Made by a program: the position numbers and the translations under genes | In this document: piece by piece, positions 1-64,000 of the stretch | Numbering within the stretch: the first letter of the stretch is position 1 | Layout of the letters: each line of letters begins with the position of its first letter | Origin: Caldicellulosiruptor acetigenus | GTDB taxonomy: Bacteria > Bacillota > Thermoanaerobacteria > Caldicellulosiruptorales > Caldicellulosiruptoraceae | DNA length: 64,000 bases | Reading direction: 5' to 3' | NCBI RefSeq assembly: GCF_026914305.1 | Contig: NZ_CP113866.1 | Coordinates: 2,484,001 to 2,548,000, forward strand | The notes under the pieces: model-generated | Databases searched by the model: none | What the model was told of the DNA's origin: nothing | What the model saw: the letters and a program-made list of their open reading frames with translations, nothing else

Positions 1-1538
1 TTCGTATTTTCAACTAAAATCTTAAGTCCTTTCATTGAGTCAAAAATTTGCTGGATCTCTTCTGATATCTGATTATTTTTATTCACTATTTCCAACAAAT
101 GAATTTGAACATTATCAGATTGATTCATTAAGTTCTTTACTCGTTGGTTAATATTATTCAGCTCTTCAGTTAACCTTTCAATAAAATTCATAACTTCCAC
201 TAAATAGCTACCAATTACAGAAGCTGATGATTTAACCTCTTTTGCTAATTTTCTTATTTCATAAGCAACAACTGAAAAACCTTTTCCATAATCTCCCGTC
301 CGTGCTGCCTCTATCTCTGCATTGAGAGCTAACAAATTTGTTTGAGAAGCAATATTTTCAATTTGTTTCCTGATCTTATTCATAAAATTCATTTTTTCAT
401 TAAGAAGATTTGCATTTTCATTATTTTTTTTAATTACAGTTCCAATATTAGTTAATTCAGACAAGAAATTCTTTATTGTTGTTTGGCTCTTTAAAGTAAA
501 ATCCAATACTTCTTTAGCATTTGAATTAATAGAATCTGCTTTTTCTAAAACATTTGTGTATTTTTTATCTATTTCCTCTATATTATTCCTGGTAGCTTTT
601 GTTTTTTCATTTTGTTTTATTATTCCATCAACAATATTGTACATACTGCTTGTAGCTTCATTAATTGCTTTAGTATTTTCTGAAATAGCTTGGCTTGTAT
701 CATTCATTACAAAATTTATTTGTCCGCTCATTTTTTTTATTTTTGAAATTATTTCTTTGAGACCTTTGACCATAAACATATAAGCCAAAGAAACTTCCTT
801 TATCTCATCATTTGAATTAACATTCAAAGTTATATTTCTCAAATCACCAGCAGCTATTTTATTTGCATATTCCACCATTTGAAGAATTGGTCTTGTAATG
901 TTAGTTGCTAATACGAAGCTACCACTCACAACTATAAAAATAATTAAAACAAGGGCAATACATATTCCCAAAACTGTGTTGTTCATTTCTCTATTTATCA
1001 TTACCTTAATGTTATAACCATATTGAATCTCATTTCTTATAAATTCTTGAATAAGCGACTCAAAATTAGTAGTATTCTCATATATAGTTTCTAACGCCTC
1101 ATTTAATTTCTCTGTAGGTGATTTATTTTTTATCATTTTTCCTATCTGTGCAGATTGCTCTGATAGAGTTTCAAGCATATTTAATAGTGAATCTATGGAG
1201 ACTATACTGTCTTCGTTTTTCAATTTTCTTTTAATATTTTCCAATCTGCTTTTTGCTTCACTTATAATTTGTGTTTGAGTCCCCTTTTCAAATTCAATTT
1301 TTCCAAAAACTATATCTCTCATAATATTGTCAAAATTTTCTTTGAACTTTCCTGCTATGCCGTTTATATCTGTTATGTTGGTAATAATGTTATTATATGA
1401 TTCAACATAAGAATAAAGCCGCCATAAAAAGTATATACTAACCATAATCGTAAACACCAATAATATGAGTACTACAAATATAATCTTTGTTCTAATCGAT
1501 AATCTTATCCTTTTTAAAAATTTAATATTTATTCTCAT
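1..1538 (-). CDS. Methyl-accepting chemotaxis protein (C-terminus cut by window edge)
   Basis: I translated this from the minus strand; it runs off the window at position 1, so the C-terminus is missing. The start is ATG at 1538, six bases after the stop of the sugar permease gene. Visible in order: a short basic N-terminus, a first membrane segment (about residues 18-38), an extracellular domain of roughly 150 residues, a second membrane segment, a HAMP region and a long signalling coiled coil carrying the conserved hairpin core ([14 protein letters not shown]). It is a transmembrane chemoreceptor that would relay ligand occupancy to CheA/CheW. It is the last gene of the YtfQRT-YjfF-type sugar operon, so a role in chemotaxis toward the transported sugar is a reasonable inference. 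Its ectodomain resembles that of the histidine kinase at 8069-9562. Confidence 0.93.
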
Positions 1539-1544
1539 TTAACT

Positions 1545-2516
1545 TCATGCCACCCTATTATTATTTTTTGTTAATAGATTTTGAATAAAAATGAATATCG
1601 TCAACAAAATTCCGATAAAAATTTTTGTCCACCAAGAATTCAGGGTACCATCAAAACTAATAATACTTTGAATAGTCCCCAATATTAACACACCAAACAT
1701 TGCACCAACAACATTCCCTACACCGCCAGTAAGAAGTGTACCACCTATGACAGACGAAGCTATCGCATCCAATTCAACTCCTTGAGCATGGAGCGGATAC
1801 CCTGAAAGCATATACAAACTAAAAATTATTCCTGCAATTGCAGAATACAATCCATTCAATGTATAAACTAATATTTTTACCTTTGTTACTGGAATCCCCA
1901 TTAAAATAGCAGAATTTTCATTACCACCTATTGCATATAGATATCTCCCAAAACTTGTGTAGTTAGCAATATAATAAGAAATACACACTATAAAAAGAGC
2001 TATCAAAACGGTAGGACTTATAAATGCATTTGAAAATAATTTTATTCTTGCACCTGCTAAAGAAACGTAGAACTTGTTGGTAATATTTATTGTTTCTGTA
2101 CTTATAACTGCTGTCATTCCACGTGCGAAAAGCATTCCGGCAAATGTCACAATAAAGGGTTGGATTTTAAATATCTGAATTAATACACCCTGAACATAAC
2201 CTATTAAACTGCCTACAACTAACACAATAATCATCGTTATTATAGGGTTAAACTTGAGATTTTCTAATAAATATGCTGAAATCATACACACAAGAGCAAT
2301 AACAGCACCTACTGATATATCAATTCCACCTGTCAATATAACAAAAGTAATTCCAACCGCTGTTACAATTAAAAATGCATTGTCAATAAATAGGTTACAA
2401 AAAACCTGAGGTGATAAAAAGCCGGGGTATCTTATTGCACCAAAAAGATACAAAAGAATAAAAAGCGCTATAGTAATAACAACTGTAATATTCTTTTTAT
2501 TCACAATGTTATTCAT
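1545..2516 (-). CDS. yjfF: CUT2 sugar ABC transporter permease, YjfF-like
   Basis: Hydrophobic protein of about 323 residues with around nine to ten membrane segments and the RbsC-type family motif (LTGGIDISVGAVIAL). It is one of two membrane subunits of a ribose/galactofuranose-type importer. I prefer ATG at 2516, where a GGGAGG ribosome site lies upstream, over the longer reading frame that starts 24 bases earlier. It overlaps the stop of the preceding permease by eight bases, indicating translational coupling. In the E. coli ytfQRT-yjfF operon the order binding protein, ATPase, YtfT, YjfF is the same as here. The substrate is inferred as a furanose or pentose from that resemblance and is not proven by sequence. 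Confidence 0.85.
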   Translation of the reverse strand: MNNIVNKKNITVVITIALFILLYLFGAIRYPGFLSPQVFCNLFIDNAFLIVTAVGITFVILTGGIDISVGAVIALVCMISAYLLENLKFNPIITMIIVLVVGSLIGYVQGVLIQIFKIQPFIVTFAGMLFARGMTAVISTETINITNKFYVSLAGARIKLFSNAFISPTVLIALFIVCISYYIANYTSFGRYLYAIGGNENSAILMGIPVTKVKILVYTLNGLYSAIAGIIFSLYMLSGYPLHAQGVELDAIASSVIGGTLLTGGVGNVVGAMFGVLILGTIQSIISFDGTLNSWWTKIFIGILLTIFIFIQNLLTKNNNRVA

Positions 2517-3543
2517 TGGACAGTTGCCCTCCCTTCGCAAACAAAGAACGCATAAAATATCTTGTCTGTTCTGATTGAATTATACAAATAATTACAACCA
2601 CAATAGCTTTAACTACAGGTAAAACTTCTGGTGAAACACCTTTAGCATACATTGATGTAGTAATACTTTGGACAATCAATGCCCCCAACAAACTCCCTGC
2701 CAGAGAAAATTTTCCACCATTGAGAGAATTACCTCCCAATGCAACAGAAAGTATAGCATCCAGCTCAATATTTAGACCTGCGTTATTGCTGTCTGCACAC
2801 TTAATTATTGAACTAATTATCAAACCAGCTACACCAGCACAAAAACCCGAAATTATATAAACTGAGAGGATAATATTTTTTATATTTATACCAACAAACT
2901 TACTTGCCTTTGGATTTATACCTGTTGCTTGAAGAAATAATCCATAAGCAGTGTTCTTAAGAGTAATAGTTAAAATGAAAAATATTAGAAGTGCAAGAAA
3001 AATAGAGAATGGTAATCCTAATAAAAAACCATTTCCCAGATAACTATAAGGTTTATAGTAAACTGTTATTATTTGACCTTCAGTTATAAGCTGAGCAATT
3101 CCTCTTCCAGCCACTAACAAAATAAGCGTTGCTATAATCGGTTGAATGCCTAAGCGTGATACTAATAAACCATTCCAGAGTCCCATCAATGATGAAACTA
3201 GCAATGCAACCAAAACAGCAAACCAATAAGGATGTTGAGGAACACCAGATACATTTCCTCCTACTATTGAAGCTGCAACAGCACCTGAAATTGCTGCAAC
3301 TGAACCTACTGAAATATCAATCCCCTTAGTTGCAACAACTAATGTCATTCCCATTGAAATAATCATAAGTGAGGACGCCCTATTAATAATATCAATTATC
3401 ATTCCGTATAAATGACCTTCTTTTATTTCTATTTTTGTAAATCCATTAGTAAAAAGAACATTATAAATTGTAATTAAAATCAGTATGACAAGTGGCCAAA
3501 ACAATCTGTTCTGTGTAATTCTGCTAATGCTTTTATTCTGCAT
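2509..3543 (-). CDS. ytfT: CUT2 sugar ABC transporter permease, YtfT-like
   Basis: Membrane protein of about 344 residues with the BPD_transp_2 signature (ATKGIDISVGSVAAISGA) and a glycine-rich LGGNSLNGG segment near the C-terminus. It pairs with the downstream YjfF-like permease to form the channel of a sugar importer. I chose ATG at 3543 because an AGGAGGT site sits seven bases upstream; an upstream in-frame TTG would start inside that ribosome site. The ATPase gene ends at 3545, so the two genes are nearly contiguous. Assignment to YtfT rather than RbsC rests on operon order and on the strong YtfQ likeness of the binding protein. Confidence 0.85.
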   Translation of the reverse strand: MQNKSISRITQNRLFWPLVILILITIYNVLFTNGFTKIEIKEGHLYGMIIDIINRASSLMIISMGMTLVVATKGIDISVGSVAAISGAVAASIVGGNVSGVPQHPYWFAVLVALLVSSLMGLWNGLLVSRLGIQPIIATLILLVAGRGIAQLITEGQIITVYYKPYSYLGNGFLLGLPFSIFLALLIFFILTITLKNTAYGLFLQATGINPKASKFVGINIKNIILSVYIISGFCAGVAGLIISSIIKCADSNNAGLNIELDAILSVALGGNSLNGGKFSLAGSLLGALIVQSITTSMYAKGVSPEVLPVVKAIVVVIICIIQSEQTRYFMRSLFAKGGQLSNE

Positions 3544-3544
3544 A

Positions 3545-5044
3545 TCAATTACCTCCTGCAATCATCTGCATAACCTTGTTTTCATTTATATCATCATCTA
3601 TTAGTTCACCTATTTTTCTTTTGTCTTTAAAAACTGCTAATCGAACAGCACATCTTACAACCTCTTCTAATTCACTTGAAATAAAAATAATAGAAATTCC
3701 TTTTTTTGCAAGTTCAAACATAATCCTTTGAATTTCTGTTTTTGCTTCGACATCTATACCCTTTGTTGGTTCATCTAAAATTAAAAGTTGTGGGTCTGTC
3801 GCTAACCAACGTGCAACAATTACTTTTTGCTGGTTTCCTCCACTCAAATTTTTTATTAATTGTTCAGGGGAAGGAGTTTTAATGTTCAATAAATCAATAT
3901 ATCTTTTTGTTATTTCTTCCTGAACATTTTTTGGTATATATTTAAAAATACCCCTTTTAGCTTGTAGCGCAATAATTATATTTTCACGAACACTCAGTTC
4001 ATCAAAAATTCCTTCATATTTTCTATCTTCGGGGCACAAAGCTATCCCTCTTTTTATCGCCGTTAAAGGACTCTTTATCTTTACCTCTCTACCGTTTACT
4101 CTAATATTGCCTTCATCCGGACTTTCAAGTCCAAATAGTAAATGTGCAGTTTCTGTCCTACCAGAACCGAGAAGACCAGCAAAACCTACGATCTCTCCTT
4201 TCTTAATTTTAAGATTCAAAGAATCTATATAGTTTCTCTTTTTTATATTTTCTGCTTCAACAATAACCTCACTTTTAACATCAACCATCAATGAACGCTT
4301 ATCGATTGTTTCTAACTCTTTTAGCTCCCTTCCTATCATTTTTTCAATTAATTGAACCTTAGGTAGTTCTTCTGTTTTAAATTCTCCTATCAACTCCCCA
4401 TTTCTTAATACTGTTATTTTATCAGAAATTTCATAAACTTCATCTAAAAAATGAGTGATGTATATTATGCCTATACCTTTTTCTTTTAGCGTTTTTAAAA
4501 CATTAAACAAATTTTTAACTTCCCATTTTTCTAAGCTCGATGTAGGCTCATCTAAAATTAAAACCTTAGATGACATACTCAATGCTCTTGCAATAGCTAC
4601 CATTTGATGTACAGCAACAGAGTATTCACTTAAATTCCTCTTCACATCTATGTCAAGTCCAATTTCACCTAATATTTTCTTAGCTTCCCTATAAATTTCA
4701 ACCCATTTTATTTTTTTACTCCCTTTTATTTTCTGACCTATGAATATATTCTCAGCAACAGATAAATTAGGACACAACGACGTTTCCTGATAAACTGTAC
4801 TAATGCCTAACTGCTGAGCATGTGCTGCATTTCTGGGATATATTTTTTGCCCTTCTAAAATTATTTCTCCTTCATCCATTCGTTCAACTCCAGTTAATAT
4901 TTTTATAAGAGTTGATTTTCCTGCACCATTTTGTCCCATTAAGGCGTGAATTTCCCCTTTATTCAAATTAAAATTTACTCCTTTCAATGCAACAACGCCT
5001 GGAAATTTTTTATGGATGTTTTTCATTGCTAGTAAAGTCGCCAT
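3545..5044 (-). CDS. ytfR: Sugar ABC transporter ATP-binding protein with two ATPase domains, YtfR/RbsA-like
   Basis: A 499-residue duplicated ATPase typical of CUT2 importers. The first domain has Walker A (GQNGAGKST), a weak signature region around residues 135-140 and Walker B (VLILDEPTSSLE). The second has a degenerate P-loop region (GLLGSGRTE), a clear signature (NLSGGNQQK) and Walker B (LLILDEPTKGID). It energises sugar uptake at the inner face of the membrane. The open frame extends upstream to 5224, but that part does not look like protein and overlaps the binding-protein gene. ATG at 5044 has a GGGAGG site eight bases upstream and gives the usual family length. A strong hairpin lies in the gap to the upstream ytfQ-like gene. 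Confidence 0.9.
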   Translation of the reverse strand: MATLLAMKNIHKKFPGVVALKGVNFNLNKGEIHALMGQNGAGKSTLIKILTGVERMDEGEIILEGQKIYPRNAAHAQQLGISTVYQETSLCPNLSVAENIFIGQKIKGSKKIKWVEIYREAKKILGEIGLDIDVKRNLSEYSVAVHQMVAIARALSMSSKVLILDEPTSSLEKWEVKNLFNVLKTLKEKGIGIIYITHFLDEVYEISDKITVLRNGELIGEFKTEELPKVQLIEKMIGRELKELETIDKRSLMVDVKSEVIVEAENIKKRNYIDSLNLKIKKGEIVGFAGLLGSGRTETAHLLFGLESPDEGNIRVNGREVKIKSPLTAIKRGIALCPEDRKYEGIFDELSVRENIIIALQAKRGIFKYIPKNVQEEITKRYIDLLNIKTPSPEQLIKNLSGGNQQKVIVARWLATDPQLLILDEPTKGIDVEAKTEIQRIMFELAKKGISIIFISSELEEVVRCAVRLAVFKDKRKIGELIDDDINENKVMQMIAGGN

Positions 5045-5098
5045 ATCAAAAATCCTCCCTTTTAAATTTGAAACTTCCCAACTACCGTCTATAATTTT

Positions 5099-5132
5099 GT
5101 TGGCTGCAAACTTATTAAAGTTTGCAGCCAAC
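5099..5132 (-). promoter_or_regulatory. Strong intercistronic hairpin between ytfQ-like and ytfR-like genes
   Basis: A perfect 15-bp inverted repeat (GTTGGCTGCAAACTT and its complement) encloses a four-base loop. On the minus strand it is followed by AACAAAATTATAG, not by a run of U, so it does not look like an intrinsic terminator. Such hairpins behind binding-protein genes often stabilise the upstream mRNA segment, so that more binding protein than transporter is made. That role is inferred here. Confidence 0.8.
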
Positions 5133-5157
5133 TTTATCAAATCCCCTTTCTTTATAG

Positions 5158-6150
5158 CTAATACTGACGAGTTGGTAAAACTTTCTTTGCAACTTCCGCT
5201 GGAAATACACCTTCGTTCGGGCATATCTTTCTTGGTACTTTTTTACCACTCATTAGATCTTTCACAGTTTTCATCAATAACGGACCAAGCAGTGGAGTAC
5301 ATTCTACAGTACAATTTAACTTACCTGCTATCATAGCTTCAAATGCTCCTTTAACTGCATCTATTGAAACGATAATAATATCTTTCCCTGGTCTCAAACC
5401 AGCTTCTTCTATCGCTTGAATTGCGCCTAAAGCCATATCATCATTATGAGCAAATAACACATTTATTTTTTTCTTCAAGTCCGTTTTTAACCATGCTTCC
5501 ATCACTTCTTTACCTTTTGCCCTTGTAAAATCTCCACTTTGTGAAACTATGATTTTGAAATTAGGATATTTTTTAATTACATCTCTAAAACCTTTTGCTC
5601 TATCATTTGCAGGTGCACTTCCAACCGTTCCAACTAATTCTGCAATATTAACTGTTCCTTTCCATTTTAGTTTATTTGTCATGTAATCAACTAACCATCT
5701 TGCAGCTTTTCTTCCTTCTTCAACAAAGTCATCTCCAATCCAACAAACGTATAAATTAGGATCACTTACCTTTACAGTCCTATCAACTAATATGACTGGT
5801 ATTCCTGCATCTTTGGCTTCTTTTAAAACCGTATCCCAACCTGTCTCAACTACTGGTGAAAAAGCTATTACATCCACTCTCTGAGCAATAAAAGATCTTA
5901 TTGCTTTAATTTGGTTTTCCTGTTTTTGCTGGCAATCTACAAATTTAAGAATTATACCTTCTTTTGCCGCTGCTTCTTTTATTGACTTAGTATTAGCCGT
6001 CCTCCATTCACTTTCCGCTCCAATCTGCGCAAATCCTAACACAATTTTCTTTTTAGTTGATGTAGACTTAGATGAAAATGCAAACAAAGGAATAGAAAAT
6101 AACAATGCGAATACCATAATGATTGCAATAAATTTTTTCATGCTTTTCAT
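5158..6150 (-). CDS. ytfQ: Sugar-binding protein of CUT2 ABC transporter, YtfQ-like
   Basis: A 330-residue periplasmic-binding protein (Peripla_BP_4 fold) with a signal sequence at residues 1-28. Several stretches closely match the E. coli galactofuranose-binding protein YtfQ: QQKQENQIKAIRSF, PVVETGWD, SQSGDFTRAKGKEVME, HNDDMALGAIQAIEEAGL and PGKDI. It captures the sugar outside the membrane. The start at 6150 has GAGGAGGT upstream. The signal sequence has no lipobox cysteine (it reads LFAFSSKS), which is odd for a Gram-positive binding protein that must stay at the cell surface. It heads the operon of ATPase, two permeases and a chemoreceptor, and faces the YesMN-type regulators that probably control it. 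Confidence 0.9.
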   Translation of the reverse strand: MKSMKKFIAIIMVFALLFSIPLFAFSSKSTSTKKKIVLGFAQIGAESEWRTANTKSIKEAAAKEGIILKFVDCQQKQENQIKAIRSFIAQRVDVIAFSPVVETGWDTVLKEAKDAGIPVILVDRTVKVSDPNLYVCWIGDDFVEEGRKAARWLVDYMTNKLKWKGTVNIAELVGTVGSAPANDRAKGFRDVIKKYPNFKIIVSQSGDFTRAKGKEVMEAWLKTDLKKKINVLFAHNDDMALGAIQAIEEAGLRPGKDIIIVSIDAVKGAFEAMIAGKLNCTVECTPLLGPLLMKTVKDLMSGKKVPRKICPNEGVFPAEVAKKVLPTRQY

Positions 6151-6191
6151 TAATAAAACCTCCTCACCTTTTATAAATTTTTGACACTTTT

Positions 6192-6220
6192 ATTTTATAT
6201 AGTTGATTTGCACTATTCAA
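6192..6220 (-). promoter_or_regulatory. Predicted promoter of the sugar ABC operon
   Basis: On the minus strand TTGAAT (6215-6220) and TAAAAT (6192-6197) are separated by exactly 17 bases, placing a transcript start near 6185, about 35 bases before the ytfQ-like ATG. The surrounding divergent gap (6151-6458) is very AT-rich and holds no gene; it should also contain the response-regulator binding site, which I could not define. Confidence 0.45.
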
Positions 6221-6388
6221 TTAAATATTTTTTTATTTTGTTTAGATAATTTTTGAAATGATTAATTATTTTTTACGAGAATTATAAAAATTTTTGAATA
6301 TACTTTGAGTATGAAGTTTATTTTTGCTATTTAATTATTGCTACTTGACAAATTATATCTCAATCTTTTATCTGCAGCTAATATACTA

Positions 6389-6418
6389 TTGACATATATG
6401 ATGCTTTTGTGAAAATAT
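6389..6418 (+). promoter_or_regulatory. Predicted promoter of the two-component regulator genes
   Basis: TTGACA at 6389-6394 is followed 18 bases later by AAATAT (6413-6418), predicting a start near 6425 and a leader of about 34 bases with a GAGGTGG ribosome site. A second TTGACA at 6345-6350 with TTATCT 17 bases downstream is an alternative. Confidence 0.4.
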
Positions 6419-6458
6419 ATAGTTAAAAAATGAACTGCGTTTAACGAGGTGGAATAAA

Positions 6459-8072
6459 ATGTTAAAGATTTTCATAGTAGAAGACGAGACACCAGTGAGA
6501 GAAAGAATAAGAGATATTATCAACAATTTTCAAGAAGAATTTATATATTGCGGTGAGGCAAGTGACGGTGAATTAGCATATCCAATTATCTGCGAAATTA
6601 AGCCAGATATTGTTATAACTGATATAAAGATGCCTCTTGTTGACGGACTTGAACTTTCAAAATTAATAAAGCAAAGTATGCCATGGATAAAAATTATTAT
6701 AATAAGCGCATATGAAGACTTTGAATATGCAAAAGAAGCTCTTTCAATCGGTGTAGAAGAATATTTGATAAAGCCATTGACATCACATGAGATTATTAGT
6801 ACGCTTTGGAAGGTTAAAGAGAAAATAGAAAATGAAAGACGTCTGACTATTAATTTGCATTATTTAGAAAAAGAATTGAATGAAAATAAAAATGTACTTG
6901 AGAAAAGGTTTTTTAATAAGTTACTTATGGGTTCCTTTAAAACAAGTGATTTGCTTATTGAAGCTTCAAATTTAAACTTCAACATAGTAGCAAAATATTA
7001 TGGAATTATTTCAATGGAATACTATCCTCAAAAACCTGAATATGACACATATGATGAATTTTTGAAGTTACAAGAGATGATAAATCGTTTACTGGAGCTA
7101 AATAATGAAAATGTTTTAACATATAAAAAATCAGAGTCTGAAATCATAATTATTCTTAAAAGCAATGACAAAAAGGTATTAGAAGAAAAACTATATTCTT
7201 TAGCTGAAACATTACAATATGAAATAGAAAGATCTACTATTTATAAAACTTACATAGGAATAAGTTCTATTTGTGAAAGGCTATCTGAAATCCCTGAGGC
7301 CTACAAAGAATCACAAAAATCCAAAAGCATTTCTTTAATCTTCCCGGACATAAAAATAAAAGATTCTTGTGATTCAAATTCACTTTTTGAATCTCACGAA
7401 GATATAGAAAAAATTCATAATATTGAAATTGACGCATTAATAAAATTCAACGACCTCTCAAAATTGAATGAAATTGTTGACGAAATAACTAAATTATATG
7501 TTGAGTTTAAAAGCAAATCATTTTTATTAGTTTATTATCTTTATTTAAAGGTTGCAATTAAGTGCTTCAATATTCTGTCTGAATATAGTTCTGAGGTAAG
7601 AATAATAAATAAAATAATTAATCATCTGTTTTCTGTTTCAGATGCAACAACTGATCGATTTAGAATAATAATTAAGGAATTATTGGAAACAACTATAAAT
7701 GCAAAACTACAGTTATTTACCAAAAAATATGACTCCACAATTAAAAAAGTAAAGGAAATAATAGAAAAGGAATACAACAATCCATCCTTGAGTTTAAGCA
7801 CAGTAGCAGAGAAAGTAAATATGAGCATGAGCCATTTGAGTTTTATATTTAAACAAGAAACTGGTCAAACTTTCATAGAATATCTTACGAATATTCGATT
7901 AAATAAAGCAAAAGAACTACTAATCTCATCCTCTCTAAAAGTTACCGAAATCGCTACAATGGTTGGATATAATGAACCTCATTATTTTAGTTATCTTTTC
8001 AAAAGAAAAACTGGTCTTTCCCCCCAAGAATTTAGAAATAAAAACAGTGTGGGAGGTATCCATGAAGAATGA
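6459..8072 (+). CDS. YesN-type response regulator with AraC DNA-binding domain
   Basis: A 537-residue two-component response regulator. The receiver domain (about 1-120) has the acidic pocket E8/D9, the phosphorylation site D55 (VITDIKMP) and the conserved lysine (LIKPLT). A middle region of about 300 residues links it to a C-terminal AraC/XylS double helix-turn-helix (about 430-530; SLSTVAEKVNMSMSHLSFIF and TEIATMVGYNEPHYFSYLFK). It would be phosphorylated by the kinase encoded immediately downstream, with which it overlaps by four bases, and would activate sugar-uptake genes. The divergent ABC operon is the obvious target. Homologous pairs (YesN/YesM) control carbohydrate transporters in Firmicutes; the specific signal is not known. 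Confidence 0.92.
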   Translation: MLKIFIVEDETPVRERIRDIINNFQEEFIYCGEASDGELAYPIICEIKPDIVITDIKMPLVDGLELSKLIKQSMPWIKIIIISAYEDFEYAKEALSIGVEEYLIKPLTSHEIISTLWKVKEKIENERRLTINLHYLEKELNENKNVLEKRFFNKLLMGSFKTSDLLIEASNLNFNIVAKYYGIISMEYYPQKPEYDTYDEFLKLQEMINRLLELNNENVLTYKKSESEIIIILKSNDKKVLEEKLYSLAETLQYEIERSTIYKTYIGISSICERLSEIPEAYKESQKSKSISLIFPDIKIKDSCDSNSLFESHEDIEKIHNIEIDALIKFNDLSKLNEIVDEITKLYVEFKSKSFLLVYYLYLKVAIKCFNILSEYSSEVRIINKIINHLFSVSDATTDRFRIIIKELLETTINAKLQLFTKKYDSTIKKVKEIIEKEYNNPSLSLSTVAEKVNMSMSHLSFIFKQETGQTFIEYLTNIRLNKAKELLISSSLKVTEIATMVGYNEPHYFSYLFKRKTGLSPQEFRNKNSVGGIHEE

Positions 8073-9562
8073 TAAAAAATTTTATAAGTAATCTCTGTAG
8101 GCTTTTACAGTTACCGTTTGCTTACTTAACTAACAAGGTTTCTATTAATATAAAGTTGACTATTTCTTTTATTCTCATAATACTCCTTTCAACAATTCTA
8201 AATTTGATATTAGTGATCAACTTTTTATCGTACAGTGATAAATATAACCAAGTAGTTACTAACATAACATTAGCTAATAGCATGAATAAAATTGCTTCAG
8301 AAAAAATTTGCTCAGAACTGTGGTTTATTGTAGCAGGAAGAAAAAATTTTAAAGACGGAGAACAATATAAATATCTGAACTTATTAGAGAATAAAATATA
8401 TCAATTAAAAGTTTTAGACCCTTCAGAAGAAAGTACAATTAGGTTAGATATTTTGTCGAGAACAATTGATACATTTAAAAAATACATAGATGAATTAGGA
8501 ATAAAAATAAGTAAAAAATCTAAATACGAAGAAAATGTTAAACTCTGGAATACTATTTGTGAAATTGCTTCTTTAATCGAAGAAAATATTTATGAATACA
8601 AAATATTTGAGACCAACAGAATTGCTCAAATATATAATGAAACGCAGTTAAGCTTTAAAAAATGGTTTGTTAAATACACATTCTTAATGCTGTGTATTAT
8701 TTTCTTCTGCTTTATAAATGCTTTGATAATATCTCAAAGTATCTCAAGACCTATAAAACTTCTTTATAAAAATACTTCCTTGATTGCTGAGAAACATTTA
8801 AAATTGCCGAAAGAAGATATAACCAATGAAATAAAAGGTTTAAAAAATAACTTTGAAATATTAATCAATGAATTAGAAAAGTTAATTCAAAAGAGTATGG
8901 AAGATCATGAAAAAGCAAAAAAAGCAGAATTAAAAGCCCTCCAGGAACAAATTAACCCTCATTTTTTATATAATACGTTGGATACTATAATTGGAATGAT
9001 AGAAAAAAATGATAACGCTTCCGCTATTAAAATGGTTAAAGACCTTTCCCAATTCTACAGAATCTCATTGAGCAAAGGAAAAGTGTGGGTAAAAGTAAAA
9101 GAAGAAATTTCTCACATTGAATATTATCTACGCATTCAAAAAATTAGATATTCTGACATCTTAGAGTATGAAATTGTGATTGATGATAGAATATTAGATG
9201 CACAAATATTAAAGTTCGTTTTGCAACCAATTGTAGAAAATGCCATCTATCATGGAATAAAACCAAAAAGACAAAAAGGAAAAATTACTATCAAAGGTAT
9301 GTTAGTAGACAATACTATGTTGTTTGAAATCACAGACAATGGTGTGGGCATACCTCCTGATAAGTTAAATTCCTTGAAAAACATTTTATACAATGGTGAT
9401 GAAAATAATAACTTCCAAGAAATTAGTTTTGGACTTCTCAATGTACATCAACGAATAAAAATATATTATGGTAAAGATTATGGACTTGAAATAGAAAGCT
9501 CTCCTTTAGTTGGCACAACAGTTAAGCTGAAAGTTCCTTTTTTCAAAACTAATAATTCTTAA
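8069..9562 (+). CDS. YesM-type sensor histidine kinase
   Basis: A 497-residue membrane sensor. Order: membrane segment (about 25-50), extracellular domain of about 150 residues, second membrane segment (about 205-225), HAMP region, then a His_kinase domain with the phospho-acceptor H298 (QINPHFLYNTLD) and a HATPase domain (N box VENAIYHG, G1 box TDNGVGIP). It starts with ATGA overlapping the response-regulator stop. The ectodomain begins with a Y-N-x-x-x-T-N-I-T-x-x-N pattern also seen in the chemoreceptor at 1-1538. It probably senses sugar directly or through the YtfQ-like binding protein. Its 3' end overlaps the convergent lipoprotein gene by 14 bases. Confidence 0.92.
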   Translation: MIKNFISNLCRLLQLPFAYLTNKVSINIKLTISFILIILLSTILNLILVINFLSYSDKYNQVVTNITLANSMNKIASEKICSELWFIVAGRKNFKDGEQYKYLNLLENKIYQLKVLDPSEESTIRLDILSRTIDTFKKYIDELGIKISKKSKYEENVKLWNTICEIASLIEENIYEYKIFETNRIAQIYNETQLSFKKWFVKYTFLMLCIIFFCFINALIISQSISRPIKLLYKNTSLIAEKHLKLPKEDITNEIKGLKNNFEILINELEKLIQKSMEDHEKAKKAELKALQEQINPHFLYNTLDTIIGMIEKNDNASAIKMVKDLSQFYRISLSKGKVWVKVKEEISHIEYYLRIQKIRYSDILEYEIVIDDRILDAQILKFVLQPIVENAIYHGIKPKRQKGKITIKGMLVDNTMLFEITDNGVGIPPDKLNSLKNILYNGDENNNFQEISFGLLNVHQRIKIYYGKDYGLEIESSPLVGTTVKLKVPFFKTNNS

Positions 9563-10487
9563 GAATTTTTGTTGTACCATTCAAATTCACTATCTCTATT
9601 AAGTTCTTTGATGTTGATGTTCCTTGTAAATAATAAATTTCATTTCTTTTTTCTAATTTAAAGTCTGTTTCTATTTTTCTCTTTGTTTTTACTATAATAT
9701 TTGCTTCAAGTAACTTTCCTGTAAATAGCTGAATATTACCTCCTCCAACAGTTAGAAAAGACCTCATCCCATACCCACTTATTCTATCAATCTTTGCAAC
9801 AATATTCCCTTTTGTTGTTGAAACTTTGAAGCTGCCTGTTTTTTCGATTTTGAGGTTTATGTTGCCTTTTCCATTGTTTATTGAAAATTCACCACTGACA
9901 TAGTCAAGCTTGATATCACCTTCACCATTTTTAATGTCAAGCGGTGCATCTGTGTTTGTCACTGCAATGTTCCCCACTCCATTTACTATGTAAACAGAAC
10001 CATTTTTAACATCTGAGATGCTTACATTGCCGCTATTGTTTTGAACAACTACTTTGCAGTCCTGCGGCAGGAAAACCTCAAATTCAAATTCTCTTTTTGG
10101 ATTTGAAACCTTGTTAGCTAAAACTGCCTCAGCACTGCCGTATGCCCTTGCCTTTACATAGACCCTGTCAACTTCATTTTCAATGCTGGCATCCATGTCA
10201 TCAAAAATCTTTTGCAGTTGCTTTCTATCGAGCTCCTTGACATTGCTGCCACTTTCATTATATGTCCATACCACTTTTTTGACGTACCTTACAGTAATGT
10301 CAGACGTGACTTTCCCTCTGATGATAATAGAAGAGCTGTCACAGTCAATGACAAAAGCCTTTCCTTTATAATCTAAAACCATCCACCTTCCTTCCTGTGA
10401 ATACTCTTTTGTCTTTGCTTTTTGAGGCGTGCAAGCAGCAAGCATAAAAAGAATTGCCAGTAAAATGGCTATCAATTTGAACTTCAT
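9549..10487 (-). CDS. Lipoprotein with DUF4097-like beta-helix repeats
   Basis: A 312-residue exported lipoprotein: a hydrophobic signal followed by the lipobox LAAC around residue 19. The body contains serial short repeats with alternating pattern (VSISDVKNGSVYIVNGVGNI, GEGDIKLDYVSGEF, GKGNINLKIEKTG) typical of the DUF4097 or head-GIN family of right-handed beta-structure surface proteins. The function of that family is unknown. The open frame continues 49 codons further upstream, but ATG at 10487 has a GGGGGA ribosome site and begins the signal peptide. It follows the small gene ending at 10631 and may share its transcript. It is convergent with, and slightly overlaps, the histidine kinase gene. 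Confidence 0.75.
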   Translation of the reverse strand: MKFKLIAILLAILFMLAACTPQKAKTKEYSQEGRWMVLDYKGKAFVIDCDSSSIIIRGKVTSDITVRYVKKVVWTYNESGSNVKELDRKQLQKIFDDMDASIENEVDRVYVKARAYGSAEAVLANKVSNPKREFEFEVFLPQDCKVVVQNNSGNVSISDVKNGSVYIVNGVGNIAVTNTDAPLDIKNGEGDIKLDYVSGEFSINNGKGNINLKIEKTGSFKVSTTKGNIVAKIDRISGYGMRSFLTVGGGNIQLFTGKLLEANIIVKTKRKIETDFKLEKRNEIYYLQGTSTSKNLIEIVNLNGTTKILKNY

Positions 10488-10630
10488 AAAAATCCCCCTT
10501 GAGTTTTCAAAAGAAAGAAAAGACCTCAAAACAATTTTTATATAGAAATTGTATAATAAATGCTCCTTTTTGTATACTACCCAAAAGCCAACTTTGTAAA
10601 GTTTGCTTAAAATCTCAAGGGGTACTATTG

Positions 10631-11230
10631 TCAAATCTCAACAGTCCACGCACACTCATCTTTTCTGTTGATAAACACATAAAGTTTGCCGCCTTCTTTT
10701 TCCACAACCTGCGCAGTGATATCGCTATTTTGGAGGCTGAGTTTTGTAAAATAGTCTACAATGAGGTGTTTTGCCACATTTGTGTTTTGAGAGATTTTTT
10801 CCACAAGACAATCTATATATATCTGGTCGTTTTGATAAAGTATTTTATCGCAAAGACTTGTTGTTTCTTTTATATCCACTATATCCTCTTTCCTGACAGA
10901 TGATACAATCAAAACCTCTGGCACTCTGTACTCTCCAAACCTGTATTTTTTTATATTCACAATAGACGCAATGTACATCCTATTAAAAATCTCATTTTTC
11001 GAAAGCTTGTAAGCAAGCCAAAGGTCATAGTTTGCAATGTATGCTCTTTGAATATCCACATTTACCGCAACACAGTCTGCTGCTATATCTTCAGGCGTCA
11101 AAAACCCTGATATGCACTTGACATACACGCCCCACAGCCCGATTTTCTTGTTATAGTCCTCTTCTATATTTATCCCATTTTCAAGTATCATCTTTCTCTT
11201 GGCTGGGTCTACCGGGACATAGACAATCAC
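10631..11230 (-). CDS. Conserved hypothetical protein, coupled to the preceding small gene
   Basis: I do not recognise this 199-residue soluble protein. The reading frame is open from 11269, but the upstream part overlaps the neighbouring gene by 89 bases. GTG at 11230 has a GGAGG site eight bases upstream and gives a natural N-terminus (VIVYVPVDPAKRK), still overlapping the upstream gene by 50 bases. The C-terminal half contains a predicted helical segment followed by beta strands (GGKLYVFIN). No signal peptide or membrane segment is visible. It lies in a run spoIID, 11181-11582, this gene, lipoprotein, all in the same direction, suggesting an operon; I infer no function. Confidence 0.6.
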   Translation of the reverse strand: MIVYVPVDPAKRKMILENGINIEEDYNKKIGLWGVYVKCISGFLTPEDIAADCVAVNVDIQRAYIANYDLWLAYKLSKNEIFNRMYIASIVNIKKYRFGEYRVPEVLIVSSVRKEDIVDIKETTSLCDKILYQNDQIYIDCLVEKISQNTNVAKHLIVDYFTKLSLQNSDITAQVVEKEGGKLYVFINRKDECAWTVEI

Positions 11231-11582
11231 GTTCAAATCCCTCCACAATCTTTTGTACTTTTTCTGCAAGTTCTTTCAGTTTAAAAGGTTGCTTTTTTAG
11301 CTTTTCACACAGCATTTTAAGCTGCAGGACATTTCCAAATACCAAACAGTCACTCTTTTGGACTGAGTGGTCTATTGAGCCTTTGTTGACAACAGCGTCT
11401 GAGCCAATGGAAAGCATTGTCTGTTTTATTATATTTGCCTGTGTGGGTGTCAGGTCTTCAATATATATGTGAAGATACACCATTTTTCTGAGAAGATACT
11501 CCTTTGCGTACTTGTCAGGCCCCACTTTTTCAATGTACTTTTTTAGCTTTTCTATATCATTTTCCACCAAATAACAGTTCAA
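11181..11582 (-). CDS. Small protein resembling the N-terminal domain of clostridial dihydropteroate synthases
   Basis: A 133-residue soluble protein starting at TTG (11582) with an AAGGGG site. The stretch TPTQANIIKQTMLSIGSDAV, then a D-H-S-V-x-K-x-D-x-L segment and QLKMLCEKLKKQPFKLKELA, recalls the N-terminal extension found in many Firmicute DHPS proteins (pattern ANILKQEMLSxGG...TDxLxMGT). Here it stands alone, without the TIM-barrel that follows in those enzymes. That resemblance is from memory of the family, not from a search. Its stop lies inside the next gene, so the two are translationally coupled. Function unknown. Confidence 0.55.
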   Translation of the reverse strand: MNCYLVENDIEKLKKYIEKVGPDKYAKEYLLRKMVYLHIYIEDLTPTQANIIKQTMLSIGSDAVVNKGSIDHSVQKSDCLVFGNVLQLKMLCEKLKKQPFKLKELAEKVQKIVEGFERDCLCPGRPSQEKDDT

Positions 11583-11623
11583 TTTTAAATTTCCCCTTTC
11601 TTAAGAGCAGATTAAATTTTCTC

Positions 11624-12700
11624 TTACCTATATTTTAACCTACAAATCTTGACATTTTGATAGTAATAAAGAAGAATCTGCTTATAATTTTTTCCCTGGC
11701 GTGCAAGATAGTTTGCCCCCCACTGGCTCATCCCAAGCCCATGTCCATACCCTCTTGTTTGAATTCTCACTCCCCTTTTGTCAGGGTAAATCCAAAACTC
11801 TGTTGAATAAAGTCCAAAGATGTTTCTGAACTGATTCCCACTCAAAATTGTATTTCCTACTTTAACACATCTTACTCTTTGTGTAGTTGTCCTTTCAATT
11901 ACTCTTATCTGGGAAGATATATTTTTCGTCTCCACCCTCAACCCAGGAAAATATTTTTTTAATCTTTTTATAAACTCACCATAGGTAAAATAAAATTCAC
12001 CTGAAAATTTTGGACATGCCTCCTCACCACGACTCACAACACTTTTCAAATAAGCAACATCCTCTCCAAACACCTCTTTAGCATCCTCAGTTTTTCCTCC
12101 GGATGCGGCATGAAACAGGCTATCTATAATCTGCCCTTTGTACACCAGCACCTCTCCTTTTGTTTCTTTCACAGCCATGTGTATCTTTTTATAGTACTTT
12201 TCAAAGTTTTTGCCCCACTTTTGTTTCATCTCATCCTTGTCAATGTATGCCTGGCAGTGGGAAAAATCATCGCAAAGGTAAACCTTTTTTCCTTCATATC
12301 CTTCGTGCAAAGCTTTACCTACAATCCTTCGCGCAGCGTATGTCCTTGAAGCAACTGCCTGGGCTTTTAAAGCCTCCAAGTTAAACTCGGCAGGCATCTC
12401 TGCTGCTACAACGCCTATGACATATTCTTCAAGCGAAATCCTTTCAATCTTGTTTTTCTCTTTTCTTAGAAGACTTATATAAATATCATCTTTTTGATTT
12501 TTGCTTTGTAGAGTGGTGGATGCAGATTGAGTTTTGCTTTCTTGTACAATATTGTCTTTTTCTTTCTGCACGTTTTTTGAGTTATTGAGTGCAGGTTTTG
12601 CAACAATATTTGCAATCAAAAGCACAACGAGAGCAAGCAGCATCAAAGTTGTGTCAAGCCAAGATATATTAAACCTTCTTTTACTCACCTCTTTTTTCAA
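11624..12700 (-). CDS. spoIID: Stage II sporulation protein D (peptidoglycan lytic transglycosylase)
   Basis: About 358 residues with one N-terminal membrane segment (LDTTLMLLALVVLLIANIV) and the SpoIID domain: SLEEYVIGVVAAEMPAEF, including the catalytic glutamate of the EMP motif, then LKAQAVASRTYA, a central HAASGG motif, and a C-terminal GHGLGMSQWGA motif. In spore formers it cleaves glycan strands during engulfment with SpoIIM and SpoIIP. Several non-ATG starts are possible. TTG at 12700 has GGAGG five bases upstream and overlaps the spoIIE stop by 20 bases, implying coupling; the frame is open to 12712. Cysteines in YLCDDFSHCQAY match the usual zinc-site region. Confidence 0.88.
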   Translation of the reverse strand: MKKEVSKRRFNISWLDTTLMLLALVVLLIANIVAKPALNNSKNVQKEKDNIVQESKTQSASTTLQSKNQKDDIYISLLRKEKNKIERISLEEYVIGVVAAEMPAEFNLEALKAQAVASRTYAARRIVGKALHEGYEGKKVYLCDDFSHCQAYIDKDEMKQKWGKNFEKYYKKIHMAVKETKGEVLVYKGQIIDSLFHAASGGKTEDAKEVFGEDVAYLKSVVSRGEEACPKFSGEFYFTYGEFIKRLKKYFPGLRVETKNISSQIRVIERTTTQRVRCVKVGNTILSGNQFRNIFGLYSTEFWIYPDKRGVRIQTRGYGHGLGMSQWGANYLARQGKNYKQILLYYYQNVKICRLKYR

Positions 12701-14975
12701 GTCCACCTCCAACTTTCAAGACAATTATGGTTACATCATCTTTTATCAAAAACGAATTAGAAATTGCCCATTCAAAAATCTGTTTAGCACTGCTCTGGGT
12801 TGACACAAACTGGTTTTTGGCAATAAACTCTTTCAAAATCCTGTCACCATCCTCGCCCAAGAGCTCAAAAAGCCCGTCAGAGAACATAAATATCATGTCA
12901 CCCTTTTGAAGCTTGCAGGTTGAAAAATCAAACTGACTCTCGGCTTCTATTCCAACCGGAAGAGAGTTTGACTCTACCGTCAAAACCTCATTTCCTCTTT
13001 TTATGAAGGTTGGCATTGCCCCGGCTTTTAAAAACTCGCACAAAAGTGTAAATCTGTCTACGCACACAACGTCAACAGATGCAAACCCCTCACCATTTTT
13101 AATTGAAAGAAGAGAGTTTATAAACTTTATCGCAACTTTTCTGTCAAACCCAAGCGATGAGAATTTTTTAAGAGCATCTATAACAATGAAGCTGTTTTCT
13201 GAAGCCATTTTTCCTGTGCCCATACCGTCTGATATGCAAGCTAAAAACTTTCCGTTTTTGAGCTGTAAAAAACATACCCTGTCACCGTTTATGTTTTCTT
13301 TGCTCTTTGAATATATAGAATAATCTATTTGCACTTCTGGCTTTTTAATAATGGAAATTGTATATCCACCTGAGATTTTTGGTACCTCTGATATAATTTC
13401 TACACCGCAGCCTACAACCCCCTTTACAATCTCTTCTATCTCCATTTTCTTTGGTGCTTTAAACCCATCTTTGAGGTCTATATCTATCTGAAAATAATTA
13501 TCATATACAACATACTCAACCTTTTCAACCTCATACCCGAACCGCGCAAGTTCAAGTTCAATCTCTCTTGATGTTCCCCTGTCTTTTTTTGCTTCATTTT
13601 CAGCCATCTTTGCAGCATCAATCACAATGTCCTTTAAAATCTCTATGTGCGTCCTGAACACATTTTCCTTGGGATTTGACGCCTTTTGAACAAGCTTTGA
13701 ATATTTCAAAGATTCCAAGAAACCATTTATAACCTTTACAAACTCTTTGGATTTTTCACACAAAAATCTAAATTCTTTTAAATCCTCTTGAGAAAGCTTT
13801 CCTTTCTTCAATATTATATTTTTTATCTCGTTCAAACTATGATTTGTCCTTTGATAATCTATGTTCCAGCACACATTGGAATTGCTGCAATCTAAACAAA
13901 GTTTTTGGCATGCACTTTGAACAATATTCTTTGCTTCGTCCTTGCAAATTAAAACTGCTGGTTTGCTGCAAGCATTCTGCTGTATATTCTCAAGCACAGA
14001 CGCAACTCCAAAAATCTTTTCTTTTATCATCCTCTGTACCTCCCTCTCATCAGTACTTTTTAATTTTACAATTTTTTCTAATGGAAACAAGCAGAAAAGC
14101 ACGGCAGCTACCAAAATTTCGCGGACTCTTACCGTTGGGTTTGACGATATGTAAAACATGGATATGACGTATCCGCAAAATCCCCCAAGAGCAATTCCAA
14201 GCTTGCCAAACCCTTTGAAAAGCCCTGCAACAAGGCTTGAGAATGCAAATACACACGCCACCTCTATACTTCTTCCTCCTTTTATGCTCTCTAAAAGTCC
14301 AATAACAAACCCCATTGCAGTAGCTATTGTCATCCCATGGAAAAGCGATATCGCAAAAATTAGAATGAAAAACAGCACGCATCTTACAGAAAGCACCGAA
14401 TCAAAACCATTTGAAAGCCCCAAAAAACTCAAAGCCAGAACTACAACCACAATCACTGTCTGTTCAGCTGCATATGTTTTTTTGGAATAAACTGCATCAA
14501 AAAACCTTTCAAACATAATTGTTGCCCAAAAACAGCCAATCATCTCAAGCACAAGATATAAAAACTCTATCGGCGGTTTTGAAAACAGGAAAATAGAAAT
14601 GCTGCCGCTACTACCTACGCTCAAAGCGCAAAGCAATGCCTTTGAATAAAGGTTTAGGTCAAAAAAGTGGTTTATTGTGGTTATCAAAAGAATGGAAAGA
14701 ACATATTTTAATACTGAGCTTCTATCTGAGCACGAAATTATCCCGAAGATGGAAAAAAGTGAGGCTAAATAGTACATGTAATCCTTCTTTTTAAAACTTG
14801 CAACATATGCACAAGAAAAGAAACTCCTTGAAAACAGGCTGCATCTTCCAAGCAAAAAAGCTAAAATCAGAATAAAAAACTCCTGTGCACTAAACACCAA
14901 AAACCGGTCTGATATAGTATCCTTTGAACTTTTTGTCTGCTGTCTTTTAAACTGCAAAACCTCAAGTCTTTCCAA
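12681..14975 (-). CDS. spoIIE: Stage II sporulation protein E (PP2C-type phosphatase)
   Basis: About 764 residues: roughly ten hydrophobic segments in the first 330 residues, a regulatory middle region with clustered cysteines (C-x2-C and C-x5-C near residues 375-385), and a C-terminal PP2C phosphatase with the metal-binding motif SDGMGTGKMA, MFSDGLFE and a terminal DDVTIIVL. In sporulating Firmicutes it dephosphorylates SpoIIAA to release sigma-F in the forespore. The frame is open to 15008, but TTG at 14975 is preceded by AAAGGAGAT, so I prefer it. It lies just downstream of the pspA terminator and is followed by spoIID. All catalytic motifs look intact. Confidence 0.92.
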   Translation of the reverse strand: MERLEVLQFKRQQTKSSKDTISDRFLVFSAQEFFILILAFLLGRCSLFSRSFFSCAYVASFKKKDYMYYLASLFSIFGIISCSDRSSVLKYVLSILLITTINHFFDLNLYSKALLCALSVGSSGSISIFLFSKPPIEFLYLVLEMIGCFWATIMFERFFDAVYSKKTYAAEQTVIVVVVLALSFLGLSNGFDSVLSVRCVLFFILIFAISLFHGMTIATAMGFVIGLLESIKGGRSIEVACVFAFSSLVAGLFKGFGKLGIALGGFCGYVISMFYISSNPTVRVREILVAAVLFCLFPLEKIVKLKSTDEREVQRMIKEKIFGVASVLENIQQNACSKPAVLICKDEAKNIVQSACQKLCLDCSNSNVCWNIDYQRTNHSLNEIKNIILKKGKLSQEDLKEFRFLCEKSKEFVKVINGFLESLKYSKLVQKASNPKENVFRTHIEILKDIVIDAAKMAENEAKKDRGTSREIELELARFGYEVEKVEYVVYDNYFQIDIDLKDGFKAPKKMEIEEIVKGVVGCGVEIISEVPKISGGYTISIIKKPEVQIDYSIYSKSKENINGDRVCFLQLKNGKFLACISDGMGTGKMASENSFIVIDALKKFSSLGFDRKVAIKFINSLLSIKNGEGFASVDVVCVDRFTLLCEFLKAGAMPTFIKRGNEVLTVESNSLPVGIEAESQFDFSTCKLQKGDMIFMFSDGLFELLGEDGDRILKEFIAKNQFVSTQSSAKQIFEWAISNSFLIKDDVTIIVLKVGGGLEKRGE

Positions 14976-15108
14976 GGCAACATCATCTCCTTTTGTATAA
15001 ATTCTCAAAATCTTTTGTATGCTAATTGCCTGTACAATTTATTGTACTTGCCCTCCTCTGTATTTTTTGTTGTAAATAGTAAGATAGCTAAAAAATTTTT
15101 TACGACAA

Positions 15109-15155
15109 AAAATAAAAAAAGGGTGCAAAGGTCTTTTAAAAACCTTTTTGCACCC
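15109..15155 (-). terminator. Intrinsic terminator after pspA
   Basis: On the minus strand GGGTGCAAAAAGG and CCTTTGCACCC form a stem that is followed by a long U-rich tail (TTTTTTTATTTTT). It ends the long operon running from murA or DUF1284 to pspA and insulates spoIIE. Confidence 0.9.
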
Positions 15156-15193
15156 AATTCAAAAAGTCTTTTGCTCGCACAAATCTTTACTTT

Positions 15194-15862
15194 TTACTTG
15201 CCCATCTTCTCTTTTAGTTTTTGAAGCTCATTTAAAATGTCCTCATCACTATTTTCAAGCTCTTTAAACCTGTCTTCCAGTGTCTTTGACGCATTTAAAA
15301 GCTCTTCTTGCGCCTGAGCCCTTGCCTCTTTCTGTTCAATCTTCTGCGCATATTTTTCAAACGACTCAAACGCAGATGTGTCTGTAAGCTTGCTCATTGT
15401 CTGTGTAATTGTTACCTGGGCATCAGCCCTTTTCGACTTGGCAATGAGCAAATCTCTTCTCCTCTTTGCCTCTTCAATCTTGTCTTCCAGCATCTTAAGC
15501 CCGCTCTTTAACTTTTCAACAGCCTCATGCTGTGCCTCATATTGTTTCTGATACTCATCTGCAAGTCTTTCGAACTCTCTTTTTCGTCTGAGCGCCTCTA
15601 CTGCAAGTTCATCCTCGCCTTTTGAAACTGCAAGCTCAGCCTTCTTCTGCCACTCTTCAGCAGCCTTTTTGTTTTCTTCAACCTTCTTTTGTAAAATCTT
15701 TTCATCTGCAAGAGCGTTTGCAACCTCAACCCTTGCTTTTTGCAGTTGGTCTTCCATGTCTTCAATCAGCTGATTTAACATCTTTTCAGGGTCGGCTGCT
15801 TTTTCAATAAGGTCGTTTATATTCGCCTTGAGAAGCTGGGCAATCTTTTGAAATACCCCCAT
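15194..15862 (-). CDS. pspA: PspA/IM30 (phage-shock protein A) family protein
   Basis: A 222-residue, almost entirely alpha-helical coiled-coil protein that starts with the membrane-binding amphipathic helix typical of the family (MGVFQKIAQLLKANINDLIE, then AADPEKML). The family forms ESCRT-III-like assemblies that protect or repair the cytoplasmic membrane. The gene follows a membrane-anchored coiled-coil protein gene with a 36-base gap and is closed by the strong terminator at 15109-15155. No PspF- or LiaRS-like regulator is adjacent. Family membership is clear; which stress induces it cannot be told from the sequence. Confidence 0.93.
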   Translation of the reverse strand: MGVFQKIAQLLKANINDLIEKAADPEKMLNQLIEDMEDQLQKARVEVANALADEKILQKKVEENKKAAEEWQKKAELAVSKGEDELAVEALRRKREFERLADEYQKQYEAQHEAVEKLKSGLKMLEDKIEEAKRRRDLLIAKSKRADAQVTITQTMSKLTDTSAFESFEKYAQKIEQKEARAQAQEELLNASKTLEDRFKELENSDEDILNELQKLKEKMGK

Positions 15863-15898
15863 AGCAATATAACCTCCCGAAAATGTAATATTTTATTT

Positions 15899-17233
15899 TT
15901 ATCCAAAAAACTCATCAAAAAGGTCTTTTATGACCTTTTTAATTGTATCGCTTGAACTGGTTGAAAATGAAGATGACTTCAAAAGCGCATCTGAGATAGC
16001 GTTTTGGTACTCTATATACCGTTTTTTGAATTCGTCAAAGTTGCTACTGTACAAAAGTTCTTTCAAGTCTTTATAATATGAGTCAAAAAGGTCAGACGAT
16101 AGACCAAATTTTAGCCTATTTTTTGCCTCTTTCAAAAATCTCTCGAAATTTTCAAGAAGCTTTTTGCACTCTGAAAACTCCCGTGTAAAGGTCAAAATGG
16201 TGCTTTCAAGCTCAGATATCTCTTTTTCTAACTTTTCATTGTCAGTGCAGCTTTCAAGCAAGTTTTTCACCCGTTCAATCTCAAGGTCTACTTTATAAAA
16301 TTTAAAGCCAATTTTGTCGTAAACTGACACAATTTTTTCAAACTTGTCGACAAGCTCTTTTTGAGATTTCATCTTTTTCTGAAAATCCTGTGCTAATTCA
16401 TTTTCAACCTGCATAAGTTCTTCCAAAAAGTCTTCTGCCAGGATAATCTTTTCAAAGTCGCTTGACACCTGAAGTTTTAAAAGCACATCGTCAAACTTCT
16501 TTTGAAGCTCCAAAGCTTTTGCCGGTAATTTTGATAGAATAAGAGGGTATTTTTCTTCAAACCTCTTTGTCAAAAGCTGTAAAAGCGTATTTATATAGCT
16601 GTTTTTCTTCTCATCATCAAGGCTTTTAAAATATTCTATTTTCTCATCAATTTTTCTTATACCCTCAACTTTCCTTTTCAAATCATCGTCAGAAAATCTT
16701 TTTGTGAAAAGTTCATTTATCTTTTGCTCTAAAACCTCCTTATTTTTAATCCCATCTACAGCTTTTTGCACCTTTTCAATGTACTCTAATTGCTTTTGAA
16801 GTGTCTTTTCAGAATCTTTTAAAACTTTTTCTAGGAAGTCCAAATCGCTCTTGAGTATGTTGTAGATTGTTAAAAAAGTTTTAAACTCGCTGTCTGAATA
16901 GCTCTTTTTTATCCCTTCATAATACTCTTTTAGGTTTTTGAAATTTATGGTGACCTCTTCGAACTTGCTCTCAAGCTTTCTCCCATCATCAAGTAACTTG
17001 AAAAACTTTGCCTTGTCCTCTAAATTCAAAATCCTGTTTGAAATTGCTTCAAAATACTCTTCCACCCTTTGCAAGTTTTTAAGTCTTCTCATCTTTTCGG
17101 CTTTTCTTCTTTTGATAGCAACAACTCCAATGACCACAGCTATTATAGCCGCAAACCCCAATAAAAGCCAAAGCAGCTGTATCCACAGCCATTTTGAAAA
17201 GTCTATTTCAATCCTGTAAAAACCTCCCCACAT
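15899..17233 (-). CDS. Membrane-anchored long coiled-coil protein
   Basis: 444 residues: one N-terminal membrane segment (about 15-38, LWLLLGFAAIIAVVIGVVAI) followed by a basic stretch (KRRKAEKMRRLK) and some 390 residues of heptad-rich coiled coil. The layout, an outside-in N-terminus and a cytoplasmic coiled coil, is like that of EzrA, but I see no diagnostic EzrA sequence and would not assign it. The ATG at 17233 has no good ribosome site; a GGGGAGG lies inside the reading frame just after it, so the true start may be a few codons further on at a non-standard codon. It precedes pspA, suggesting a joint role at the membrane. Confidence 0.7.
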   Translation of the reverse strand: MWGGFYRIEIDFSKWLWIQLLWLLLGFAAIIAVVIGVVAIKRRKAEKMRRLKNLQRVEEYFEAISNRILNLEDKAKFFKLLDDGRKLESKFEEVTINFKNLKEYYEGIKKSYSDSEFKTFLTIYNILKSDLDFLEKVLKDSEKTLQKQLEYIEKVQKAVDGIKNKEVLEQKINELFTKRFSDDDLKRKVEGIRKIDEKIEYFKSLDDEKKNSYINTLLQLLTKRFEEKYPLILSKLPAKALELQKKFDDVLLKLQVSSDFEKIILAEDFLEELMQVENELAQDFQKKMKSQKELVDKFEKIVSVYDKIGFKFYKVDLEIERVKNLLESCTDNEKLEKEISELESTILTFTREFSECKKLLENFERFLKEAKNRLKFGLSSDLFDSYYKDLKELLYSSNFDEFKKRYIEYQNAISDALLKSSSFSTSSSDTIKKVIKDLFDEFFG

Positions 17234-17259
17234 ACTTTAAAGCCTCTCTTTTCTATTTT

Positions 17260-17814
17260 TTAGAAATTGAACACATTCTCTATGTCAAATTCTAAGTTCT
17301 CAAATACAGCTGACTTTACAATCCCTTTTTGAGACAGGGCAGCATACTCTATATATACTCCATTATCTAAAACGAAAACCTGCACAGATTTGTTACGCGG
17401 ATTTACAATCCAGTACTCACAAACACCAAAGTAGCTGTAAAGCTGCATCTTTTTTATATAGTCAACAGAAGCACTTGATGGTGAGAGCACCTCAACAATC
17501 AGTTTTGGCACACCTTTGTATCCTTTTTCTGTAATGAATTTCTTGTTGCATATTACCACAATGTCTGGCTGTACAACGTGAATATCTCCCGTCTTTTCAT
17601 CTTCAAAAATCACATCAAACGGAGAGATTACAGGGATGCACTCTTTCCCCTCAAAATATCTCATAAATTCAAGGTTCAGCTTCGATATTGTCATCTGGTG
17701 CTCAAACGAAGGTGACGCTAAAAGATAGATACTTCCATCTATAAACTCTGCTCTTTTTTCCTGCGAAATTTTTAAAAACTCCTCATATGTTGCCCTTTTC
17801 ATTTCAGGAATCAT
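17260..17814 (-). CDS. Uma2 family (DUF820) putative PD-(D/E)XK nuclease
   Basis: A 184-residue protein with the typical Uma2 features: N-terminal ATYEEFLKI, the acidic VQPDIVVIC strand, and GVPKLIVEVLSPSS followed by a lysine (KKMQLYSYFGVCEYWIVNP) that together form the restriction-endonuclease-like fold. The family is abundant in cyanobacteria and thermophilic Firmicutes, and no cellular function is established. It sits between the SDR gene (28 bases upstream) and the coiled-coil gene, in the same direction. Nothing suggests a partner methylase or toxin-antitoxin pairing. Confidence 0.85.
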   Translation of the reverse strand: MIPEMKRATYEEFLKISQEKRAEFIDGSIYLLASPSFEHQMTISKLNLEFMRYFEGKECIPVISPFDVIFEDEKTGDIHVVQPDIVVICNKKFITEKGYKGVPKLIVEVLSPSSASVDYIKKMQLYSYFGVCEYWIVNPRNKSVQVFVLDNGVYIEYAALSQKGIVKSAVFENLEFDIENVFNF

Positions 17815-17842
17815 CCCTGTTTACCTGCCTTTTTGATATTTT

Positions 17843-18637
17843 TTACTCCTCATAAATCATCTTAACTGTCATACCACCGTCAACAATGAGATTTGTGCCT
17901 GTGATAAATGAGCTTTTCTCAGATGACAAAAACAAAATGGCGTTTGCAATGTCTTCGGGAACACCCACTCTTCCTGCCGGATGCTGAAGATGGTCTATTT
18001 CTCGCAGCTGTGGCTGTTGACGGTGTCTTCTTTTCTTGTAGTTGGATGTTTCTATCCACCCCGGGCTTATGGCATTTACCCTGATTTTCCTGGAAGATAG
18101 CGACAGAGCTAAAGAGTGTGTAAGTGCAAGTATACCACCTTTTGACGCTGAATACGGCTCTGTGTTTGGCTCAGACATCAAAGCTCTTGTTGATGCTATG
18201 TTTACAATAGAAGCACCTTCTTTCAAGTACGGAAGTAAAAATTTTACCATCAAGTATGGTGCTCTCAAGTTAACATCTATCACCCTGTCCCACTCATCAA
18301 CGCTTCTTTCTTCAATCCACTTTGTTGATGATACAGCCGCATTGTTGACAAGAACATCTATTTTGCCGGCAGTTTCACCAATTCTGTGGCAGACAAGCTC
18401 AAGTTCTTTTGCGCTTGCTAAGTCACACTCAAAAAAGGTTATCCTGTCTTTGAACTTATCAAAAAAGTCGAAAGTAGCATCTTCAATTGCCTCTCTGTCA
18501 TTGTCAATGGCAAAAACGGTTGCACCATTTTCCAGAAAAGAAAGTGCTGTGACAAGACCAATTCCCTGGGCAGCACCTGTTATAACCACATTTTTGCCTT
18601 CAAACTCAGGCATTGAAAGAAAAGGTGAATTTAACAC
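17843..18637 (-). CDS. Short-chain dehydrogenase/reductase (SDR)
   Basis: A 264-residue classical SDR: cofactor loop TGAAQGIG, NNAA motif (VLVNNAAVSS), the catalytic YSASK and the substrate-side PGWIETSNY. An aspartate at the end of the second strand (FAIDND) suggests NAD(H). GTG at 18637 is a good start, with AAAGGA ten bases upstream and folK ending just before. The C-terminal NLIVDGGMTV is typical of the FabG/glucose-dehydrogenase branch. Its place directly after folK raises the possibility of a pteridine-reducing (FolM-like) role, but the sequence itself does not show that. Confidence 0.85.
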   Translation of the reverse strand: MLNSPFLSMPEFEGKNVVITGAAQGIGLVTALSFLENGATVFAIDNDREAIEDATFDFFDKFKDRITFFECDLASAKELELVCHRIGETAGKIDVLVNNAAVSSTKWIEERSVDEWDRVIDVNLRAPYLMVKFLLPYLKEGASIVNIASTRALMSEPNTEPYSASKGGILALTHSLALSLSSRKIRVNAISPGWIETSNYKKRRHRQQPQLREIDHLQHPAGRVGVPEDIANAILFLSSEKSSFITGTNLIVDGGMTVKMIYEE

Positions 18638-18643
18638 TTTCTA

Positions 18644-19117
18644 TCATTCCTTTCTTGAAGAGATAAGCTCTATGTAAAGTTCATACACGCTTTTTTTTAG
18701 CACTGGATGGACAAAATTTTTTTCAATTTCGCAAAGAGGCTCAAGTACAAATAGTCTTTTGTGAAGCTCTGGATGAGGGATTTTGAGATTTTCTGTGTCT
18801 ATTACACAGTCATCATAAAAAAGAATGTCAATATCGATGTTCCTCGGTCCCCATTTAAAAAGCCTTTTTCTCCCCATTTTATTTTCTATCTCAAGCACAA
18901 ACTCAAGAAGCTCAAACGGCGAAAGAAGCGTCCTACCTTTCAAAACACAGTTTAAAAACTTTGGCTGATTTACAACTCCATATGGTTCTGTCTCAATTAT
19001 GCTTGATATTTTTTCAATTGTCACCTTATATTTCAGGTGCTCAATTGCTTTTTGTATATTTTCATTTCTATCCCCAAGATTGCTTCCAAGCCCTAAAAAT
19101 ATAACCTTCTCAATCAT
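18644..19117 (-). CDS. folK: 2-amino-4-hydroxy-6-hydroxymethyldihydropteridine pyrophosphokinase (HPPK)
   Basis: 157 residues with the HPPK hallmarks GLGSNLGDR near the start, FLNCVLKGRT, and the signature WGPRNIDIDILFYDD followed by IPHPELHKRLFVLEPL. It transfers pyrophosphate from ATP to 6-hydroxymethyl-dihydropterin, the step before dihydropteroate synthase in folate synthesis. It follows the DUF3006 gene with a three-base gap and precedes an SDR gene; folP is two genes upstream. The usual intervening folB (dihydroneopterin aldolase) is not in this cluster. Confidence 0.95.
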   Translation of the reverse strand: MIEKVIFLGLGSNLGDRNENIQKAIEHLKYKVTIEKISSIIETEPYGVVNQPKFLNCVLKGRTLLSPFELLEFVLEIENKMGRKRLFKWGPRNIDIDILFYDDCVIDTENLKIPHPELHKRLFVLEPLCEIEKNFVHPVLKKSVYELYIELISSRKE

Positions 19118-19120
19118 CTT

Positions 19121-19336
19121 TTATTCTTCGCCTTCTTCCTTTAAACTCTCAAAAAGGTCTTTTATTCTTTCTTTTCTCTTTTGCGTTTCCTGTGCATCGA
19201 TAGAAATTACAAGAACATCACCCTCTTTTGCACCCTCAGGCACAATTTCCACGGGAATGGCTACCATTTTCCTTCCCTCAAGCTCAACTATGACAAAGTT
19301 CCCTTCAAACCTGTCGATGACTGCTCTTTTTGTCAT
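19121..19336 (-). CDS. DUF3006 domain protein
   Basis: A 71-residue protein of the DUF3006 type: a small beta-rich domain (RAVIDRFEGNFVIVELEGRK ... VAIPVEIVPEGAKEGDVLVI) followed by a charged helix. Function is unknown. The compact barrel recalls small nucleic-acid or nucleotide-binding folds, but that is only a resemblance. It is inserted between folP and folK in a tight operon (27 and three bases gaps). Confidence 0.85.
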   Translation of the reverse strand: MTKRAVIDRFEGNFVIVELEGRKMVAIPVEIVPEGAKEGDVLVISIDAQETQKRKERIKDLFESLKEEGEE

Positions 19337-19363
19337 AAGTGTACACCTCTTTTAATTAAAGGT

Positions 19364-20491
19364 TTAAGACTGGAAGATTGCCTGTGTCATCAAGATGGCT
19401 CTTTTGTTTTCTTTCACATCATGCACCCTTACAAATTCAATCTTTTTCTGAGCACATATCACAGAGATTGTCAAAGTACCTTCAAGCCTTTCCTCAGGTG
19501 TGAGATTGCCAAGTACATGGCTAATCACCGATTTTCTGGACGCACCAATCAAAATGGGTCTTCCTAAAACCTTGAACTCTTCGCACCTTCGCAGTATCTC
19601 TAAGTTGTCTTCAAGCCTTTTCCCAAAACCAATGCCAGGGTCCAAAATGATGTTTTCAAGCTTCACGCCAGCTTTCAGTGCCTGTTCAATCCTTTGTTCA
19701 AAAAACTGCAAAATCTCTTCTATAACATCTTCATAGTAAGGATTTTTCTGCATATCCTTTGGCGTGCCTTTGATGTGCATGATTACGATAGGAACATTGT
19801 AGTGCGCTGCAACATAAAACATCTCTTTGTCAAACGTCCCACCGCTGATATCATTTATAATGTCAGCACCGGCCTCTATTGCTTTTTGAGCCACCCTGCT
19901 TTTGTATGTATCAATCGAAATTGGAATGTTCTTATCCACTTCCCTTATCGCTTCAATTGCAGGAATTACTCTTTTTAGCTCCTCCTCTTCTGGAACTGGC
20001 TCTGAAAAAGGTCTTGTCGACTCACCGCCAATGTCCAGAACATCTGCACCATCTTGAATCATCTGAAGTGCTCTTTGGGTTACCTTTTCAACTTGAACTC
20101 TTGAGCCCTCATAAAACGAGTCTGGTGTGACATTTATAATCCCCATCACGTTTGTCTTCAAAAGGCTTAATTTTTTATCTTTTGCCAGCAAGTATCTTTG
20201 CGAAATGGTAAGGTCTACATCAAAGCTGCACTGTATTCCTTCCTCTGCCAGAACGCATCTTGTCTTTTCAAAGTTGTAAAGTGATGTTGTTGCAAAGCAC
20301 ATATTGCCGTTTGAGATTGTAAAATAACCGAGGTTTGAAAGAAGCTGGACAAACCTTGATGGATTTTTTACATCATCAAACCTTAAAATTATCGAGTTTG
20401 CTTCTTTTTCAAACTCCAAAATATCTTTCTCATCAAAACCTTTTTGATACAAAATCCTTTTTATATTCGCATCTTTTGATATCAGCCTCAA
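19364..20491 (-). CDS. folP: Dihydropteroate synthase with N-terminal extension
   Basis: 375 residues. The catalytic TIM barrel begins near residue 112: MGIINVTPDSF, DIGGESTRP, PISIDTYK, NDISGG, LDPGIGFGKR and GASRKS are all intact. It condenses 6-hydroxymethyl-dihydropterin pyrophosphate with p-aminobenzoate. The first 110 residues are an extension present in many clostridial enzymes but only weakly conserved here. TTG at 20491 is the start, with GAGGGG ten bases upstream. It is 16 bases downstream of birA and begins the folate part of the operon. Confidence 0.95.
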   Translation of the reverse strand: MRLISKDANIKRILYQKGFDEKDILEFEKEANSIILRFDDVKNPSRFVQLLSNLGYFTISNGNMCFATTSLYNFEKTRCVLAEEGIQCSFDVDLTISQRYLLAKDKKLSLLKTNVMGIINVTPDSFYEGSRVQVEKVTQRALQMIQDGADVLDIGGESTRPFSEPVPEEEELKRVIPAIEAIREVDKNIPISIDTYKSRVAQKAIEAGADIINDISGGTFDKEMFYVAAHYNVPIVIMHIKGTPKDMQKNPYYEDVIEEILQFFEQRIEQALKAGVKLENIILDPGIGFGKRLEDNLEILRRCEEFKVLGRPILIGASRKSVISHVLGNLTPEERLEGTLTISVICAQKKIEFVRVHDVKENKRAILMTQAIFQS

Positions 20492-20507
20492 GTTTTATCA
20501 TCCCCTC

Positions 20508-21452
20508 TTAAAACCTTATCGTAACCTCACCGCTTGAAATCTCTACTATTTTCCCATCCTTTTCACATACAAGCTCCCCATTTTCGCCAATGTCCATGCA
20601 AAGCATCTTCTGTCCATTTACCAAAATCTCTTTTCCAAGATTTATGCAAAAGCTTTTGTACTCATCCCTGAAATGTGAAAAACCATATTTTTCAAAGTTG
20701 GGAATTTCTTTTTCAAATTCTTTCAAAATGTCAATGATTAATTCAGTTCTGTCAAAATCTTTTGATGTTTCAGCCTTCAAACTTGTTGCGATGTCTTTTA
20801 TCTCATCCGGTATGCTTTTTGCATTGACGTTGATTCCTATACCAATTATAATACTGCCAAAACCTTCAACCTCACCTGAAAGTTCACAAAGAATACCACA
20901 AACCTTTTTGCCGTTTAAGTATATATCATTTGACCATTTTATAAAAGAGTTAACTCCATATTTTCTCAAAACCCTGTTTATTACAAGTCCTGTGAAAAGT
21001 GTAAGCGGTACAATTTTTTCTAAATCCAGCAAAAGAAGTTTCAATAATATGGATATCTTTATACCTTTTTCAAGGTCCACCCACCTGCGCGAAAGTCTGC
21101 CTCTTCCCTGAGTTTGCCTCTCAGCATATACAACTGTGCTACTTTTAAGATGCTGCTGGTTCTGTTTTACATATGTATTTGTTGAGTCCACCTCATCAAG
21201 GTATATAAACTCTTTGAAAAGGTTTGAAGATTGGATGTAGTCTTTTATCTCCCAAATTCTTATTATATCTTTGTCAGAAAGCTCATAACCTTTTTTCCTG
21301 GCAGACTCAATCTTGTAGCCCAAAGCTTTCAGCGATTTTATCCTCTTGTTTATTGCCATTCGGCTAATATTCAAAGAAGAGGCAAGCTCTTCACCAGAGA
21401 TATACTTATTTTCATACAGCTTTCTTAATATGAAGATGTCCTTTTCATCCAT
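20508..21452 (-). CDS. birA: Bifunctional biotin ligase / biotin operon repressor
   Basis: About 314 residues from ATG at 21452 (the frame opens earlier, at 21512, but the extra residues only overlap the upstream gene). An N-terminal winged helix (residues 1-60, LASSLNISRMAINKRIKSL) is followed by the catalytic domain with the ATP/biotin loop (RQTQGRGRLSRRW), KWSNDIYLNGKKVCGIL and a C-terminal SH3-like domain (GENGELVCEKDGKI). It attaches biotin to carboxyl-carrier proteins through biotinyl-5'-AMP and, when holding that intermediate, represses biotin genes. It overlaps the DUF1284 gene by eight bases. Confidence 0.95.
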   Translation of the reverse strand: MDEKDIFILRKLYENKYISGEELASSLNISRMAINKRIKSLKALGYKIESARKKGYELSDKDIIRIWEIKDYIQSSNLFKEFIYLDEVDSTNTYVKQNQQHLKSSTVVYAERQTQGRGRLSRRWVDLEKGIKISILLKLLLLDLEKIVPLTLFTGLVINRVLRKYGVNSFIKWSNDIYLNGKKVCGILCELSGEVEGFGSIIIGIGINVNAKSIPDEIKDIATSLKAETSKDFDRTELIIDILKEFEKEIPNFEKYGFSHFRDEYKSFCINLGKEILVNGQKMLCMDIGENGELVCEKDGKIVEISSGEVTIRF

Positions 21453-21873
21453 TTTTCCACAAGTCCTTTCTATAAAAGCTTTCTCTGCAAAAACCAATGG
21501 CAAACCATTCACATGTTCGGCAGATGCTCTCGAGCTGCTGTGGCAAAGCCTTTTTCAAAACATTGTAAGCTTCAGATGGCAGCACATCTTCTAAATCAGA
21601 AAGCCCATAAAACTTTAAAAGCTCAATTACTTTTTCATCATACTCTTTTACCTTCTGTTCAAACCTGCACTCTGTAGTGTTCAAATTTGGGCAGTACCTG
21701 CAAATTTCATCTGGAAAAGATACAATCTTTATAGGCAAATTTTCAAGATAAACGCTTTTATATACCCTCTCAAAATTTTCAACAAACTCCTTGCTGTACC
21801 CTGCCCCTCTAAAGCCCAGAAAACACAAAAGATGATGTGCTCTGATTATAATTGGCACTTTTATTCTGCTCAT
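21445..21873 (-). CDS. DUF1284 domain-containing cysteine-rich protein
   Basis: A 142-residue protein with the DUF1284 opening RAHHLLCFLGFRGAGYSKEF and a set of cysteines (C-x2-C in ICRYC, C in TECRFE, C-x2-C in SICRTC) that could bind a metal or an iron-sulfur cluster. Family function is unknown. It lies between murA and birA, overlapping birA by eight bases. Confidence 0.85.
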   Translation of the reverse strand: MSRIKVPIIIRAHHLLCFLGFRGAGYSKEFVENFERVYKSVYLENLPIKIVSFPDEICRYCPNLNTTECRFEQKVKEYDEKVIELLKFYGLSDLEDVLPSEAYNVLKKALPQQLESICRTCEWFAIGFCRESFYRKDLWKNG

Positions 21874-21943
21874 TTTCTTTCAGCAAAACAAGCTTTTTAA
21901 CTTAATTATACCACAATTTTTCAGCAAGGAAGACAAAATCCCT

Positions 21944-23188
21944 TTAAACTCTCTTTATCTTTCCGCCAAGGCTTGCGATATTTTTCTCAAATTCAAAATA
22001 TCCCCTGTCGATATGAAAAGCACCTTCAATCTCACTCACACCCTCTGCTGCAAGCGCCGCTAAAACAAGTGCAGCACCACCGCGCAAGTCTTTTGCTTCA
22101 ACCTTTGCACCTTTGAGCTTTTTTACTCCTTCAACCACTGCTACTCTTCCTTCCACTTTTATATTTGCGCCCATCTTGACAAGCTCTCCAACGTGCAAGA
22201 ATCTGTTTTCAAATATTGTCTCAATAACAACGCTTGTACCTTTTGCTATACTCAGCATGCTCATCATTGGCGCTTGCATATCTGTTGGAAAACCAGGGTA
22301 AGGCAGGGTTTTTATGTCTGTTGCTAAAATCCTGTCCGGTGCCTCAATGCGTACAACATTTTCCCCTTCATAGACCTTCACACCGCTCTCTTTGAACTTG
22401 GCAATAATGGGTCTTATATGCTCACAAATCACATTTGTAAGTTCAAGCACGCCACCGCACATTGCAGCCATTGCCATGTACGTTCCCGCCTCAATCCTGT
22501 CCGGAATTGGCACAAATGAGCAGCCGAAAAGCTTTTTCACACCCAAAACCCTGATGGTATCAGTGCCGGCACCCATCACTTTTGCGCCCATTGAATTCAA
22601 AAAATTTGCAAGACACACAACCTCAGGTTCTGTTGCAGCGTTTTCTATTATGGTCTCCCCCTCTGCTAAAACGGCTGCTATCACGATATTTTCTGTTGCT
22701 CCAACAGACGGAAAGTCTAAATATACCTTGGCACCTTTTAGCTTTTTAACCTTTGCTTCAATGTACCCTTGATTGAGTTTAATCTCTGCACCAAGCTGGG
22801 AAAGCCCTTTTATGTGAAGGTCAATCGGACGTGTGCCAATATTGCACCCGCCCGGCATTCCAAGTACAACCTTTTTCCCACGTGCAAGAAGGCTTCCTAA
22901 AAGAAGTATTGAAGCTCTGAGCTTGTTCACTCCATCTACGTTTATATCACCGTTTTTGATATCAGGAGTGATTTGCAGTTTGCCGTCCTCAATCTTTACA
23001 TCGCACCCACAGTGGGAAAGAAGCTGCAAAAGCACTTTGATGTCTTCCAGCAAAGGAACATCCAGAATTTCAATCTGATTATTTGACAGCAAGGACGCTG
23101 CCAAAAGTGGCAATATCGCATTTTTCGAGCTGTGAACCTTTATGCATCCTGAAATCTTATTTGCACCTTCTATTACAAATTTCGACAT
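21944..23188 (-). CDS. murA: UDP-N-acetylglucosamine 1-carboxyvinyltransferase
   Basis: 414 residues. It shows KNAILPLLAASLL near the start, the active-site loop PGGCNIGTRPIDLHIKGL with the catalytic cysteine, the SVGATENI motif, and the C-terminal RGGAALVLAAL and RGYFEFEKN segments. It adds the enolpyruvyl group of PEP to UDP-GlcNAc, the first committed step of peptidoglycan synthesis. The frame is open to 23314, but ATG at 23188 has an AGGGG site and matches the family N-terminus. It retains the fosfomycin-target cysteine. Another murA copy is common in Firmicutes but cannot be seen here. It is divergent from the chemoreceptor at 23372. Confidence 0.95.
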   Translation of the reverse strand: MSKFVIEGANKISGCIKVHSSKNAILPLLAASLLSNNQIEILDVPLLEDIKVLLQLLSHCGCDVKIEDGKLQITPDIKNGDINVDGVNKLRASILLLGSLLARGKKVVLGMPGGCNIGTRPIDLHIKGLSQLGAEIKLNQGYIEAKVKKLKGAKVYLDFPSVGATENIVIAAVLAEGETIIENAATEPEVVCLANFLNSMGAKVMGAGTDTIRVLGVKKLFGCSFVPIPDRIEAGTYMAMAAMCGGVLELTNVICEHIRPIIAKFKESGVKVYEGENVVRIEAPDRILATDIKTLPYPGFPTDMQAPMMSMLSIAKGTSVVIETIFENRFLHVGELVKMGANIKVEGRVAVVEGVKKLKGAKVEAKDLRGGAALVLAALAAEGVSEIEGAFHIDRGYFEFEKNIASLGGKIKRV

Positions 23189-23371
23189 TTGTTTTTCCCC
23201 TGCCTTAAAGTTTTGTTTATTATAGTAGTATTGAAATCTTTTCATACCTTTAGACAAAAACTTTGATATTATTTTTGATATTATTTTGAAAAGAAATATT
23301 AGCAAAAAGGTCACATCTTGTATTATAATAGAAGTAACGAAAGAAATTTTTGGGTAGAAGGAGTGAAATTA

Positions 23372-24649
23372 ATGCCGCCAAAAAATGAGCAAAACGGTGC
23401 TGTCAAAAAAGGAGTTATAAGTCTTACATACGTTGCCCTTGCATTTATAATCATCCTTGATATTCTGCTTGGCATAATAATGCCAAATGCAAGCTTAAAG
23501 CTCAATGCTATTTTGGTTGCAACAATCACATTCATCCTGACCTTAGCCATCACAGCTTTTATGATTAGGTATGAGATGAACAAGATGATTGCAAAACTTG
23601 AAGATGTTCTCGAAAAAATCAAAAACGGTGATTACAGCAAGCTGATTTCGTCAAAAGAGTTCGGCAACATCCAGAGAGTAGCATCAAGCGTAAACATTGT
23701 TCTTTCTGATATCAAGACGTTGATTGAAAGCTTTTTTGACCTGTCAAACGCAATTGTCGGTGCATCCAAAAAGGTCACAAAGACATCCGAAGAAGCAGCC
23801 GCTGCAATTGAAGAGATTGCAAAGACTGTTGAGGAGATTGCAAAAGGTGCTTCCCAGCAGGCTGAAGAGGCACAGCATGGTGTGCTGCTTGTAAATAACC
23901 TCTCTGAACAGATAAACGCTGTGTCTGAAAGCTACAACGGCGTGATTGAAGAGGCAAATAAGATCGACGTTCTCAACAAAGACGGTATTGAAAAGATGAG
24001 CACTCTTAGAGAAAAGAGCGAAATTGCAGTGTCAACAGCTGAAAGGGTAATCGACACTATCATGTCTTTCATTGACAGGATTAAAAACATCTCAAACTTT
24101 GTTGAGGTGATAAACACCATCGCCGAGCAGACAAACCTTTTGGCACTCAACGCTGCAATTGAGGCAGCAAGAGCGGGTGAGGCAGGAAGAGGGTTTGCAG
24201 TTGTTGCAGATGAGGTCAGAAAACTTGCCGACCAGAGCAAAAAGGCAGCAGATGAGATAAATTCTATAGTTGATGTCATTTTGGGTGAGACAGAAAATAC
24301 AATAAAGATTATTGACGAGATAAAAGAGGCAGCACTTGGTCAGAAAGATGCGGTTGTGGAATCACAGCAGTCCTTTGCAAAAATCTCCGATGAGATAAAC
24401 GCAATTGTTGAAAAGACATATGTGGTAAAAGAAGCGCTCAGCAGAATGGAAGAGGCAAGAAATGCAGTTATTCGGGCAATAGAGAGCATATCTTCTGTGT
24501 CTGAAGAGACGGCTGCAGCATCACAAGAGGTTGCAGCAACTGTTGAAAACCAGTTAAATTCCATAAATGAGATGAAATACTCTGCCCAGTCACTTCAAAA
24601 GCTTGTTGATGAGCTTGAAAAGAGGCTCAAAAAATACAAGATACGATAA
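23372..24649 (+). CDS. Methyl-accepting chemotaxis protein without an extracellular domain
   Basis: 425 residues from ATG at 23372 (GGAG ten bases upstream). Two membrane segments (about 18-38 and 50-70) are separated by only about ten residues (MPNASLKL), so there is no periplasmic or extracellular ligand domain. A HAMP-like linker and a complete signalling coiled coil follow (core hairpin [20 protein letters not shown]), with several Glu/Gln-rich methylation-type segments. It would sense membrane state or a cytoplasmic cue or partner. It stands alone on the plus strand between the divergent murA gene and the convergent PHO operon, and ends at the bidirectional terminator. Confidence 0.93.
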
Positions 24650-24652
24650 AAA

Positions 24653-24705
24653 AAAGGGGGTTGTCCTTTAACATTTTTCAAAGGCCAATCCCCCTTGTTT
24701 TTTGT
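24653..24705. terminator. Bidirectional intrinsic terminator
   Basis: AAGGGGG-TTG-T-CCTTT pairs with AAAGG-C-CAA-T-CCCCCTT around an AT-rich loop. There is a T-rich run on the plus side (TTGTTTTTTG) and an A run on the other side that becomes a U run on the minus strand. It ends both the chemoreceptor gene (plus) and the long PHO operon (minus). Confidence 0.9.
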
Positions 24706-24708
24706 AGT

Positions 24709-25071
24709 CTATTTTTGCGTATACTCTTTGGTATCAGACAACTGGGAATGAAGACAGTATACGTTGTCCAATAAAAGATTTACAAGATTTTCAAGCTTTT
24801 CTATCTTGCAATCAAGTTCTTTTTGAAGTTCTTTGTGCTGTTTCTCGTTCCTCCATTTCAGAAGTTCTTGATGGACTCTCCCCAGAATCTCTATTTTTAA
24901 AAGTGCTTTTTCATTTATTTTGTAGTTCTCATCCAACAAAAACTTGAAATTCTCTATACTCGAACATATGGTAAACATTTGTTGGTTGAGCGCCCACACA
25001 ACTTGCGTCAGATTTTTAATTTCTTTTTTTAAATCCTCCATCTCTACAGCCAATCTATTTTCATTGTTCAT
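24709..25071 (-). CDS. Small coiled-coil protein, last gene of the PHO operon
   Basis: About 120 residues from ATG at 25071, preceded at ten bases by AAGGAGGT (an ATG three codons earlier lies directly on that site). Two helical heptad segments (about 10-50 and 60-110) predict a coiled-coil dimer with no membrane segment. I do not recognise a family. Its position next to the HD protein and before the terminator suggests it acts with the operon's products. Confidence 0.6.
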   Translation of the reverse strand: MNNENRLAVEMEDLKKEIKNLTQVVWALNQQMFTICSSIENFKFLLDENYKINEKALLKIEILGRVHQELLKWRNEKQHKELQKELDCKIEKLENLVNLLLDNVYCLHSQLSDTKEYTQK

Positions 25072-25089
25072 TCCCCGCATACCTCCTTC

Positions 25090-25677
25090 TTAGCTTACTC
25101 TTACTTTGTTTTCAATCTCAATCTTTTGCAGTTCAAATAGATATAAAAACAGTTCTCCTTTTTTCTCCACCCGGCTGAGAAGAGTAGGTGTTATAATTCC
25201 ATCGACAACAATCCTTACCAAATCATCCTCGATTTTTATTCCTTTTATTTGTATTTCTTCACCCGAATAATCAAAGCTATCTGCAAGTCTTAAAATTGCA
25301 CTCAATATAAGGGTCATATTTTTGTCTTTCGATTTCAATTTAAAGGTCTTTGATTTAATCTTTTTTCTGTGGTTATAGCACACCAAAGCTAAAATCTTTT
25401 TAAGTTCTTTTGGGTACTCCTTCAAGGCAAGGTCATTTCTAATCAGATAATATGAATGCTTATGGTGTTTCTTTTCATTAATAAACGTACCAATATCATG
25501 CAATATACACGCATGTTCCAAGAGTTTTCTTTCAGTATCTGATAAGTTGTGAAGATTTACGGTACTGTCGAATAAAAACAGAGCCTGGTCTTTTACAAAA
25601 CTCGCATGTCGCGGGTCGTATCCATATTTTTGAGCAAGTTGAAGCACGTTATGATCAAACAGTTCTAACTGATTCAT
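25090..25677 (-). CDS. HD-domain protein related to the C-terminal domain of Ppx/GppA
   Basis: A 195-residue protein with the HD metal motif (HACILHDIGTFINEKKHHKHS) and a helical remainder. The motif closely matches the HD region of the Ppx/GppA protein encoded four genes upstream in the same operon (ALLHDIGTYLSFYQHAQHSA), so this looks like a detached paralog of that domain. HD proteins of this branch hydrolyse phosphate esters or nucleotides or bind (p)ppGpp; the substrate here is unknown. It overlaps the start-side kinase-like gene by 23 bases, indicating coupled translation. Confidence 0.8.
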   Translation of the reverse strand: MNQLELFDHNVLQLAQKYGYDPRHASFVKDQALFLFDSTVNLHNLSDTERKLLEHACILHDIGTFINEKKHHKHSYYLIRNDLALKEYPKELKKILALVCYNHRKKIKSKTFKLKSKDKNMTLILSAILRLADSFDYSGEEIQIKGIKIEDDLVRIVVDGIITPTLLSRVEKKGELFLYLFELQKIEIENKVRVS

Positions 25678-26377
25678 TTTTATCCTCCTCTTGCAGTATT
25701 TTTAAGATTTCTTCCCTAATTCTTTTCTGGATGATACCTACACCCTGATTGCCATCAATAACTACAAAATTATATTCTTTCGCCATTTCTTCATATTCTT
25801 TTTTGAGCAAGAAATGATATTTTTTAAAACTTTCGAACATGTCAGCAGAAAGCTGAATGTCCATTCCAGATTCCCAGTAATCAAGATGCCCATACTTCTG
25901 AAATGTTCTGGCAAGCAAAATATCTATACTGACATCAAGATAAATTATAAGGTCTGGAATTATCGCAAAACCCAAAAGTTTTTTAAGCCATTCTTTATCT
26001 GCCCCTCTGACAATATCACGAGCCATGAGAGTAAAAATATATCTGTCTGCAAGAACGACATAACCCGCAGAAAGAGCAGGTATTATCTGATTTTCGAGCT
26101 GGTCAGCAAAATCACAACAGTAAAGAAGGCTCAAGGTAGTCTTACCAAGTGTATTGCCCTTTTTAGCTCTTTCTATAACATCGCCCACCAGTCTTGACCT
26201 TTTAAGCCCAGTATTTAGCACTGCATAACCGCTTGCCTCAAGCCATTCTTTTAAAAGCTCTATCTGTGTTGACCTACCTGAACAGTCTGGGCCTTCTATT
26301 ACAATCAGTTTACCTCGCTTTTGTAACAACTCAAAATTTGGAAGCTCAAAACCATAAAATTTCATTTCAGTTGCCAT
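25655..26377 (-). CDS. Thymidylate-kinase-like P-loop protein, copy 2
   Basis: 240 residues. The P-loop EGPDCSGRST, the DRY motif (LADRYIFTLMARD) and a dTMP-kinase-like core are clear, and an N-terminal leader of about 22 residues precedes the P-loop. Arginine replaces the usual P-loop lysine (GRST rather than GKST), which may reduce ATP use. It is a paralog of the next gene upstream (26362-27111) and overlaps it by 16 bases. The housekeeping dTMP kinase lies elsewhere in such genomes; this pair within a phosphate-type operon probably has a different substrate. PPK2 motifs were looked for and are absent. Confidence 0.75.
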   Translation of the reverse strand: MATEMKFYGFELPNFELLQKRGKLIVIEGPDCSGRSTQIELLKEWLEASGYAVLNTGLKRSRLVGDVIERAKKGNTLGKTTLSLLYCCDFADQLENQIIPALSAGYVVLADRYIFTLMARDIVRGADKEWLKKLLGFAIIPDLIIYLDVSIDILLARTFQKYGHLDYWESGMDIQLSADMFESFKKYHFLLKKEYEEMAKEYNFVVIDGNQGVGIIQKRIREEILKILQEEDKNESVRTV

Positions 26378-27111
26378 TTAGCTTCACCTTCTTTGTTATA
26401 AGTATTCAATATCCACTTTTGAGTAGGTGGTCTGTAGTCATGAAGATATCTTTGGACAATCTCCCTGACCATCTTTTGTTGTTCCCTTATAGAAAGGGTT
26501 CCATCAATTGTAATAAACCCTTCCTGCTCAGCAAGCATGTCGTACATCTGAATAATCTTTGACTGATAAAGCTTAAAACTTTCAACGGTATCTGAACTTA
26601 ATCCCAAATCCATCCCTGCTTCATAGTACTTTATTTGTGTTCGACCCATTAAAATCCTGTCAATTGCTACATCAACCGGCACTTTAAAATAAAATGTTAC
26701 AGTTGGCTTTACCGCAAAATCATATACTGTCTTTACCCACTCTGGATTGCAGCCTCTTGCAATGTCCCGTGCATAGGCTGTATAGATGTATCTGTCACAC
26801 AATACTATATATCCTGCCCGCAAATGAGGAAGTATAAGCCTTTCATATCTATCAGCAAAATCACAAGCATGTAAAAGGGAAAAAGTAGTGGGAGTTAATA
26901 GATTTTTCTTTTTTGCCTTCTTTGTAGCGCTCTTTACTAAGTCAGATGAATTCCATTCGGTAAAAAATACAGTATATCCTAAAAACTCCAGCCACTTTTT
27001 TAGAAGATGAACCTGGGTAGATTTGCCAGAAACATCACATCCTTCCACAACAAATAATCTCCCTTCATATGTTTTTGTAAGTCCCAAACCTCTTATCTCC
27101 TTGAATATCAT
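26362..27111 (-). CDS. Thymidylate-kinase-like P-loop protein, copy 1
   Basis: 249 residues with a canonical P-loop (EGCDVSGKST), the DRY motif (LCDRYIYTAYARDIARG) and a LID-like segment (RTQIKYYEAGMDLGL). It has the dTMP-kinase fold signature but an unusual N-terminal leader (EIRGLGLTKTYEG) shared in outline with its downstream paralog. The conserved A-R-D-I-x-R-G after DRY in both copies is unlike the S-x-x-A-Y-Q of true thymidylate kinases, suggesting another nucleotide or phosphorylated substrate. It is 19 bases downstream of the Ppx/GppA gene. Confidence 0.75.
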   Translation of the reverse strand: MIFKEIRGLGLTKTYEGRLFVVEGCDVSGKSTQVHLLKKWLEFLGYTVFFTEWNSSDLVKSATKKAKKKNLLTPTTFSLLHACDFADRYERLILPHLRAGYIVLCDRYIYTAYARDIARGCNPEWVKTVYDFAVKPTVTFYFKVPVDVAIDRILMGRTQIKYYEAGMDLGLSSDTVESFKLYQSKIIQMYDMLAEQEGFITIDGTLSIREQQKMVREIVQRYLHDYRPPTQKWILNTYNKEGEAKWQLK

Positions 27112-27130
27112 TGGAACACTCCATCTCCTT

Positions 27131-28666
27131 TTACATATTGTTTTTTATAATGAGCTGTTTGCCAAATATTTTCTCAAACTGAGGTTTTAATCTTTCTGCG
27201 AGAGATATTTCAACTTCAAGGTTAGACTTTGAGTATATTCTTAAAACCACTTTTTCACATTCTTGACTACATCTTATAGATGTAACAAGTCCATTTTCTC
27301 TTTTATCAAGTATCTCTGCCAGTTTTAAAATAAGTGCAAGCGGCTTTATCTTTTTTACTCTGTCAGGGCTTAATACCTTTATATACCTTGCCAAAAAAGG
27401 TGCTTTTGATTTTGAATTTTCATGAAAAGATACAATCTCTGCAGTAAGTATTATATCTTGGTGTGAAAGTCCAAAGAGCGGCAAATTTAAAATAACATAA
27501 GCTGAATGCTGAGCATGCTGATAAAAACTCAAATAAGTCCCTATATCATGAAGTAGAGCAGCTGCCTTTAAAATAATCCTGTCTTCTTTGTCAAAATAGT
27601 GTGGAAAAACTAATAGCAGCTGGTCAAATAGCATAAGTGCATATCTGCAGACATTTTTTGAATGTTTTTTGCTGAAACTAAAAAAATTTAGATAATTGTT
27701 TATACTATACTCTAATAAAATTTCAGAAGAGAAAGCTGCTGAATTTGCATCTTTGAATAAATTTTCAAATAGAATACCTTCGCGTAGTCCATATGAACTG
27801 ACATAAAGCTTTTGAGTTTTTATTCTATCAAACAGTACTTTCAATATCACAAAAGCTCCTAAAATGATATCAGCTCTTTTCTCAGAAAGTCCAGGAATGC
27901 TCTTTCGTTTTTCAACCTCTACACTTTGGAGCATATTGTAAACCTCAATAAATTCTTGGTACGAAATTGCAAAGTTGTGCAAAGTAGTAATGGGATAATC
28001 TTTTTTATGTTGAATAATTCTGCCAAGATTTCTTATGCTTCCACCAATCCCAATAAGATTTACATTGTTTAGCTCTTCCATCCATTTATATTTTTCAAAA
28101 ACTGACATTACTTCAGCTTCTACTTCTCTCAATGATAAAGAAGGCTCCGAAATCTGTGAAATCTTTTTTGAACAGTTTACAGCACCAAGTTTGATTGAAC
28201 CCCAATACTTTAGGTTTTTATCTTTGAAATAAACAAACTCAGTGCTTCCTCCGCCAATGTCAACCAAAAGCCCATCCTGATAGTTTAAAGAGCATTTTGT
28301 TGCCCACAGGTTGTAGTGTGCTTCTTCAAACTCTGTAAGTACTCTTACTTCTAATTCTGTATATTTCTTGATATTTTCTAAAACTTCCATCTTATTGGTT
28401 GCATCCCTAATAGCAGCGGTAGCAACTGCCAATATATCCTGTTTTGCAACCCCGTTCATTTTGCAAAGCCCTATGAAAAAGTTGAGCACTTCAATCAAAA
28501 GCGAAACCTTATAAGAAGGTATCCGGTCTTTTTCTTCATATTCTGCAAGTCTTACCACTATACTCTCATCTTCAATTAATCTGAAAAATATTCCCTTATC
28601 AATCTCATACACCACAACCCTTACTGTATTTGAGCCAATGTCAATTATCCCTATTCTTTTTTTCAT
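27131..28666 (-). CDS. Ppx/GppA family phosphatase with C-terminal HD domain
   Basis: 511 residues from ATG at 28666 (AAGG upstream); the frame is open a further 37 codons. The ASKHA phosphatase core shows IDIGSNTVR and DIGGGSTEFV. A C-terminal HD domain (ALLHDIGTYLSF) follows near residue 390. Members cleave terminal phosphate from polyphosphate (Ppx) or convert pppGpp to ppGpp (GppA); sequence alone does not separate the two. The gene sits with pstB and phoU, so a polyphosphate or phosphate-stress role is most likely. Confidence 0.9.
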   Translation of the reverse strand: MKKRIGIIDIGSNTVRVVVYEIDKGIFFRLIEDESIVVRLAEYEEKDRIPSYKVSLLIEVLNFFIGLCKMNGVAKQDILAVATAAIRDATNKMEVLENIKKYTELEVRVLTEFEEAHYNLWATKCSLNYQDGLLVDIGGGSTEFVYFKDKNLKYWGSIKLGAVNCSKKISQISEPSLSLREVEAEVMSVFEKYKWMEELNNVNLIGIGGSIRNLGRIIQHKKDYPITTLHNFAISYQEFIEVYNMLQSVEVEKRKSIPGLSEKRADIILGAFVILKVLFDRIKTQKLYVSSYGLREGILFENLFKDANSAAFSSEILLEYSINNYLNFFSFSKKHSKNVCRYALMLFDQLLLVFPHYFDKEDRIILKAAALLHDIGTYLSFYQHAQHSAYVILNLPLFGLSHQDIILTAEIVSFHENSKSKAPFLARYIKVLSPDRVKKIKPLALILKLAEILDKRENGLVTSIRCSQECEKVVLRIYSKSNLEVEISLAERLKPQFEKIFGKQLIIKNNM

Positions 28667-28682
28667 GTTCCACCTTCCCATA

Positions 28683-30437
28683 TTATATAGCAGCTGGCAT
28701 TTTTTGTTTGCAAAGTTTTTTGACCTCAGAAAGGCGATTTGAAATCTCCTCAACATTTGAAAACTTCCCAGGTACAACCTTCATAACAGCTACTGATAAA
28801 CTCATAAGTCCAAACTTTTCTACCTCTCCTTTTCTGTTTTTAGCTTCTATATATCCTCTGGCAAGGTCACAGTGGTCGTAAAAATATAGAATCGAAGAGT
28901 CAAATTCCTCAACTATCTTTTTGGCAATTTTCTCAACTTCTGCTTTGTCATAAACAATTACAATGAAATCGTCACCCCCTATATGACCAACAAACACCTT
29001 TTCCTGCCAGTCCATTCGTATTTCCTTTAATATTGATGCAAGGTGTAAGATAACTTTGTCGTCCTTTTCAAATCCATAGTAATCGTTAAAAGGTTTAAAA
29101 TTATCAATGTCAATATAAAAGATGTAAAAATCTCTTTCCTTTTCTAAAGCGCTATTTATTTCTTTTTCAATCAATAAATTGCCTGGCAGGTTGGTAAGCG
29201 GATTTAGGTGTTTAGCAAAACTTATTTCCAGCTGTGTTGATTTTCTCAGCAAATCCTTTATTGTAACTACTCCTTCATATATTCCATCTTTTGTTATTAT
29301 TATATAATCATGAATATCCTCATCCTCCCTGGCAGAAAGTTCTTTGACAACATCGTGCAAAGAAGTACTGTACTCTACTACAATTGGATTTGCATCCATC
29401 AAAAGTGCAACAGGTCTCTTTGAATACACTGCAAATCCATACATTGTAGACAAATTCAGCAAAAATTTTTCTCTCTTTATCAGTCCCTCTACTTTACTAT
29501 CTTTTGTAACAACAAGACCATGAAGTTTTGGATTTTGTTCCAAAATTTCAAGAGCTTTTTCGCATGATATATTTGGTTCAACAGAGGGAACCTTTACACA
29601 AAGCGTTCCTATTTGAATATTTGAAGTGGAAAGAAAATAATGTTTTCTCTGGTTTTCTATGGTCTCTACTAAAAGTTCTTTTATGTCATTAGAAACTGAA
29701 GTTTTTAGTTCCATACTCGGAGGCATAATGAAATATCCTTGCAAATATTCAATTCCAATTTCTAAAAGACTTAGAAGTTCTTCCATCTTTTCAATCATGG
29801 TGGCAATAACTTTTATACGACTGTCGTCGCAAAATTCCAAAAAAGAATGCAAGTATTTGCTTTTTATAGAATCCACGGCTATATCACGATATACCTCCCT
29901 ACCAAGTTTAACATAGGCGGGTTTTGAGATAGAAATGAAATCAAGAGAAAATCCAAGTGAGCCTATATTTTCCACAGAAAATGCAAACCCTTGTTTTTTC
30001 AACGTTCTGATTGTATAGTGCAAGTCATCTATAAACAAATTTTCGCACGACCTTAAACTTATTTCAAATACAATATTTTTTGTAATCATAGGATTGGTAG
30101 AAAGAATACCTGTTACAAATGTAATAAAATCATCACTCATCAGAGATATCGGCGAAATATTTACAAAAAACTTCTTATTTTCAAAAATATCTTTTTTCTC
30201 ATTTAAAACATCTAAAACCCTTTTTAAAACCGCTTTATCAATCTTAACAATGAGGTTATTTTCTTTCATGATATCAAACAAAAGCTTTAAATCAATATAA
30301 CCTGTTTCATATGGATTTATAAGAAATACTTCCCAGCCAATTATCTGGGCAGAAGTAGCAAACACCACTGGCTGGTATGAAAGCTCTACACATTGTCTTT
30401 CCACCAGAAAATTCAAATAATCAAGTTTGCCCGACAT
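28683..30437 (-). CDS. Degenerate EAL - CBS pair - GGDEF signalling protein
   Basis: About 584 residues from ATG at 30437 (an earlier ATG lies 15 bases upstream). An N-terminal EAL-like domain (about 10-235) keeps the first glutamate region (GWEVFLIN) and QGYF, but the metal-binding DDFGTGYS motif is replaced (VENIGSLGFS). Two CBS motifs follow (about 280-400), then a GGDEF domain whose signature is GGDDF. It probably binds c-di-GMP and an adenine nucleotide rather than degrading the former; the cyclase site may be weak. It lies between phoU and ppx/gppA, linking phosphate state to second-messenger signalling. It overlaps the phoU stop by 17 bases. Confidence 0.85.
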   Translation of the reverse strand: MSGKLDYLNFLVERQCVELSYQPVVFATSAQIIGWEVFLINPYETGYIDLKLLFDIMKENNLIVKIDKAVLKRVLDVLNEKKDIFENKKFFVNISPISLMSDDFITFVTGILSTNPMITKNIVFEISLRSCENLFIDDLHYTIRTLKKQGFAFSVENIGSLGFSLDFISISKPAYVKLGREVYRDIAVDSIKSKYLHSFLEFCDDSRIKVIATMIEKMEELLSLLEIGIEYLQGYFIMPPSMELKTSVSNDIKELLVETIENQRKHYFLSTSNIQIGTLCVKVPSVEPNISCEKALEILEQNPKLHGLVVTKDSKVEGLIKREKFLLNLSTMYGFAVYSKRPVALLMDANPIVVEYSTSLHDVVKELSAREDEDIHDYIIITKDGIYEGVVTIKDLLRKSTQLEISFAKHLNPLTNLPGNLLIEKEINSALEKERDFYIFYIDIDNFKPFNDYYGFEKDDKVILHLASILKEIRMDWQEKVFVGHIGGDDFIVIVYDKAEVEKIAKKIVEEFDSSILYFYDHCDLARGYIEAKNRKGEVEKFGLMSLSVAVMKVVPGKFSNVEEISNRLSEVKKLCKQKMPAAI

Positions 30438-31161
30438 TTTTCTCTTCACCATTTTCGTTCATTTTTTTATCTTCTTGGCTATTCGTCTCAGAAGTTGTGT
30501 CACTCCACTCCCACTCATGTTTTAAAAGTCCTGTGAGTTTATACACAATCCATTCTGCTATATTTGTTGCGTGGTCAGCTATTCTTTCAATATATTTTAC
30601 AATTAAAATAAGCAGTACACATTGAGATGTGAAATCAGGTTTTTCCTTTATTGTTTTCTCTATATTCTCTAAGAGAAATCTAAACATCTGGTCAACTTTG
30701 TTATCCATAGCTTTTACTTTTTTTGCCATTTCTATGTCTGAGAGCATATACGCTTCCATTACATCTTTGAACATCATCTTGGCAAGCTCTGACATATAAG
30801 GTATTTCACTGCTAATGTCTACAAGCTGTTGACCTTCAAGCTTTAATACAAGTTTGGAGATGTCAGAAGCGTGGTCAGCAATTCTTTCAATATCATTTGC
30901 TATTCTGGTAGCTGCAATCAAAAGTCTTAAATCACTTGCCATAGGCTGTTGAGTTGCTATAACGATAGTACACTTTTTCTCTAATTCCTCTATCATATTG
31001 TCTATGTCAGTATCGTTTTTGATAACTTCAGTGGCTAAATTTACATCCTGTTTTATAAAAGCTTCCATAGCCTTTTCAATTGCTTCAAGCGCAAGACTTG
31101 CAATTTTGTAAACCTCAAAGTTTATTTCTTTCAGCTCTCTCAAAAAGGTCGAACGTATCAT
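30421..31161 (-). CDS. phoU: Phosphate transport regulator PhoU
   Basis: 246 residues with the two tandem PhoU helical-bundle repeats, each carrying its metal-binding E/D-x-x-x-D motif (NDTDIDNMIEELEKK; MDNKVDQMFRFLLE) and the repeated RIADHA segments (ANDIERIADHASDI and VKYIERIADHATNI). PhoU connects the Pst transporter to the PhoR kinase and restrains phosphate uptake. A short acidic tail is appended. The ATG has GAGGT upstream. It follows pstB by 38 bases. Confidence 0.95.
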   Translation of the reverse strand: MIRSTFLRELKEINFEVYKIASLALEAIEKAMEAFIKQDVNLATEVIKNDTDIDNMIEELEKKCTIVIATQQPMASDLRLLIAATRIANDIERIADHASDISKLVLKLEGQQLVDISSEIPYMSELAKMMFKDVMEAYMLSDIEMAKKVKAMDNKVDQMFRFLLENIEKTIKEKPDFTSQCVLLILIVKYIERIADHATNIAEWIVYKLTGLLKHEWEWSDTTSETNSQEDKKMNENGEEKNVGQT

Positions 31162-31199
31162 CTTCTACCTACCTCATCCCCAAAGTAAATTCTTAGATA

Positions 31200-31955
31200 T
31201 TAACCAAATCTTCCAGATATATAATCATCTGTCCTTTTATCTTTTGGTGCATGGAAAATATCTATTGTTCTACCAAATTCAATAAGTTCACCATTTAAGA
31301 AAAAACCTGTCCAGTCAGAAATTCTTGCTGCCTGTTGCATGTTGTGTGTAACTATCACTATAGTGTAATACTCTTTCAGTTCAATCAGGAGCTCCTCAAT
31401 ACGAAGGGTGGAAAGAGGGTCGAGCGCTGAGGTTGGCTCATCCAAGAGAAGAATCTGTGGCTCTACTGCAAGTGCCCGAGCAATACAAAGTCTTTGTTGC
31501 TGCCCACCAGAAAGCGACAAAGCACTTTTTGAAAGCCTATCTTTTACCTCTTGCCAAAGTCCTGCTCTTATAAGACATTTTTCGACAATTTCATCTAATT
31601 TTTTCTTGTCTTTTACCCCATTAATCCTTGGACCATAAGCAACATTTTCGTAAATACTCATAGGAAAAGGATTTGGATGTTGAAAAATCATCCCAACTTT
31701 TTTACGAAGTTCCATAAGGTTGATACCATCTGCATAAATGTCAGTACCATCAATAAATACCTTTCCCCAAATCTTAACTCCGTCTATCAAGTCGTTCATT
31801 CTGTTTAAGGTTCTTAAAAAAGTAGATTTGCCACATCCAGATGGTCCTATTAAAGCTGTGATTGCTTTTTCTGGAATAGAAATGTTTACATTTTTGAGAG
31901 CTTGTTCATTTCCGTAAAAAAGGTTTAAATCAATTGTCTCTATTTTTGACTCCAT
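31200..31955 (-). CDS. pstB: Phosphate ABC transporter ATP-binding protein
   Basis: About 251 residues from ATG at 31955: Walker A (GPSGCGKST), Q-loop, signature [15 protein letters not shown] and Walker B ([12 protein letters not shown]), with PstB-typical RTLNRMNDL and [18 protein letters not shown]. It powers PstSCA phosphate import. The binding protein and permease genes pstS, pstC and pstA are not in this window; only pstB and phoU are present, directly behind a PHO-box promoter. The frame is open to 31988. Confidence 0.95.
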
Positions 31956-31960
31956 AACCC

Positions 31961-32143
31961 ATACAATCCCCTTTACACAAACCAACAATTTAAAACATTA
32001 TTCTTTATTTTTCCGACATTATAATACCACCCTTATTTTAAATTCAAATTATATTGATGTTAAAGTTGTGTTAAATTTCACATTTTTTATTGTAAGTAAC
32101 AAAGAAAGAGGCTCTCCATAAGAAAAATGGATAGCCTCAGTTG
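31961..32143. repeat. Copy A of a duplicated terminator/PHO-promoter/leader segment
   Basis: From the pstB ribosome site (ACAATCCCCTTT) through the PHO promoter to a hairpin ending at 32137, this segment matches the one at 33196-33373 by eye, with the same order of parts and small indels. The hairpin arms differ between copies but keep their pairing (GAGGCT with AGCCTC here, GGGGCT with AGCCCC there), so the structure appears to be conserved. Confidence 0.75.
32018..32074 (-). promoter_or_regulatory. PHO box and promoter of the pstB-phoU operon
   Basis: On the minus strand two TTAACA direct repeats (32069-32074 and 32058-32063) are separated by five bases, the PhoP-type PHO box arrangement known from Firmicutes. 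Downstream lie TTGAAT (32042-32047) and TATAAT (32018-32023) with an 18-base spacer. An activator site placed immediately upstream of the -35 element fits PhoP activation under phosphate starvation. The predicted transcript starts near 32010, giving a leader of about 55 bases before pstB. Confidence 0.75.
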
Positions 32144-32355
32144 AGTCTATATAACTGTGTAAAAAGGGATTGAGCCACCTCTCACCGTCTGGTTAAAATA
32201 GAAATAAAGAAGAACCCAAAATCAAATCTCACAGAAGGAATTCAAAATGGCTCAATACAATATTACCATAGACTTGGAAATTTTGCATTACCTTTTTACA
32301 ACAGACACAAAAGAGAAAAATTAGCTAAGTTATTATCCTCCTCAGCGGATTGGTA
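32144..32355 (+). mobile_element. IS256-family fragment: terminal repeat plus 5' end of a broken transposase
   Basis: TATATAACTGTGTAAAAAGGG near 32147-32167 resembles the terminal inverted repeat of IS256-type elements. ATG at 32247 (AGAAGGAA upstream) begins MAQYNITIDLEILHYLF, the N-terminus typical of IS256 transposases of these bacteria. It stops after 25 codons (TAG at 32322). After a shift of frame it continues LAKLLSSS and stops again. The remaining transposase and the second terminal repeat are missing, so this is a dead remnant. Confidence 0.75.
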
Positions 32356-32372
32356 GAAGGTCAAAGCTTATT

Positions 32373-32711
32373 TCATAATCCCAGCAGAATTCTTATTTTT
32401 TCTTCCATTTCTTTCAATTTTTCTTTTGGTAATTGTCCTATCTTTTTTACAAGTCTTTCTTTTGAAATTGACCGTATATCTTCCGGTTTTGCAAACGATG
32501 TTTTTGCAAGTCCACTGTGTTCAGGCTGTATCTCTACATGCATGGGTATATTCTTGTTCTTGCTTGTGATTGGCACAACAACCACTAAGTCAGCAGGACA
32601 TGAATTGAACTCATCAACAGAGATTATTACTGCTGGTCGAACACCGCTCTGTTCATGGCCCCGTGTAGGATTTAAATCTACAAGCCATATTTCTCCTCTT
32701 GTAGGGTTCAT
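32373..32711 (-). CDS. mazF: MazF/PemK-type toxin endoribonuclease
   Basis: A 112-residue toxin with the MazF fold motifs: RGEIWLVDLNPTRGHEQSGV, RPAVIIS, and VVVPITSKNK, including the conserved arginine and threonine that cleave mRNA. It starts within the antitoxin stop (four-base overlap), the normal arrangement for co-translated toxin-antitoxin pairs. It lies between the IS256 remnant and the duplicated leader segments, consistent with arrival by horizontal transfer. Confidence 0.92.
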   Translation of the reverse strand: MNPTRGEIWLVDLNPTRGHEQSGVRPAVIISVDEFNSCPADLVVVVPITSKNKNIPMHVEIQPEHSGLAKTSFAKPEDIRSISKERLVKKIGQLPKEKLKEMEEKIRILLGL

Positions 32712-32956
32712 TTTTCAATCCCATCCTGCAACGTGCTTTCCCACAGCTGCCTTTCCTCAATTTCTTCCTGCCATAGTTCTCTCTTTTCTCTAAGAGCAGA
32801 AAAAGCTTCCGCAGTTGCTGAAAGTAGAACTTTTCTTTTATACTCTGCAAGAGCCTCCTGAATTATCTTCTGCATTGGTTGATTGAGCTGCTGAGAAAGT
32901 TTCTTTAATCCTTCATATGTTTCAACATCCACTCTTACTGTTGTGGTTTTGCTCAT
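32708..32956 (-). CDS. Ribbon-helix-helix antitoxin partner of MazF
   Basis: An 82-residue protein with an N-terminal ribbon-helix-helix DNA-binding segment (KTTTVRVDVETYEGLKKLSQ) and a charged, tryptophan-containing C-terminal tail (ELWQEEIEERQLWESTL) that should wrap the toxin. In-frame starts exist at 32968 (GTG), 32959 and 32956; both ATGs are compatible with the AGGGTG site. It would bind its own promoter and be degraded under stress to release the toxin. Confidence 0.85.
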   Translation of the reverse strand: MSKTTTVRVDVETYEGLKKLSQQLNQPMQKIIQEALAEYKRKVLLSATAEAFSALREKRELWQEEIEERQLWESTLQDGIEK

Positions 32957-32971
32957 CATAATTATCACCCT

Positions 32972-33024
32972 GTAGATTGATTTATCTACTTAATAGTATA
33001 CCATATTAGAACGAGTTTCATCAA
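32972..33024 (-). promoter_or_regulatory. Toxin-antitoxin promoter with palindromic operator
   Basis: Minus strand: TTGATG (33019-33024), 18-base spacer, TATACT (32995-33000). Directly downstream lies an imperfect palindrome GTAGAT-TGATTT-ATCTAC (32972-32989) covering the start region, a plausible site for autoregulation by the RHH antitoxin. Confidence 0.6.
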
Positions 33025-33107
33025 ACCAAAAACTTGGATTTAATTAAGCAGGAGAGTTTTGCATCAAATCTTACATTTCTAATATAAAGTAGTAGATTTA
33101 GTAATAT

Positions 33108-33167
33108 ATGAAAGAAGGAAGGCTTGAAGGAAAAATAAAAGCAAAAATTGAGATAGCAAAAACATGA
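33108..33167 (+). pseudogene. Possible Rpn/PD-(D/E)XK transposase-like nuclease remnant
   Basis: Twenty codons reading MKEGRLEGKIKAKIEIAK before a stop resemble the repetitive C-terminal helix of Rpn-type recombination-promoting nucleases (EGRLEGKxEGK). Nothing upstream in frame continues the match. Too short for certainty. The rest of 32957-33195, outside the promoter, shows no gene. Confidence 0.3.
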
Positions 33168-33195
33168 TATTGGTATGAACAGAAGATAGTAACAT

Positions 33196-33373
33196 ATACA
33201 ATCCTTTTCGCGAACCAATATTTCGAAACATTTCTTCTTTTGACATTATAATGGCGCCCTCATTTTAAATTTAAATTATATTTACGTTAAAGTTGTGTTA
33301 AACTTAGTATTTTATATTGTAAAAATTATAAATGCAAGGGGCTGTCCAAAAGAAAAGTAGATAGCCCCCGTTG
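33196..33373. repeat. Copy B of the duplicated terminator/PHO-promoter/leader segment
   Basis: Second copy of the segment at 31961-32143. On the minus strand it retains a PHO-like box (TTAACA 33296-33301, five bases, TTAACG 33285-33290), a TATAAT and a ribosome-site-like AAAAGGATTGT where the pstB leader has AAAGGGGATTGT. No pst gene follows; the reading continues into the toxin-antitoxin island. Its hairpin (33338-33368) lies downstream of the RraA-like gene and can serve as that gene's terminator. Confidence 0.7.
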
Positions 33374-33432
33374 CTAAAATTAAAAGATATTAAAGTCCAA
33401 AATAGCCTTCACTTCAAAATAATCATCTTAAT

Positions 33433-34128
33433 CTATCTCACAGTCTCATCATACTCCCAGCCCATAAGGTCATACAGTTTTCTTCTTGAGACTTTGTCAT
33501 TGTCAAGTTCTTTTTTAGCAAAGCTGTAAACATCATATGCAAGCTCGCGTGGAACAACCACAACACCATCGCCGTCTGCAACAATCACATCGCCTGGTTT
33601 TATTAAAACCCCTTCGATATTCACAGGAATATTCATTGCATCAAACTTTAGTCTTCCAATCACCGTCTTTTGTGATACAAACTTCGACCAGAAAGGTATC
33701 TTTTGGATTATCAGCTCGTCTGTGTCGCGCGGCCCACCATTTGTTACATACCCGACAGCTCCTCTTGAAAAGCCGTCCAGTGAGTTGTTCGAACCCATCA
33801 GCCCGGCATCAACACCGCTCTGGTCTATGACAATAAAATCTCCTTTTTGAATCTCAGAAATCCAGGGATATGGGCAGATGTTTGTATAGTAATACCCACA
33901 CCACTTTTCATACTCCTGCGGTGTCATCTTAGGAATTTCTCCATCGTATGGTAAGTATCTTACAGTCTTTGCAATCCCAACTGCTTTTGTTCTGAAAAGT
34001 GGCTTTATTGTGTACGGAAGACTAAATCTGTGATGTAAAAGAAGATAATCAAGACCATCTCGAACATCAGCAACTCTGAGCTGTGAAAACATCTCAATTA
34101 GCTCCAAATTCTCTCTTTGGTCAAACAT
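33433..34128 (-). CDS. RraA-like / HMG-aldolase family protein
   Basis: 231 residues of the RraA (former dimethylmenaquinone methyltransferase-like) fold: ADVRDGL near residue 20, the glycine-rich GGPRDTDEL loop with the conserved Arg-Asp pair, and KPGDVIVADGDGVVVVP. Members include the E. coli RNase E regulator RraA and aldolases acting on 4-hydroxy-4-methyl-2-oxoglutarate; many remain unassigned. An insert of about 25 aromatic-rich residues (EKWCGYYYTNICPYPWISEI) is present. It ends 60 bases before the copy B hairpin. Confidence 0.8.
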   Translation of the reverse strand: MFDQRENLELIEMFSQLRVADVRDGLDYLLLHHRFSLPYTIKPLFRTKAVGIAKTVRYLPYDGEIPKMTPQEYEKWCGYYYTNICPYPWISEIQKGDFIVIDQSGVDAGLMGSNNSLDGFSRGAVGYVTNGGPRDTDELIIQKIPFWSKFVSQKTVIGRLKFDAMNIPVNIEGVLIKPGDVIVADGDGVVVVPRELAYDVYSFAKKELDNDKVSRRKLYDLMGWEYDETVR

Positions 34129-34157
34129 TGATTTTTAACCACCTTTCAAAAATACTT

Positions 34158-34652
34158 TTATTCTTGTAGAAGGTTTATAAAAGAGATTCCTTTTTCATCT
34201 GGAATTCTCTTTAAGTTAATATCGTCCAATTTCAAAATTAAAACTTCTGCAAGGTAAAGCACAATGCTTCCATTTTCTAAATGCCCGCTATAAGTGGATT
34301 TGAGGTCTGAGGCAACAAAGTGGATGTGCGGTTGAAAATCCACCACAAGCCCTTGCATACTTGAAAGCTCTATAGGCCCCTGCACCTCTAAAAACTCATT
34401 TGTTGGATTCGGCTCAACTGTTGTGACCCTATGATACACAAGCTTTTTAAGCGTCCCTATGCCGCTTACAATACAGCCGTTTTTAATCCCCTTTTCTCTG
34501 ACAAAATTTTGAATTGATTCAAGCAAAAGCTCGTCTGGTTCAAGGTTCAAAATGAAAATAGAATGGACATTTTTACTCTCTTTATTGCAAAATTTTGTAC
34601 AGTATTTTAAATTTTTGTAAGAAAACAAAAGTGCCCTGGGAAATAAAGCCAC
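34158..34652 (-). CDS. PPC/DUF296 domain protein, start unresolved
   Basis: The recognisable domain begins about residue 29 of this frame (SIFILNLEPDELLLESIQNF, VSGIGTLKK, HIHFVASD, SGHLENG), matching PPC/DUF296 domains, including the His-x-His that binds zinc in some members. The frame is open to a GTG at 34652, but that codon lies inside the terminator hairpin of the preceding ABC gene. The only ATG with a ribosome site (GAGAG, about 34570) is in another frame and meets TGA after seven codons, exactly where a TTG of this frame begins. A one-base loss in the following T-rich stretch would explain this. Confidence 0.65.
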   Translation of the reverse strand: MALFPRALLFSYKNLKYCTKFCNKESKNVHSIFILNLEPDELLLESIQNFVREKGIKNGCIVSGIGTLKKLVYHRVTTVEPNPTNEFLEVQGPIELSSMQGLVVDFQPHIHFVASDLKSTYSGHLENGSIVLYLAEVLILKLDDINLKRIPDEKGISFINLLQE

Positions 34653-34659
34653 CCAGGGC
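34621..34659 (-). terminator. Intrinsic terminator after the ABC exporter operon
   Basis: Minus strand: GCCCTGGG and CCCAGGGC pair around an 11-base loop, followed by ACTTTTGTTTTC. It closes the marR-ABC-ABC operon. Confidence 0.85.
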
Positions 34660-34686
34660 CCATAACTTTTATGCTAAAATGTCTTT

Positions 34687-36570
34687 TTATCCTGCAAGCT
34701 CTTCTTCTTTTTCGAACTGGCTGTAGTAAAGCTGAGCGTAAAAACCGCCTTTCTGCAAAAGCTCTTTGTGCGTGCCCTGCTCAACAATGTCGCCATGGTC
34801 CATGACCAAGATGAGGTCTGCGTTTCTTATTGTTGAAAGTCTGTGCGCTATTATAAACGATGTTCTTCCTTTCATGAGATTGTCCATTGCTCTTTGTATC
34901 TGGATCTCTGTCAAAGTGTCAACAGAGCTTGTCGCCTCGTCAAGTATCAAAATCTTTGGGTCTTTGAGGATTGCCCTTGCAATTGTTAAAAGCTGTTTTT
35001 GCCCTTGAGAAATATTTGTTGTCTCCTCATTCAAAACTGTGTCGTACCCTTGAGGCAATGTCCTTATAAAATGGTCAACGTGTGCAAGCTTTGCAGCTCT
35101 TATTACTTCTTCATCTGTGCTATCTGGCTTGCCATAGCGGATGTTGTCTTTGATTGTGCCATTGTACAGCCATGTGTCCTGAAGCACCATGCCAAAAAGT
35201 GACCTCAAATCCTCGCGCCTAAATTCCCTTATGTCATGACCGTCTATCAAGATGCTTCCGTCATTGACATCATAAAACCTCATCAAAAGCTTTACAATTG
35301 TGGTCTTCCCCGCACCTGTCGGACCAACAATTGCAATCTTCTGCCCAGCTTTGATTTTTGCTGAAAAGTTCTTTATAACAACTTTGTCTGGCCTGTAGCC
35401 AAACTTGACGTTTCTAAACTCTACATCTCCTTTTATGCTGTCAAGCTTAATCTCCGGATTTGGTGTATCTGGCACTTCTTCCTCTTCTTCTAAAAACTCA
35501 AACACCCTTTCAGCACATGCAGCTGTCTGCTGCAGGATGTTTGATATGTTAGCAATCTGGGCAATTGGCTGTGTGAACGACCTTATATACTGGACAAACG
35601 CCTGAATGTCGCCAACCTCAATTGCTCCTTTTATTGTAAGATAGCTGCCCATGACAGTCACAACAACGTATCCAAGATTTCCTATGATGTTCATAAGCGG
35701 CATCATGACGCCTGTCAAAAACTGTGATTTCCATGCAGCTTCATATAACTTGTTGTTAAGATTATTGAACTTTTCTATACTCTTTTTTTCAGCATTGAAA
35801 GCCTTGATAACAATGTGACCACCGTAAACCTCTTCAACATGACCATTCACATGCCCTAAATATTCTTGCTGCTGCATGAAAAACTTTTGTGACTTCCCAA
35901 TTATGAGCGCAACAACTGAAAAAGAAAGAGGGATTATAAGCAGTGCAACCACGGTCATCAAGACATTTATGCTCAGCATCATTACCAGCGCGCCGATAAC
36001 CATCGTTGTTGAGGTTATTATCTGTGTGAGGCTCTGATTTAATGTCTGTGTGAGTGTGTCAACATCGTTTGTGATTCTTGACAATATCTCACCCTGGTTA
36101 GTAGATTCAAAGTACTTCAGCGGAAGTCTGTTAATCTTTTGTGATATCTCTTTTCTGAGCCTGTAAGTGAGCTTCATCGAAATGCCTGACATTATCCAAC
36201 CCTGGATGTAACCAAAAAGTGCACTTACAATATACAGTCCCAGCAAAATCAAAATGATTTTACCAACGTACTCAAAGTCAATGCCGTTTCCTGTGCCGCT
36301 TATCTTGCTCATGATGCCTTCAAATATCTTTGTTATGGCTTTGCTGAGGATTTTAGGTCCTGCGATTGAAAATGCAGCAGATAACATTGCAAGAACCATC
36401 ACTGCAACAAGTGAAACCTTGTAAGAAGATAAATACCTTATGAGCTTTTTCATAGCAGTTTTAAAATCTTTGGGTTTTTCACCCACAAACCCCGGTCCCA
36501 TAGGTCCCGGGCCATGTCTTCTTGGTCTTCTTAGATGCATTTGAGAAGGTGCACTCTGTCTTTCACTCAT
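34687..36570 (-). CDS. Heterodimeric ABC exporter subunit, canonical ATPase half
   Basis: 627 residues. A Pro/Arg/Gly-rich cytoplasmic N-terminus precedes six membrane segments (about 55-340) and an ATPase domain with Walker A (GPTGAGKTT), signature ISQGQ, Walker B (ILILDEATSSVD) and the switch histidine (IIAHRLSTI). It belongs to the LmrCD/BmrCD/TM287-288 type of multidrug or lipid exporter and would pair with the product of the next upstream gene, with which it overlaps by four bases. Regulation by the upstream MarR protein suggests a drug-efflux role. Confidence 0.92.
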   Translation of the reverse strand: MSERQSAPSQMHLRRPRRHGPGPMGPGFVGEKPKDFKTAMKKLIRYLSSYKVSLVAVMVLAMLSAAFSIAGPKILSKAITKIFEGIMSKISGTGNGIDFEYVGKIILILLGLYIVSALFGYIQGWIMSGISMKLTYRLRKEISQKINRLPLKYFESTNQGEILSRITNDVDTLTQTLNQSLTQIITSTTMVIGALVMMLSINVLMTVVALLIIPLSFSVVALIIGKSQKFFMQQQEYLGHVNGHVEEVYGGHIVIKAFNAEKKSIEKFNNLNNKLYEAAWKSQFLTGVMMPLMNIIGNLGYVVVTVMGSYLTIKGAIEVGDIQAFVQYIRSFTQPIAQIANISNILQQTAACAERVFEFLEEEEEVPDTPNPEIKLDSIKGDVEFRNVKFGYRPDKVVIKNFSAKIKAGQKIAIVGPTGAGKTTIVKLLMRFYDVNDGSILIDGHDIREFRREDLRSLFGMVLQDTWLYNGTIKDNIRYGKPDSTDEEVIRAAKLAHVDHFIRTLPQGYDTVLNEETTNISQGQKQLLTIARAILKDPKILILDEATSSVDTLTEIQIQRAMDNLMKGRTSFIIAHRLSTIRNADLILVMDHGDIVEQGTHKELLQKGGFYAQLYYSQFEKEEELAG

Positions 36571-38792
36571 GAAACTGCCTCCTCTGGAAGCTGCGAAAGC
36601 GCAATTTCCCTGTAAGTTTCACAGCTCTTTAGTAGCTCTTCATGCTTGCCAATACCGACAACTTTGCCATCTTCAAGCACTATTATCTGGTCTGCGTGAA
36701 GCAAGGTTGCAATCCTTTGAGATACTATTATTACAGTTTTATCTTTTAGCCTTTCTTTCAAAGCTCTTCTGAGCTTAAGTTCAGTTCTAAAGTCAAGAGC
36801 AGAAAAACTCTCGTCAAATATATAAATATCAGGATTTTTAACAAGCGCTCTTGCAATTGAAAGTCTTTGTTTTTGCCCACCTGAGACGTTAGTTCCACCC
36901 TGCGCAATCTCTGTATCAAACTTCTGTGGTTTTTCCTCTATAAACTCAAGTGCCTGAGCAATCTCAGCAGCCTGCTTTAAATCTTCATCTGTTGCAAAGT
37001 GGTTGCCGATCTTGAGGTTTGACCTGATTGTACCGCTGAAAAGCCAGCTTTTTTGTGGCACATACCCTATTTTTGCTCTCAAATCTTCCAGTCTCACCTT
37101 TTTGACATCAACTCCGTTTACCAAAACCTCTCCTTCTGTTGCATCATAAAACCTCATGATAAGGTTTACAAGTGTGCTCTTGCCACTTCCTGTTCTTCCA
37201 ATAATTCCAACTGTCTGACCAGGCAGGATTTTAAAGTTTATGTTGTGCAAGACATATTCTTCTGCACCGGGATATTTGAAAGACACGTTCTTAAACTCTA
37301 CCATCCCTTTCATATCCTCTTTGAACTCTTCAGGCTTTGCAGGGTTTTTAATTGAAGGCTGAGTTGACAGCACCTCTTCAATACGTTTTGCTGACACAGC
37401 TGCTCTTGGCACTAAAATAAACAGCATGGAAAGCATCAAGAACGCAAAGATTATCTGTATAGAATACTGCATGAACGCAAGCATATCGCCAACCTGCATG
37501 CTTGAATTTTGAATATAGTGTGCACCTACCCACACAATCAAAAGCGTAACACCGTTCATGATAAACATCATGGACGGGAAAAGCACTGCCATTGCCCTGT
37601 TGACAAAAAGACCTACTTTTGTAAGATCCTTGTTTGCCTCGTCAAACCTCTCTTCTTCAAACTTCTGGGCGTTGAATGCCCGAACAACCATGATACCAGA
37701 CAGATTTTCTCTTGCCACAAGGTTTAGCTTATCTATCAGCTTTTGCATAATCATGAACTTTGGCATTGCAATGGCATACAAAATCATGATAAGCCCCAGA
37801 AGTACAATCACAGCAAGCGCAATGATCCACGACATTGAATGGCTCTTTGAAAGTGCTTTAAGCACGCCTCCAATTCCCATTACAGGTGCAAAGAATATCA
37901 TTCTGATTGAAATCACAAGAAGCATCTGAATCTGCATGATATCGTTTGTTGTTCTTGTGATGAGTGATGCTGTTGAGAACTTGTCAAACTCCTCAATCGA
38001 AAAGCTCTCAACTGTAGAAAACACATCTTTTCTCATATCCCTTGCAACGCCTGCTGCAGATTTTGCAGCAAAGAAAGCAACTAAAACGGTTGAGATTGCT
38101 GAAATCAATGTCAAAAGAAGCATCAAAAGCCCCATCTTGATGATATATGAAGTCTGTATTTTGCCTATGTCTATGCCAATTTTCTTGTACTCATTTTTTA
38201 TTGCAGAAGCTGCTGCCTGAACTATCATGCTGTCTCCAAGCGATGCAAACTTTTTGTTAATCTCCTGCTGAATCTGCATAACCTGTTGCTGTGGAAGCTG
38301 TTTTAAGATAGCAAAAAGGTCTACCCCGGCTGGTATTTGCCTGCCATTAAAGTTAAAACTTTTGCCTTTTGCACTTGACATCATCTTTTCAATGCCAGCT
38401 ACAGCCAAAATCGCCCTGCCCAAATCAACATTTACCTTATCAATCTTGTCCTTTTCTTTTGTCTTTAATACATAGACATCCTCTTTGGACAAAATGGGAT
38501 ACTTTTTAAGATACTTACTGTAATTGTGAGAGTCTTTTGTCACAAGCTCATACATGCTCAAAATATCATCTTTTTTATTCTGCGGAACAAACAAAAGCAC
38601 TTTTTCCATGGTAGAGCTTCTTATAGCCTCAGGTACTGCATTTTCGATACCGCTTTGCTGTATCCCAACATTTACTATCTTTGACATGTAATCTGGCAGT
38701 GTGAGTTCGCTCATGGCTTGAATAAATACAAACAAAATTGCTGCTAAAACAAGTAGTGTGTAAGGTTTAAGATACTTTGCTACTTTTTTCAA
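36567..38792 (-). CDS. Heterodimeric ABC exporter subunit, degenerate ATPase half
   Basis: 741 residues. The first and second membrane segments are separated by a large outside loop of about 170 residues, as in LmrC-type partners. The ATPase half has Walker A (GRTGSGKST), a perfect signature (VSGGQKQR) and Walker B (IYIFDESFSALD), but glutamine replaces the switch histidine (IIVSQRIATLL). One degenerate ATP site per heterodimer is characteristic of this exporter class. It follows the MarR gene by 34 bases. Confidence 0.92.
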   Translation of the reverse strand: MKKVAKYLKPYTLLVLAAILFVFIQAMSELTLPDYMSKIVNVGIQQSGIENAVPEAIRSSTMEKVLLFVPQNKKDDILSMYELVTKDSHNYSKYLKKYPILSKEDVYVLKTKEKDKIDKVNVDLGRAILAVAGIEKMMSSAKGKSFNFNGRQIPAGVDLFAILKQLPQQQVMQIQQEINKKFASLGDSMIVQAAASAIKNEYKKIGIDIGKIQTSYIIKMGLLMLLLTLISAISTVLVAFFAAKSAAGVARDMRKDVFSTVESFSIEEFDKFSTASLITRTTNDIMQIQMLLVISIRMIFFAPVMGIGGVLKALSKSHSMSWIIALAVIVLLGLIMILYAIAMPKFMIMQKLIDKLNLVARENLSGIMVVRAFNAQKFEEERFDEANKDLTKVGLFVNRAMAVLFPSMMFIMNGVTLLIVWVGAHYIQNSSMQVGDMLAFMQYSIQIIFAFLMLSMLFILVPRAAVSAKRIEEVLSTQPSIKNPAKPEEFKEDMKGMVEFKNVSFKYPGAEEYVLHNINFKILPGQTVGIIGRTGSGKSTLVNLIMRFYDATEGEVLVNGVDVKKVRLEDLRAKIGYVPQKSWLFSGTIRSNLKIGNHFATDEDLKQAAEIAQALEFIEEKPQKFDTEIAQGGTNVSGGQKQRLSIARALVKNPDIYIFDESFSALDFRTELKLRRALKERLKDKTVIIVSQRIATLLHADQIIVLEDGKVVGIGKHEELLKSCETYREIALSQLPEEAVS

Positions 38793-38826
38793 CTTGCAAT
38801 CACCCTTTTTTGTTAGATTTTTTGAT

Positions 38827-39261
38827 TTATTGCCTTTCTAAAATTCTCTTTAGAGTTTCAAAACCTTCAAGAACCTTGTCTATCTCTTCCTCTGTTGCTC
38901 TGCTGAGCAGATTTTCAAACTGTTTTTCTGCCCCTTTAAAGTGTTTTTTTAGACTATCTTTGAACTTTTGAGTTGTCTTAACCCACACAACTCTTCTATC
39001 TTCTGTGCTTCTCTCTCTTTCAACAAATCCCTGCTTTTCCAACCTGTCAAGTATACCCGACACTGTGCTGTTTGAAAGACCAAGAATGCTGCTCAAATCC
39101 CCCACTTTCATCTTACCGTTCTTATCAAGAATACTCATCGTCATCCAGTGAGAGGCAGGTATCTCAACATCATCACCCCTGTACTTCAGAGCATCCCGAA
39201 CCTTGATGGACACCTCTTTTAAAAGCTTCAACAACCTAATCTTTTTCTCTCTTAATTCCAT
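38827..39261 (-). CDS. MarR family transcriptional regulator
   Basis: About 144 residues from ATG at 39261. A winged-helix core is clear: LSSILGLSNSTVSGILDRLEKQGFV as recognition region and RSTEDRRVVWV as the wing. It is the first gene of an operon with the two ABC exporter subunits and probably represses it until a toxic compound binds. Three phased CGAAT repeats in its promoter are likely operator half-sites. Confidence 0.9.
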   Translation of the reverse strand: MELREKKIRLLKLLKEVSIKVRDALKYRGDDVEIPASHWMTMSILDKNGKMKVGDLSSILGLSNSTVSGILDRLEKQGFVERERSTEDRRVVWVKTTQKFKDSLKKHFKGAEKQFENLLSRATEEEIDKVLEGFETLKRILERQ

Positions 39262-39285
39262 TAACACCACCACATAGCAAATTAT

Positions 39286-39359
39286 TTCGCGTCGAATATT
39301 TCTGATACGAATATTTTGAATGCGAATTATATTTTACTCCCTCAAAAGAATAGTGTCAA
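39286..39359 (-). promoter_or_regulatory. marR-ABC promoter with phased operator repeats
   Basis: Minus strand promoter: TTGACA (39354-39359), 17 bases, TAAAAT (39331-39336). Immediately downstream CGAAT occurs at 39293, 39308 and 39323, exactly 15 bp apart, and TTCG-CGT-CGAA forms a small palindrome at 39286-39296. These are candidate MarR sites over the transcription start. Confidence 0.65.
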
Positions 39360-39375
39360 GTGGGAAAATTTTTCA

Positions 39376-39408
39376 CAAAACAAAAAACGGCTGAAAAGTT
39401 CAGCCGTT
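39376..39408 (-). terminator. Intrinsic terminator after the CooS-operon cyclase
   Basis: Minus strand: AACGGCTGAA and TTCAGCCGTT pair around a three-base loop, followed by TTTTGTTTTG. It ends the cooS-cooF-oxidoreductase-GGDEF operon. Confidence 0.9.
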
Positions 39409-39449
39409 GTACTTCCAACAATGTTTTATTTTTCACATAGTTATTTTAA

Positions 39450-40340
39450 CTATATAGCAACATAGTTGCCTCCTTTCTTCTTAGCTTCGTACAATTTTTC
39501 ATCTGCACTTTCAATAAGCTGGTTTACATTTGAGATTTTCTCAGATAACATTGCAATACCAAAACTTGCAGTAAATACTATCTTGTTAGGACCATAGAAA
39601 AATTCTGTTTTGGCAACTTCTCTTCTTATTCTCTCACCTACGTTATATGCAGCAATCTCATTTGCATTTGTCAAACACACTAAAAACTCATCTCCACCAT
39701 ATCTTGCAACCCAATCACTTTCATCTCTAATGTTTCTTTTTATAATTTCTGCAAACTTTATCAGTACATTGTCACCTGCAATATGACCATAAGTGTCATT
39801 AATATTCTTAAAATTGTCTAAGTCAGAAAGTATTATGCTCAAAAATTGGTTGTTAGATATAGCCTTCAATATTTCAACCTCTAATCTTTCTTTTATAAAT
39901 CTTCTATTATAAACTCCTGTGAGTTCATCTATAACAAATATTTCATTTAGCCTATTAACTTTCTTATAAGTTTCTGTAGTATTATTTACATCTATTCCTT
40001 GAATTGTAAAAAGGTCGGTGACATCTTTTATAAATTCAATTACATATTCACCTTCTTGAGTTGAGATAGGTACTGTTGTTATCATAAAGATAGTGCTACC
40101 ATTATATTCAACTTTGAAAAACGATTTGTTTTCATAATACGACCTAATAGCAATACAATTTTTGCAAATCTTATTTTTCTTCCATAATTCATAACATGTT
40201 TCTTCAACATTACTTATTCCTTTTTCATTTATCAACTTAGCTGTCTTTCTCAGGGGGTCAACGATTCTTACCATATCATACATTTTTGAAAGTACCAAAA
40301 GGTGCTCCAAAAATGACTCAAGTTTAACTTTTTCACCCAT
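39450..40340 (-). CDS. Diguanylate cyclase with cysteine-bearing PAS-like sensor
   Basis: 296 residues from ATG at 40340 (AAGGTGA upstream). An N-terminal PAS-like domain (about 5-110) carries a C-x-n-C-x2-C cluster (ETCYELWKKNKICKNCIAIR). A short linker leads to a complete GGDEF domain (DELTGVYNRRF, SDLDNFKNINDTYGH, YGGDEF). The enzyme should make c-di-GMP. Such PAS cysteines could hold a metal or respond to redox. It is the last gene of the cooS operon, 42 bases after the oxidoreductase. Confidence 0.88.
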   Translation of the reverse strand: MGEKVKLESFLEHLLVLSKMYDMVRIVDPLRKTAKLINEKGISNVEETCYELWKKNKICKNCIAIRSYYENKSFFKVEYNGSTIFMITTVPISTQEGEYVIEFIKDVTDLFTIQGIDVNNTTETYKKVNRLNEIFVIDELTGVYNRRFIKERLEVEILKAISNNQFLSIILSDLDNFKNINDTYGHIAGDNVLIKFAEIIKRNIRDESDWVARYGGDEFLVCLTNANEIAAYNVGERIRREVAKTEFFYGPNKIVFTASFGIAMLSEKISNVNQLIESADEKLYEAKKKGGNYVAI

Positions 40341-40382
40341 AGTTTTATTCACCTTTTTTAATATATATTTCAAATTTTTTGT

Positions 40383-41663
40383 TCAAACTACAAATTCAAA
40401 ACTCCCGTCTGCCTTTTCACTAAAAAAATCACCATAGCTCAAGCTAAAAATCTTAGATAAATCTCCTTTATCCAACTTTTTCGATAAATTATATTTTCCC
40501 TCTATCAATTTGCCCATAACCCCTGCACCAACTATATCACCTTGAATTATTGCTCCATATAAAATCCCATCTTTGTATATAACCTTGTAGTAATAATCTT
40601 CACCTTCCAATGCAACTACCTCATAAGTGTTGTCAGGAGCTTCTGGATAACCGTAACTTATAGTAGGAATGCCAAAAAACTTCATGGAATACTTGAAGCC
40701 AAAATTATTTTCCATAGGTTTACAAAAACCTGCCATGTTATAACCTGCTATTTGTCCCTGTTTAACTGCTAATGGCCATATAGGAGCAACTCTATAACTT
40801 CCCGAAAAAGTCTCATAAGACTGGCATACATCCCCTGCTGCGAATATATCTGGGTCGTCTGTTCTTTGATATTCATCTACAATTATTCCGTGTTCTATTT
40901 TTACTTTTCCCTCTTCTATATCTGGAAACGATGGTCTGACTCCACTGGCTATAACCAGCATGTCAGTGTAAATAAAATCTCCATTTGAGAGTATGAGACC
41001 AATAGTGTTTTGTCTTTCTGAGTAAATTATTTGTTTAACCACTTCTCCTGTGACGATCCGAACACCATGTTTTTTAAACAGAGCTTCATACCTTTTTGCA
41101 GCTTTTTTATCTAACTGCTGAGGAAGTATATGATCTTTCATCTCCACTACAAAAACCAAAATTCCATATTCTCTGAGGTTTTCGGCCACCTGCAGTCCTA
41201 TAAATCCTCCACCGACAACTACCGCACTTTTGCTATACTTTGCTGCTTCTTTTATGTTTATAGCATCCTCAATATCCCTTAGCACAAATACTTTCCCTGT
41301 TTTCAGCGCTTCATTTAAACCATCTATGGGAGGCACAACTGGACAAGAACCAGTGGCTATTAATAGTTTGTCATATTCATATGTCCTTCCATCACAACAT
41401 ACAATTCTTTTTTTGCTTGCTTGTATATTTTTTATAGTAGTATTTTTTATCCAATTGATATTGTTTTCTTCAAAAAAGTTTTCATTTATGAAACTCATCT
41501 TGTCAAAGTCTTTTTTACCACCAATAAATTCAGGTAATAAGCAACGAGAATATATCTTATTGTCTTTAGAGATAACTGCTATATCTGCATTGTTGTCAAG
41601 ATTTCTGAGGGTCTTTGCACAATTTATCCCTGCAGCACTTGCACCAATTATTACGTATCTCAT
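40383..41663 (-). CDS. FAD/NAD(P)-dependent oxidoreductase (NirB/NADH oxidase-like)
   Basis: 426 residues with two dinucleotide-binding regions: FAD at the N-terminus (IIGASAAGINCA) and NAD near residue 150 (VVVGGGFIGLQVAENL), then DIFAAGDVCQ toward the FAD. It belongs to the pyridine-nucleotide disulfide-oxidoreductase family without a CxxxxC redox disulfide, like rubredoxin reductases and the FAD part of NirB. Next to cooS and cooF it would pass electrons between the ferredoxin and NAD(P)H. This gene trio is a known context for CODH genes. Confidence 0.88.
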   Translation of the reverse strand: MRYVIIGASAAGINCAKTLRNLDNNADIAVISKDNKIYSRCLLPEFIGGKKDFDKMSFINENFFEENNINWIKNTTIKNIQASKKRIVCCDGRTYEYDKLLIATGSCPVVPPIDGLNEALKTGKVFVLRDIEDAINIKEAAKYSKSAVVVGGGFIGLQVAENLREYGILVFVVEMKDHILPQQLDKKAAKRYEALFKKHGVRIVTGEVVKQIIYSERQNTIGLILSNGDFIYTDMLVIASGVRPSFPDIEEGKVKIEHGIIVDEYQRTDDPDIFAAGDVCQSYETFSGSYRVAPIWPLAVKQGQIAGYNMAGFCKPMENNFGFKYSMKFFGIPTISYGYPEAPDNTYEVVALEGEDYYYKVIYKDGILYGAIIQGDIVGAGVMGKLIEGKYNLSKKLDKGDLSKIFSLSYGDFFSEKADGSFEFVV

Positions 41664-41685
41664 TTTTACAATCCCCTCACTTCAT

Positions 41686-42123
41686 TTAAACCTCAATGAG
41701 GTAAATAGCTTTTGTAGGACAGCTTTCTACGCATGCAGGTGTTTCTCTGTCAAAGCACATATCACACTTTAAGGCTTTCTTTTTATCCTTTGTGGGCTTT
41801 ATCATCCCATACGGACATGACATTACACACATAAAACAGCCCGCACACTTTTCCTTGTCAACTGTCACATACCCCGTTTTTTGGTCTTTCGTCAAAGCTC
41901 CTGACATACACGAAAGAACACATTCAGGAGTTTCACAGTGACGACAAGAAAGGGGAATAATTTGTCTGTTATGATTTATCACAACTTGGTTTGCAAAGTC
42001 TATATCCTGCCTTGTAATATCCAACTCAAGTACTGATTTAAGTTTTTTCTGATGCACTGCACATGCTAATATACAATTTAAACACCCCATGCACATCTCT
42101 GGATTTATAAAAACTCTTTTCAT
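41686..42123 (-). CDS. cooF: CooF-type polyferredoxin (four 4Fe-4S clusters)
   Basis: 145 residues with four cysteine groups: CMGCLNCILAC, CRHCETPECVLSC, CAGCFMCVMSC and CDMCFDRETPACVESC. This supports four [4Fe-4S] clusters in the HycB/CooF fold. It takes electrons from CooS-type enzymes and hands them to a partner, here presumably the FAD oxidoreductase encoded 22 bases downstream. It lies 20 bases behind cooS. Confidence 0.9.
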   Translation of the reverse strand: MKRVFINPEMCMGCLNCILACAVHQKKLKSVLELDITRQDIDFANQVVINHNRQIIPLSCRHCETPECVLSCMSGALTKDQKTGYVTVDKEKCAGCFMCVMSCPYGMIKPTKDKKKALKCDMCFDRETPACVESCPTKAIYLIEV

Positions 42124-42143
42124 TTGCTATCTACACCTCTTTT

Positions 42144-44021
42144 TTAGATACCCAACTGTCTTCTTCTTTCATTCACAATAGCCTCAAGCTTATCAGCAGA
42201 TGATTTAACATCTCCATCAATTATCAGCATTCCTCCTGTTATGTCAGAAAGCTTTTCTGTTAAAATTTCTGTAACAAGACTGCTACCTGTTATAAACGGT
42301 GGAATTGAAAGATGCAAAGGCAATCCAAGCGCAAGCCCAAAAGCCCCATCTGCCAGTGCTTGTTCTTCGAGCCATTGTGGAGCTGACAATACCAACGGCA
42401 ACTGAGGAATGTCTATATTTAATGTTCGTGCAAGTTCAGCTGCAACCATTTCAAGCCTTCCAATGGCAAGACAAGGACCAAAGTTCAATACAGGAGGAAT
42501 GTTTAGCTTTTCACATACTTTTCTGAGTTTTTCTCCCGCCATCTTTTCTGCACCTTTTGACATAAATCCACAGTTTTCAAGTCCACCACTTGTGCATCCA
42601 GCAGAAAGAACAAGAATGTCCCTTTTTATCAATTCTTTTGTGAGCTCCACAGTAAATACATCGTGCCCAAGAGAAGTAAGATTTGAACATCCAACAATGG
42701 CAGCTATTCCTTTAATTTCACCTCTTGCAATGAGGTCAATAAGTGGTCTGTAATCTCCTCCCAAAAATTCTCTTAAAGAATCTTCGCTTATTCCTGTCAA
42801 CGATTGGTCAAATCCATGGTCAACAGGTATGTCTATCTGGACTTTGGTCCTTCTGAGTTTATAACTTTCCGCAGCTTCATTTAAAATTTTCTTTGCAATC
42901 TCATAGGCATTTTGAGGAGAATATTGAACAAGTTCAGCATTTGATTTTTTAGCAACATCATCAAGACACATCATCTTTACCATGTACTTCTCAGCAATAG
43001 GCTCAAGGCCGGGAATTGTACAATTAAATTCAGAAACCACAAGATCTATAGCACCTGTCGCTAATACAGCTTCGCTTGTGAAGTTATTTCCTGCATGGCC
43101 ACAAAACACAGAATTTGAATGTTCACCTCTTAGTTGAAAGTCTTGTCCGACACAGGTACATCCAATAATTCTGAAACCTTTTGCACCAACGCTTTGAGCT
43201 AACTGTTCGGCCTCTTTTTGATTTATCATTTCCATAAGTGCCCAGAAAAGAGAGTGCTGGTGTCCAGTTGGCATAATGTTTATATAGTCAGGATCAATCA
43301 CTCTAAATCCTACAGGAGCTGTTCTTATAACAGGCTCACCCATAATTATGTCATTGAGCATATTTGTCAATATAAGACCATAAAGACCTGTTGCAATTCC
43401 CAGTCTAAGTGCATGCATTAGCATATCAACAGGATCGCTTGAAAGATTGGTACTTGTTTTGACAAGTGCATCAAAAACTTCTGACTTTGCTCCACCAGGC
43501 AATAGATTTAGCTCTTCCCATTTTTGATATCTTGCTGGATATGATAAAAATTTCGTTAATTCCATCTTCTTCCATCTTGGTTTGTAAAGGTCTTCAAGAA
43601 CCATCTGCGAAATTTGCAAGGCTAATTCCTTTTCATCTCTATTTGGCACATTCAAAATTTCTGCAAGCTTGTGTAAGGTTCTTTTACCCTTGAAAGATAC
43701 ACTATTCTGAGCCATTTGCTTGAGGTTTTCTGCTGTATTTTCTACAACATGCAAATAACATGCAGCTCCTGCCGCCACAGCTCTTAAGAAATTTCTGGCA
43801 ACAATGGTGTGTGCATCAGCTCCGCATACACCCCTTTTCTGGTCAGGAGTAATTCTGCAGGGACCATTTGCGCATAGCCTACAACAAATTCCTTGAATTC
43901 CAAAACCACATTTGAGACTCTGCGGTCGAACACGGTTAAAAGATGTTTCAAGATTTGATTTTTGTTTAACAAACTTTTCTAATTCTTTATCAGCAATTTC
44001 GCAAAATTCTTGCACCTTCAT
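42144..44021 (-). CDS. cooS: CooS-type anaerobic CO dehydrogenase homolog with non-canonical active site
   Basis: 625 residues. The N-terminal cysteines C38/C46 and C47/C50/C55/C66 have the spacing of the D and B clusters. Other cluster cysteines fall at expected places (EFNCTIPGLE, IVGCSNLTS, SAGCTSGGLENC, NFGPCLAIGR). Several residues invariant in CO-oxidising enzymes differ: the R-H-G histidine region reads LRGEH, the AAGAAAHSDH relay reads AAGAACYLHV, and the W-x-x-E-K-A lysine is glutamine (QWLEEQAL). These comparisons are by eye against remembered sequences. It may catalyse another redox reaction. It is first in an operon controlled by an Rrf2 box. Confidence 0.85.
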   Translation of the reverse strand: MKVQEFCEIADKELEKFVKQKSNLETSFNRVRPQSLKCGFGIQGICCRLCANGPCRITPDQKRGVCGADAHTIVARNFLRAVAAGAACYLHVVENTAENLKQMAQNSVSFKGKRTLHKLAEILNVPNRDEKELALQISQMVLEDLYKPRWKKMELTKFLSYPARYQKWEELNLLPGGAKSEVFDALVKTSTNLSSDPVDMLMHALRLGIATGLYGLILTNMLNDIIMGEPVIRTAPVGFRVIDPDYINIMPTGHQHSLFWALMEMINQKEAEQLAQSVGAKGFRIIGCTCVGQDFQLRGEHSNSVFCGHAGNNFTSEAVLATGAIDLVVSEFNCTIPGLEPIAEKYMVKMMCLDDVAKKSNAELVQYSPQNAYEIAKKILNEAAESYKLRRTKVQIDIPVDHGFDQSLTGISEDSLREFLGGDYRPLIDLIARGEIKGIAAIVGCSNLTSLGHDVFTVELTKELIKRDILVLSAGCTSGGLENCGFMSKGAEKMAGEKLRKVCEKLNIPPVLNFGPCLAIGRLEMVAAELARTLNIDIPQLPLVLSAPQWLEEQALADGAFGLALGLPLHLSIPPFITGSSLVTEILTEKLSDITGGMLIIDGDVKSSADKLEAIVNERRRQLGI

Positions 44022-44084
44022 TTGTCAAAACCCCCTCTTCAGTATTAGTAGTATATTGTGAGACTAACACTTCATCTTTGTGAA

Positions 44085-44114
44085 TGTATACTAATTTGGT
44101 ATACATTTATTCAA
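44085..44114 (-). promoter_or_regulatory. cooS promoter with Rrf2-type operator
   Basis: A perfect palindrome TGTATAC-N7-GTATACA (44085-44105) overlaps a promoter with TTGAAT (44109-44114), 18 bases, TATACA (44085-44090) on the minus strand. A near-identical box lies in front of rrf2, so I take it to be the Rrf2 binding site. Repressor bound here would block RNA polymerase. Confidence 0.75.
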
Positions 44115-44134
44115 AAATAAAGATAGAAACTAAA

Positions 44135-44548
44135 TTAGTTTCCATCCATTGATACAAGTTTATCAAAGGTATACTTTTCCAGTTCGTCAGAAACTTTTTC
44201 CATTACAGAACAGAAAGCTTTATGAACAGCACAATATCCTGTGGCTTTTTTATTGCACGCCAGAGGATCATAAAGGCACCGTGTCAGTGCCAAAGTTCCT
44301 TCCACTGCTATTATTACATCTTTCATAGTAATCTCTTCCGGTTTTTTAGCTAAGGTATAGCCACCATTTTTTCCTCGCACAGATTCTATTATTCCTGCTT
44401 TTACAAGATCTCTGCTTATTTTTAACAGAAATCTTTTGGGGATCTTTTCTTCTTGGGCAATTGTATCAGCCTCTACTACCATCCCCCTTTTCTTTGAAAG
44501 ATGCAATACCATTCTCAAAGCATAGTCTGCTGCCTGTGTAAGTTTCAT
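44135..44548 (-). CDS. Rrf2 family transcriptional regulator
   Basis: 137 residues from ATG at 44548 (AAGGGTGA upstream); the frame is open upstream to 44665 but overlaps the preceding gene. It has the family start MKLTQAADYALRMVLHL, the winged-helix region (EKIPKRFLLKISRDLVKAGI, RGKNGGYTLAKKPEEI) and three to four cysteines (TRCLYDPLAC, GYCAVHKAFC) in the position where IscR/NsrR/RsrR hold an iron-sulfur cluster. It probably senses redox state or CO/NO and controls itself and cooS through matching operators. Confidence 0.9.
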   Translation of the reverse strand: MKLTQAADYALRMVLHLSKKRGMVVEADTIAQEEKIPKRFLLKISRDLVKAGIIESVRGKNGGYTLAKKPEEITMKDVIIAVEGTLALTRCLYDPLACNKKATGYCAVHKAFCSVMEKVSDELEKYTFDKLVSMDGN

Positions 44549-44568
44549 ATACTCACCCTTGTTTTTAA

Positions 44569-44626
44569 AGTATACTATTTTGGTACACTTATTTATTATA
44601 TTAAACGTTCTCCTTCGAAATGTCAA
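44569..44626 (-). promoter_or_regulatory. rrf2 promoter with autoregulatory operator
   Basis: Minus strand promoter TTGACA (44621-44626), 17 bases, TAATAT (44598-44603). AGTATAC-N7-GTACACT (44569-44589) lies at the predicted transcript start and matches the cooS box at 17 of 19 core positions. Autorepression by Rrf2 is inferred. Confidence 0.7.
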
Positions 44627-44642
44627 TATTTTTAAAAAAATT

Positions 44643-46262
44643 TTATCCTCTTTTTTCAAACCCAATCAAAGCTGCACCCAGCGCACCTGTTATTTGAGGT
44701 TCAAAAGGAGTAAAAAGTTTTAGCCCCAATCTTTTTTCAAGTTCTGAAAAAATGCCTTTGTTTTTTGCAACACCACCTGTGAAAATAAAGTCTTCTTCAG
44801 CCTTTACTCTATTTACAAGTGAAATTATCTTAGTTGCAACAGCTTTATTTATAGCTCTTATTATATCTTCTCTTCTTTTCCCTTGAGCTACCAGGCTTAT
44901 AACCTCTGACTCTGCAAACACTGTGCACATGCTTGAAATTGTCAGATCCTCTTTTCCTTCTTGCCATTTTGAAAACTCTTCAACTTGAACCTCTAAAACC
45001 CTTGCCATATATTCTATAAACCTTCCTGTACCAGCTGAGCACTTGTCATTCATGACAAAGTCAACCACATTGCCGTTTTGGTCTATTTTTATAACTTTAC
45101 TGTCCTGCCCACCTACGTCAATTATGGTCCTTGCAGATGGAAAAAGAAAATGTATCCCTTTTGCATGACAGGTAATCTCTGTAACTTGAAGGTTGGCAAA
45201 TGGTATGCTAATTCTGCCATAACCGGTTGAGACAATAAAACCAATATCTTCTATTTTCAAACCAGCAAGTTCACAAGCCTTTTCAAGGGAAGACTTGGCA
45301 CTTTTTATAACATCAAATCCTGTTTTTGTGACAAAATAGCTTAAGATGTTTTTGTTGTCATCAATAATCACAACTTTTGTGGAGGTTGACCCACTGTCAA
45401 TGCCGGCAAAATATTTTTTTCGGCCTTGTTTTTCCATAGATTTTATTTGAGGCTTTTCTATTCTTTCTATAAATGCCTCAATGCGTGTTACAATCTGCTG
45501 AGAAAGTTCTTGAGCATAATCCACTTCAATTTTTAAAATGTTTTGCCTATCTTTTATCTTTGCATATTCAAATGAGTAAAAATCACAAAATTTTATTGTG
45601 TCATAAATGATTCCTTTGTAATGATTCTTGTTTAATAAATCCCTCTTCATATTCATTCTCATACATGGCAGAAGGCTTAAAAGAATTCTTGCATAGTCCT
45701 CAATACTCCCATCAAACTTATTATCTTGCAAACAAGTCCTCAGTCCTGAACAAGTGAGATTCAACACCCTCCCTTTTGACAGTTCAGTAGCTACCTTCAC
45801 AATATCTTCTCTTGCATGTGCTCCTAAAATTGCTATTTCACATTCTTCACTTTTGTAATTGTTAGTAAGCTTTCTTACTTCTCTTTCGAATATCTCCCTG
45901 TCAAATTCTTTTTTCAGATAATGCGAAAGCTTCTCTTTAAACCTTTTTAGCTCAAATGAGAAATATTCAATTGACTGAGGCAAATCCATCCGCGGAACGT
46001 CAATAATATCTATAAATTCCATTTTATCTTTTAAAACGTCATAAACTCTTTTCATGCTATCACAGCAAGCTGTCAGAACAATTCTTTTTATATCATTTTG
46101 TAATATGTACTCCAAAACTGCCTTGCTAAAACTGCAAAGATTTGTGTGTAAAAACCTTTCCGCATTTTCAACCGAAGCTACTTTCGGCTCTAACTTATAA
46201 GCTTCTTCACCAAAAGCTTTAATCAGCTCAACGGGAGTGTATTTGCAGACATAGGCTATCAT
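44643..46262 (-). CDS. HgdB-like domain fused to 2-hydroxyacyl-CoA dehydratase-type activase
   Basis: 539 residues. Residues 1-270 resemble a HgdB/BcrBC-type cluster-binding domain (VCKYTPVELIKAFGEEAYKL). Residues 280-539 are an ASKHA ATPase of the activator (HgdC/archerase) type: GIDSGSTSTKVV, DVGGQDSKVI, and the two cysteines that share a [4Fe-4S] cluster (KCSAGTGRF and SSMCTVFAESE). The activase uses ATP to inject a low-potential electron into its partner. It follows the HgdB-like gene by 15 bases. The closest described analog I know is the reductase of the double-cubane cluster protein. Confidence 0.85.
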   Translation of the reverse strand: MIAYVCKYTPVELIKAFGEEAYKLEPKVASVENAERFLHTNLCSFSKAVLEYILQNDIKRIVLTACCDSMKRVYDVLKDKMEFIDIIDVPRMDLPQSIEYFSFELKRFKEKLSHYLKKEFDREIFEREVRKLTNNYKSEECEIAILGAHAREDIVKVATELSKGRVLNLTCSGLRTCLQDNKFDGSIEDYARILLSLLPCMRMNMKRDLLNKNHYKGIIYDTIKFCDFYSFEYAKIKDRQNILKIEVDYAQELSQQIVTRIEAFIERIEKPQIKSMEKQGRKKYFAGIDSGSTSTKVVIIDDNKNILSYFVTKTGFDVIKSAKSSLEKACELAGLKIEDIGFIVSTGYGRISIPFANLQVTEITCHAKGIHFLFPSARTIIDVGGQDSKVIKIDQNGNVVDFVMNDKCSAGTGRFIEYMARVLEVQVEEFSKWQEGKEDLTISSMCTVFAESEVISLVAQGKRREDIIRAINKAVATKIISLVNRVKAEEDFIFTGGVAKNKGIFSELEKRLGLKLFTPFEPQITGALGAALIGFEKRG

Positions 46263-46277
46263 TCAGCTCCACTCTCC

Positions 46278-47528
46278 TCATTTGACTCTCTCTAAAAATG
46301 CTTCAAGCCGAGTTCTTATCTGTCCCTTGCTATTGTTCTTCTTGTTAACGCAATCTACATCTATAGAGGTAAATGGAATACCAAGAGTTTCAATGTTCGA
46401 TTTTAAAAGCATTGAGCATCCTATAGACTGTTTGCATCCCATCTGGCATATCTGCAAAACTCCATCTGGCTTTAAAACTTCTATTAAAGTTTTGATGTGC
46501 TCAAATCTTCTTTTAAAATCACCATTATATGGATTTTTCAAAAGTTTTTCGCAAATTGCTTCTATTGGGTCTTGTTCGTTTATTTCCTCTAAAAAGTCGA
46601 AATTCAGGTCCATCCCAAGGACATTTATTTTGTTGCTGAAATTGAAATACTCTTTAAAATTTTCTTCAAATATAGGAAGTGTGTGTATAAAGAAAATACT
46701 TTTACCGTCTCTTTCTTCTGAGTTTTTCAGGTCATCAACAAACATCTGATAAAACCTCAAAGCCTGGTCAGTGCCACAGAACACATGCGAAGGATAGAGC
46801 ATAAACATCTCAAATGTAAGTGTGGTTTTAATGTTTTTTGTTGCCCTCAGTTTCAGGCTTTCTTTTATAAGTTTTTTTGTTACATTTTCTTTTTTTATAA
46901 TCTTAGCTAAATAGTCAAGATTAAGTTTTCGACCTGTCAGCTTTTCTATGGACTTTATCATACTGCTCAGCTGTGCTTTTAAATACTGCCTTGCCTCTTT
47001 GGAATCTTCAGATGGAACATCTAAAAAGAAAAATGGCAGTTTTAAAGTCTCAGACAAAAATCTAAATGTATTTAGGTTGGCATCACAGATACTTGAAGTT
47101 GCAACCAAAAATTTTGGCTTTTTTAAAAGATTTGAAATTGCAGCACCTAAAAAAGCTTTGTGAAAAGTACAAAAGCTTTCGCTTATTCCCTGGCTTTCTA
47201 CTCTCAAGATGAGCTCGTCTTCCACATCAAGTCCTGATAAAAACGCAGAAATTGCTTCAACAAAGATGGGATTAAAGCCAAAAGCAAGTAAAATTTCACT
47301 TGGAGCAAATAGATTTACCCATACACTACTTTTGCTTGCAATTCCTTTGTAAGTCCAATCAAAGACCACTTCATGCAGATATTGAAATGACCTTGGAAGT
47401 CTTTTGTCTGGAAAATACTTAACATAGTTTTTCCCAATCAATATCCCACTTTTTAAAAGCCAATATCCGTTTTTGTTGTTTTGAATCAAGCTATTTAATA
47501 GCCTGCTATAAAGCATCATGTAACTCAT
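46278..47528 (-). CDS. HgdB-like iron-sulfur protein (possible double-cubane cluster protein)
   Basis: About 416 residues of the 2-hydroxyacyl-CoA dehydratase subunit D (HgdB) superfamily. Cysteines in FCTFHKAFLG, SSICDANLN, VFCGTDQA and QICQMGCKQSIGC are placed as in cluster-binding members. No acyl-CoA substrate enzymes or second (alpha) subunit lie nearby, and it is followed by its own activase fusion, as for double-cubane cluster proteins that reduce small molecules. ATG at 47528 is a plausible start (the frame opens at 47549). Substrate unknown. Confidence 0.8.
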   Translation of the reverse strand: MSYMMLYSRLLNSLIQNNKNGYWLLKSGILIGKNYVKYFPDKRLPRSFQYLHEVVFDWTYKGIASKSSVWVNLFAPSEILLAFGFNPIFVEAISAFLSGLDVEDELILRVESQGISESFCTFHKAFLGAAISNLLKKPKFLVATSSICDANLNTFRFLSETLKLPFFFLDVPSEDSKEARQYLKAQLSSMIKSIEKLTGRKLNLDYLAKIIKKENVTKKLIKESLKLRATKNIKTTLTFEMFMLYPSHVFCGTDQALRFYQMFVDDLKNSEERDGKSIFFIHTLPIFEENFKEYFNFSNKINVLGMDLNFDFLEEINEQDPIEAICEKLLKNPYNGDFKRRFEHIKTLIEVLKPDGVLQICQMGCKQSIGCSMLLKSNIETLGIPFTSIDVDCVNKKNNSKGQIRTRLEAFLERVK

Positions 47529-47563
47529 CTTTATCATCCACACATACAAAAGGTTTTATATTC

Positions 47564-47592
47564 TTTATAATTCTATTAGGTTTTTAAGTCAA
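47564..47592 (-). promoter_or_regulatory. Promoter of the HgdB-like/activase genes
   Basis: Minus strand TTGACT (47587-47592), 17 bases, TATAAA (47564-47569), predicting a start near 47557. No Rrf2-type box is visible here. Confidence 0.6.
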
Positions 47593-47679
47593 GCACATTT
47601 ACAGTGCTTTTACTACTCATAAATATGCAGAGTTTTAGAATTTAATTGCATAAATTATCATTTTGACTAAAAGTCATAT

Positions 47680-47908
47680 CCGTCGACCTCAGGTGCAAAT
47701 TTTTAAGAAGCTTATTTGTATTCGATTTCAAGTTTGCAGGATGTGGGTTTGAATGTATTTCTGGCAGCAACTGGATAGACGAAAAGGCTTGAAAGGCTTT
47801 TCCTATTTGATGTAGCTGGGTTTGTGTTGATATTGAGGTGATGTATTAATATAAAAACATTGACAGTGGTGCATAAAGTTGATATAATAAAATCAAGCTT
47901 TTCAACCT
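47680..47908 (+). promoter_or_regulatory. CRISPR leader with consensus promoter
   Basis: The segment upstream of the first repeat contains a CCGTCGACCTCAGGTGCAAA element of the kind found in leaders of clostridial type I arrays. It ends with a perfect sigma-70/sigma-A promoter: TTGACA (47860-47865), 17 bases, TATAAT (47883-47888). The transcript would begin about 14 bases before the first repeat. The rest of 47593-47680 holds nothing I recognise. Confidence 0.7.
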
Positions 47909-48409
47909 GTTTGTAGCCTCCCCTTTGGGGATTGAAACACCTCCTCGTTTATCAGAATTTCACCCATAAGCTCAGTTTGTAGCCTCCCCTTTGGGGATTG
48001 AAACGTGCCAGGAATAATATAAGCTGGGTCTTTACAAATCATGTTTGTAGCCTCCCCTTTGGGGATTGAAACGTGCCAGGAATAATATAAGCTGGGTCTT
48101 TACAAATCATGTTTGTAGCCTCCCCTTTGGGGATTGAAACTAAATATCATCCCCTTTGATGATGTATATGAAGCCTTGGTTTGTAGCCTCCCCTTTGGGG
48201 ATTGAAACAATTTGTTGGTACAAGGGGAGTGCCACCTAACCTTGAGTTTGTAGCCTCCCCTTTGGGAATTGAAACAAATAAAAACCCTTGGTATTTTATT
48301 AATTTTATAATGTTTGTAGCCTCCCCTTTGGGGATTGAAACATATGAATGCTTGTCATTGTCCTGCACCTTCTTTTGTAGTTTGTAGCCTCCCCTTTGGG
48401 GATTGAGGG
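47909..48409 (+). CRISPR. CRISPR array, eight 30-base repeats and seven spacers
   Basis: Repeats start at 47909, 47975, 48043, 48111, 48179, 48246, 48312 and 48380. Each begins GTTTGTAG, has a CCCCTTTGGGG hairpin centre and ends ATTGAAAC. The sixth has one change (GGGAATT) and the eighth has a decayed 3' end. Spacers are 36, 38, 38, 38, 37, 36 and 38 bases. Spacers 2 (48005-48042) and 3 (48073-48110) are identical. The ATTGAAAC handle and the leader set the orientation as plus. The repeat style is that of type I-B/III systems. No cas gene lies in the window. Confidence 0.97.
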
Positions 48410-48520
48410 CGGGGTGTGGAGTTTGTAGCCTCCCCCGTCGGGGATTGAGGAAGGAAGAAAAGAATCTCTCCTTTGGGGATGGTGAAAAAAAGGAATTTGT
48501 AGCCTCTCTGCTTGGAACAG
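48410..48520 (+). repeat. Decayed CRISPR repeats at the leader-distal end
   Basis: After an 11-base gap a ninth repeat-like unit (48421-48450) keeps the GTTTGTAG start and a CCCC/GGGG stem around an altered loop (CGTC), but ends TTGAGG. Two weaker fragments follow (CTCCTTTGGGGAT near 48468-48480 and TTTGTAGCCTCT near 48497-48508). These look like old, no longer maintained repeats. 48521-48563 shows nothing else. Confidence 0.8.
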
Positions 48521-48563
48521 AAAGCAAAGGGGTGTTGTGGTCTTTTTAAACAGTGATTAAAAG

Positions 48564-48593
48564 TTGAAAATCTATTGAAAAGCGGAATGTAAT
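48564..48593 (+). promoter_or_regulatory. Predicted queE promoter
   Basis: TTGAAA (48564-48569), 18 bases, TGTAAT (48588-48593). This gives a leader of about 105 bases before queE, long enough for a regulatory structure. Confidence 0.45.
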
Positions 48594-48706
48594 TAAAAAT
48601 AGAAACAAAGTAAATATATGGTAGGGCGAAAAGGTTGACGCACGTCCTAAGGTTTTTTATAAAATTAAGATATATTTGATTTTTCGCAAGAGGGTGAAGA
48701 TATCAA

Positions 48707-49384
48707 TTGTTGGTCCAAAACGCTAAAAGCGAAAATCCTATTAAATTTAATGTAGTAGAGAAATTTGTAAGCATCGAAGGGGAAGGTATCAGAAGCGGAT
48801 ATCCTGCTGTGTTTGTGCGGTTTGCAGGATGCAACCTTAGCTGTTCTTGGTGCGACACAAAGTATGCAACTGAAAATCCAAAATATGAGCAAATTGATAT
48901 TGATACTCTTTTGAGCTTTATAGCTTCAACCGGCATCAAAAGAGTTACTCTCACAGGTGGAGAGCCTCTTATTCAACCGTACATCTACATATTGATTGAC
49001 AGGCTCATTTACGAAGGATTTGAGGTCAACATTGAAACAAATGGGTCCGTCAGCATAAAGCATGTACCGAGAGATGCCATAATCACCATGGACTACAAGT
49101 GCCCATCAAGCGGTATGGAAGACAGGATGATTGTCGACAACATCAACTTTCTTGGTCAAAAAGATGTGCTCAAGTTTGTCGTTGGCACATATGAAGATTT
49201 AAAAAGTGCAGAAAGAATAATAAAGACATTCAAACCAAGGTGCAACATCTTTTTCAGTCCAGTTTTTGGCAAAATAGAACCAAGGGAGATTGTAAAGTTT
49301 TTGCTTGAAAATGAGCTTTTTGACGCAAGGCTTCAGCTTCAGCTTCACAAGATAATCTGGTCACCAGATGCAAGAGGGGTGTGA
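48707..49384 (+). CDS. queE: 7-carboxy-7-deazaguanine synthase
   Basis: A 225-residue radical-SAM enzyme. The cluster motif is FAGCNLSCSWCDTKY, preceded by EGEGIRSGYPAVFVR, and TLTGGEPLIQ is the SAM-binding region. It converts 6-carboxytetrahydropterin to 7-carboxy-7-deazaguanine in the queuosine pathway. The start is TTG at 48707 with AGGGTGA upstream. queC lies 2.1 kb downstream on the same strand; queD and folE are not in the window. Confidence 0.93.
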   Translation: MLVQNAKSENPIKFNVVEKFVSIEGEGIRSGYPAVFVRFAGCNLSCSWCDTKYATENPKYEQIDIDTLLSFIASTGIKRVTLTGGEPLIQPYIYILIDRLIYEGFEVNIETNGSVSIKHVPRDAIITMDYKCPSSGMEDRMIVDNINFLGQKDVLKFVVGTYEDLKSAERIIKTFKPRCNIFFSPVFGKIEPREIVKFLLENELFDARLQLQLHKIIWSPDARGV

Positions 49385-49390
49385 AAAATC

Positions 49391-49450
49391 AAAGGGTTGC
49401 CAAGAAGTTTTTATCCGCTTTGGAATTCATCGGTTTTGGCAACCCTTTTA
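49391..49450. terminator. Bidirectional terminator between queE and the TtuA-like gene
   Basis: AAAGGGTTGCCAA and TTGGCAACCCTTTT pair around a 32-base loop, with T-rich tails on both sides. Confidence 0.75.
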
Positions 49451-50371
49451 GTTTTCTGTATTTTGGTTTGACAGCTTTACAAATCTGCAAAACGAACACA
49501 CCTCTGTTGTTGTGACCTGGCCGCAGATGCTACACTCTCTCAGTTCAAGCTTCTCTTGAGCATCCTGAAAATGCCTTCTTCCCTTTTCAAGAAAGCTTGT
49601 TATAAAGCGCTGTTTTGTCCCCGGGCTTTCCTCTTCAAGCCTGTTTAAAACCTCTTTGTACAGGATTGACCGTGCACCAACAGCATGCGGACATTCATCG
49701 TGCAAAAATTCTATCTTGTTTATAAGAACATAAAACAGGTTTTCACGCTCTGTGAGAGTATAAAGCGGCTTTACTTTTTTTACAAGCTTTGGATGGGTGG
49801 ACTCCAGCACAGGTGACTGTCTTGCCAGATACCCTTCTTCCCATGAAAGAACGTTGCCCAAGAGTGTTGCTGCCTCATCGTCCAAGTTGTGCCCTGTTGC
49901 AACTGCAGAAAACCCACCGTCATATGCTACCTTGTTAAATAGATATCTTTTTATAGACCCGCAAACAGAACATGTGCTTCTTTTTAAAAGCTTTGAAAGT
50001 TTGTATATGTCAAGCCCGTATTCTTTTTTAATATCCTTTACAATAAGCTCAAGACCGTTTTTTTGCGCAAAGCTTTCCACAACCTGCTGTGATTTGTCAG
50101 AATACTGGCCAATTCCAAGGTTTATATACATCCCTGTGACATTGTACCCTTCGCTTGCCAATATGTGCCACAGCGCCATGCTGTCTTTCCCGCCGGAGAT
50201 TACCACCAAAACCTTGTCCTTTTTGTCAAACATCCTGTGTCTTTTTATGTTTTTCTTGACCTGATTTTTGTAGTAATACAAGAAACATTCATGGCAGAAA
50301 GCTGCGTTGTGTCTTTTGAGATGAATGACACCCTTTTTCTTGCATCTTACACACTTCAACTTACTTTCCAT
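49448..50371 (-). CDS. ttuA: TtuA/TtcA family tRNA 2-thiolation enzyme
   Basis: 307 residues: an N-terminal zinc finger (CVRCKKKGVIHLKRHNAAFC), the PP-loop ATP motif (ISGGKDSMAL), a CSVCGSIKR segment with the catalytic cysteine pair region, ATGHNLDDEA, and a C-terminal zinc finger (CSICGQVTTTEVCSFC). Two zinc fingers around a PP-loop core are the mark of TtuA, which makes 2-thio-ribothymidine at position 54 of tRNA in thermophiles. It is 13 bases downstream of a ubiquitin-like sulfur-carrier gene, its expected partner. Confidence 0.88.
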   Translation of the reverse strand: MESKLKCVRCKKKGVIHLKRHNAAFCHECFLYYYKNQVKKNIKRHRMFDKKDKVLVVISGGKDSMALWHILASEGYNVTGMYINLGIGQYSDKSQQVVESFAQKNGLELIVKDIKKEYGLDIYKLSKLLKRSTCSVCGSIKRYLFNKVAYDGGFSAVATGHNLDDEAATLLGNVLSWEEGYLARQSPVLESTHPKLVKKVKPLYTLTERENLFYVLINKIEFLHDECPHAVGARSILYKEVLNRLEEESPGTKQRFITSFLEKGRRHFQDAQEKLELRECSICGQVTTTEVCSFCRFVKLSNQNTEN

Positions 50372-50384
50372 CCCCTTTCGCTAT

Positions 50385-50579
50385 TTAGCCGCCAGAGACA
50401 GCAGAAATTATCTCAATGGTGTCGTTATCGCTAAGGACATCGTCTGGCGCAACTATCTCACCATTTTTAATAAAAACATTTGCCTCTAAGCTTATCCCAA
50501 GCTCTTTTGCAAGGCTTAAAGCACTCTTTGGCCCCTTGACTTCAATCTCTTTGTTTTTGCCTACAAATATCACCTTCAC
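50385..50579 (-). CDS. ThiS/MoaD-like sulfur carrier, probable TtuB
   Basis: A 64-residue beta-grasp protein with the C-terminal di-glycine (ISAVSGG) that becomes a thiocarboxylate, and the typical middle AKELGISLEANVFIKNGEIV. It would deliver sulfur to the TtuA-like enzyme encoded directly downstream. Alone it could be ThiS or MoaD, but no thiamine or molybdopterin genes are near. The activating E1-like enzyme is not in the window. Confidence 0.85.
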   Translation of the reverse strand: MKVIFVGKNKEIEVKGPKSALSLAKELGISLEANVFIKNGEIVAPDDVLSDNDTIEIISAVSGG

Positions 50580-50715
50580 TGACGCTTCTGCCTCCTTTCA
50601 AAGACTTAAAACCTTTTAGGTTTTGCAAAAACAATTATATCACAAATGTTTAAAAATTAAATCTGAAATGATAAAATATAATGAGACTCTTTTTGATGGA
50701 GCTGAAAGCTTTAAA

Positions 50716-51117
50716 ATGTTTTTCATAGGAATATTCGGGATTGAAGAAAAAGCAAAGGCTATACGGCAAATAGAAGTCAGCATGTGCCCTTTTTGCACCA
50801 AAAGAGGCACACATACGTTGTTTAAAGTGTACAGCTACTTTCATTTCTTTTTTATACCCATTTTCAGATGGAATGTGCGATACTTTTTGCAAACAAGCTG
50901 CTGCAATCGGGTTTATCTTATAACAAATGCCCAGCTTGCCCGCGACTTGGAAAGAGGAGAGAATATACCAATAACCCTGGCAGATGTTGAGCTTTTCAGA
51001 AGATTTGAGCAGGACTTTGGATATGAAGATGGACGGTCAGATTTTTGCCCGAACTGTCAGCGAAGGGTTTCTAAAACCTTTTTGTACTGTCCGTATTGCG
51101 GCAGCAAGCTTGAATAA
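50716..51117 (+). CDS. Zinc-ribbon protein of unknown function
   Basis: About 133 residues from ATG at 50716. It has an N-terminal C-x2-C pair (CPFCTKRG), a paired cysteine (TSCCNRVY) and a C-terminal zinc ribbon (CPNCQRRV ... CPYCGSKLE). The middle hydrophobic stretch (YSYFHFFFIPIFRWNVRYF) is characteristic of zinc-ribbon membrane-associated proteins of the YIEEFGIGxxEK family. The frame opens at 50623, but the promoter-like TATAAT at 50677 favours the later start. It may be cotranscribed with the RidA gene. Confidence 0.7.
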   Translation: MFFIGIFGIEEKAKAIRQIEVSMCPFCTKRGTHTLFKVYSYFHFFFIPIFRWNVRYFLQTSCCNRVYLITNAQLARDLERGENIPITLADVELFRRFEQDFGYEDGRSDFCPNCQRRVSKTFLYCPYCGSKLE

Positions 51118-51142
51118 ATTTTTCAAGGAGAGTGATTTTAAA

Positions 51143-51520
51143 ATGAAAAAATGTATTGTTTCAAATGATGCTCCAAAACCAGTTGGTCCGTATTCGCATG
51201 CTGTGCAGGTTGGAAATTTTCTTTTTGTCTCAGGCCAGCTTGCCATAAACCCAATGTCTGGGAAAATAGAAGGTGACGATATAAAAGCTCAAACACAGCT
51301 TGTCTTCAAGAACATTGAAGCTATTTTGAAAGAAGCTGGATTTTCTTTTGAAGATGTTGTAAAAGTAAATGTATATTTGTCCTCACTTGAGGATTTTGCA
51401 AAGTTTAACGAAGTTTACTCCACAATCTTTACGCAGAATTACCCTGCAAGAACCACGGTTGAGGCAAAGCTTCTGCCAGGTGCGTTGGTTGAAGTTGACG
51501 TTATAGCAGCAAAGGAGTGA
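51143..51520 (+). CDS. ridA: RidA family enamine/imine deaminase
   Basis: 125 residues from ATG at 51143 (AAGGAGAG upstream): IVSNDAPKPVGPYSHAVQVG, FVSGQLAINP and the active-site arginine in PARTTVEAKLLPGALVEVDVIA. It hydrolyses reactive enamines formed by PLP enzymes such as threonine dehydratase. The open frame begins earlier inside the zinc-ribbon gene, but those residues are not part of the family. queC follows by 13 bases. Confidence 0.93.
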   Translation: MKKCIVSNDAPKPVGPYSHAVQVGNFLFVSGQLAINPMSGKIEGDDIKAQTQLVFKNIEAILKEAGFSFEDVVKVNVYLSSLEDFAKFNEVYSTIFTQNYPARTTVEAKLLPGALVEVDVIAAKE

Positions 51521-51533
51521 AAAGCTTGAAAAA

Positions 51534-52199
51534 ATGAGAGCAGTTGTGGTTTTATCTGGCGGTGTGGACTCAACAACACTTCTTTATGACGTTAAAAGTC
51601 AAGGCTATGAAGTCTTTGCAATAAGCTTTTTGTACGGGCAAAAACACTCAAAAGAGCTTGAGTTTGCAAAAAAAACTTGTAAGCTTCTTTCTGTCCCTCA
51701 CAAGATTGTGGATATCTCATTTTTTGCAGAGCTTGCACCATCTGCACTCACAACGCCTGACTGGAACGTGCCAGAAGGATATTACACCGATAGCACCATG
51801 AAACAGACGGTTGTTCCAAACAGGAACATGGTTTTGCTTTCTATTTCTGCAGCATATGCTATATCGCTTGGCGCAAAAAAGCTGTTTTATGGCGCGCACG
51901 CAGGTGACCATCCCATATACCCTGACTGTCGCAAAGAGTTTGTTGAAGCAATGAAAAATGCACTATATCTTGCCGACTATATAGGTCTTGAGCTTGAAGC
52001 ACCATATGTTGATATGAAAAAAGAAGACATACTTAGAAGAGGACTTGAACTTGGAGTAGACTACAGCCTGACATGGTCATGCTACAAGGGTGGTCAAAAA
52101 GCCTGTGGCAGGTGCGGAACTTGCACAGAGCGAATTGAAGCTTTCAAAAAGGTTGGCATGAAAGACCCCATTGAATATGAAATTGAGATTGATTGGTAA
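51534..52199 (+). CDS. queC: 7-cyano-7-deazaguanine synthase
   Basis: 221 residues with the PP-loop VVLSGGVDSTTLLYD, VPNRNMVLLS, GAHAGDHPIYPDC and a C-terminal zinc site (C-x7-C-x2-C-x2-C in SCYKGGQKACGRCGTC). It converts the carboxy-deazaguanine made by QueE to preQ0 with ATP and ammonia. The stop is followed by a hairpin terminator. No good ribosome site is close to the ATG, so coupling to ridA is likely. Confidence 0.96.
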   Translation: MRAVVVLSGGVDSTTLLYDVKSQGYEVFAISFLYGQKHSKELEFAKKTCKLLSVPHKIVDISFFAELAPSALTTPDWNVPEGYYTDSTMKQTVVPNRNMVLLSISAAYAISLGAKKLFYGAHAGDHPIYPDCRKEFVEAMKNALYLADYIGLELEAPYVDMKKEDILRRGLELGVDYSLTWSCYKGGQKACGRCGTCTERIEAFKKVGMKDPIEYEIEIDW

Positions 52200-52205
52200 A
52201 AACAG

Positions 52206-52250
52206 AAGGCTGGTTTGCCATTATTTCAGAGCGCAACCAGCCTTTTGTAT
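52206..52250. terminator. Hairpin terminator between queC and the M23 peptidase gene
   Basis: AAGGCTGGTT and AACCAGCCTT pair around a 19-base loop with TTTTG after it on the plus strand and TTCTGTTTTTA on the minus strand. It can serve both convergent genes. Confidence 0.75.
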
Positions 52251-52266
52251 GTCTTGAGAGTGCTTA

Positions 52267-54015
52267 TCACCGCAGATACCTCAGCGGATTTTGTGGCACG
52301 CCGTTCTTCCTCACTTCAAAGTGAAGATGAGGACCTGTACTTCTACCAGTTGAACCGCTTTTGGCAATAAGCTGCCCCTTTGCAACCTTTTGCCCAGGAC
52401 TTACCAAAAATCTGCTCAAATGCCCGTAATAAGTTTGATAACCATTTTGATGGTTGATAATAATAAGCTTGCCGTAACCACCTGACCACCCAGCAAACTC
52501 AACAACACCACCGTCTGCTGCATATACATTTGAACCCCACGGAACAGCAAGGTCTATCCCTTCATGAAATTCTCTTCCTCTGTAGCCAAATCGCGATGTA
52601 AGTAGCCCCCATACAGGATACGAAAATCTTCCTGTTGCAAAATATCTTGGAGGTTTTTTTGTTCCAACAACTACAATCCTGTCAACTGGCCTTTGCAAAA
52701 TCTGCTGGGAAAGTATCTTTCTGTCATACTCAAGACCGTTCATGTACACAATCTTAGCTTTTATCTTTGCCCTTCCATCTTTTCCTTCCTGCTTTACAAT
52801 AGTCTGTGTTGTATAATAGTTTTCAGATTTTATAACTTTTACTTGCTTGGGCAGAATATCTTCAAACTCAACTTCTTTTTCAAGCACAACATTGATAAGC
52901 GGTGTCATCTTAGAAAGTTTTATCTTCTGCCCTGGCATTATCTTTTCACTCAAGCCCGGGTTTGATGCAAATATATCATCCACAGAGATATCGTATTTTC
53001 TGGCTAAGTCCCACAGTGTATCTCCTTCTTTGATAGTATACTCTATTACCTCATCTTTTCCAAACATTATTTTAGTAAGCGCCTGGTCCTCAGTTGCAAC
53101 AAAGACGCTTGGTTTTACATACACAGGCTTTATCTCAACCTTTTCTAAAAATCTTGCAGATGCTGCCTCATTTTTGTAATAAACGCTTTTTAGTTTAAGC
53201 AAGACTTTTTGTGGTATCTGAGGATTTTCAAATACCATGTAAGCTTTTGAGTTCACAAAAAGCGCATACCTTTTTACAAGCACAACACCTTTTTCTATTA
53301 TGGTGTTTTTAAGGTCATCCAAACTTGTACTTTTATACTGGCCGGGCGGAATTTCCTTTAGCTGAGGTTTGTTTTGAAAAACAAATTGGTCTGTTCTAAG
53401 CTTACTTGAAATTTCTTCTTTCAAGTTACTGAAAAGTTTTTGGGCCTCTGTTTTGTCCTTTACATATCCTACAACGCTTCCATTGAGTAAAACTGCATAA
53501 GCTTTCTGGTATGTAGTTGGAATTCTATGTATGGCAAAAATCATAAAAATCATAAATGCCAAAGTAGCAGATATCTTTAGCTTCAGCATACCTTCCTTTG
53601 AATTTCTTATATTGCCAATAAACCTCAGCCCAATAACTATCCTTAATATCTCCTCTAATATACTTTTTAGAGGATTTTTTCTGAAATGCTTGTGAGAAAA
53701 AATAAAGCTTTGTGGTTTATTTTTGAAAACGCGGGCTTTCTTAATTATCGTCGATTTTGCCTTGGAAGATATAGCTTTCCAAAATCTATGTAAATAACTA
53801 TTATTCTCCTTCTTAGTTGTTTTTTTATCTTTTAATTTTTTCTTTTCTTTTTTTGCATCTGCCAACACAAGAGGTTTTTCAGGTTTTATCGATGGCTCTT
53901 TTAAATTCTGTTTGAATTCATTATCCCTTGTATCTTTTGAAACAAACCTTGCTTTCTTTTGGTCCAAAACGGTGGCTGTGGCAGATGTTTTAGATTTTGC
54001 AATGTTCTTTGCCAC
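52267..54015 (-). CDS. Membrane-anchored cell-wall peptidase: LysM, G5 and M23 domains
   Basis: 582 residues from GTG at 54015. A highly basic cytoplasmic N-terminus (about 1-145) precedes one membrane segment (ATLAFMIFMIFAI). Outside follow a spacer of about 170 residues, a LysM domain (YTIKEGDTLWDLARKYDIS), a G5 domain (about 370-450) and a C-terminal M23 endopeptidase with its zinc ligands (GYRGREFHEGIDLA, GHLSRFL, TGPHLHFEVR). It should cut peptide crosslinks in peptidoglycan. The long basic cytoplasmic tail is unusual. Confidence 0.92.
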   Translation of the reverse strand: MAKNIAKSKTSATATVLDQKKARFVSKDTRDNEFKQNLKEPSIKPEKPLVLADAKKEKKKLKDKKTTKKENNSYLHRFWKAISSKAKSTIIKKARVFKNKPQSFIFSHKHFRKNPLKSILEEILRIVIGLRFIGNIRNSKEGMLKLKISATLAFMIFMIFAIHRIPTTYQKAYAVLLNGSVVGYVKDKTEAQKLFSNLKEEISSKLRTDQFVFQNKPQLKEIPPGQYKSTSLDDLKNTIIEKGVVLVKRYALFVNSKAYMVFENPQIPQKVLLKLKSVYYKNEAASARFLEKVEIKPVYVKPSVFVATEDQALTKIMFGKDEVIEYTIKEGDTLWDLARKYDISVDDIFASNPGLSEKIMPGQKIKLSKMTPLINVVLEKEVEFEDILPKQVKVIKSENYYTTQTIVKQEGKDGRAKIKAKIVYMNGLEYDRKILSQQILQRPVDRIVVVGTKKPPRYFATGRFSYPVWGLLTSRFGYRGREFHEGIDLAVPWGSNVYAADGGVVEFAGWSGGYGKLIIINHQNGYQTYYGHLSRFLVSPGQKVAKGQLIAKSGSTGRSTGPHLHFEVRKNGVPQNPLRYLR

Positions 54016-54032
54016 AAGAACACCCCCTAGCT

Positions 54033-54139
54033 AACAAAAAATAAAAGGGTATTTAAATTACCCTTCTATATAATTTATACTATGTTGAATATGCAAAATA
54101 CTATACTTCTATTTTAATTAACATTGTTTGAGATGTCAA
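54033..54139 (-). promoter_or_regulatory. Promoter and leader hairpin before the M23 gene
   Basis: Minus strand: TTGACA (54134-54139), 17 bases, TAAAAT (54111-54116). Between this promoter and the start codon lies a short terminator-like hairpin (AAGGGTA/TACCCTT, 54045-54065) followed by TTTATTTTTTG. It may end transcription from the xylanase gene or attenuate the M23 gene. The rest of 54140-54266 is AT-rich and without a gene. Confidence 0.5.
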
Positions 54140-54266
54140 AACCAAAAATTGAATAGGTAATATTTGGCAATTATCTTTTTATTATAAATAGCTTTATAGA
54201 GCATTTTATAAAAATATAAAATCTTTTCAAACAAAAAAGAAAATCCAGAGATTCGTTTTATATTTA

Positions 54267-55616
54267 TCATCTATTTTTTCCAGACAGGGACGCTTTCCAG
54301 TCTAAACCTGCCTGTAAAAATGAATAAAAGCAAGGCTTGGGATTACAGTTTTTATCCCAGAGATATAAACACTGTTTGAAATTATTGTACAAAGGATAAT
54401 CGTCACAGATACCAAAAACAGTAACACAAGTTATGTTGCAGGGACCTCCATTATCTGTGTCTTCCTTTAACAATAATTTCATCATTTCATAGTATCTGTC
54501 CGCCTGTTTCTTAAGATTTTCAGGTGTGCGATTACTTTCATCTCCTTTTATCTCAAAATTCAATTCAGTAATATGAATCTGTAAACCCAATTTTGCATAC
54601 ATTTCCAGTGTCTTTTTAAAACTTGAATCTGTAGCATCAGAATCTAACTCAGGGAAATCCAAGCCAACTGTGGGTTGAAGACCTAACCCGTCAATTAATC
54701 CTTTTTCTTTGAGTTTCTTGGCAAGATTATAAATGGCTTCTCTTTTTGCAGGAAGAAAAACATTGTAATCATTGTAAAACAGCGCTACATCCTTTTCAGC
54801 ATATTTTCTTGCATAGATAAAAGCTTTCTCTACATAGCTTTCCTTCATGATGGTATACCAGTTGTTGTTATTTTCTCGCCAAGTTCCGTCATCCTCTATG
54901 GCTTCGTTAACCACATCCCAGCAATAGACAACACCAGGATAATTTTTCTGACAAAACTCCATTACCTGTTTGATATAACTTTCCAGTCTGCGTTCCATAG
55001 TAGCAGCATCTACAAGCGGTTTCGATACATCATAGTCTTTGTGGAAAAACCATTCTGGAGTCTGATTATGCCATACTAACACATGTCCTCTCATTTTTAT
55101 ACAATTTTCCTTACAAAATTGTAAAGCAGGTATGCAGCTATCAAATTTACACACTGGCATTCCATCTTTACTGGCTTTTGTAGCTTCATAATCTAAAAGG
55201 TATTGAGGTTTCATCAAATTAGAGAGGGTAGTACTGTTAAAGTGTTTCTTCAAAATTGCAGCCATACCAGGGTGATTGATAGCAGCAGTTTCAACAGAAT
55301 AACCGTTAATTGCTGCTCCAACTAAAAAATAGTCTGCATATACATCCTTCAATGCATAATCTTTCATAACTTTAGTTCCAGAATTATTCTGAGTTTTCTT
55401 TGACTCATCCTGCACGTTTCCATCCTTTTCAATCACTTTTGACCGCCCCCCTGAATTTGTTTTGTCCTCACGTTCCTCTATCCTGCTAAGGATTCTCTCA
55501 ACAGTGTTCTTCTGATCTACAGGAGACTGAATTGAACATGAAGTGAGAAAGAAAATCATCCCTATACCTAACACCAGAAATGATAGGATACCCATCCATT
55601 TCTTTTTTACTTTCAT
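54267..55616 (-). CDS. Lipoprotein GH10 xylanase-like protein
   Basis: 449 residues. A signal ends in the lipobox LTSC (C27), so the enzyme is tethered to the outer face of the membrane. A charged linker runs to about residue 85 and a GH10 barrel follows. The acid/base E238 (WDVVNEA) and nucleophile E351 (HITELNFE) are present, but the QxH motif that positions the nucleophile reads QPT (LGLQPTVGL), and the TxxNxMK region is TLSNLMK. It may act on a modified substrate or work slowly. Last gene of the xylan cluster; 194 bases separate it from the GH39 gene. Confidence 0.88.
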   Translation of the reverse strand: MKVKKKWMGILSFLVLGIGMIFFLTSCSIQSPVDQKNTVERILSRIEEREDKTNSGGRSKVIEKDGNVQDESKKTQNNSGTKVMKDYALKDVYADYFLVGAAINGYSVETAAINHPGMAAILKKHFNSTTLSNLMKPQYLLDYEATKASKDGMPVCKFDSCIPALQFCKENCIKMRGHVLVWHNQTPEWFFHKDYDVSKPLVDAATMERRLESYIKQVMEFCQKNYPGVVYCWDVVNEAIEDDGTWRENNNNWYTIMKESYVEKAFIYARKYAEKDVALFYNDYNVFLPAKREAIYNLAKKLKEKGLIDGLGLQPTVGLDFPELDSDATDSSFKKTLEMYAKLGLQIHITELNFEIKGDESNRTPENLKKQADRYYEMMKLLLKEDTDNGGPCNITCVTVFGICDDYPLYNNFKQCLYLWDKNCNPKPCFYSFLQAGLDWKASLSGKNR

Positions 55617-55698
55617 TATTTTCCCTCCTTATTTACCAAAAACACTTATAATAAGCACTTTCAAGCACTTCATTAAACTTCAAAAAAAGCCTAGTCTT

Positions 55699-55757
55699 CC
55701 TCCTCATAGTTGCAGTAAAATATGTTTTTATGAAACAAATACGTTGCTATGAGGAGG
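55699..55757. repeat. Inverted repeat between GH39 and GH10 genes
   Basis: CCTCCTCATAG (55699-55709) and CTATGAGGAGG (55747-55757) are perfect complements separated by 37 bases. On the minus strand a U run (GGCTTTTTTTG) follows about ten bases later, so it may be a weak terminator or a regulatory structure. Confidence 0.5.
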
Positions 55758-55810
55758 GTCTAAAAAGGTTAAAAAACAAACCTGACTGTTCTATCTTTTT
55801 AGCTTTAATA

Positions 55811-57259
55811 TCACTCAGTTTTAATTGTAACTCCCAGAACTGAATGAGGTAAAATGTTTAACTCAAATGTAAGCTGGTTGTCATCCGTAATCCACCATGA
55901 AACTTCTTCTTTCTTTGGTTTTGAGGCTTCTATTAATTTTTCAATTTGTTCTTTATTGAGATATTCAGGACTGCCCATTTCAATCCACTTTCTTTTTGGA
56001 TTTGCATTATACTCATCTATTCTCTCTACAGATATTTCTTTGCACCCTTTAAGTCCTCTTATAGTAACATTTATACTTACACTGTTTATAGGAGATAATG
56101 GAACATTATGATTCGACATAACAAGGATTATTTCTCTGTCATTCTGAACAGCTATATAATCTACAGTTGGACTTTTATCTTCTACCTCTGTGTCTATTCT
56201 ATCTCCATTTAGTTTATTTAAAATTTGAAATGCTCTGTATGATGGCTTTGGTATACCATGAATATTCAAAAGTCCAAATCCCCCATGAAAAGGTAAGGAG
56301 CTCTGCCCGCATTCCTCAAATATGTCTGTGAACGTCCAGTAAGAATAACACCCTAAAGGCAAATCAATAATGTCTATTATAGTCTTTACAATAAATGCCG
56401 CATCATAGGGAATGTCATGGTATGGGTCCCGTGGACTTGGTGAGTTATTCCACTCAGTATAGTACAGAGGCAACGGTGAAGCCTCACTCAAAGCCTTCCT
56501 TACCCTATCAGCCAATTCCCCTCGATTTGCTTTTGCCATAGCCTCTTCCATGTTTGAACTTGTGCTAAAAGCCAAATCTGTTGGATATTGGTGAGTTGAA
56601 ATAAAATCTATTGGAACACCATTTTTTATACAAAAATCTTTTAGTTCAGGTATCCATGCATCTATTGCAGTAGCTGGACCACCAACTTTTAGTTCAGAAT
56701 CCACTTTCTTAATCGCAAATGCTGCAGATTTATAAAGCTCAAAATATTCTTCCATTGTCCCTGCCCAAAAGAAGTCTTTTAAATTTGGTTCATTCCATAC
56801 TTCAAAAAACCATTCCCTCACTTCATTTTTGCCGTATCTCTTAACAAGATGCCTTGCTAACTCTTCAATAAGCTCTCCCCATTCCTCATATGACTTTGGT
56901 GGAGTTATATTGCCTTTATAGTGAAAAACTGTCTTTGTCCCGGACGCTAACGCCTCAGGCATAAAACTCAGCTCAATGAAAGGCTTCATCCCAATATCCA
57001 ATAAAAAGTCAATTATGGAATCAATATTGAAAAATGAAAACCACAACTTGCCTTCATCATTCCTGAAACATACACTCATATCATCGTTGAGCCAGCCGTG
57101 AAATCTGACGTATTCAAAACCAAGCTCTTGTCTGCATTTTTTAAGTTGATTTCTCCAGTCTTCTCTCAATGCAGTAGCAGCGTGACAGCTACCCACACAT
57201 TTTGTCCAAAATTTGTTTATTTTGTGGAGTTTATTATCGGGATAAATGGTTATTTTCAT
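55811..57259 (-). CDS. xynB: GH39 beta-xylosidase, copy 2
   Basis: 482 residues from ATG at 57259 (AAAGGAG upstream; the open frame is 21 codons longer). GH39 signatures: FEVWNEPNL with the acid/base glutamate, and YTEWNNS with the nucleophile. The protein lacks a signal peptide and so acts in the cytoplasm, removing xylose from imported xylo-oligosaccharides. It shares the domain plan with the copy at 61163-62668. The symbol follows the Caldicellulosiruptor locus; which copy corresponds to XynB I cannot tell. Confidence 0.9.
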   Translation of the reverse strand: MKITIYPDNKLHKINKFWTKCVGSCHAATALREDWRNQLKKCRQELGFEYVRFHGWLNDDMSVCFRNDEGKLWFSFFNIDSIIDFLLDIGMKPFIELSFMPEALASGTKTVFHYKGNITPPKSYEEWGELIEELARHLVKRYGKNEVREWFFEVWNEPNLKDFFWAGTMEEYFELYKSAAFAIKKVDSELKVGGPATAIDAWIPELKDFCIKNGVPIDFISTHQYPTDLAFSTSSNMEEAMAKANRGELADRVRKALSEASPLPLYYTEWNNSPSPRDPYHDIPYDAAFIVKTIIDIIDLPLGCYSYWTFTDIFEECGQSSLPFHGGFGLLNIHGIPKPSYRAFQILNKLNGDRIDTEVEDKSPTVDYIAVQNDREIILVMSNHNVPLSPINSVSINVTIRGLKGCKEISVERIDEYNANPKRKWIEMGSPEYLNKEQIEKLIEASKPKKEEVSWWITDDNQLTFELNILPHSVLGVTIKTE

Positions 57260-57332
57260 AATATGCTGCACTCCTTTCTTATTAAAAAAGAAAGCTAGAA
57301 TCTTTATTATTTTTGCACTCATATTTTAAACG

Positions 57333-57374
57333 CTAAAAAAGGAAAGGAGAGGAGGCAAATATTTTCCTCCTCTC
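57333..57374 (-). terminator. Terminator after the solute-binding protein gene
   Basis: Minus strand: GAGAGGAGG and CCTCCTCTC pair around a ten-base loop, followed by CTTTCCTTTTTTAG. It may reduce reading into the GH39 gene downstream. Confidence 0.75.
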
Positions 57375-57392
57375 TCTATTTCTTGCTGAATA

Positions 57393-59060
57393 TTAGTTCC
57401 AATTTTTAACTTTCCACCTGATTATTTCTGTCTTAAATTTCTCGTAAACCTTATAGTTTGTTTTTTCAAATTCTTTTACAAATTCATTCCATATTTTATC
57501 ATATTCACCTGGTTTCGCCATAACAAGTCTTGGTAAATATTTTCTCCTTACCTCACTCATTTTCTGTTGAGCAATTGTAACATCTGTTCTTTCCGCAGGA
57601 ATACTGATTTCCCAAGCAAAACCATATGGTGTTTCTAATGGAGGATCAGTAAATGGAGGTTGCATAAACGTTTTTGCTTTATAAGCATCAAGAACTTTCT
57701 TCTCTGCTGGTGTAAAGTTCTTATATACATACTCAGGATCAAAACCTGGTTCTCTATAATTCCCATCCTGTAATTTTAAATATGCATGTGGGAATGTCCA
57801 CCAATAACCAAGTCCTCTCTTCTTTCTATATTGGGAATCTTCTCTGTTCTTTTTCTGTTGATCAGTTAAATACATTTTCCCATTCTTATCAACGCTGTAA
57901 TCAACACCTTTAATACCCCAATACATAAGTTTTTGAGCTTCCAATGAGCACAAAGCATCTAAGAACTTAAATGCTCCAACAGGATCTTTGCATTTTTTTG
58001 TAATACTTATTCCATCACGTGAACCTATAGGTGATCTCATTACATATTTTGCCCTTTGAACTCCTTTGTAAACTACTGGGAATGAAATATGCATTCTATT
58101 GTATTTTTTAGCATTTTTCAAGGATGCCTCAGCATCATATCCAAATTGCCAATATTGGTCGTAAAATCCAACAACTCTGCCCTGTGCAATCTTTGAAAGA
58201 TAAGTATCATAATTCTGAACAAATACTTCTTTGTCAATTAATCCTTCCTGCCACAATTTATTTAAATCTCTATAATATCTCTTTGCTGCTTCAGATGTTG
58301 AATATACCTTCGCTTCATATGTCTTTGGATCAACTATAACATCACCATCATTTTGATAACCCATAAGATATGACGGTGGATTTTCTAATGTAAAGAATCT
58401 CCAACTTTCAGTTATGAATGTAAATCCAATAGTCGGATAACCCTCAATTTTGGGGTTCTTCTTAACATAATCTCTAATGAGATTTAAATAATCTTCCCAA
58501 TATCTTACTTTTGGCCATTTAGCTTTTTCAAGTAAATCAATAGGAAGCCAAAAACCATCAGGCTTTGTATCTGGTGAAATTTCATTTCTGTGAGGAGTCA
58601 AAAAGTAAATGTGACCATCTTGCTGCTTCATTCTCTTTAAATCTTTATCAGAGTAGATCTGCTTACAATACTTACCGTATTTTTGAATGTAATTCTCTAT
58701 TGGAACAAGTACTTTGGCTTCAATTAATTTCCCATGTTCATTACCGCCATAAATTAGATCTGGTAAATCGCCTGACGCAAGTATTAATCCAATTTTAGTT
58801 GCTTCATCTTGACCTGTAGCATATTCAATTTTGAGCTTTACACCTGTGAGCTTTGTAATTTCTTTTCCAATTGGTGTATCAAACAAATTCGGGTGTGGCT
58901 CATCGTTTGTGTTTCCATTGTAAAAAGTAAAAACCTTTATAGTACTATTTGAACTTTGAGCCTTTACATCCTTGGAATTTATTAAGTTCATACTTAAAAT
59001 TGTAGCAATTAAAAATGTTGCTATCAGTGTTATTGAAAGTAAACGTTTTATGATTGACAT
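57393..59060 (-). CDS. Extracellular oligosaccharide-binding protein (family 1), orphan
   Basis: 555 residues with a signal sequence (about 1-34, ending VKAQ) and a large family-1 binding domain (LASGDLPDLIYGG, MRSPIGSRDGISITKK) like LplA-type proteins that bind xylo- or other oligosaccharides. No cysteine lies in the signal, so it has no lipobox. The permease genes normally next to such a gene are not in the window. Its place inside the xylan cluster suggests that xylo-oligosaccharides are the ligand. A good RBS (AAGGAGG) precedes ATG at 59060. Confidence 0.88.
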   Translation of the reverse strand: MSIIKRLLSITLIATFLIATILSMNLINSKDVKAQSSNSTIKVFTFYNGNTNDEPHPNLFDTPIGKEITKLTGVKLKIEYATGQDEATKIGLILASGDLPDLIYGGNEHGKLIEAKVLVPIENYIQKYGKYCKQIYSDKDLKRMKQQDGHIYFLTPHRNEISPDTKPDGFWLPIDLLEKAKWPKVRYWEDYLNLIRDYVKKNPKIEGYPTIGFTFITESWRFFTLENPPSYLMGYQNDGDVIVDPKTYEAKVYSTSEAAKRYYRDLNKLWQEGLIDKEVFVQNYDTYLSKIAQGRVVGFYDQYWQFGYDAEASLKNAKKYNRMHISFPVVYKGVQRAKYVMRSPIGSRDGISITKKCKDPVGAFKFLDALCSLEAQKLMYWGIKGVDYSVDKNGKMYLTDQQKKNREDSQYRKKRGLGYWWTFPHAYLKLQDGNYREPGFDPEYVYKNFTPAEKKVLDAYKAKTFMQPPFTDPPLETPYGFAWEISIPAERTDVTIAQQKMSEVRRKYLPRLVMAKPGEYDKIWNEFVKEFEKTNYKVYEKFKTEIIRWKVKNWN

Positions 59061-59269
59061 ACAATAAACCTCCTTTTTGATTTTTGATTTTGTATTAATA
59101 GTTTAATAAATTATAAAAATTTCAATTTAAAATTGACATTTGAATAATAAAAATTTATTACTATGTCGTCTCTTAAATCCACCCCCCTCGTTATTTAAAA
59201 ATTACTTTGTATTATAGTCCCACCCCCTAATTTTTTAATGTTAGTATAGTAGACAAATATATAAATATT

Positions 59270-60070
59270 TTAAATAGAGAGTTTGCTAATCCAGTCAAAA
59301 GCTTTAAAAATATGCTTATTCCAAAATTGCCAATCGTGACTGCCTTCATCTTCTTCATATGTGACATCTAACCCTTCTCCTTTCAAAAAATTATACAACT
59401 CTCTATTTTCTTGAATTAGAAAATCATCCTTCCCACATGCCATGTATATCTTCGGTATATATGCGCCTGTTTCTTTCAGCTTCTTAGCCAGGGCATTTAT
59501 ATCCTTATCACTTCCAATTAACGAATCTAAATCTCCAAATACCCGTCTATAGTATTTGTAACTTGCATAAGCATTTTTGTAATCTGGAGAAATTCCCGCA
59601 ATTTTGTGAATTATCAATGCTGAAGATAAAGCAATTATCCCTCCAAAGTTCTCATTGTACTTAAGTCCGTTTCTGAGAGCCCCATATCCACCCATCGATA
59701 ACCCACCAATAAATGTCTTTTCTCTCTTTTGAGGTATGGGAAATACATTTCTTGTAAATTCGATAAGTTCTCTTCCAACAAATTCTCCATGGTATTCTTC
59801 CTTTTCTTCATCGTCTAAATAAAAACTGTTCTCGCCCGACGGCAAAAATATTGCAACATTGTATCGCATAGACAACTCAACAATCTGAGCACCATATAAC
59901 CAATCCATATGATTCCCAGCATAACCGTGCAAAAGATAAAGTGTTTTTAGAGTCTCACTATCAGTATCTTTTATGAAATTTCTGTCTGGTCTGTCCACAG
60001 GTAAAATGGCCAAAATTGTAGTGCTTCTCTTTAGCATCTTTGAATAAAAATTGATTTCCATTATGGCCAT
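59270..60070 (-). CDS. xynC: Acetyl-xylan esterase-like protein (XynC type)
   Basis: 266 residues of the esterase D/CE1-like alpha/beta-hydrolase family. The nucleophile S125 is in GGLSMGG, the acid is in CGKDDFLI (D215 or D216) and the histidine is H245 (EGSHDW). The length equals that of XynC from Caldicellulosiruptor as I remember it. It has no signal peptide, so it deacetylates xylo-oligosaccharides in the cytoplasm. GAGGTGG lies nine bases before ATG. It follows xynA by 49 bases. Confidence 0.9.
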   Translation of the reverse strand: MAIMEINFYSKMLKRSTTILAILPVDRPDRNFIKDTDSETLKTLYLLHGYAGNHMDWLYGAQIVELSMRYNVAIFLPSGENSFYLDDEEKEEYHGEFVGRELIEFTRNVFPIPQKREKTFIGGLSMGGYGALRNGLKYNENFGGIIALSSALIIHKIAGISPDYKNAYASYKYYRRVFGDLDSLIGSDKDINALAKKLKETGAYIPKIYMACGKDDFLIQENRELYNFLKGEGLDVTYEEDEGSHDWQFWNKHIFKAFDWISKLSI

Positions 60071-60119
60071 TTAAAATTACCACCTCTTTTATCGCTTACT
60101 AAAATAAGGAATGATCTGT

Positions 60120-61133
60120 CTAAAAGTTAACTATTCTGTAAAAGGCCTTTTTGGGATTTCCATTTATATCAAACAGCAGTGGCCAGTCCTTGCGTCCTAT
60201 TACCGGAAAATTATCTTTCCATGTATGTCTGTCACTGATTCCCCACAAAGTAACTGATGTTATAACATCTTTGTATTCTCTAAACACATTAAATACATCT
60301 TCATAAACCTTTGCCTGCAATTCTATCATCTCTTGAGTAGGCTCTAAAACATCAGTTCTTCTATCTTCAAACTCAAAAACAGATATATCAAGCTCGGTTA
60401 TCTGTATCTCAAGGCCCAAAGAAGCATATGTCTCAATTGCTTTTTTCAAATTATCAATAAGATTTTTATCCCATATATTCCAATGAGCCTGAATACCAAC
60501 ACCATCTATTGGAGTGTCCTTATCAAGTAGGTCTTTTAATAGCTTATATGACTTTTCCAGTTTGTAAGGCATTTCGTTATTGTAATCGTTATAAAACAGT
60601 TTACCATCGCCGACATATTCTTTTGCTATTTCAAAGGCAATCTTAATATAGTCATCACCTATAATCCTTCTCCAGTTTGAATCTCTGAGCAATTTTTCTG
60701 TCTTATCTTCAACAGCTTCATTCACAACATCCCAGGCATATACTATATCTCGATATCGCTCACATACTGTCTTGATATGATCTCTCAATCTTTCAATAAC
60801 AAGTTCTCTCGATGCATCTTTGCCGTCTCTGTCGCGGAAAACCCATTCAGGTGTTTGATTGTGCCAAACAAATGTATGTCCCCTCATCTGCATATTGTTT
60901 TTAATCGCAAACTCTTTTATTCTATCAACTGCTTCAAAATTGTAACGTCCTTCCTCTGGATGTATTCTTTCAAACTTCATGTCATTTTCAGGAGTCAAAC
61001 TGTTAAAATGTTTAATAAGAATCTCACCATGTATCCCTTTTAAGTCATTTACTGTCACAGCAGCACCAATTTTAAAGTAATCTTTATATTTCTCTGCCAG
61101 TGATGGAACAGCACCATTTTGACATTCGGTCAT
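60120..61133 (-). CDS. xynA: Intracellular GH10 endo-xylanase (XynA type)
   Basis: 337 residues, a bare GH10 barrel without signal peptide or binding module. The acid/base is E139 (WDVVNEA) and the nucleophile E247 (IQITELDIS). The motifs TPENDMKFE, GHTFVWHNQTP and GIQAHWN are complete. It acts on short xylo-oligosaccharides brought in by transport. It lies between the GH39 gene (29 bases) and the esterase. Confidence 0.95.
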   Translation of the reverse strand: MTECQNGAVPSLAEKYKDYFKIGAAVTVNDLKGIHGEILIKHFNSLTPENDMKFERIHPEEGRYNFEAVDRIKEFAIKNNMQMRGHTFVWHNQTPEWVFRDRDGKDASRELVIERLRDHIKTVCERYRDIVYAWDVVNEAVEDKTEKLLRDSNWRRIIGDDYIKIAFEIAKEYVGDGKLFYNDYNNEMPYKLEKSYKLLKDLLDKDTPIDGVGIQAHWNIWDKNLIDNLKKAIETYASLGLEIQITELDISVFEFEDRRTDVLEPTQEMIELQAKVYEDVFNVFREYKDVITSVTLWGISDRHTWKDNFPVIGRKDWPLLFDINGNPKKAFYRIVNF

Positions 61134-61162
61134 AATTTTAACCCCCTTTCTTTTTGACTTCT

Positions 61163-62668
61163 TTAATAACCCGGTATTTTACTGTCATCAAGCCCTATAT
61201 ATGTCCCTGTCTCGTCATTTACCTTGCTCAGTTCAAACAACACCACAGCATTTCTGCTCAGCTTAAACTCAAGTGTGACATAGCCGTTTTGTGCTCTCAT
61301 TCTGCACGTGCTAACATCAGGTTTTGCCACTTCCTTTAGAGTTTGTATCTGCTCTTTTGATGGGAATCTTGGTCTGCCCATGTCAATCCATGTTCTCCAT
61401 GGATTCCCGTGTTCTTCGTCAATCAATTTTCGCTTGACAAAAACGTCATCAAAGTCAATAGGAATTTCAAGTTTGTATTTTCTTTCATACTCATCATCCT
61501 TTTTCATAACCTCGTTCCATGCAACAATTGCAATTGAACCATCTTCTCTTTGTGTTACCAAAATATGTTCGTCTCTGTAGAGGATATTTTTGCCCATTGC
61601 ATTGAAAAATGTAAACATATGAAATACCGGTTTTGGAATATTGTTAAATGCTACAAGACCAAATCCGCCGTGAAAGAGCGATCTTGGCACATCGGCCTCT
61701 TCAAACACATCACTGAACGTCCAGTAAGAGAATGAATCTACATAATCCCCTCCTTCACTGAGCACTCTTGCAAGATAAGCTGCATTAAAAGGTGTATCAT
61801 GTATAGGACACAGCGGATGGTATGAACTGTTATATTCTGTAATGTGTATTGGTAAATCTGGATATGGTGAATTTTTCACCTTTTCTCTCAGCATTTTAAA
61901 CTCGTTGAGCATATATTCAATTGGATGAACATCCTGATAAACAAAATGCGGTGTATGATAAGGTGGTTTCCCTGTATATGCATGGCGTGTAATGAAATCT
62001 ACCGGCACATTATTTTTGTAGCAAAAGTTTAAAAAATCGTCTATCCAATAATCTGAACCACCACAGATTGCCGGTCCACCCACTTTTATATTCTCATTGA
62101 CCTCTTTGATGGCTTTTGCTGTAACTTCATATAATTTGAAGTATTCTGCCTGGTTTGCATCTTTCCAAAATACATTCAAGTTAGGCTCGTTCCAGATTTC
62201 AAATGGCCACTGAATAACCTCTTTTTCGCCATATCTGTCTATAAAATGCTTTACAACACTTTTGATTAACTTTTCCCACTTACCATAGTCCTTGGGAGGG
62301 GTGACATTCCCCCTCCAGTAAAATACTGTCTGTGTGCCCGAAGCAAGTCTCGACGGCATGAACCCAATCTCTACAAACGGTCGTATTCCAAGTTCCAAAA
62401 ATGAGTCATATATTCTGTCAATGTATGTGAAATTGTAAAAAGGCTGTTCAGTATCACCAACCTTATCTTCACGATAAATTCCTACATCGTCATGCAGCAG
62501 TCCGTGAGCTCTTATATACTTAAAATCTATATGTCTTTTAACAAAAGAAAGTGCATCCATATACTCTTTTTGAAGCGCAAGACCTATGCGACCACTACCA
62601 ACACAAAACTTCCAGTTATCAGAAAATATGCCTATTTGCTTGCCTCTCTCAATCTTTATATGCGTCAT
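61163..62668 (-). CDS. GH39 beta-xylosidase, copy 1
   Basis: 501 residues from ATG at 62668 (GGGGG upstream; an earlier in-frame start exists at 62683). GH39 motifs are FEIWNEPNL (acid/base) and HITEYNSS (nucleophile), with the substrate-site histidine region [12 protein letters not shown]. No signal peptide. A cytoplasmic beta-xylosidase, 38 bases behind the large GH10 gene. It differs enough from the copy at 55811 to suggest a different oligosaccharide preference. Confidence 0.93.
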
Positions 62669-62706
62669 TAAACTTTCCCCCATTCAATCATATTCTGGCT
62701 TTTTGG

Positions 62707-64000
62707 TTATCTCTTTGTGTTCAATTTAGGAATAGCCGGGGGTGTGGGCAAATTAATATTTTGTGGTACTATTGAGTAATCTATGAGTGCCCAGAAAGCT
62801 GGTTTACCATCATAGTATTCATCAAATAATAGTGGAAAGTCTGGCTTATTGAAAACTCCCCTGAGCCATGAATAGTCATCTTTGAGTCCCCAGAATGTAA
62901 CACTTTTTATTACTTTTTTGTATTTTTTAAATAGGTTAAACAGTTCATAATACTTCTTTGCTTGCTTCAGCAGCATCTCTCTTGACGGTTCAACGTAGTA
63001 AACAGAAGAACCCCATTGATAAAAGCTCATGTCAAGCTCTGTAATCTGAATCTCAAGCCCCGGAATTGTACTGAACAGTTTTATTGTCTCCTCAATCTCT
63101 TCAACAGACGGATTGTTGACATTTATATGACACTGAAGCCCTACACCGTGAATAGGAATACCTTTAGACTTCATCTTTTTAATCATGTTGTATATAAACA
63201 TCCTCTTCTGCGGTACCTCGGTGTTGTAATCGTTGTAAAAAAGCTTGGCTTGAGGGTCTGCCTCATGCGCCCATATGAATGCTTTTTCTATATACTCTGG
63301 ACCACAAATGTTGTACCAGTTCGACCTTCTATACCCATCTGGCTGAGTTTCATCAATGGCCTCGTTCACAACATCCCATGCATATATCTTGCCTTTATAT
63401 CTCCCAACAACTGTGTATATATGCTTTTTCAGCCTCTTTAAAAGCTCATCCTTTTTCAAAAAGTTACCATTGGAATCTTTGAAAAACCAGTCCGGTGTCT
63501 GATTGTGCCAAACAAGGGTATGTCCCCGAATACTTATGTTATTCTTAGTCGCAAACTCAACAAAAGCATCTGCAATTGTAAAATCGTATTTATCAGGTCC
63601 TCTTAATACACTTTCTGGTTTCATTTCATTGCCAGGTGTAATACTGTTAAAATGCTTTTTGATAAACTGTGTGTCTGTGTCATTCATAAGTTCCCCATAT
63701 CCAATAGCTACACCAACTTTAAAGTCATCTTTATACTTTTCTTTTAAAGATGGAAGATCGTAATTTGGTTCTTGCAGTTTCAATGGATCGGATATAGTAA
63801 AGTCATCAATCCAGAAAGATAATGTTGGGTCTTGCGCTTCAATGTAAAATTCAAGTTCTTCGATTTTACCGTTCTTGGGCACAGCATAACTTCCACTTAT
63901 TTCTACCCAACTATCACCTGCAACTTCGCTTGAAGTTATCCAGTCATACCTGTATTGTGCTTCATCAGCCATTTTTCTCTGAACCAAAATCGAAAATCTT
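62707..64000 (-). CDS. CBM22-GH10 xylanase, N-terminus cut by window edge
   Basis: The frame is open to the window end, so the start lies outside. Visible: the end of a CBM22 xylan-binding module ([28 protein letters not shown]) followed by a complete GH10 barrel with [22 protein letters not shown], the acid/base in [16 protein letters not shown] and the nucleophile in ITELDMS. It ends after a short proline-rich tail. With CBM22 at the front this is a secreted enzyme that attacks polymeric xylan. A translation start at 63987 (TTG) is an artefact of truncation. Confidence 0.93.

Follow-up and report, generated by a model that had tools for sequence, protein, structure and literature searches.

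Caldicellulosiruptor acetigenus carries a gene, cooS, for a homologue of the catalytic subunit of nickel carbon monoxide dehydrogenases (Ni-CODH) in which catalytic residues of CODH-II of Carboxydothermus have been replaced. Does such a protein still interconvert CO and CO2 or has it turned to another reaction? The gene lies in the stretch of DNA analysed here (the window; 64,000 nucleotides, positions 2,484,001 to 2,548,000 of contig NZ_CP113866.1). A preliminary description of the window had found the catalytic motifs of CooS to differ from those of CO-oxidising enzymes, and had suggested a different active-site cluster and a different reaction, for example the reduction of small nitrogen compounds.

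The active site of CooS

The gene and the codons discussed below are as follows; the counts refer to 80 named CooS relatives from a scan of the collection, at about 62-69% identity.

42144-44021, minus strand: cooS, clade C Ni-CODH catalytic subunit, 625 aa (ORF list, profile match, alignment, tree)
43755-43757, minus strand: codon for Tyr89, aligned with the acid-base His93 of CODH-II (alignment; Tyr in 80/80)
42360-42362, minus strand: codon for Gln554, aligned with the acid-base Lys563 of CODH-II (alignment; Gln in 80/80)
43260-43262, minus strand: codon for His254, the C-cluster ligand His261 of CODH-II (alignment; 80/80)
43152-43154, minus strand: codon for Cys290, the C-cluster ligand Cys295, which is Glu in CooS-V (alignment; 80/80)
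43020-43022, minus strand: codon for Cys334, the C-cluster ligand Cys333 (alignment; 80/80)
42687-42689, minus strand: codon for Cys445, the C-cluster ligand Cys446 (alignment; 80/80)
42594-42596, minus strand: codon for Cys476, the C-cluster ligand Cys476 (alignment; 80/80)
42471-42473, minus strand: codon for Cys517, the C-cluster ligand Cys526 (alignment; 80/80)

The cooS reading frame is intact. Its product scored 790.5 bits (E 8.9e-238) against TIGR01702, the profile for the Ni-CODH catalytic subunit, for which the curated cut-off is 478 bits, and an AF2 model (pTM 0.87) matched CODH chains at a TM of about 0.9. Alignment was with CooS of T. kivui, CODH-II (entry 1su6, from a search of the PDB), CooS-V and the Thermococcus CODH. 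All six C-cluster ligands of CODH-II were found to be kept, as were the B- and D-cluster cysteines (C38, C46, C47, C50, C55 and C66), the latter confirming the preliminary description. Where that description spoke of several retained C-cluster cysteines, all five are in fact present. Two of the motifs that it singled out, AAGAACYLHV and QWLEEQALAD, are both there and represent real changes, His93 to Tyr89 in the first and Lys563 to Gln554 together with Ile567 to Asp558 in the second; the H96/H99/H102 relay of CODH-II is also absent. The third, read as a C-cluster histidine changed from RHG to LRGEH, was misassigned. The alignment puts this stretch after Cys295, there is no C-cluster ligand inside it, and the actual ligand His261 has a conserved counterpart in H254, within GHQHS. 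As a separate observation, the loop at CooS residues 299-312 (about 43086-43127), also after Cys295, is ~7 residues longer in clade C than in clades E and F, and His309 within it is near-invariant (79/80).

With the Tyr and the Gln invariant in all 80 relatives, as are the C-cluster ligands, the replacement is not due to chance. When references from clades D, E and F were included in a tree, the enzymes with Tyr, Gln and Asp were monophyletic (23/23, support 1.0). His93 and Lys563 of CODH-II hydrogen-bond the oxygens of CO2 (PMC5458731), and K563A/H93A mutants of CODH-II are among the PDB entries, though a literature search found no papers on the activity of these mutants. The loss of the acid-base pair, real and fixed across the clade, makes normal fast CO oxidation doubtful. 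The pattern had gone unrecognised in the preliminary description but was already known: a complete C-cluster set with His to Tyr and Lys to Gln is the hallmark of clade C (Inoue et al. 2019, Table 2, PMC6344411). Judged by its sequence, CooS is thus a clade C Ni-CODH, a branch already described. Group C-1 has two to four extra N-terminal cysteines and CooS has a single one (C7), hence the assignment to the C-2 type.

The operon and a predicted operator

The genes around cooS and the candidate regulatory sites are listed here.

41686-42123, minus strand: cooF-type polyferredoxin (Fer4_11), 145 aa (profile match; conserved beside cooS)
40383-41663, minus strand: FNOR, FAD/NAD(P)-dependent oxidoreductase with a rubredoxin-reductase C-terminal domain, 426 aa (profile match, relatives)
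44135-44548, minus strand: rrf2, IscR/NsrR-like regulator with three invariant cysteines, C91, C98 and C106 (profile match, relatives)
39450-40373, minus strand: GGDEF protein, starting 9 bp after FNOR (ORF list, profile match)
44083-44107, unstranded: predicted Rrf2 operator 1, a perfect inverted repeat AATGTATAC-N7-GTATACATT between rrf2 and cooS (palindrome, motif scan)
44567-44591, unstranded: predicted Rrf2 operator 2, an imperfect copy some 19 bp upstream of the ATG of rrf2 (motif scan)

The gene order is rrf2-cooS-cooF-FNOR and the cooF and FNOR neighbours are conserved in relatives. CooF, FNOR and an Rrf2-type regulator, the gene context of clade C, are all found at the window locus. 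The start of rrf2 is probably the ATG at 44548 and the listed upstream TTG wrong, since the Rrf2 domain begins at MKLTQAADYA as judged from the sequence and the Pfam match. The three cysteines of the regulator are kept in 47/47 relatives, as in the Fe-S-binding Rrf2 regulators IscR and NsrR. The GGDEF gene is possibly cotranscribed with FNOR and its membership in the system is uncertain; its product carries an N-terminal Cys cluster (CYELWKKNKICKNC), and in a few relatives (L123, L137, L160 and L167) the neighbourhood of cooS also has GGDEF genes. Upstream of rrf2, at 44643-47549, there is a pair of genes of the 2-hydroxyglutaryl-CoA dehydratase/BadF-type ATP-dependent reductase-activase kind, in one of which the HGD-D part is fused to the activase. 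Further on, at 47904-48409 with degenerate copies to 48524, lies a CRISPR-like array with the repeat GTTTGTAGCCTCCCCTTTGGGGATTGAAAC spaced at about 66-68 nt, one repeat-spacer unit of which is duplicated exactly (47975-48110).

Operator 2 stands just past a promoter-like site (10/12) at 44626-44598 on the minus strand. Across clade C loci the sites conform to a 25-bp palindrome, AAA[CG]TATACY-N5-RGTATA[CG]TTT. A core match of at least 9/10 was found before cooS in 35 and before rrf2 in 39 of the 48 loci with an adjacent rrf2, the window included, against a background of 0.086 per kb. A search of 26 genomes gave 42 sites, 35 of them at the cooS locus and seven elsewhere. Three of these seven are directly before cydA, for cytochrome bd, with 0-2 mismatches (L205 2654 in G144, L206 4079 in G285 and L207 3710 in G349). 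The identity of cydA in these genomes is supported by Pfam E values of 1.5e-178 to 6.5e-184, and by a rough estimate (a 350 bp target in about 3 Mb) the chance of such a placement is below 1e-9. The other four off-locus sites in the 26 genomes had no evident link. In the window's own genome a genome-wide scan within two mismatches returned solely the two sites at the cooS locus; with up to three mismatches there were five sites, hardly above the four of a reversed-pattern control, and the region upstream of hcp had no good site. In C. beijerinckii HUN142 an operator-like site (18/20; L121) was seen 5550 bp after the cooS start, before the gene for a 640-aa acyl-CoA-dehydrogenase-like protein.

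The palindrome, new here, is a predicted Rrf2 operator before rrf2 and cooS and, in three relatives, before cydAB. The cydAB link was seen in these relatives and not in the window genome; the predicted shared operator points to a role in O2 or NO stress. The C. ljungdahlii cluster is cited by Inoue et al. 2019 (PMC6344411) as O2-induced, and cooS of that organism carries a 9/10 operator site (L140). The cydAB-linked operator and the Rrf2 cysteines fit this induction.

The reaction of CooS and its rivals

CooS of T. kivui has the same Tyr and Gln. Its gene is L179 in genome G410, where both published internal cooS primers match exactly (a second genome, G407, has mismatches to them), and the protein is 54.7% identical to that of a genus-mate of the window; Jain et al. 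2021 (PMC8683389) give 54% identity to C. hydrothermalis. The purified T. kivui enzyme, CooSF1, oxidised CO at 13.9 U/mg with methyl viologen and at 0.5 U/mg with ferredoxin, for which AcsAB provides the comparison of 213.9 and 111.5 U/mg, respectively (PMC8683389). Contamination with AcsAB fails to explain this activity, since if all of the activity with ferredoxin came from AcsAB (0.45%) it would bring only about 1 U/mg with viologen. Bohm & Land doubted that the activity seen is that of the wild type, and cautioned that CooSF1 may derive from a CO-adapted strain; according to Jain et al., cooS was amplified from T. kivui genomic DNA and expressed in DSM 2030 (PMC8683389). Within the clade the T. 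kivui CooS is the first to branch off, FNOR and Rrf2 genes are not found beside it and its genome is devoid of an operator site, so that it may not be representative of the window enzyme. A C. autoethanogenum mutant in acsA that retained cooS1, a clade C gene, did not oxidise CO but produced it, and a cooS1 knockout grew faster on H2/CO2. Taken together, the results from the two organisms make slow CO chemistry, possibly toward CO2 reduction, the economical reading. As an enzyme with the same Tyr and Gln oxidises CO, the data can be explained without the different reaction proposed in the preliminary description.

The window CooS is the only CODH in its complete genome, and neither CooC nor ACS accompanies it, an observation that is new here. 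The best match to CooC in this genome (99.99% complete) reached 19.9 bits, compared with 177-448 bits in positive controls, and CdhC/ACS was not found in it (G000) although the controls were positive, so that CooS does not belong to a CODH/ACS. The sole other Prismane-family protein is HCP-sized (557 aa). In G361 and G365, which are from other families, the only CODH-sized match is likewise a clade C CooS, accompanied by HCP-sized proteins but not by CooC. CooC or a CooC-like protein was found in 14 of the 20 genomes tested. Because CooC is absent from the window's genome, nickel loading of the site is not assured.

On balance we think that CooS probably interconverts CO and CO2 slowly, is linked to NAD(P)H by CooF and FNOR, and serves under oxidative or nitrosative stress. 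The CooS dimer would build a cluster of the C-cluster type, and its CO/CO2 redox chemistry would be slow for lack of the residues that in CODH-II form hydrogen bonds to CO2. Electrons would be exchanged with NAD(P)H via CooF and FNOR. Rrf2 would use an Fe-S cluster to sense O2, NO or Fe-S status and would induce the operon under stress, and the physiological role would then probably be redox balancing or defence and not growth on CO.

The absence of CooC may instead mean that the site lacks nickel and holds Fe-S only or another metal, in which case CooS would use NAD(P)H to reduce O2, peroxide or NO, or would serve as a redox sensor. The lack of CooC, ACS and any other CODH in the complete genome, the similar situation in G361 and G365, and the operator common to cooS and cydAB in relatives would all agree with this. 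However, every ligand of the nickel cluster is kept, CODH-II is reported to be active without maturases and most of the genomes tested encode CooC or a CooC-like protein, and we regard a nickel-free site as unlikely. Slightly less likely again is a version confined to CooC-free genomes, in which the cluster of a clade C CooS would be nickel-free or atypical and the protein would work with CooF and FNOR as a reductase that draws on NAD(P)H and acts on O2, NO or a related molecule; the single Rrf2 stress regulon to which it belongs would in some anaerobes also take in cytochrome bd.

Another proposal, which takes up the idea of the preliminary description, is that CooS has an Fe-S-O hybrid cluster like that of HCP, as CooS-V does, and acts as a reductase of hydroxylamine, NO or similar nitrogen compounds. 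CooS-V was the best fold match of the AF2 model and shares the Tyr at the His93 position, the regulator is NsrR/IscR-like, and there is an HCP-like gene in the same genome. It is the change of Cys295 to Glu, however, that makes CooS-V a hybrid-cluster protein, one without CO chemistry (PMC9311411), and the window CooS has Cys290 there, as do all 80 relatives. CooS-V moreover keeps the Lys that the window enzyme has lost, the D-cluster Cys47 is kept in the latter, the two clades are separate in the tree, and CO oxidation is on record for the T. kivui relative, which has the same residues. With all six canonical ligands in place a different active-site cluster is not supported, and we consider a hybrid-cluster enzyme improbable. 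An HCP-like identity of CooS as such was rejected on the Cys at the Cys295 position and on a score of 24.6 bits against TIGR01703 (hybrid cluster protein), below the curated cut-off of 360.8 bits.

That the gene is decaying and has no current function is hardly credible: the locus is patchy in the genus (4/12 genomes), with rrf2 kept beside an 81-aa C-terminal remnant of cooS in one genus-mate (L016 in G002) and cooF and FNOR not adjacent to cooS in another genome, but the window frame is intact, all motifs are kept at 77% identity to genus-mates and the operators are intact.

Clade C enzymes are widely distributed among anaerobic Firmicutes, clostridia of the gut and gas-fermenting ones included, and the literature on them is in conflict: CO oxidation was slow in T. 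kivui, and in C. autoethanogenum the remaining CooS enzymes showed none. A genome in which a clade C CooS is the only CODH, with neither CooC nor ACS, offers a clean setting for a test. The predicted operator, placed before cydAB as well in three relatives, replaces the vague 'regulatory role' of clade C with a direct prediction, an O2/NO/Fe-S stress regulon.

Comparison with known systems

CooS-V of Carboxydothermus (clade D, PMC9311411) has in common with the window enzyme the CODH fold and the Tyr at the His93 position, and differs in the Glu at Cys295, the retained Lys563 and the hybrid cluster. CooSF1 of T. kivui (Jain 2021, PMC8683389), the nearest relative to have been characterised, has 52-55% identity, the same Tyr and Gln and CooF downstream; it differs in having no adjacent FNOR or Rrf2 and no operator, and in a genome that contains CooC and ACS. 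The arrangement rrf2-cooS-cooF-FNOR is one already described. A CooS-CooF-FNOR cluster of the same three genes was named in Caldicellulosiruptor saccharolyticus, probably another species of the window's genus, by Geelhoed et al. 2015 (PMC4703632), who placed its CooS in one group with the C. ljungdahlii and C. autoethanogenum enzymes. With groups C-1 and C-2 of Inoue et al. 2019 (PMC6344411) the window enzyme shares the C-cluster His and five Cys, the acid-base changes of His to Tyr and Lys to Gln and the type II D-cluster, as well as a gene cluster with FNOR, a COG0437-type CooF and a COG1959 (NsrR/IscR-like) regulator. It differs from them in being the sole CODH of its genome, which leaves its membership unbroken. 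Both the enzyme branch and the operon are known, and the value of the locus lies in its sole-CODH, CooC-free setting and in the predicted operator with the link to cydAB.
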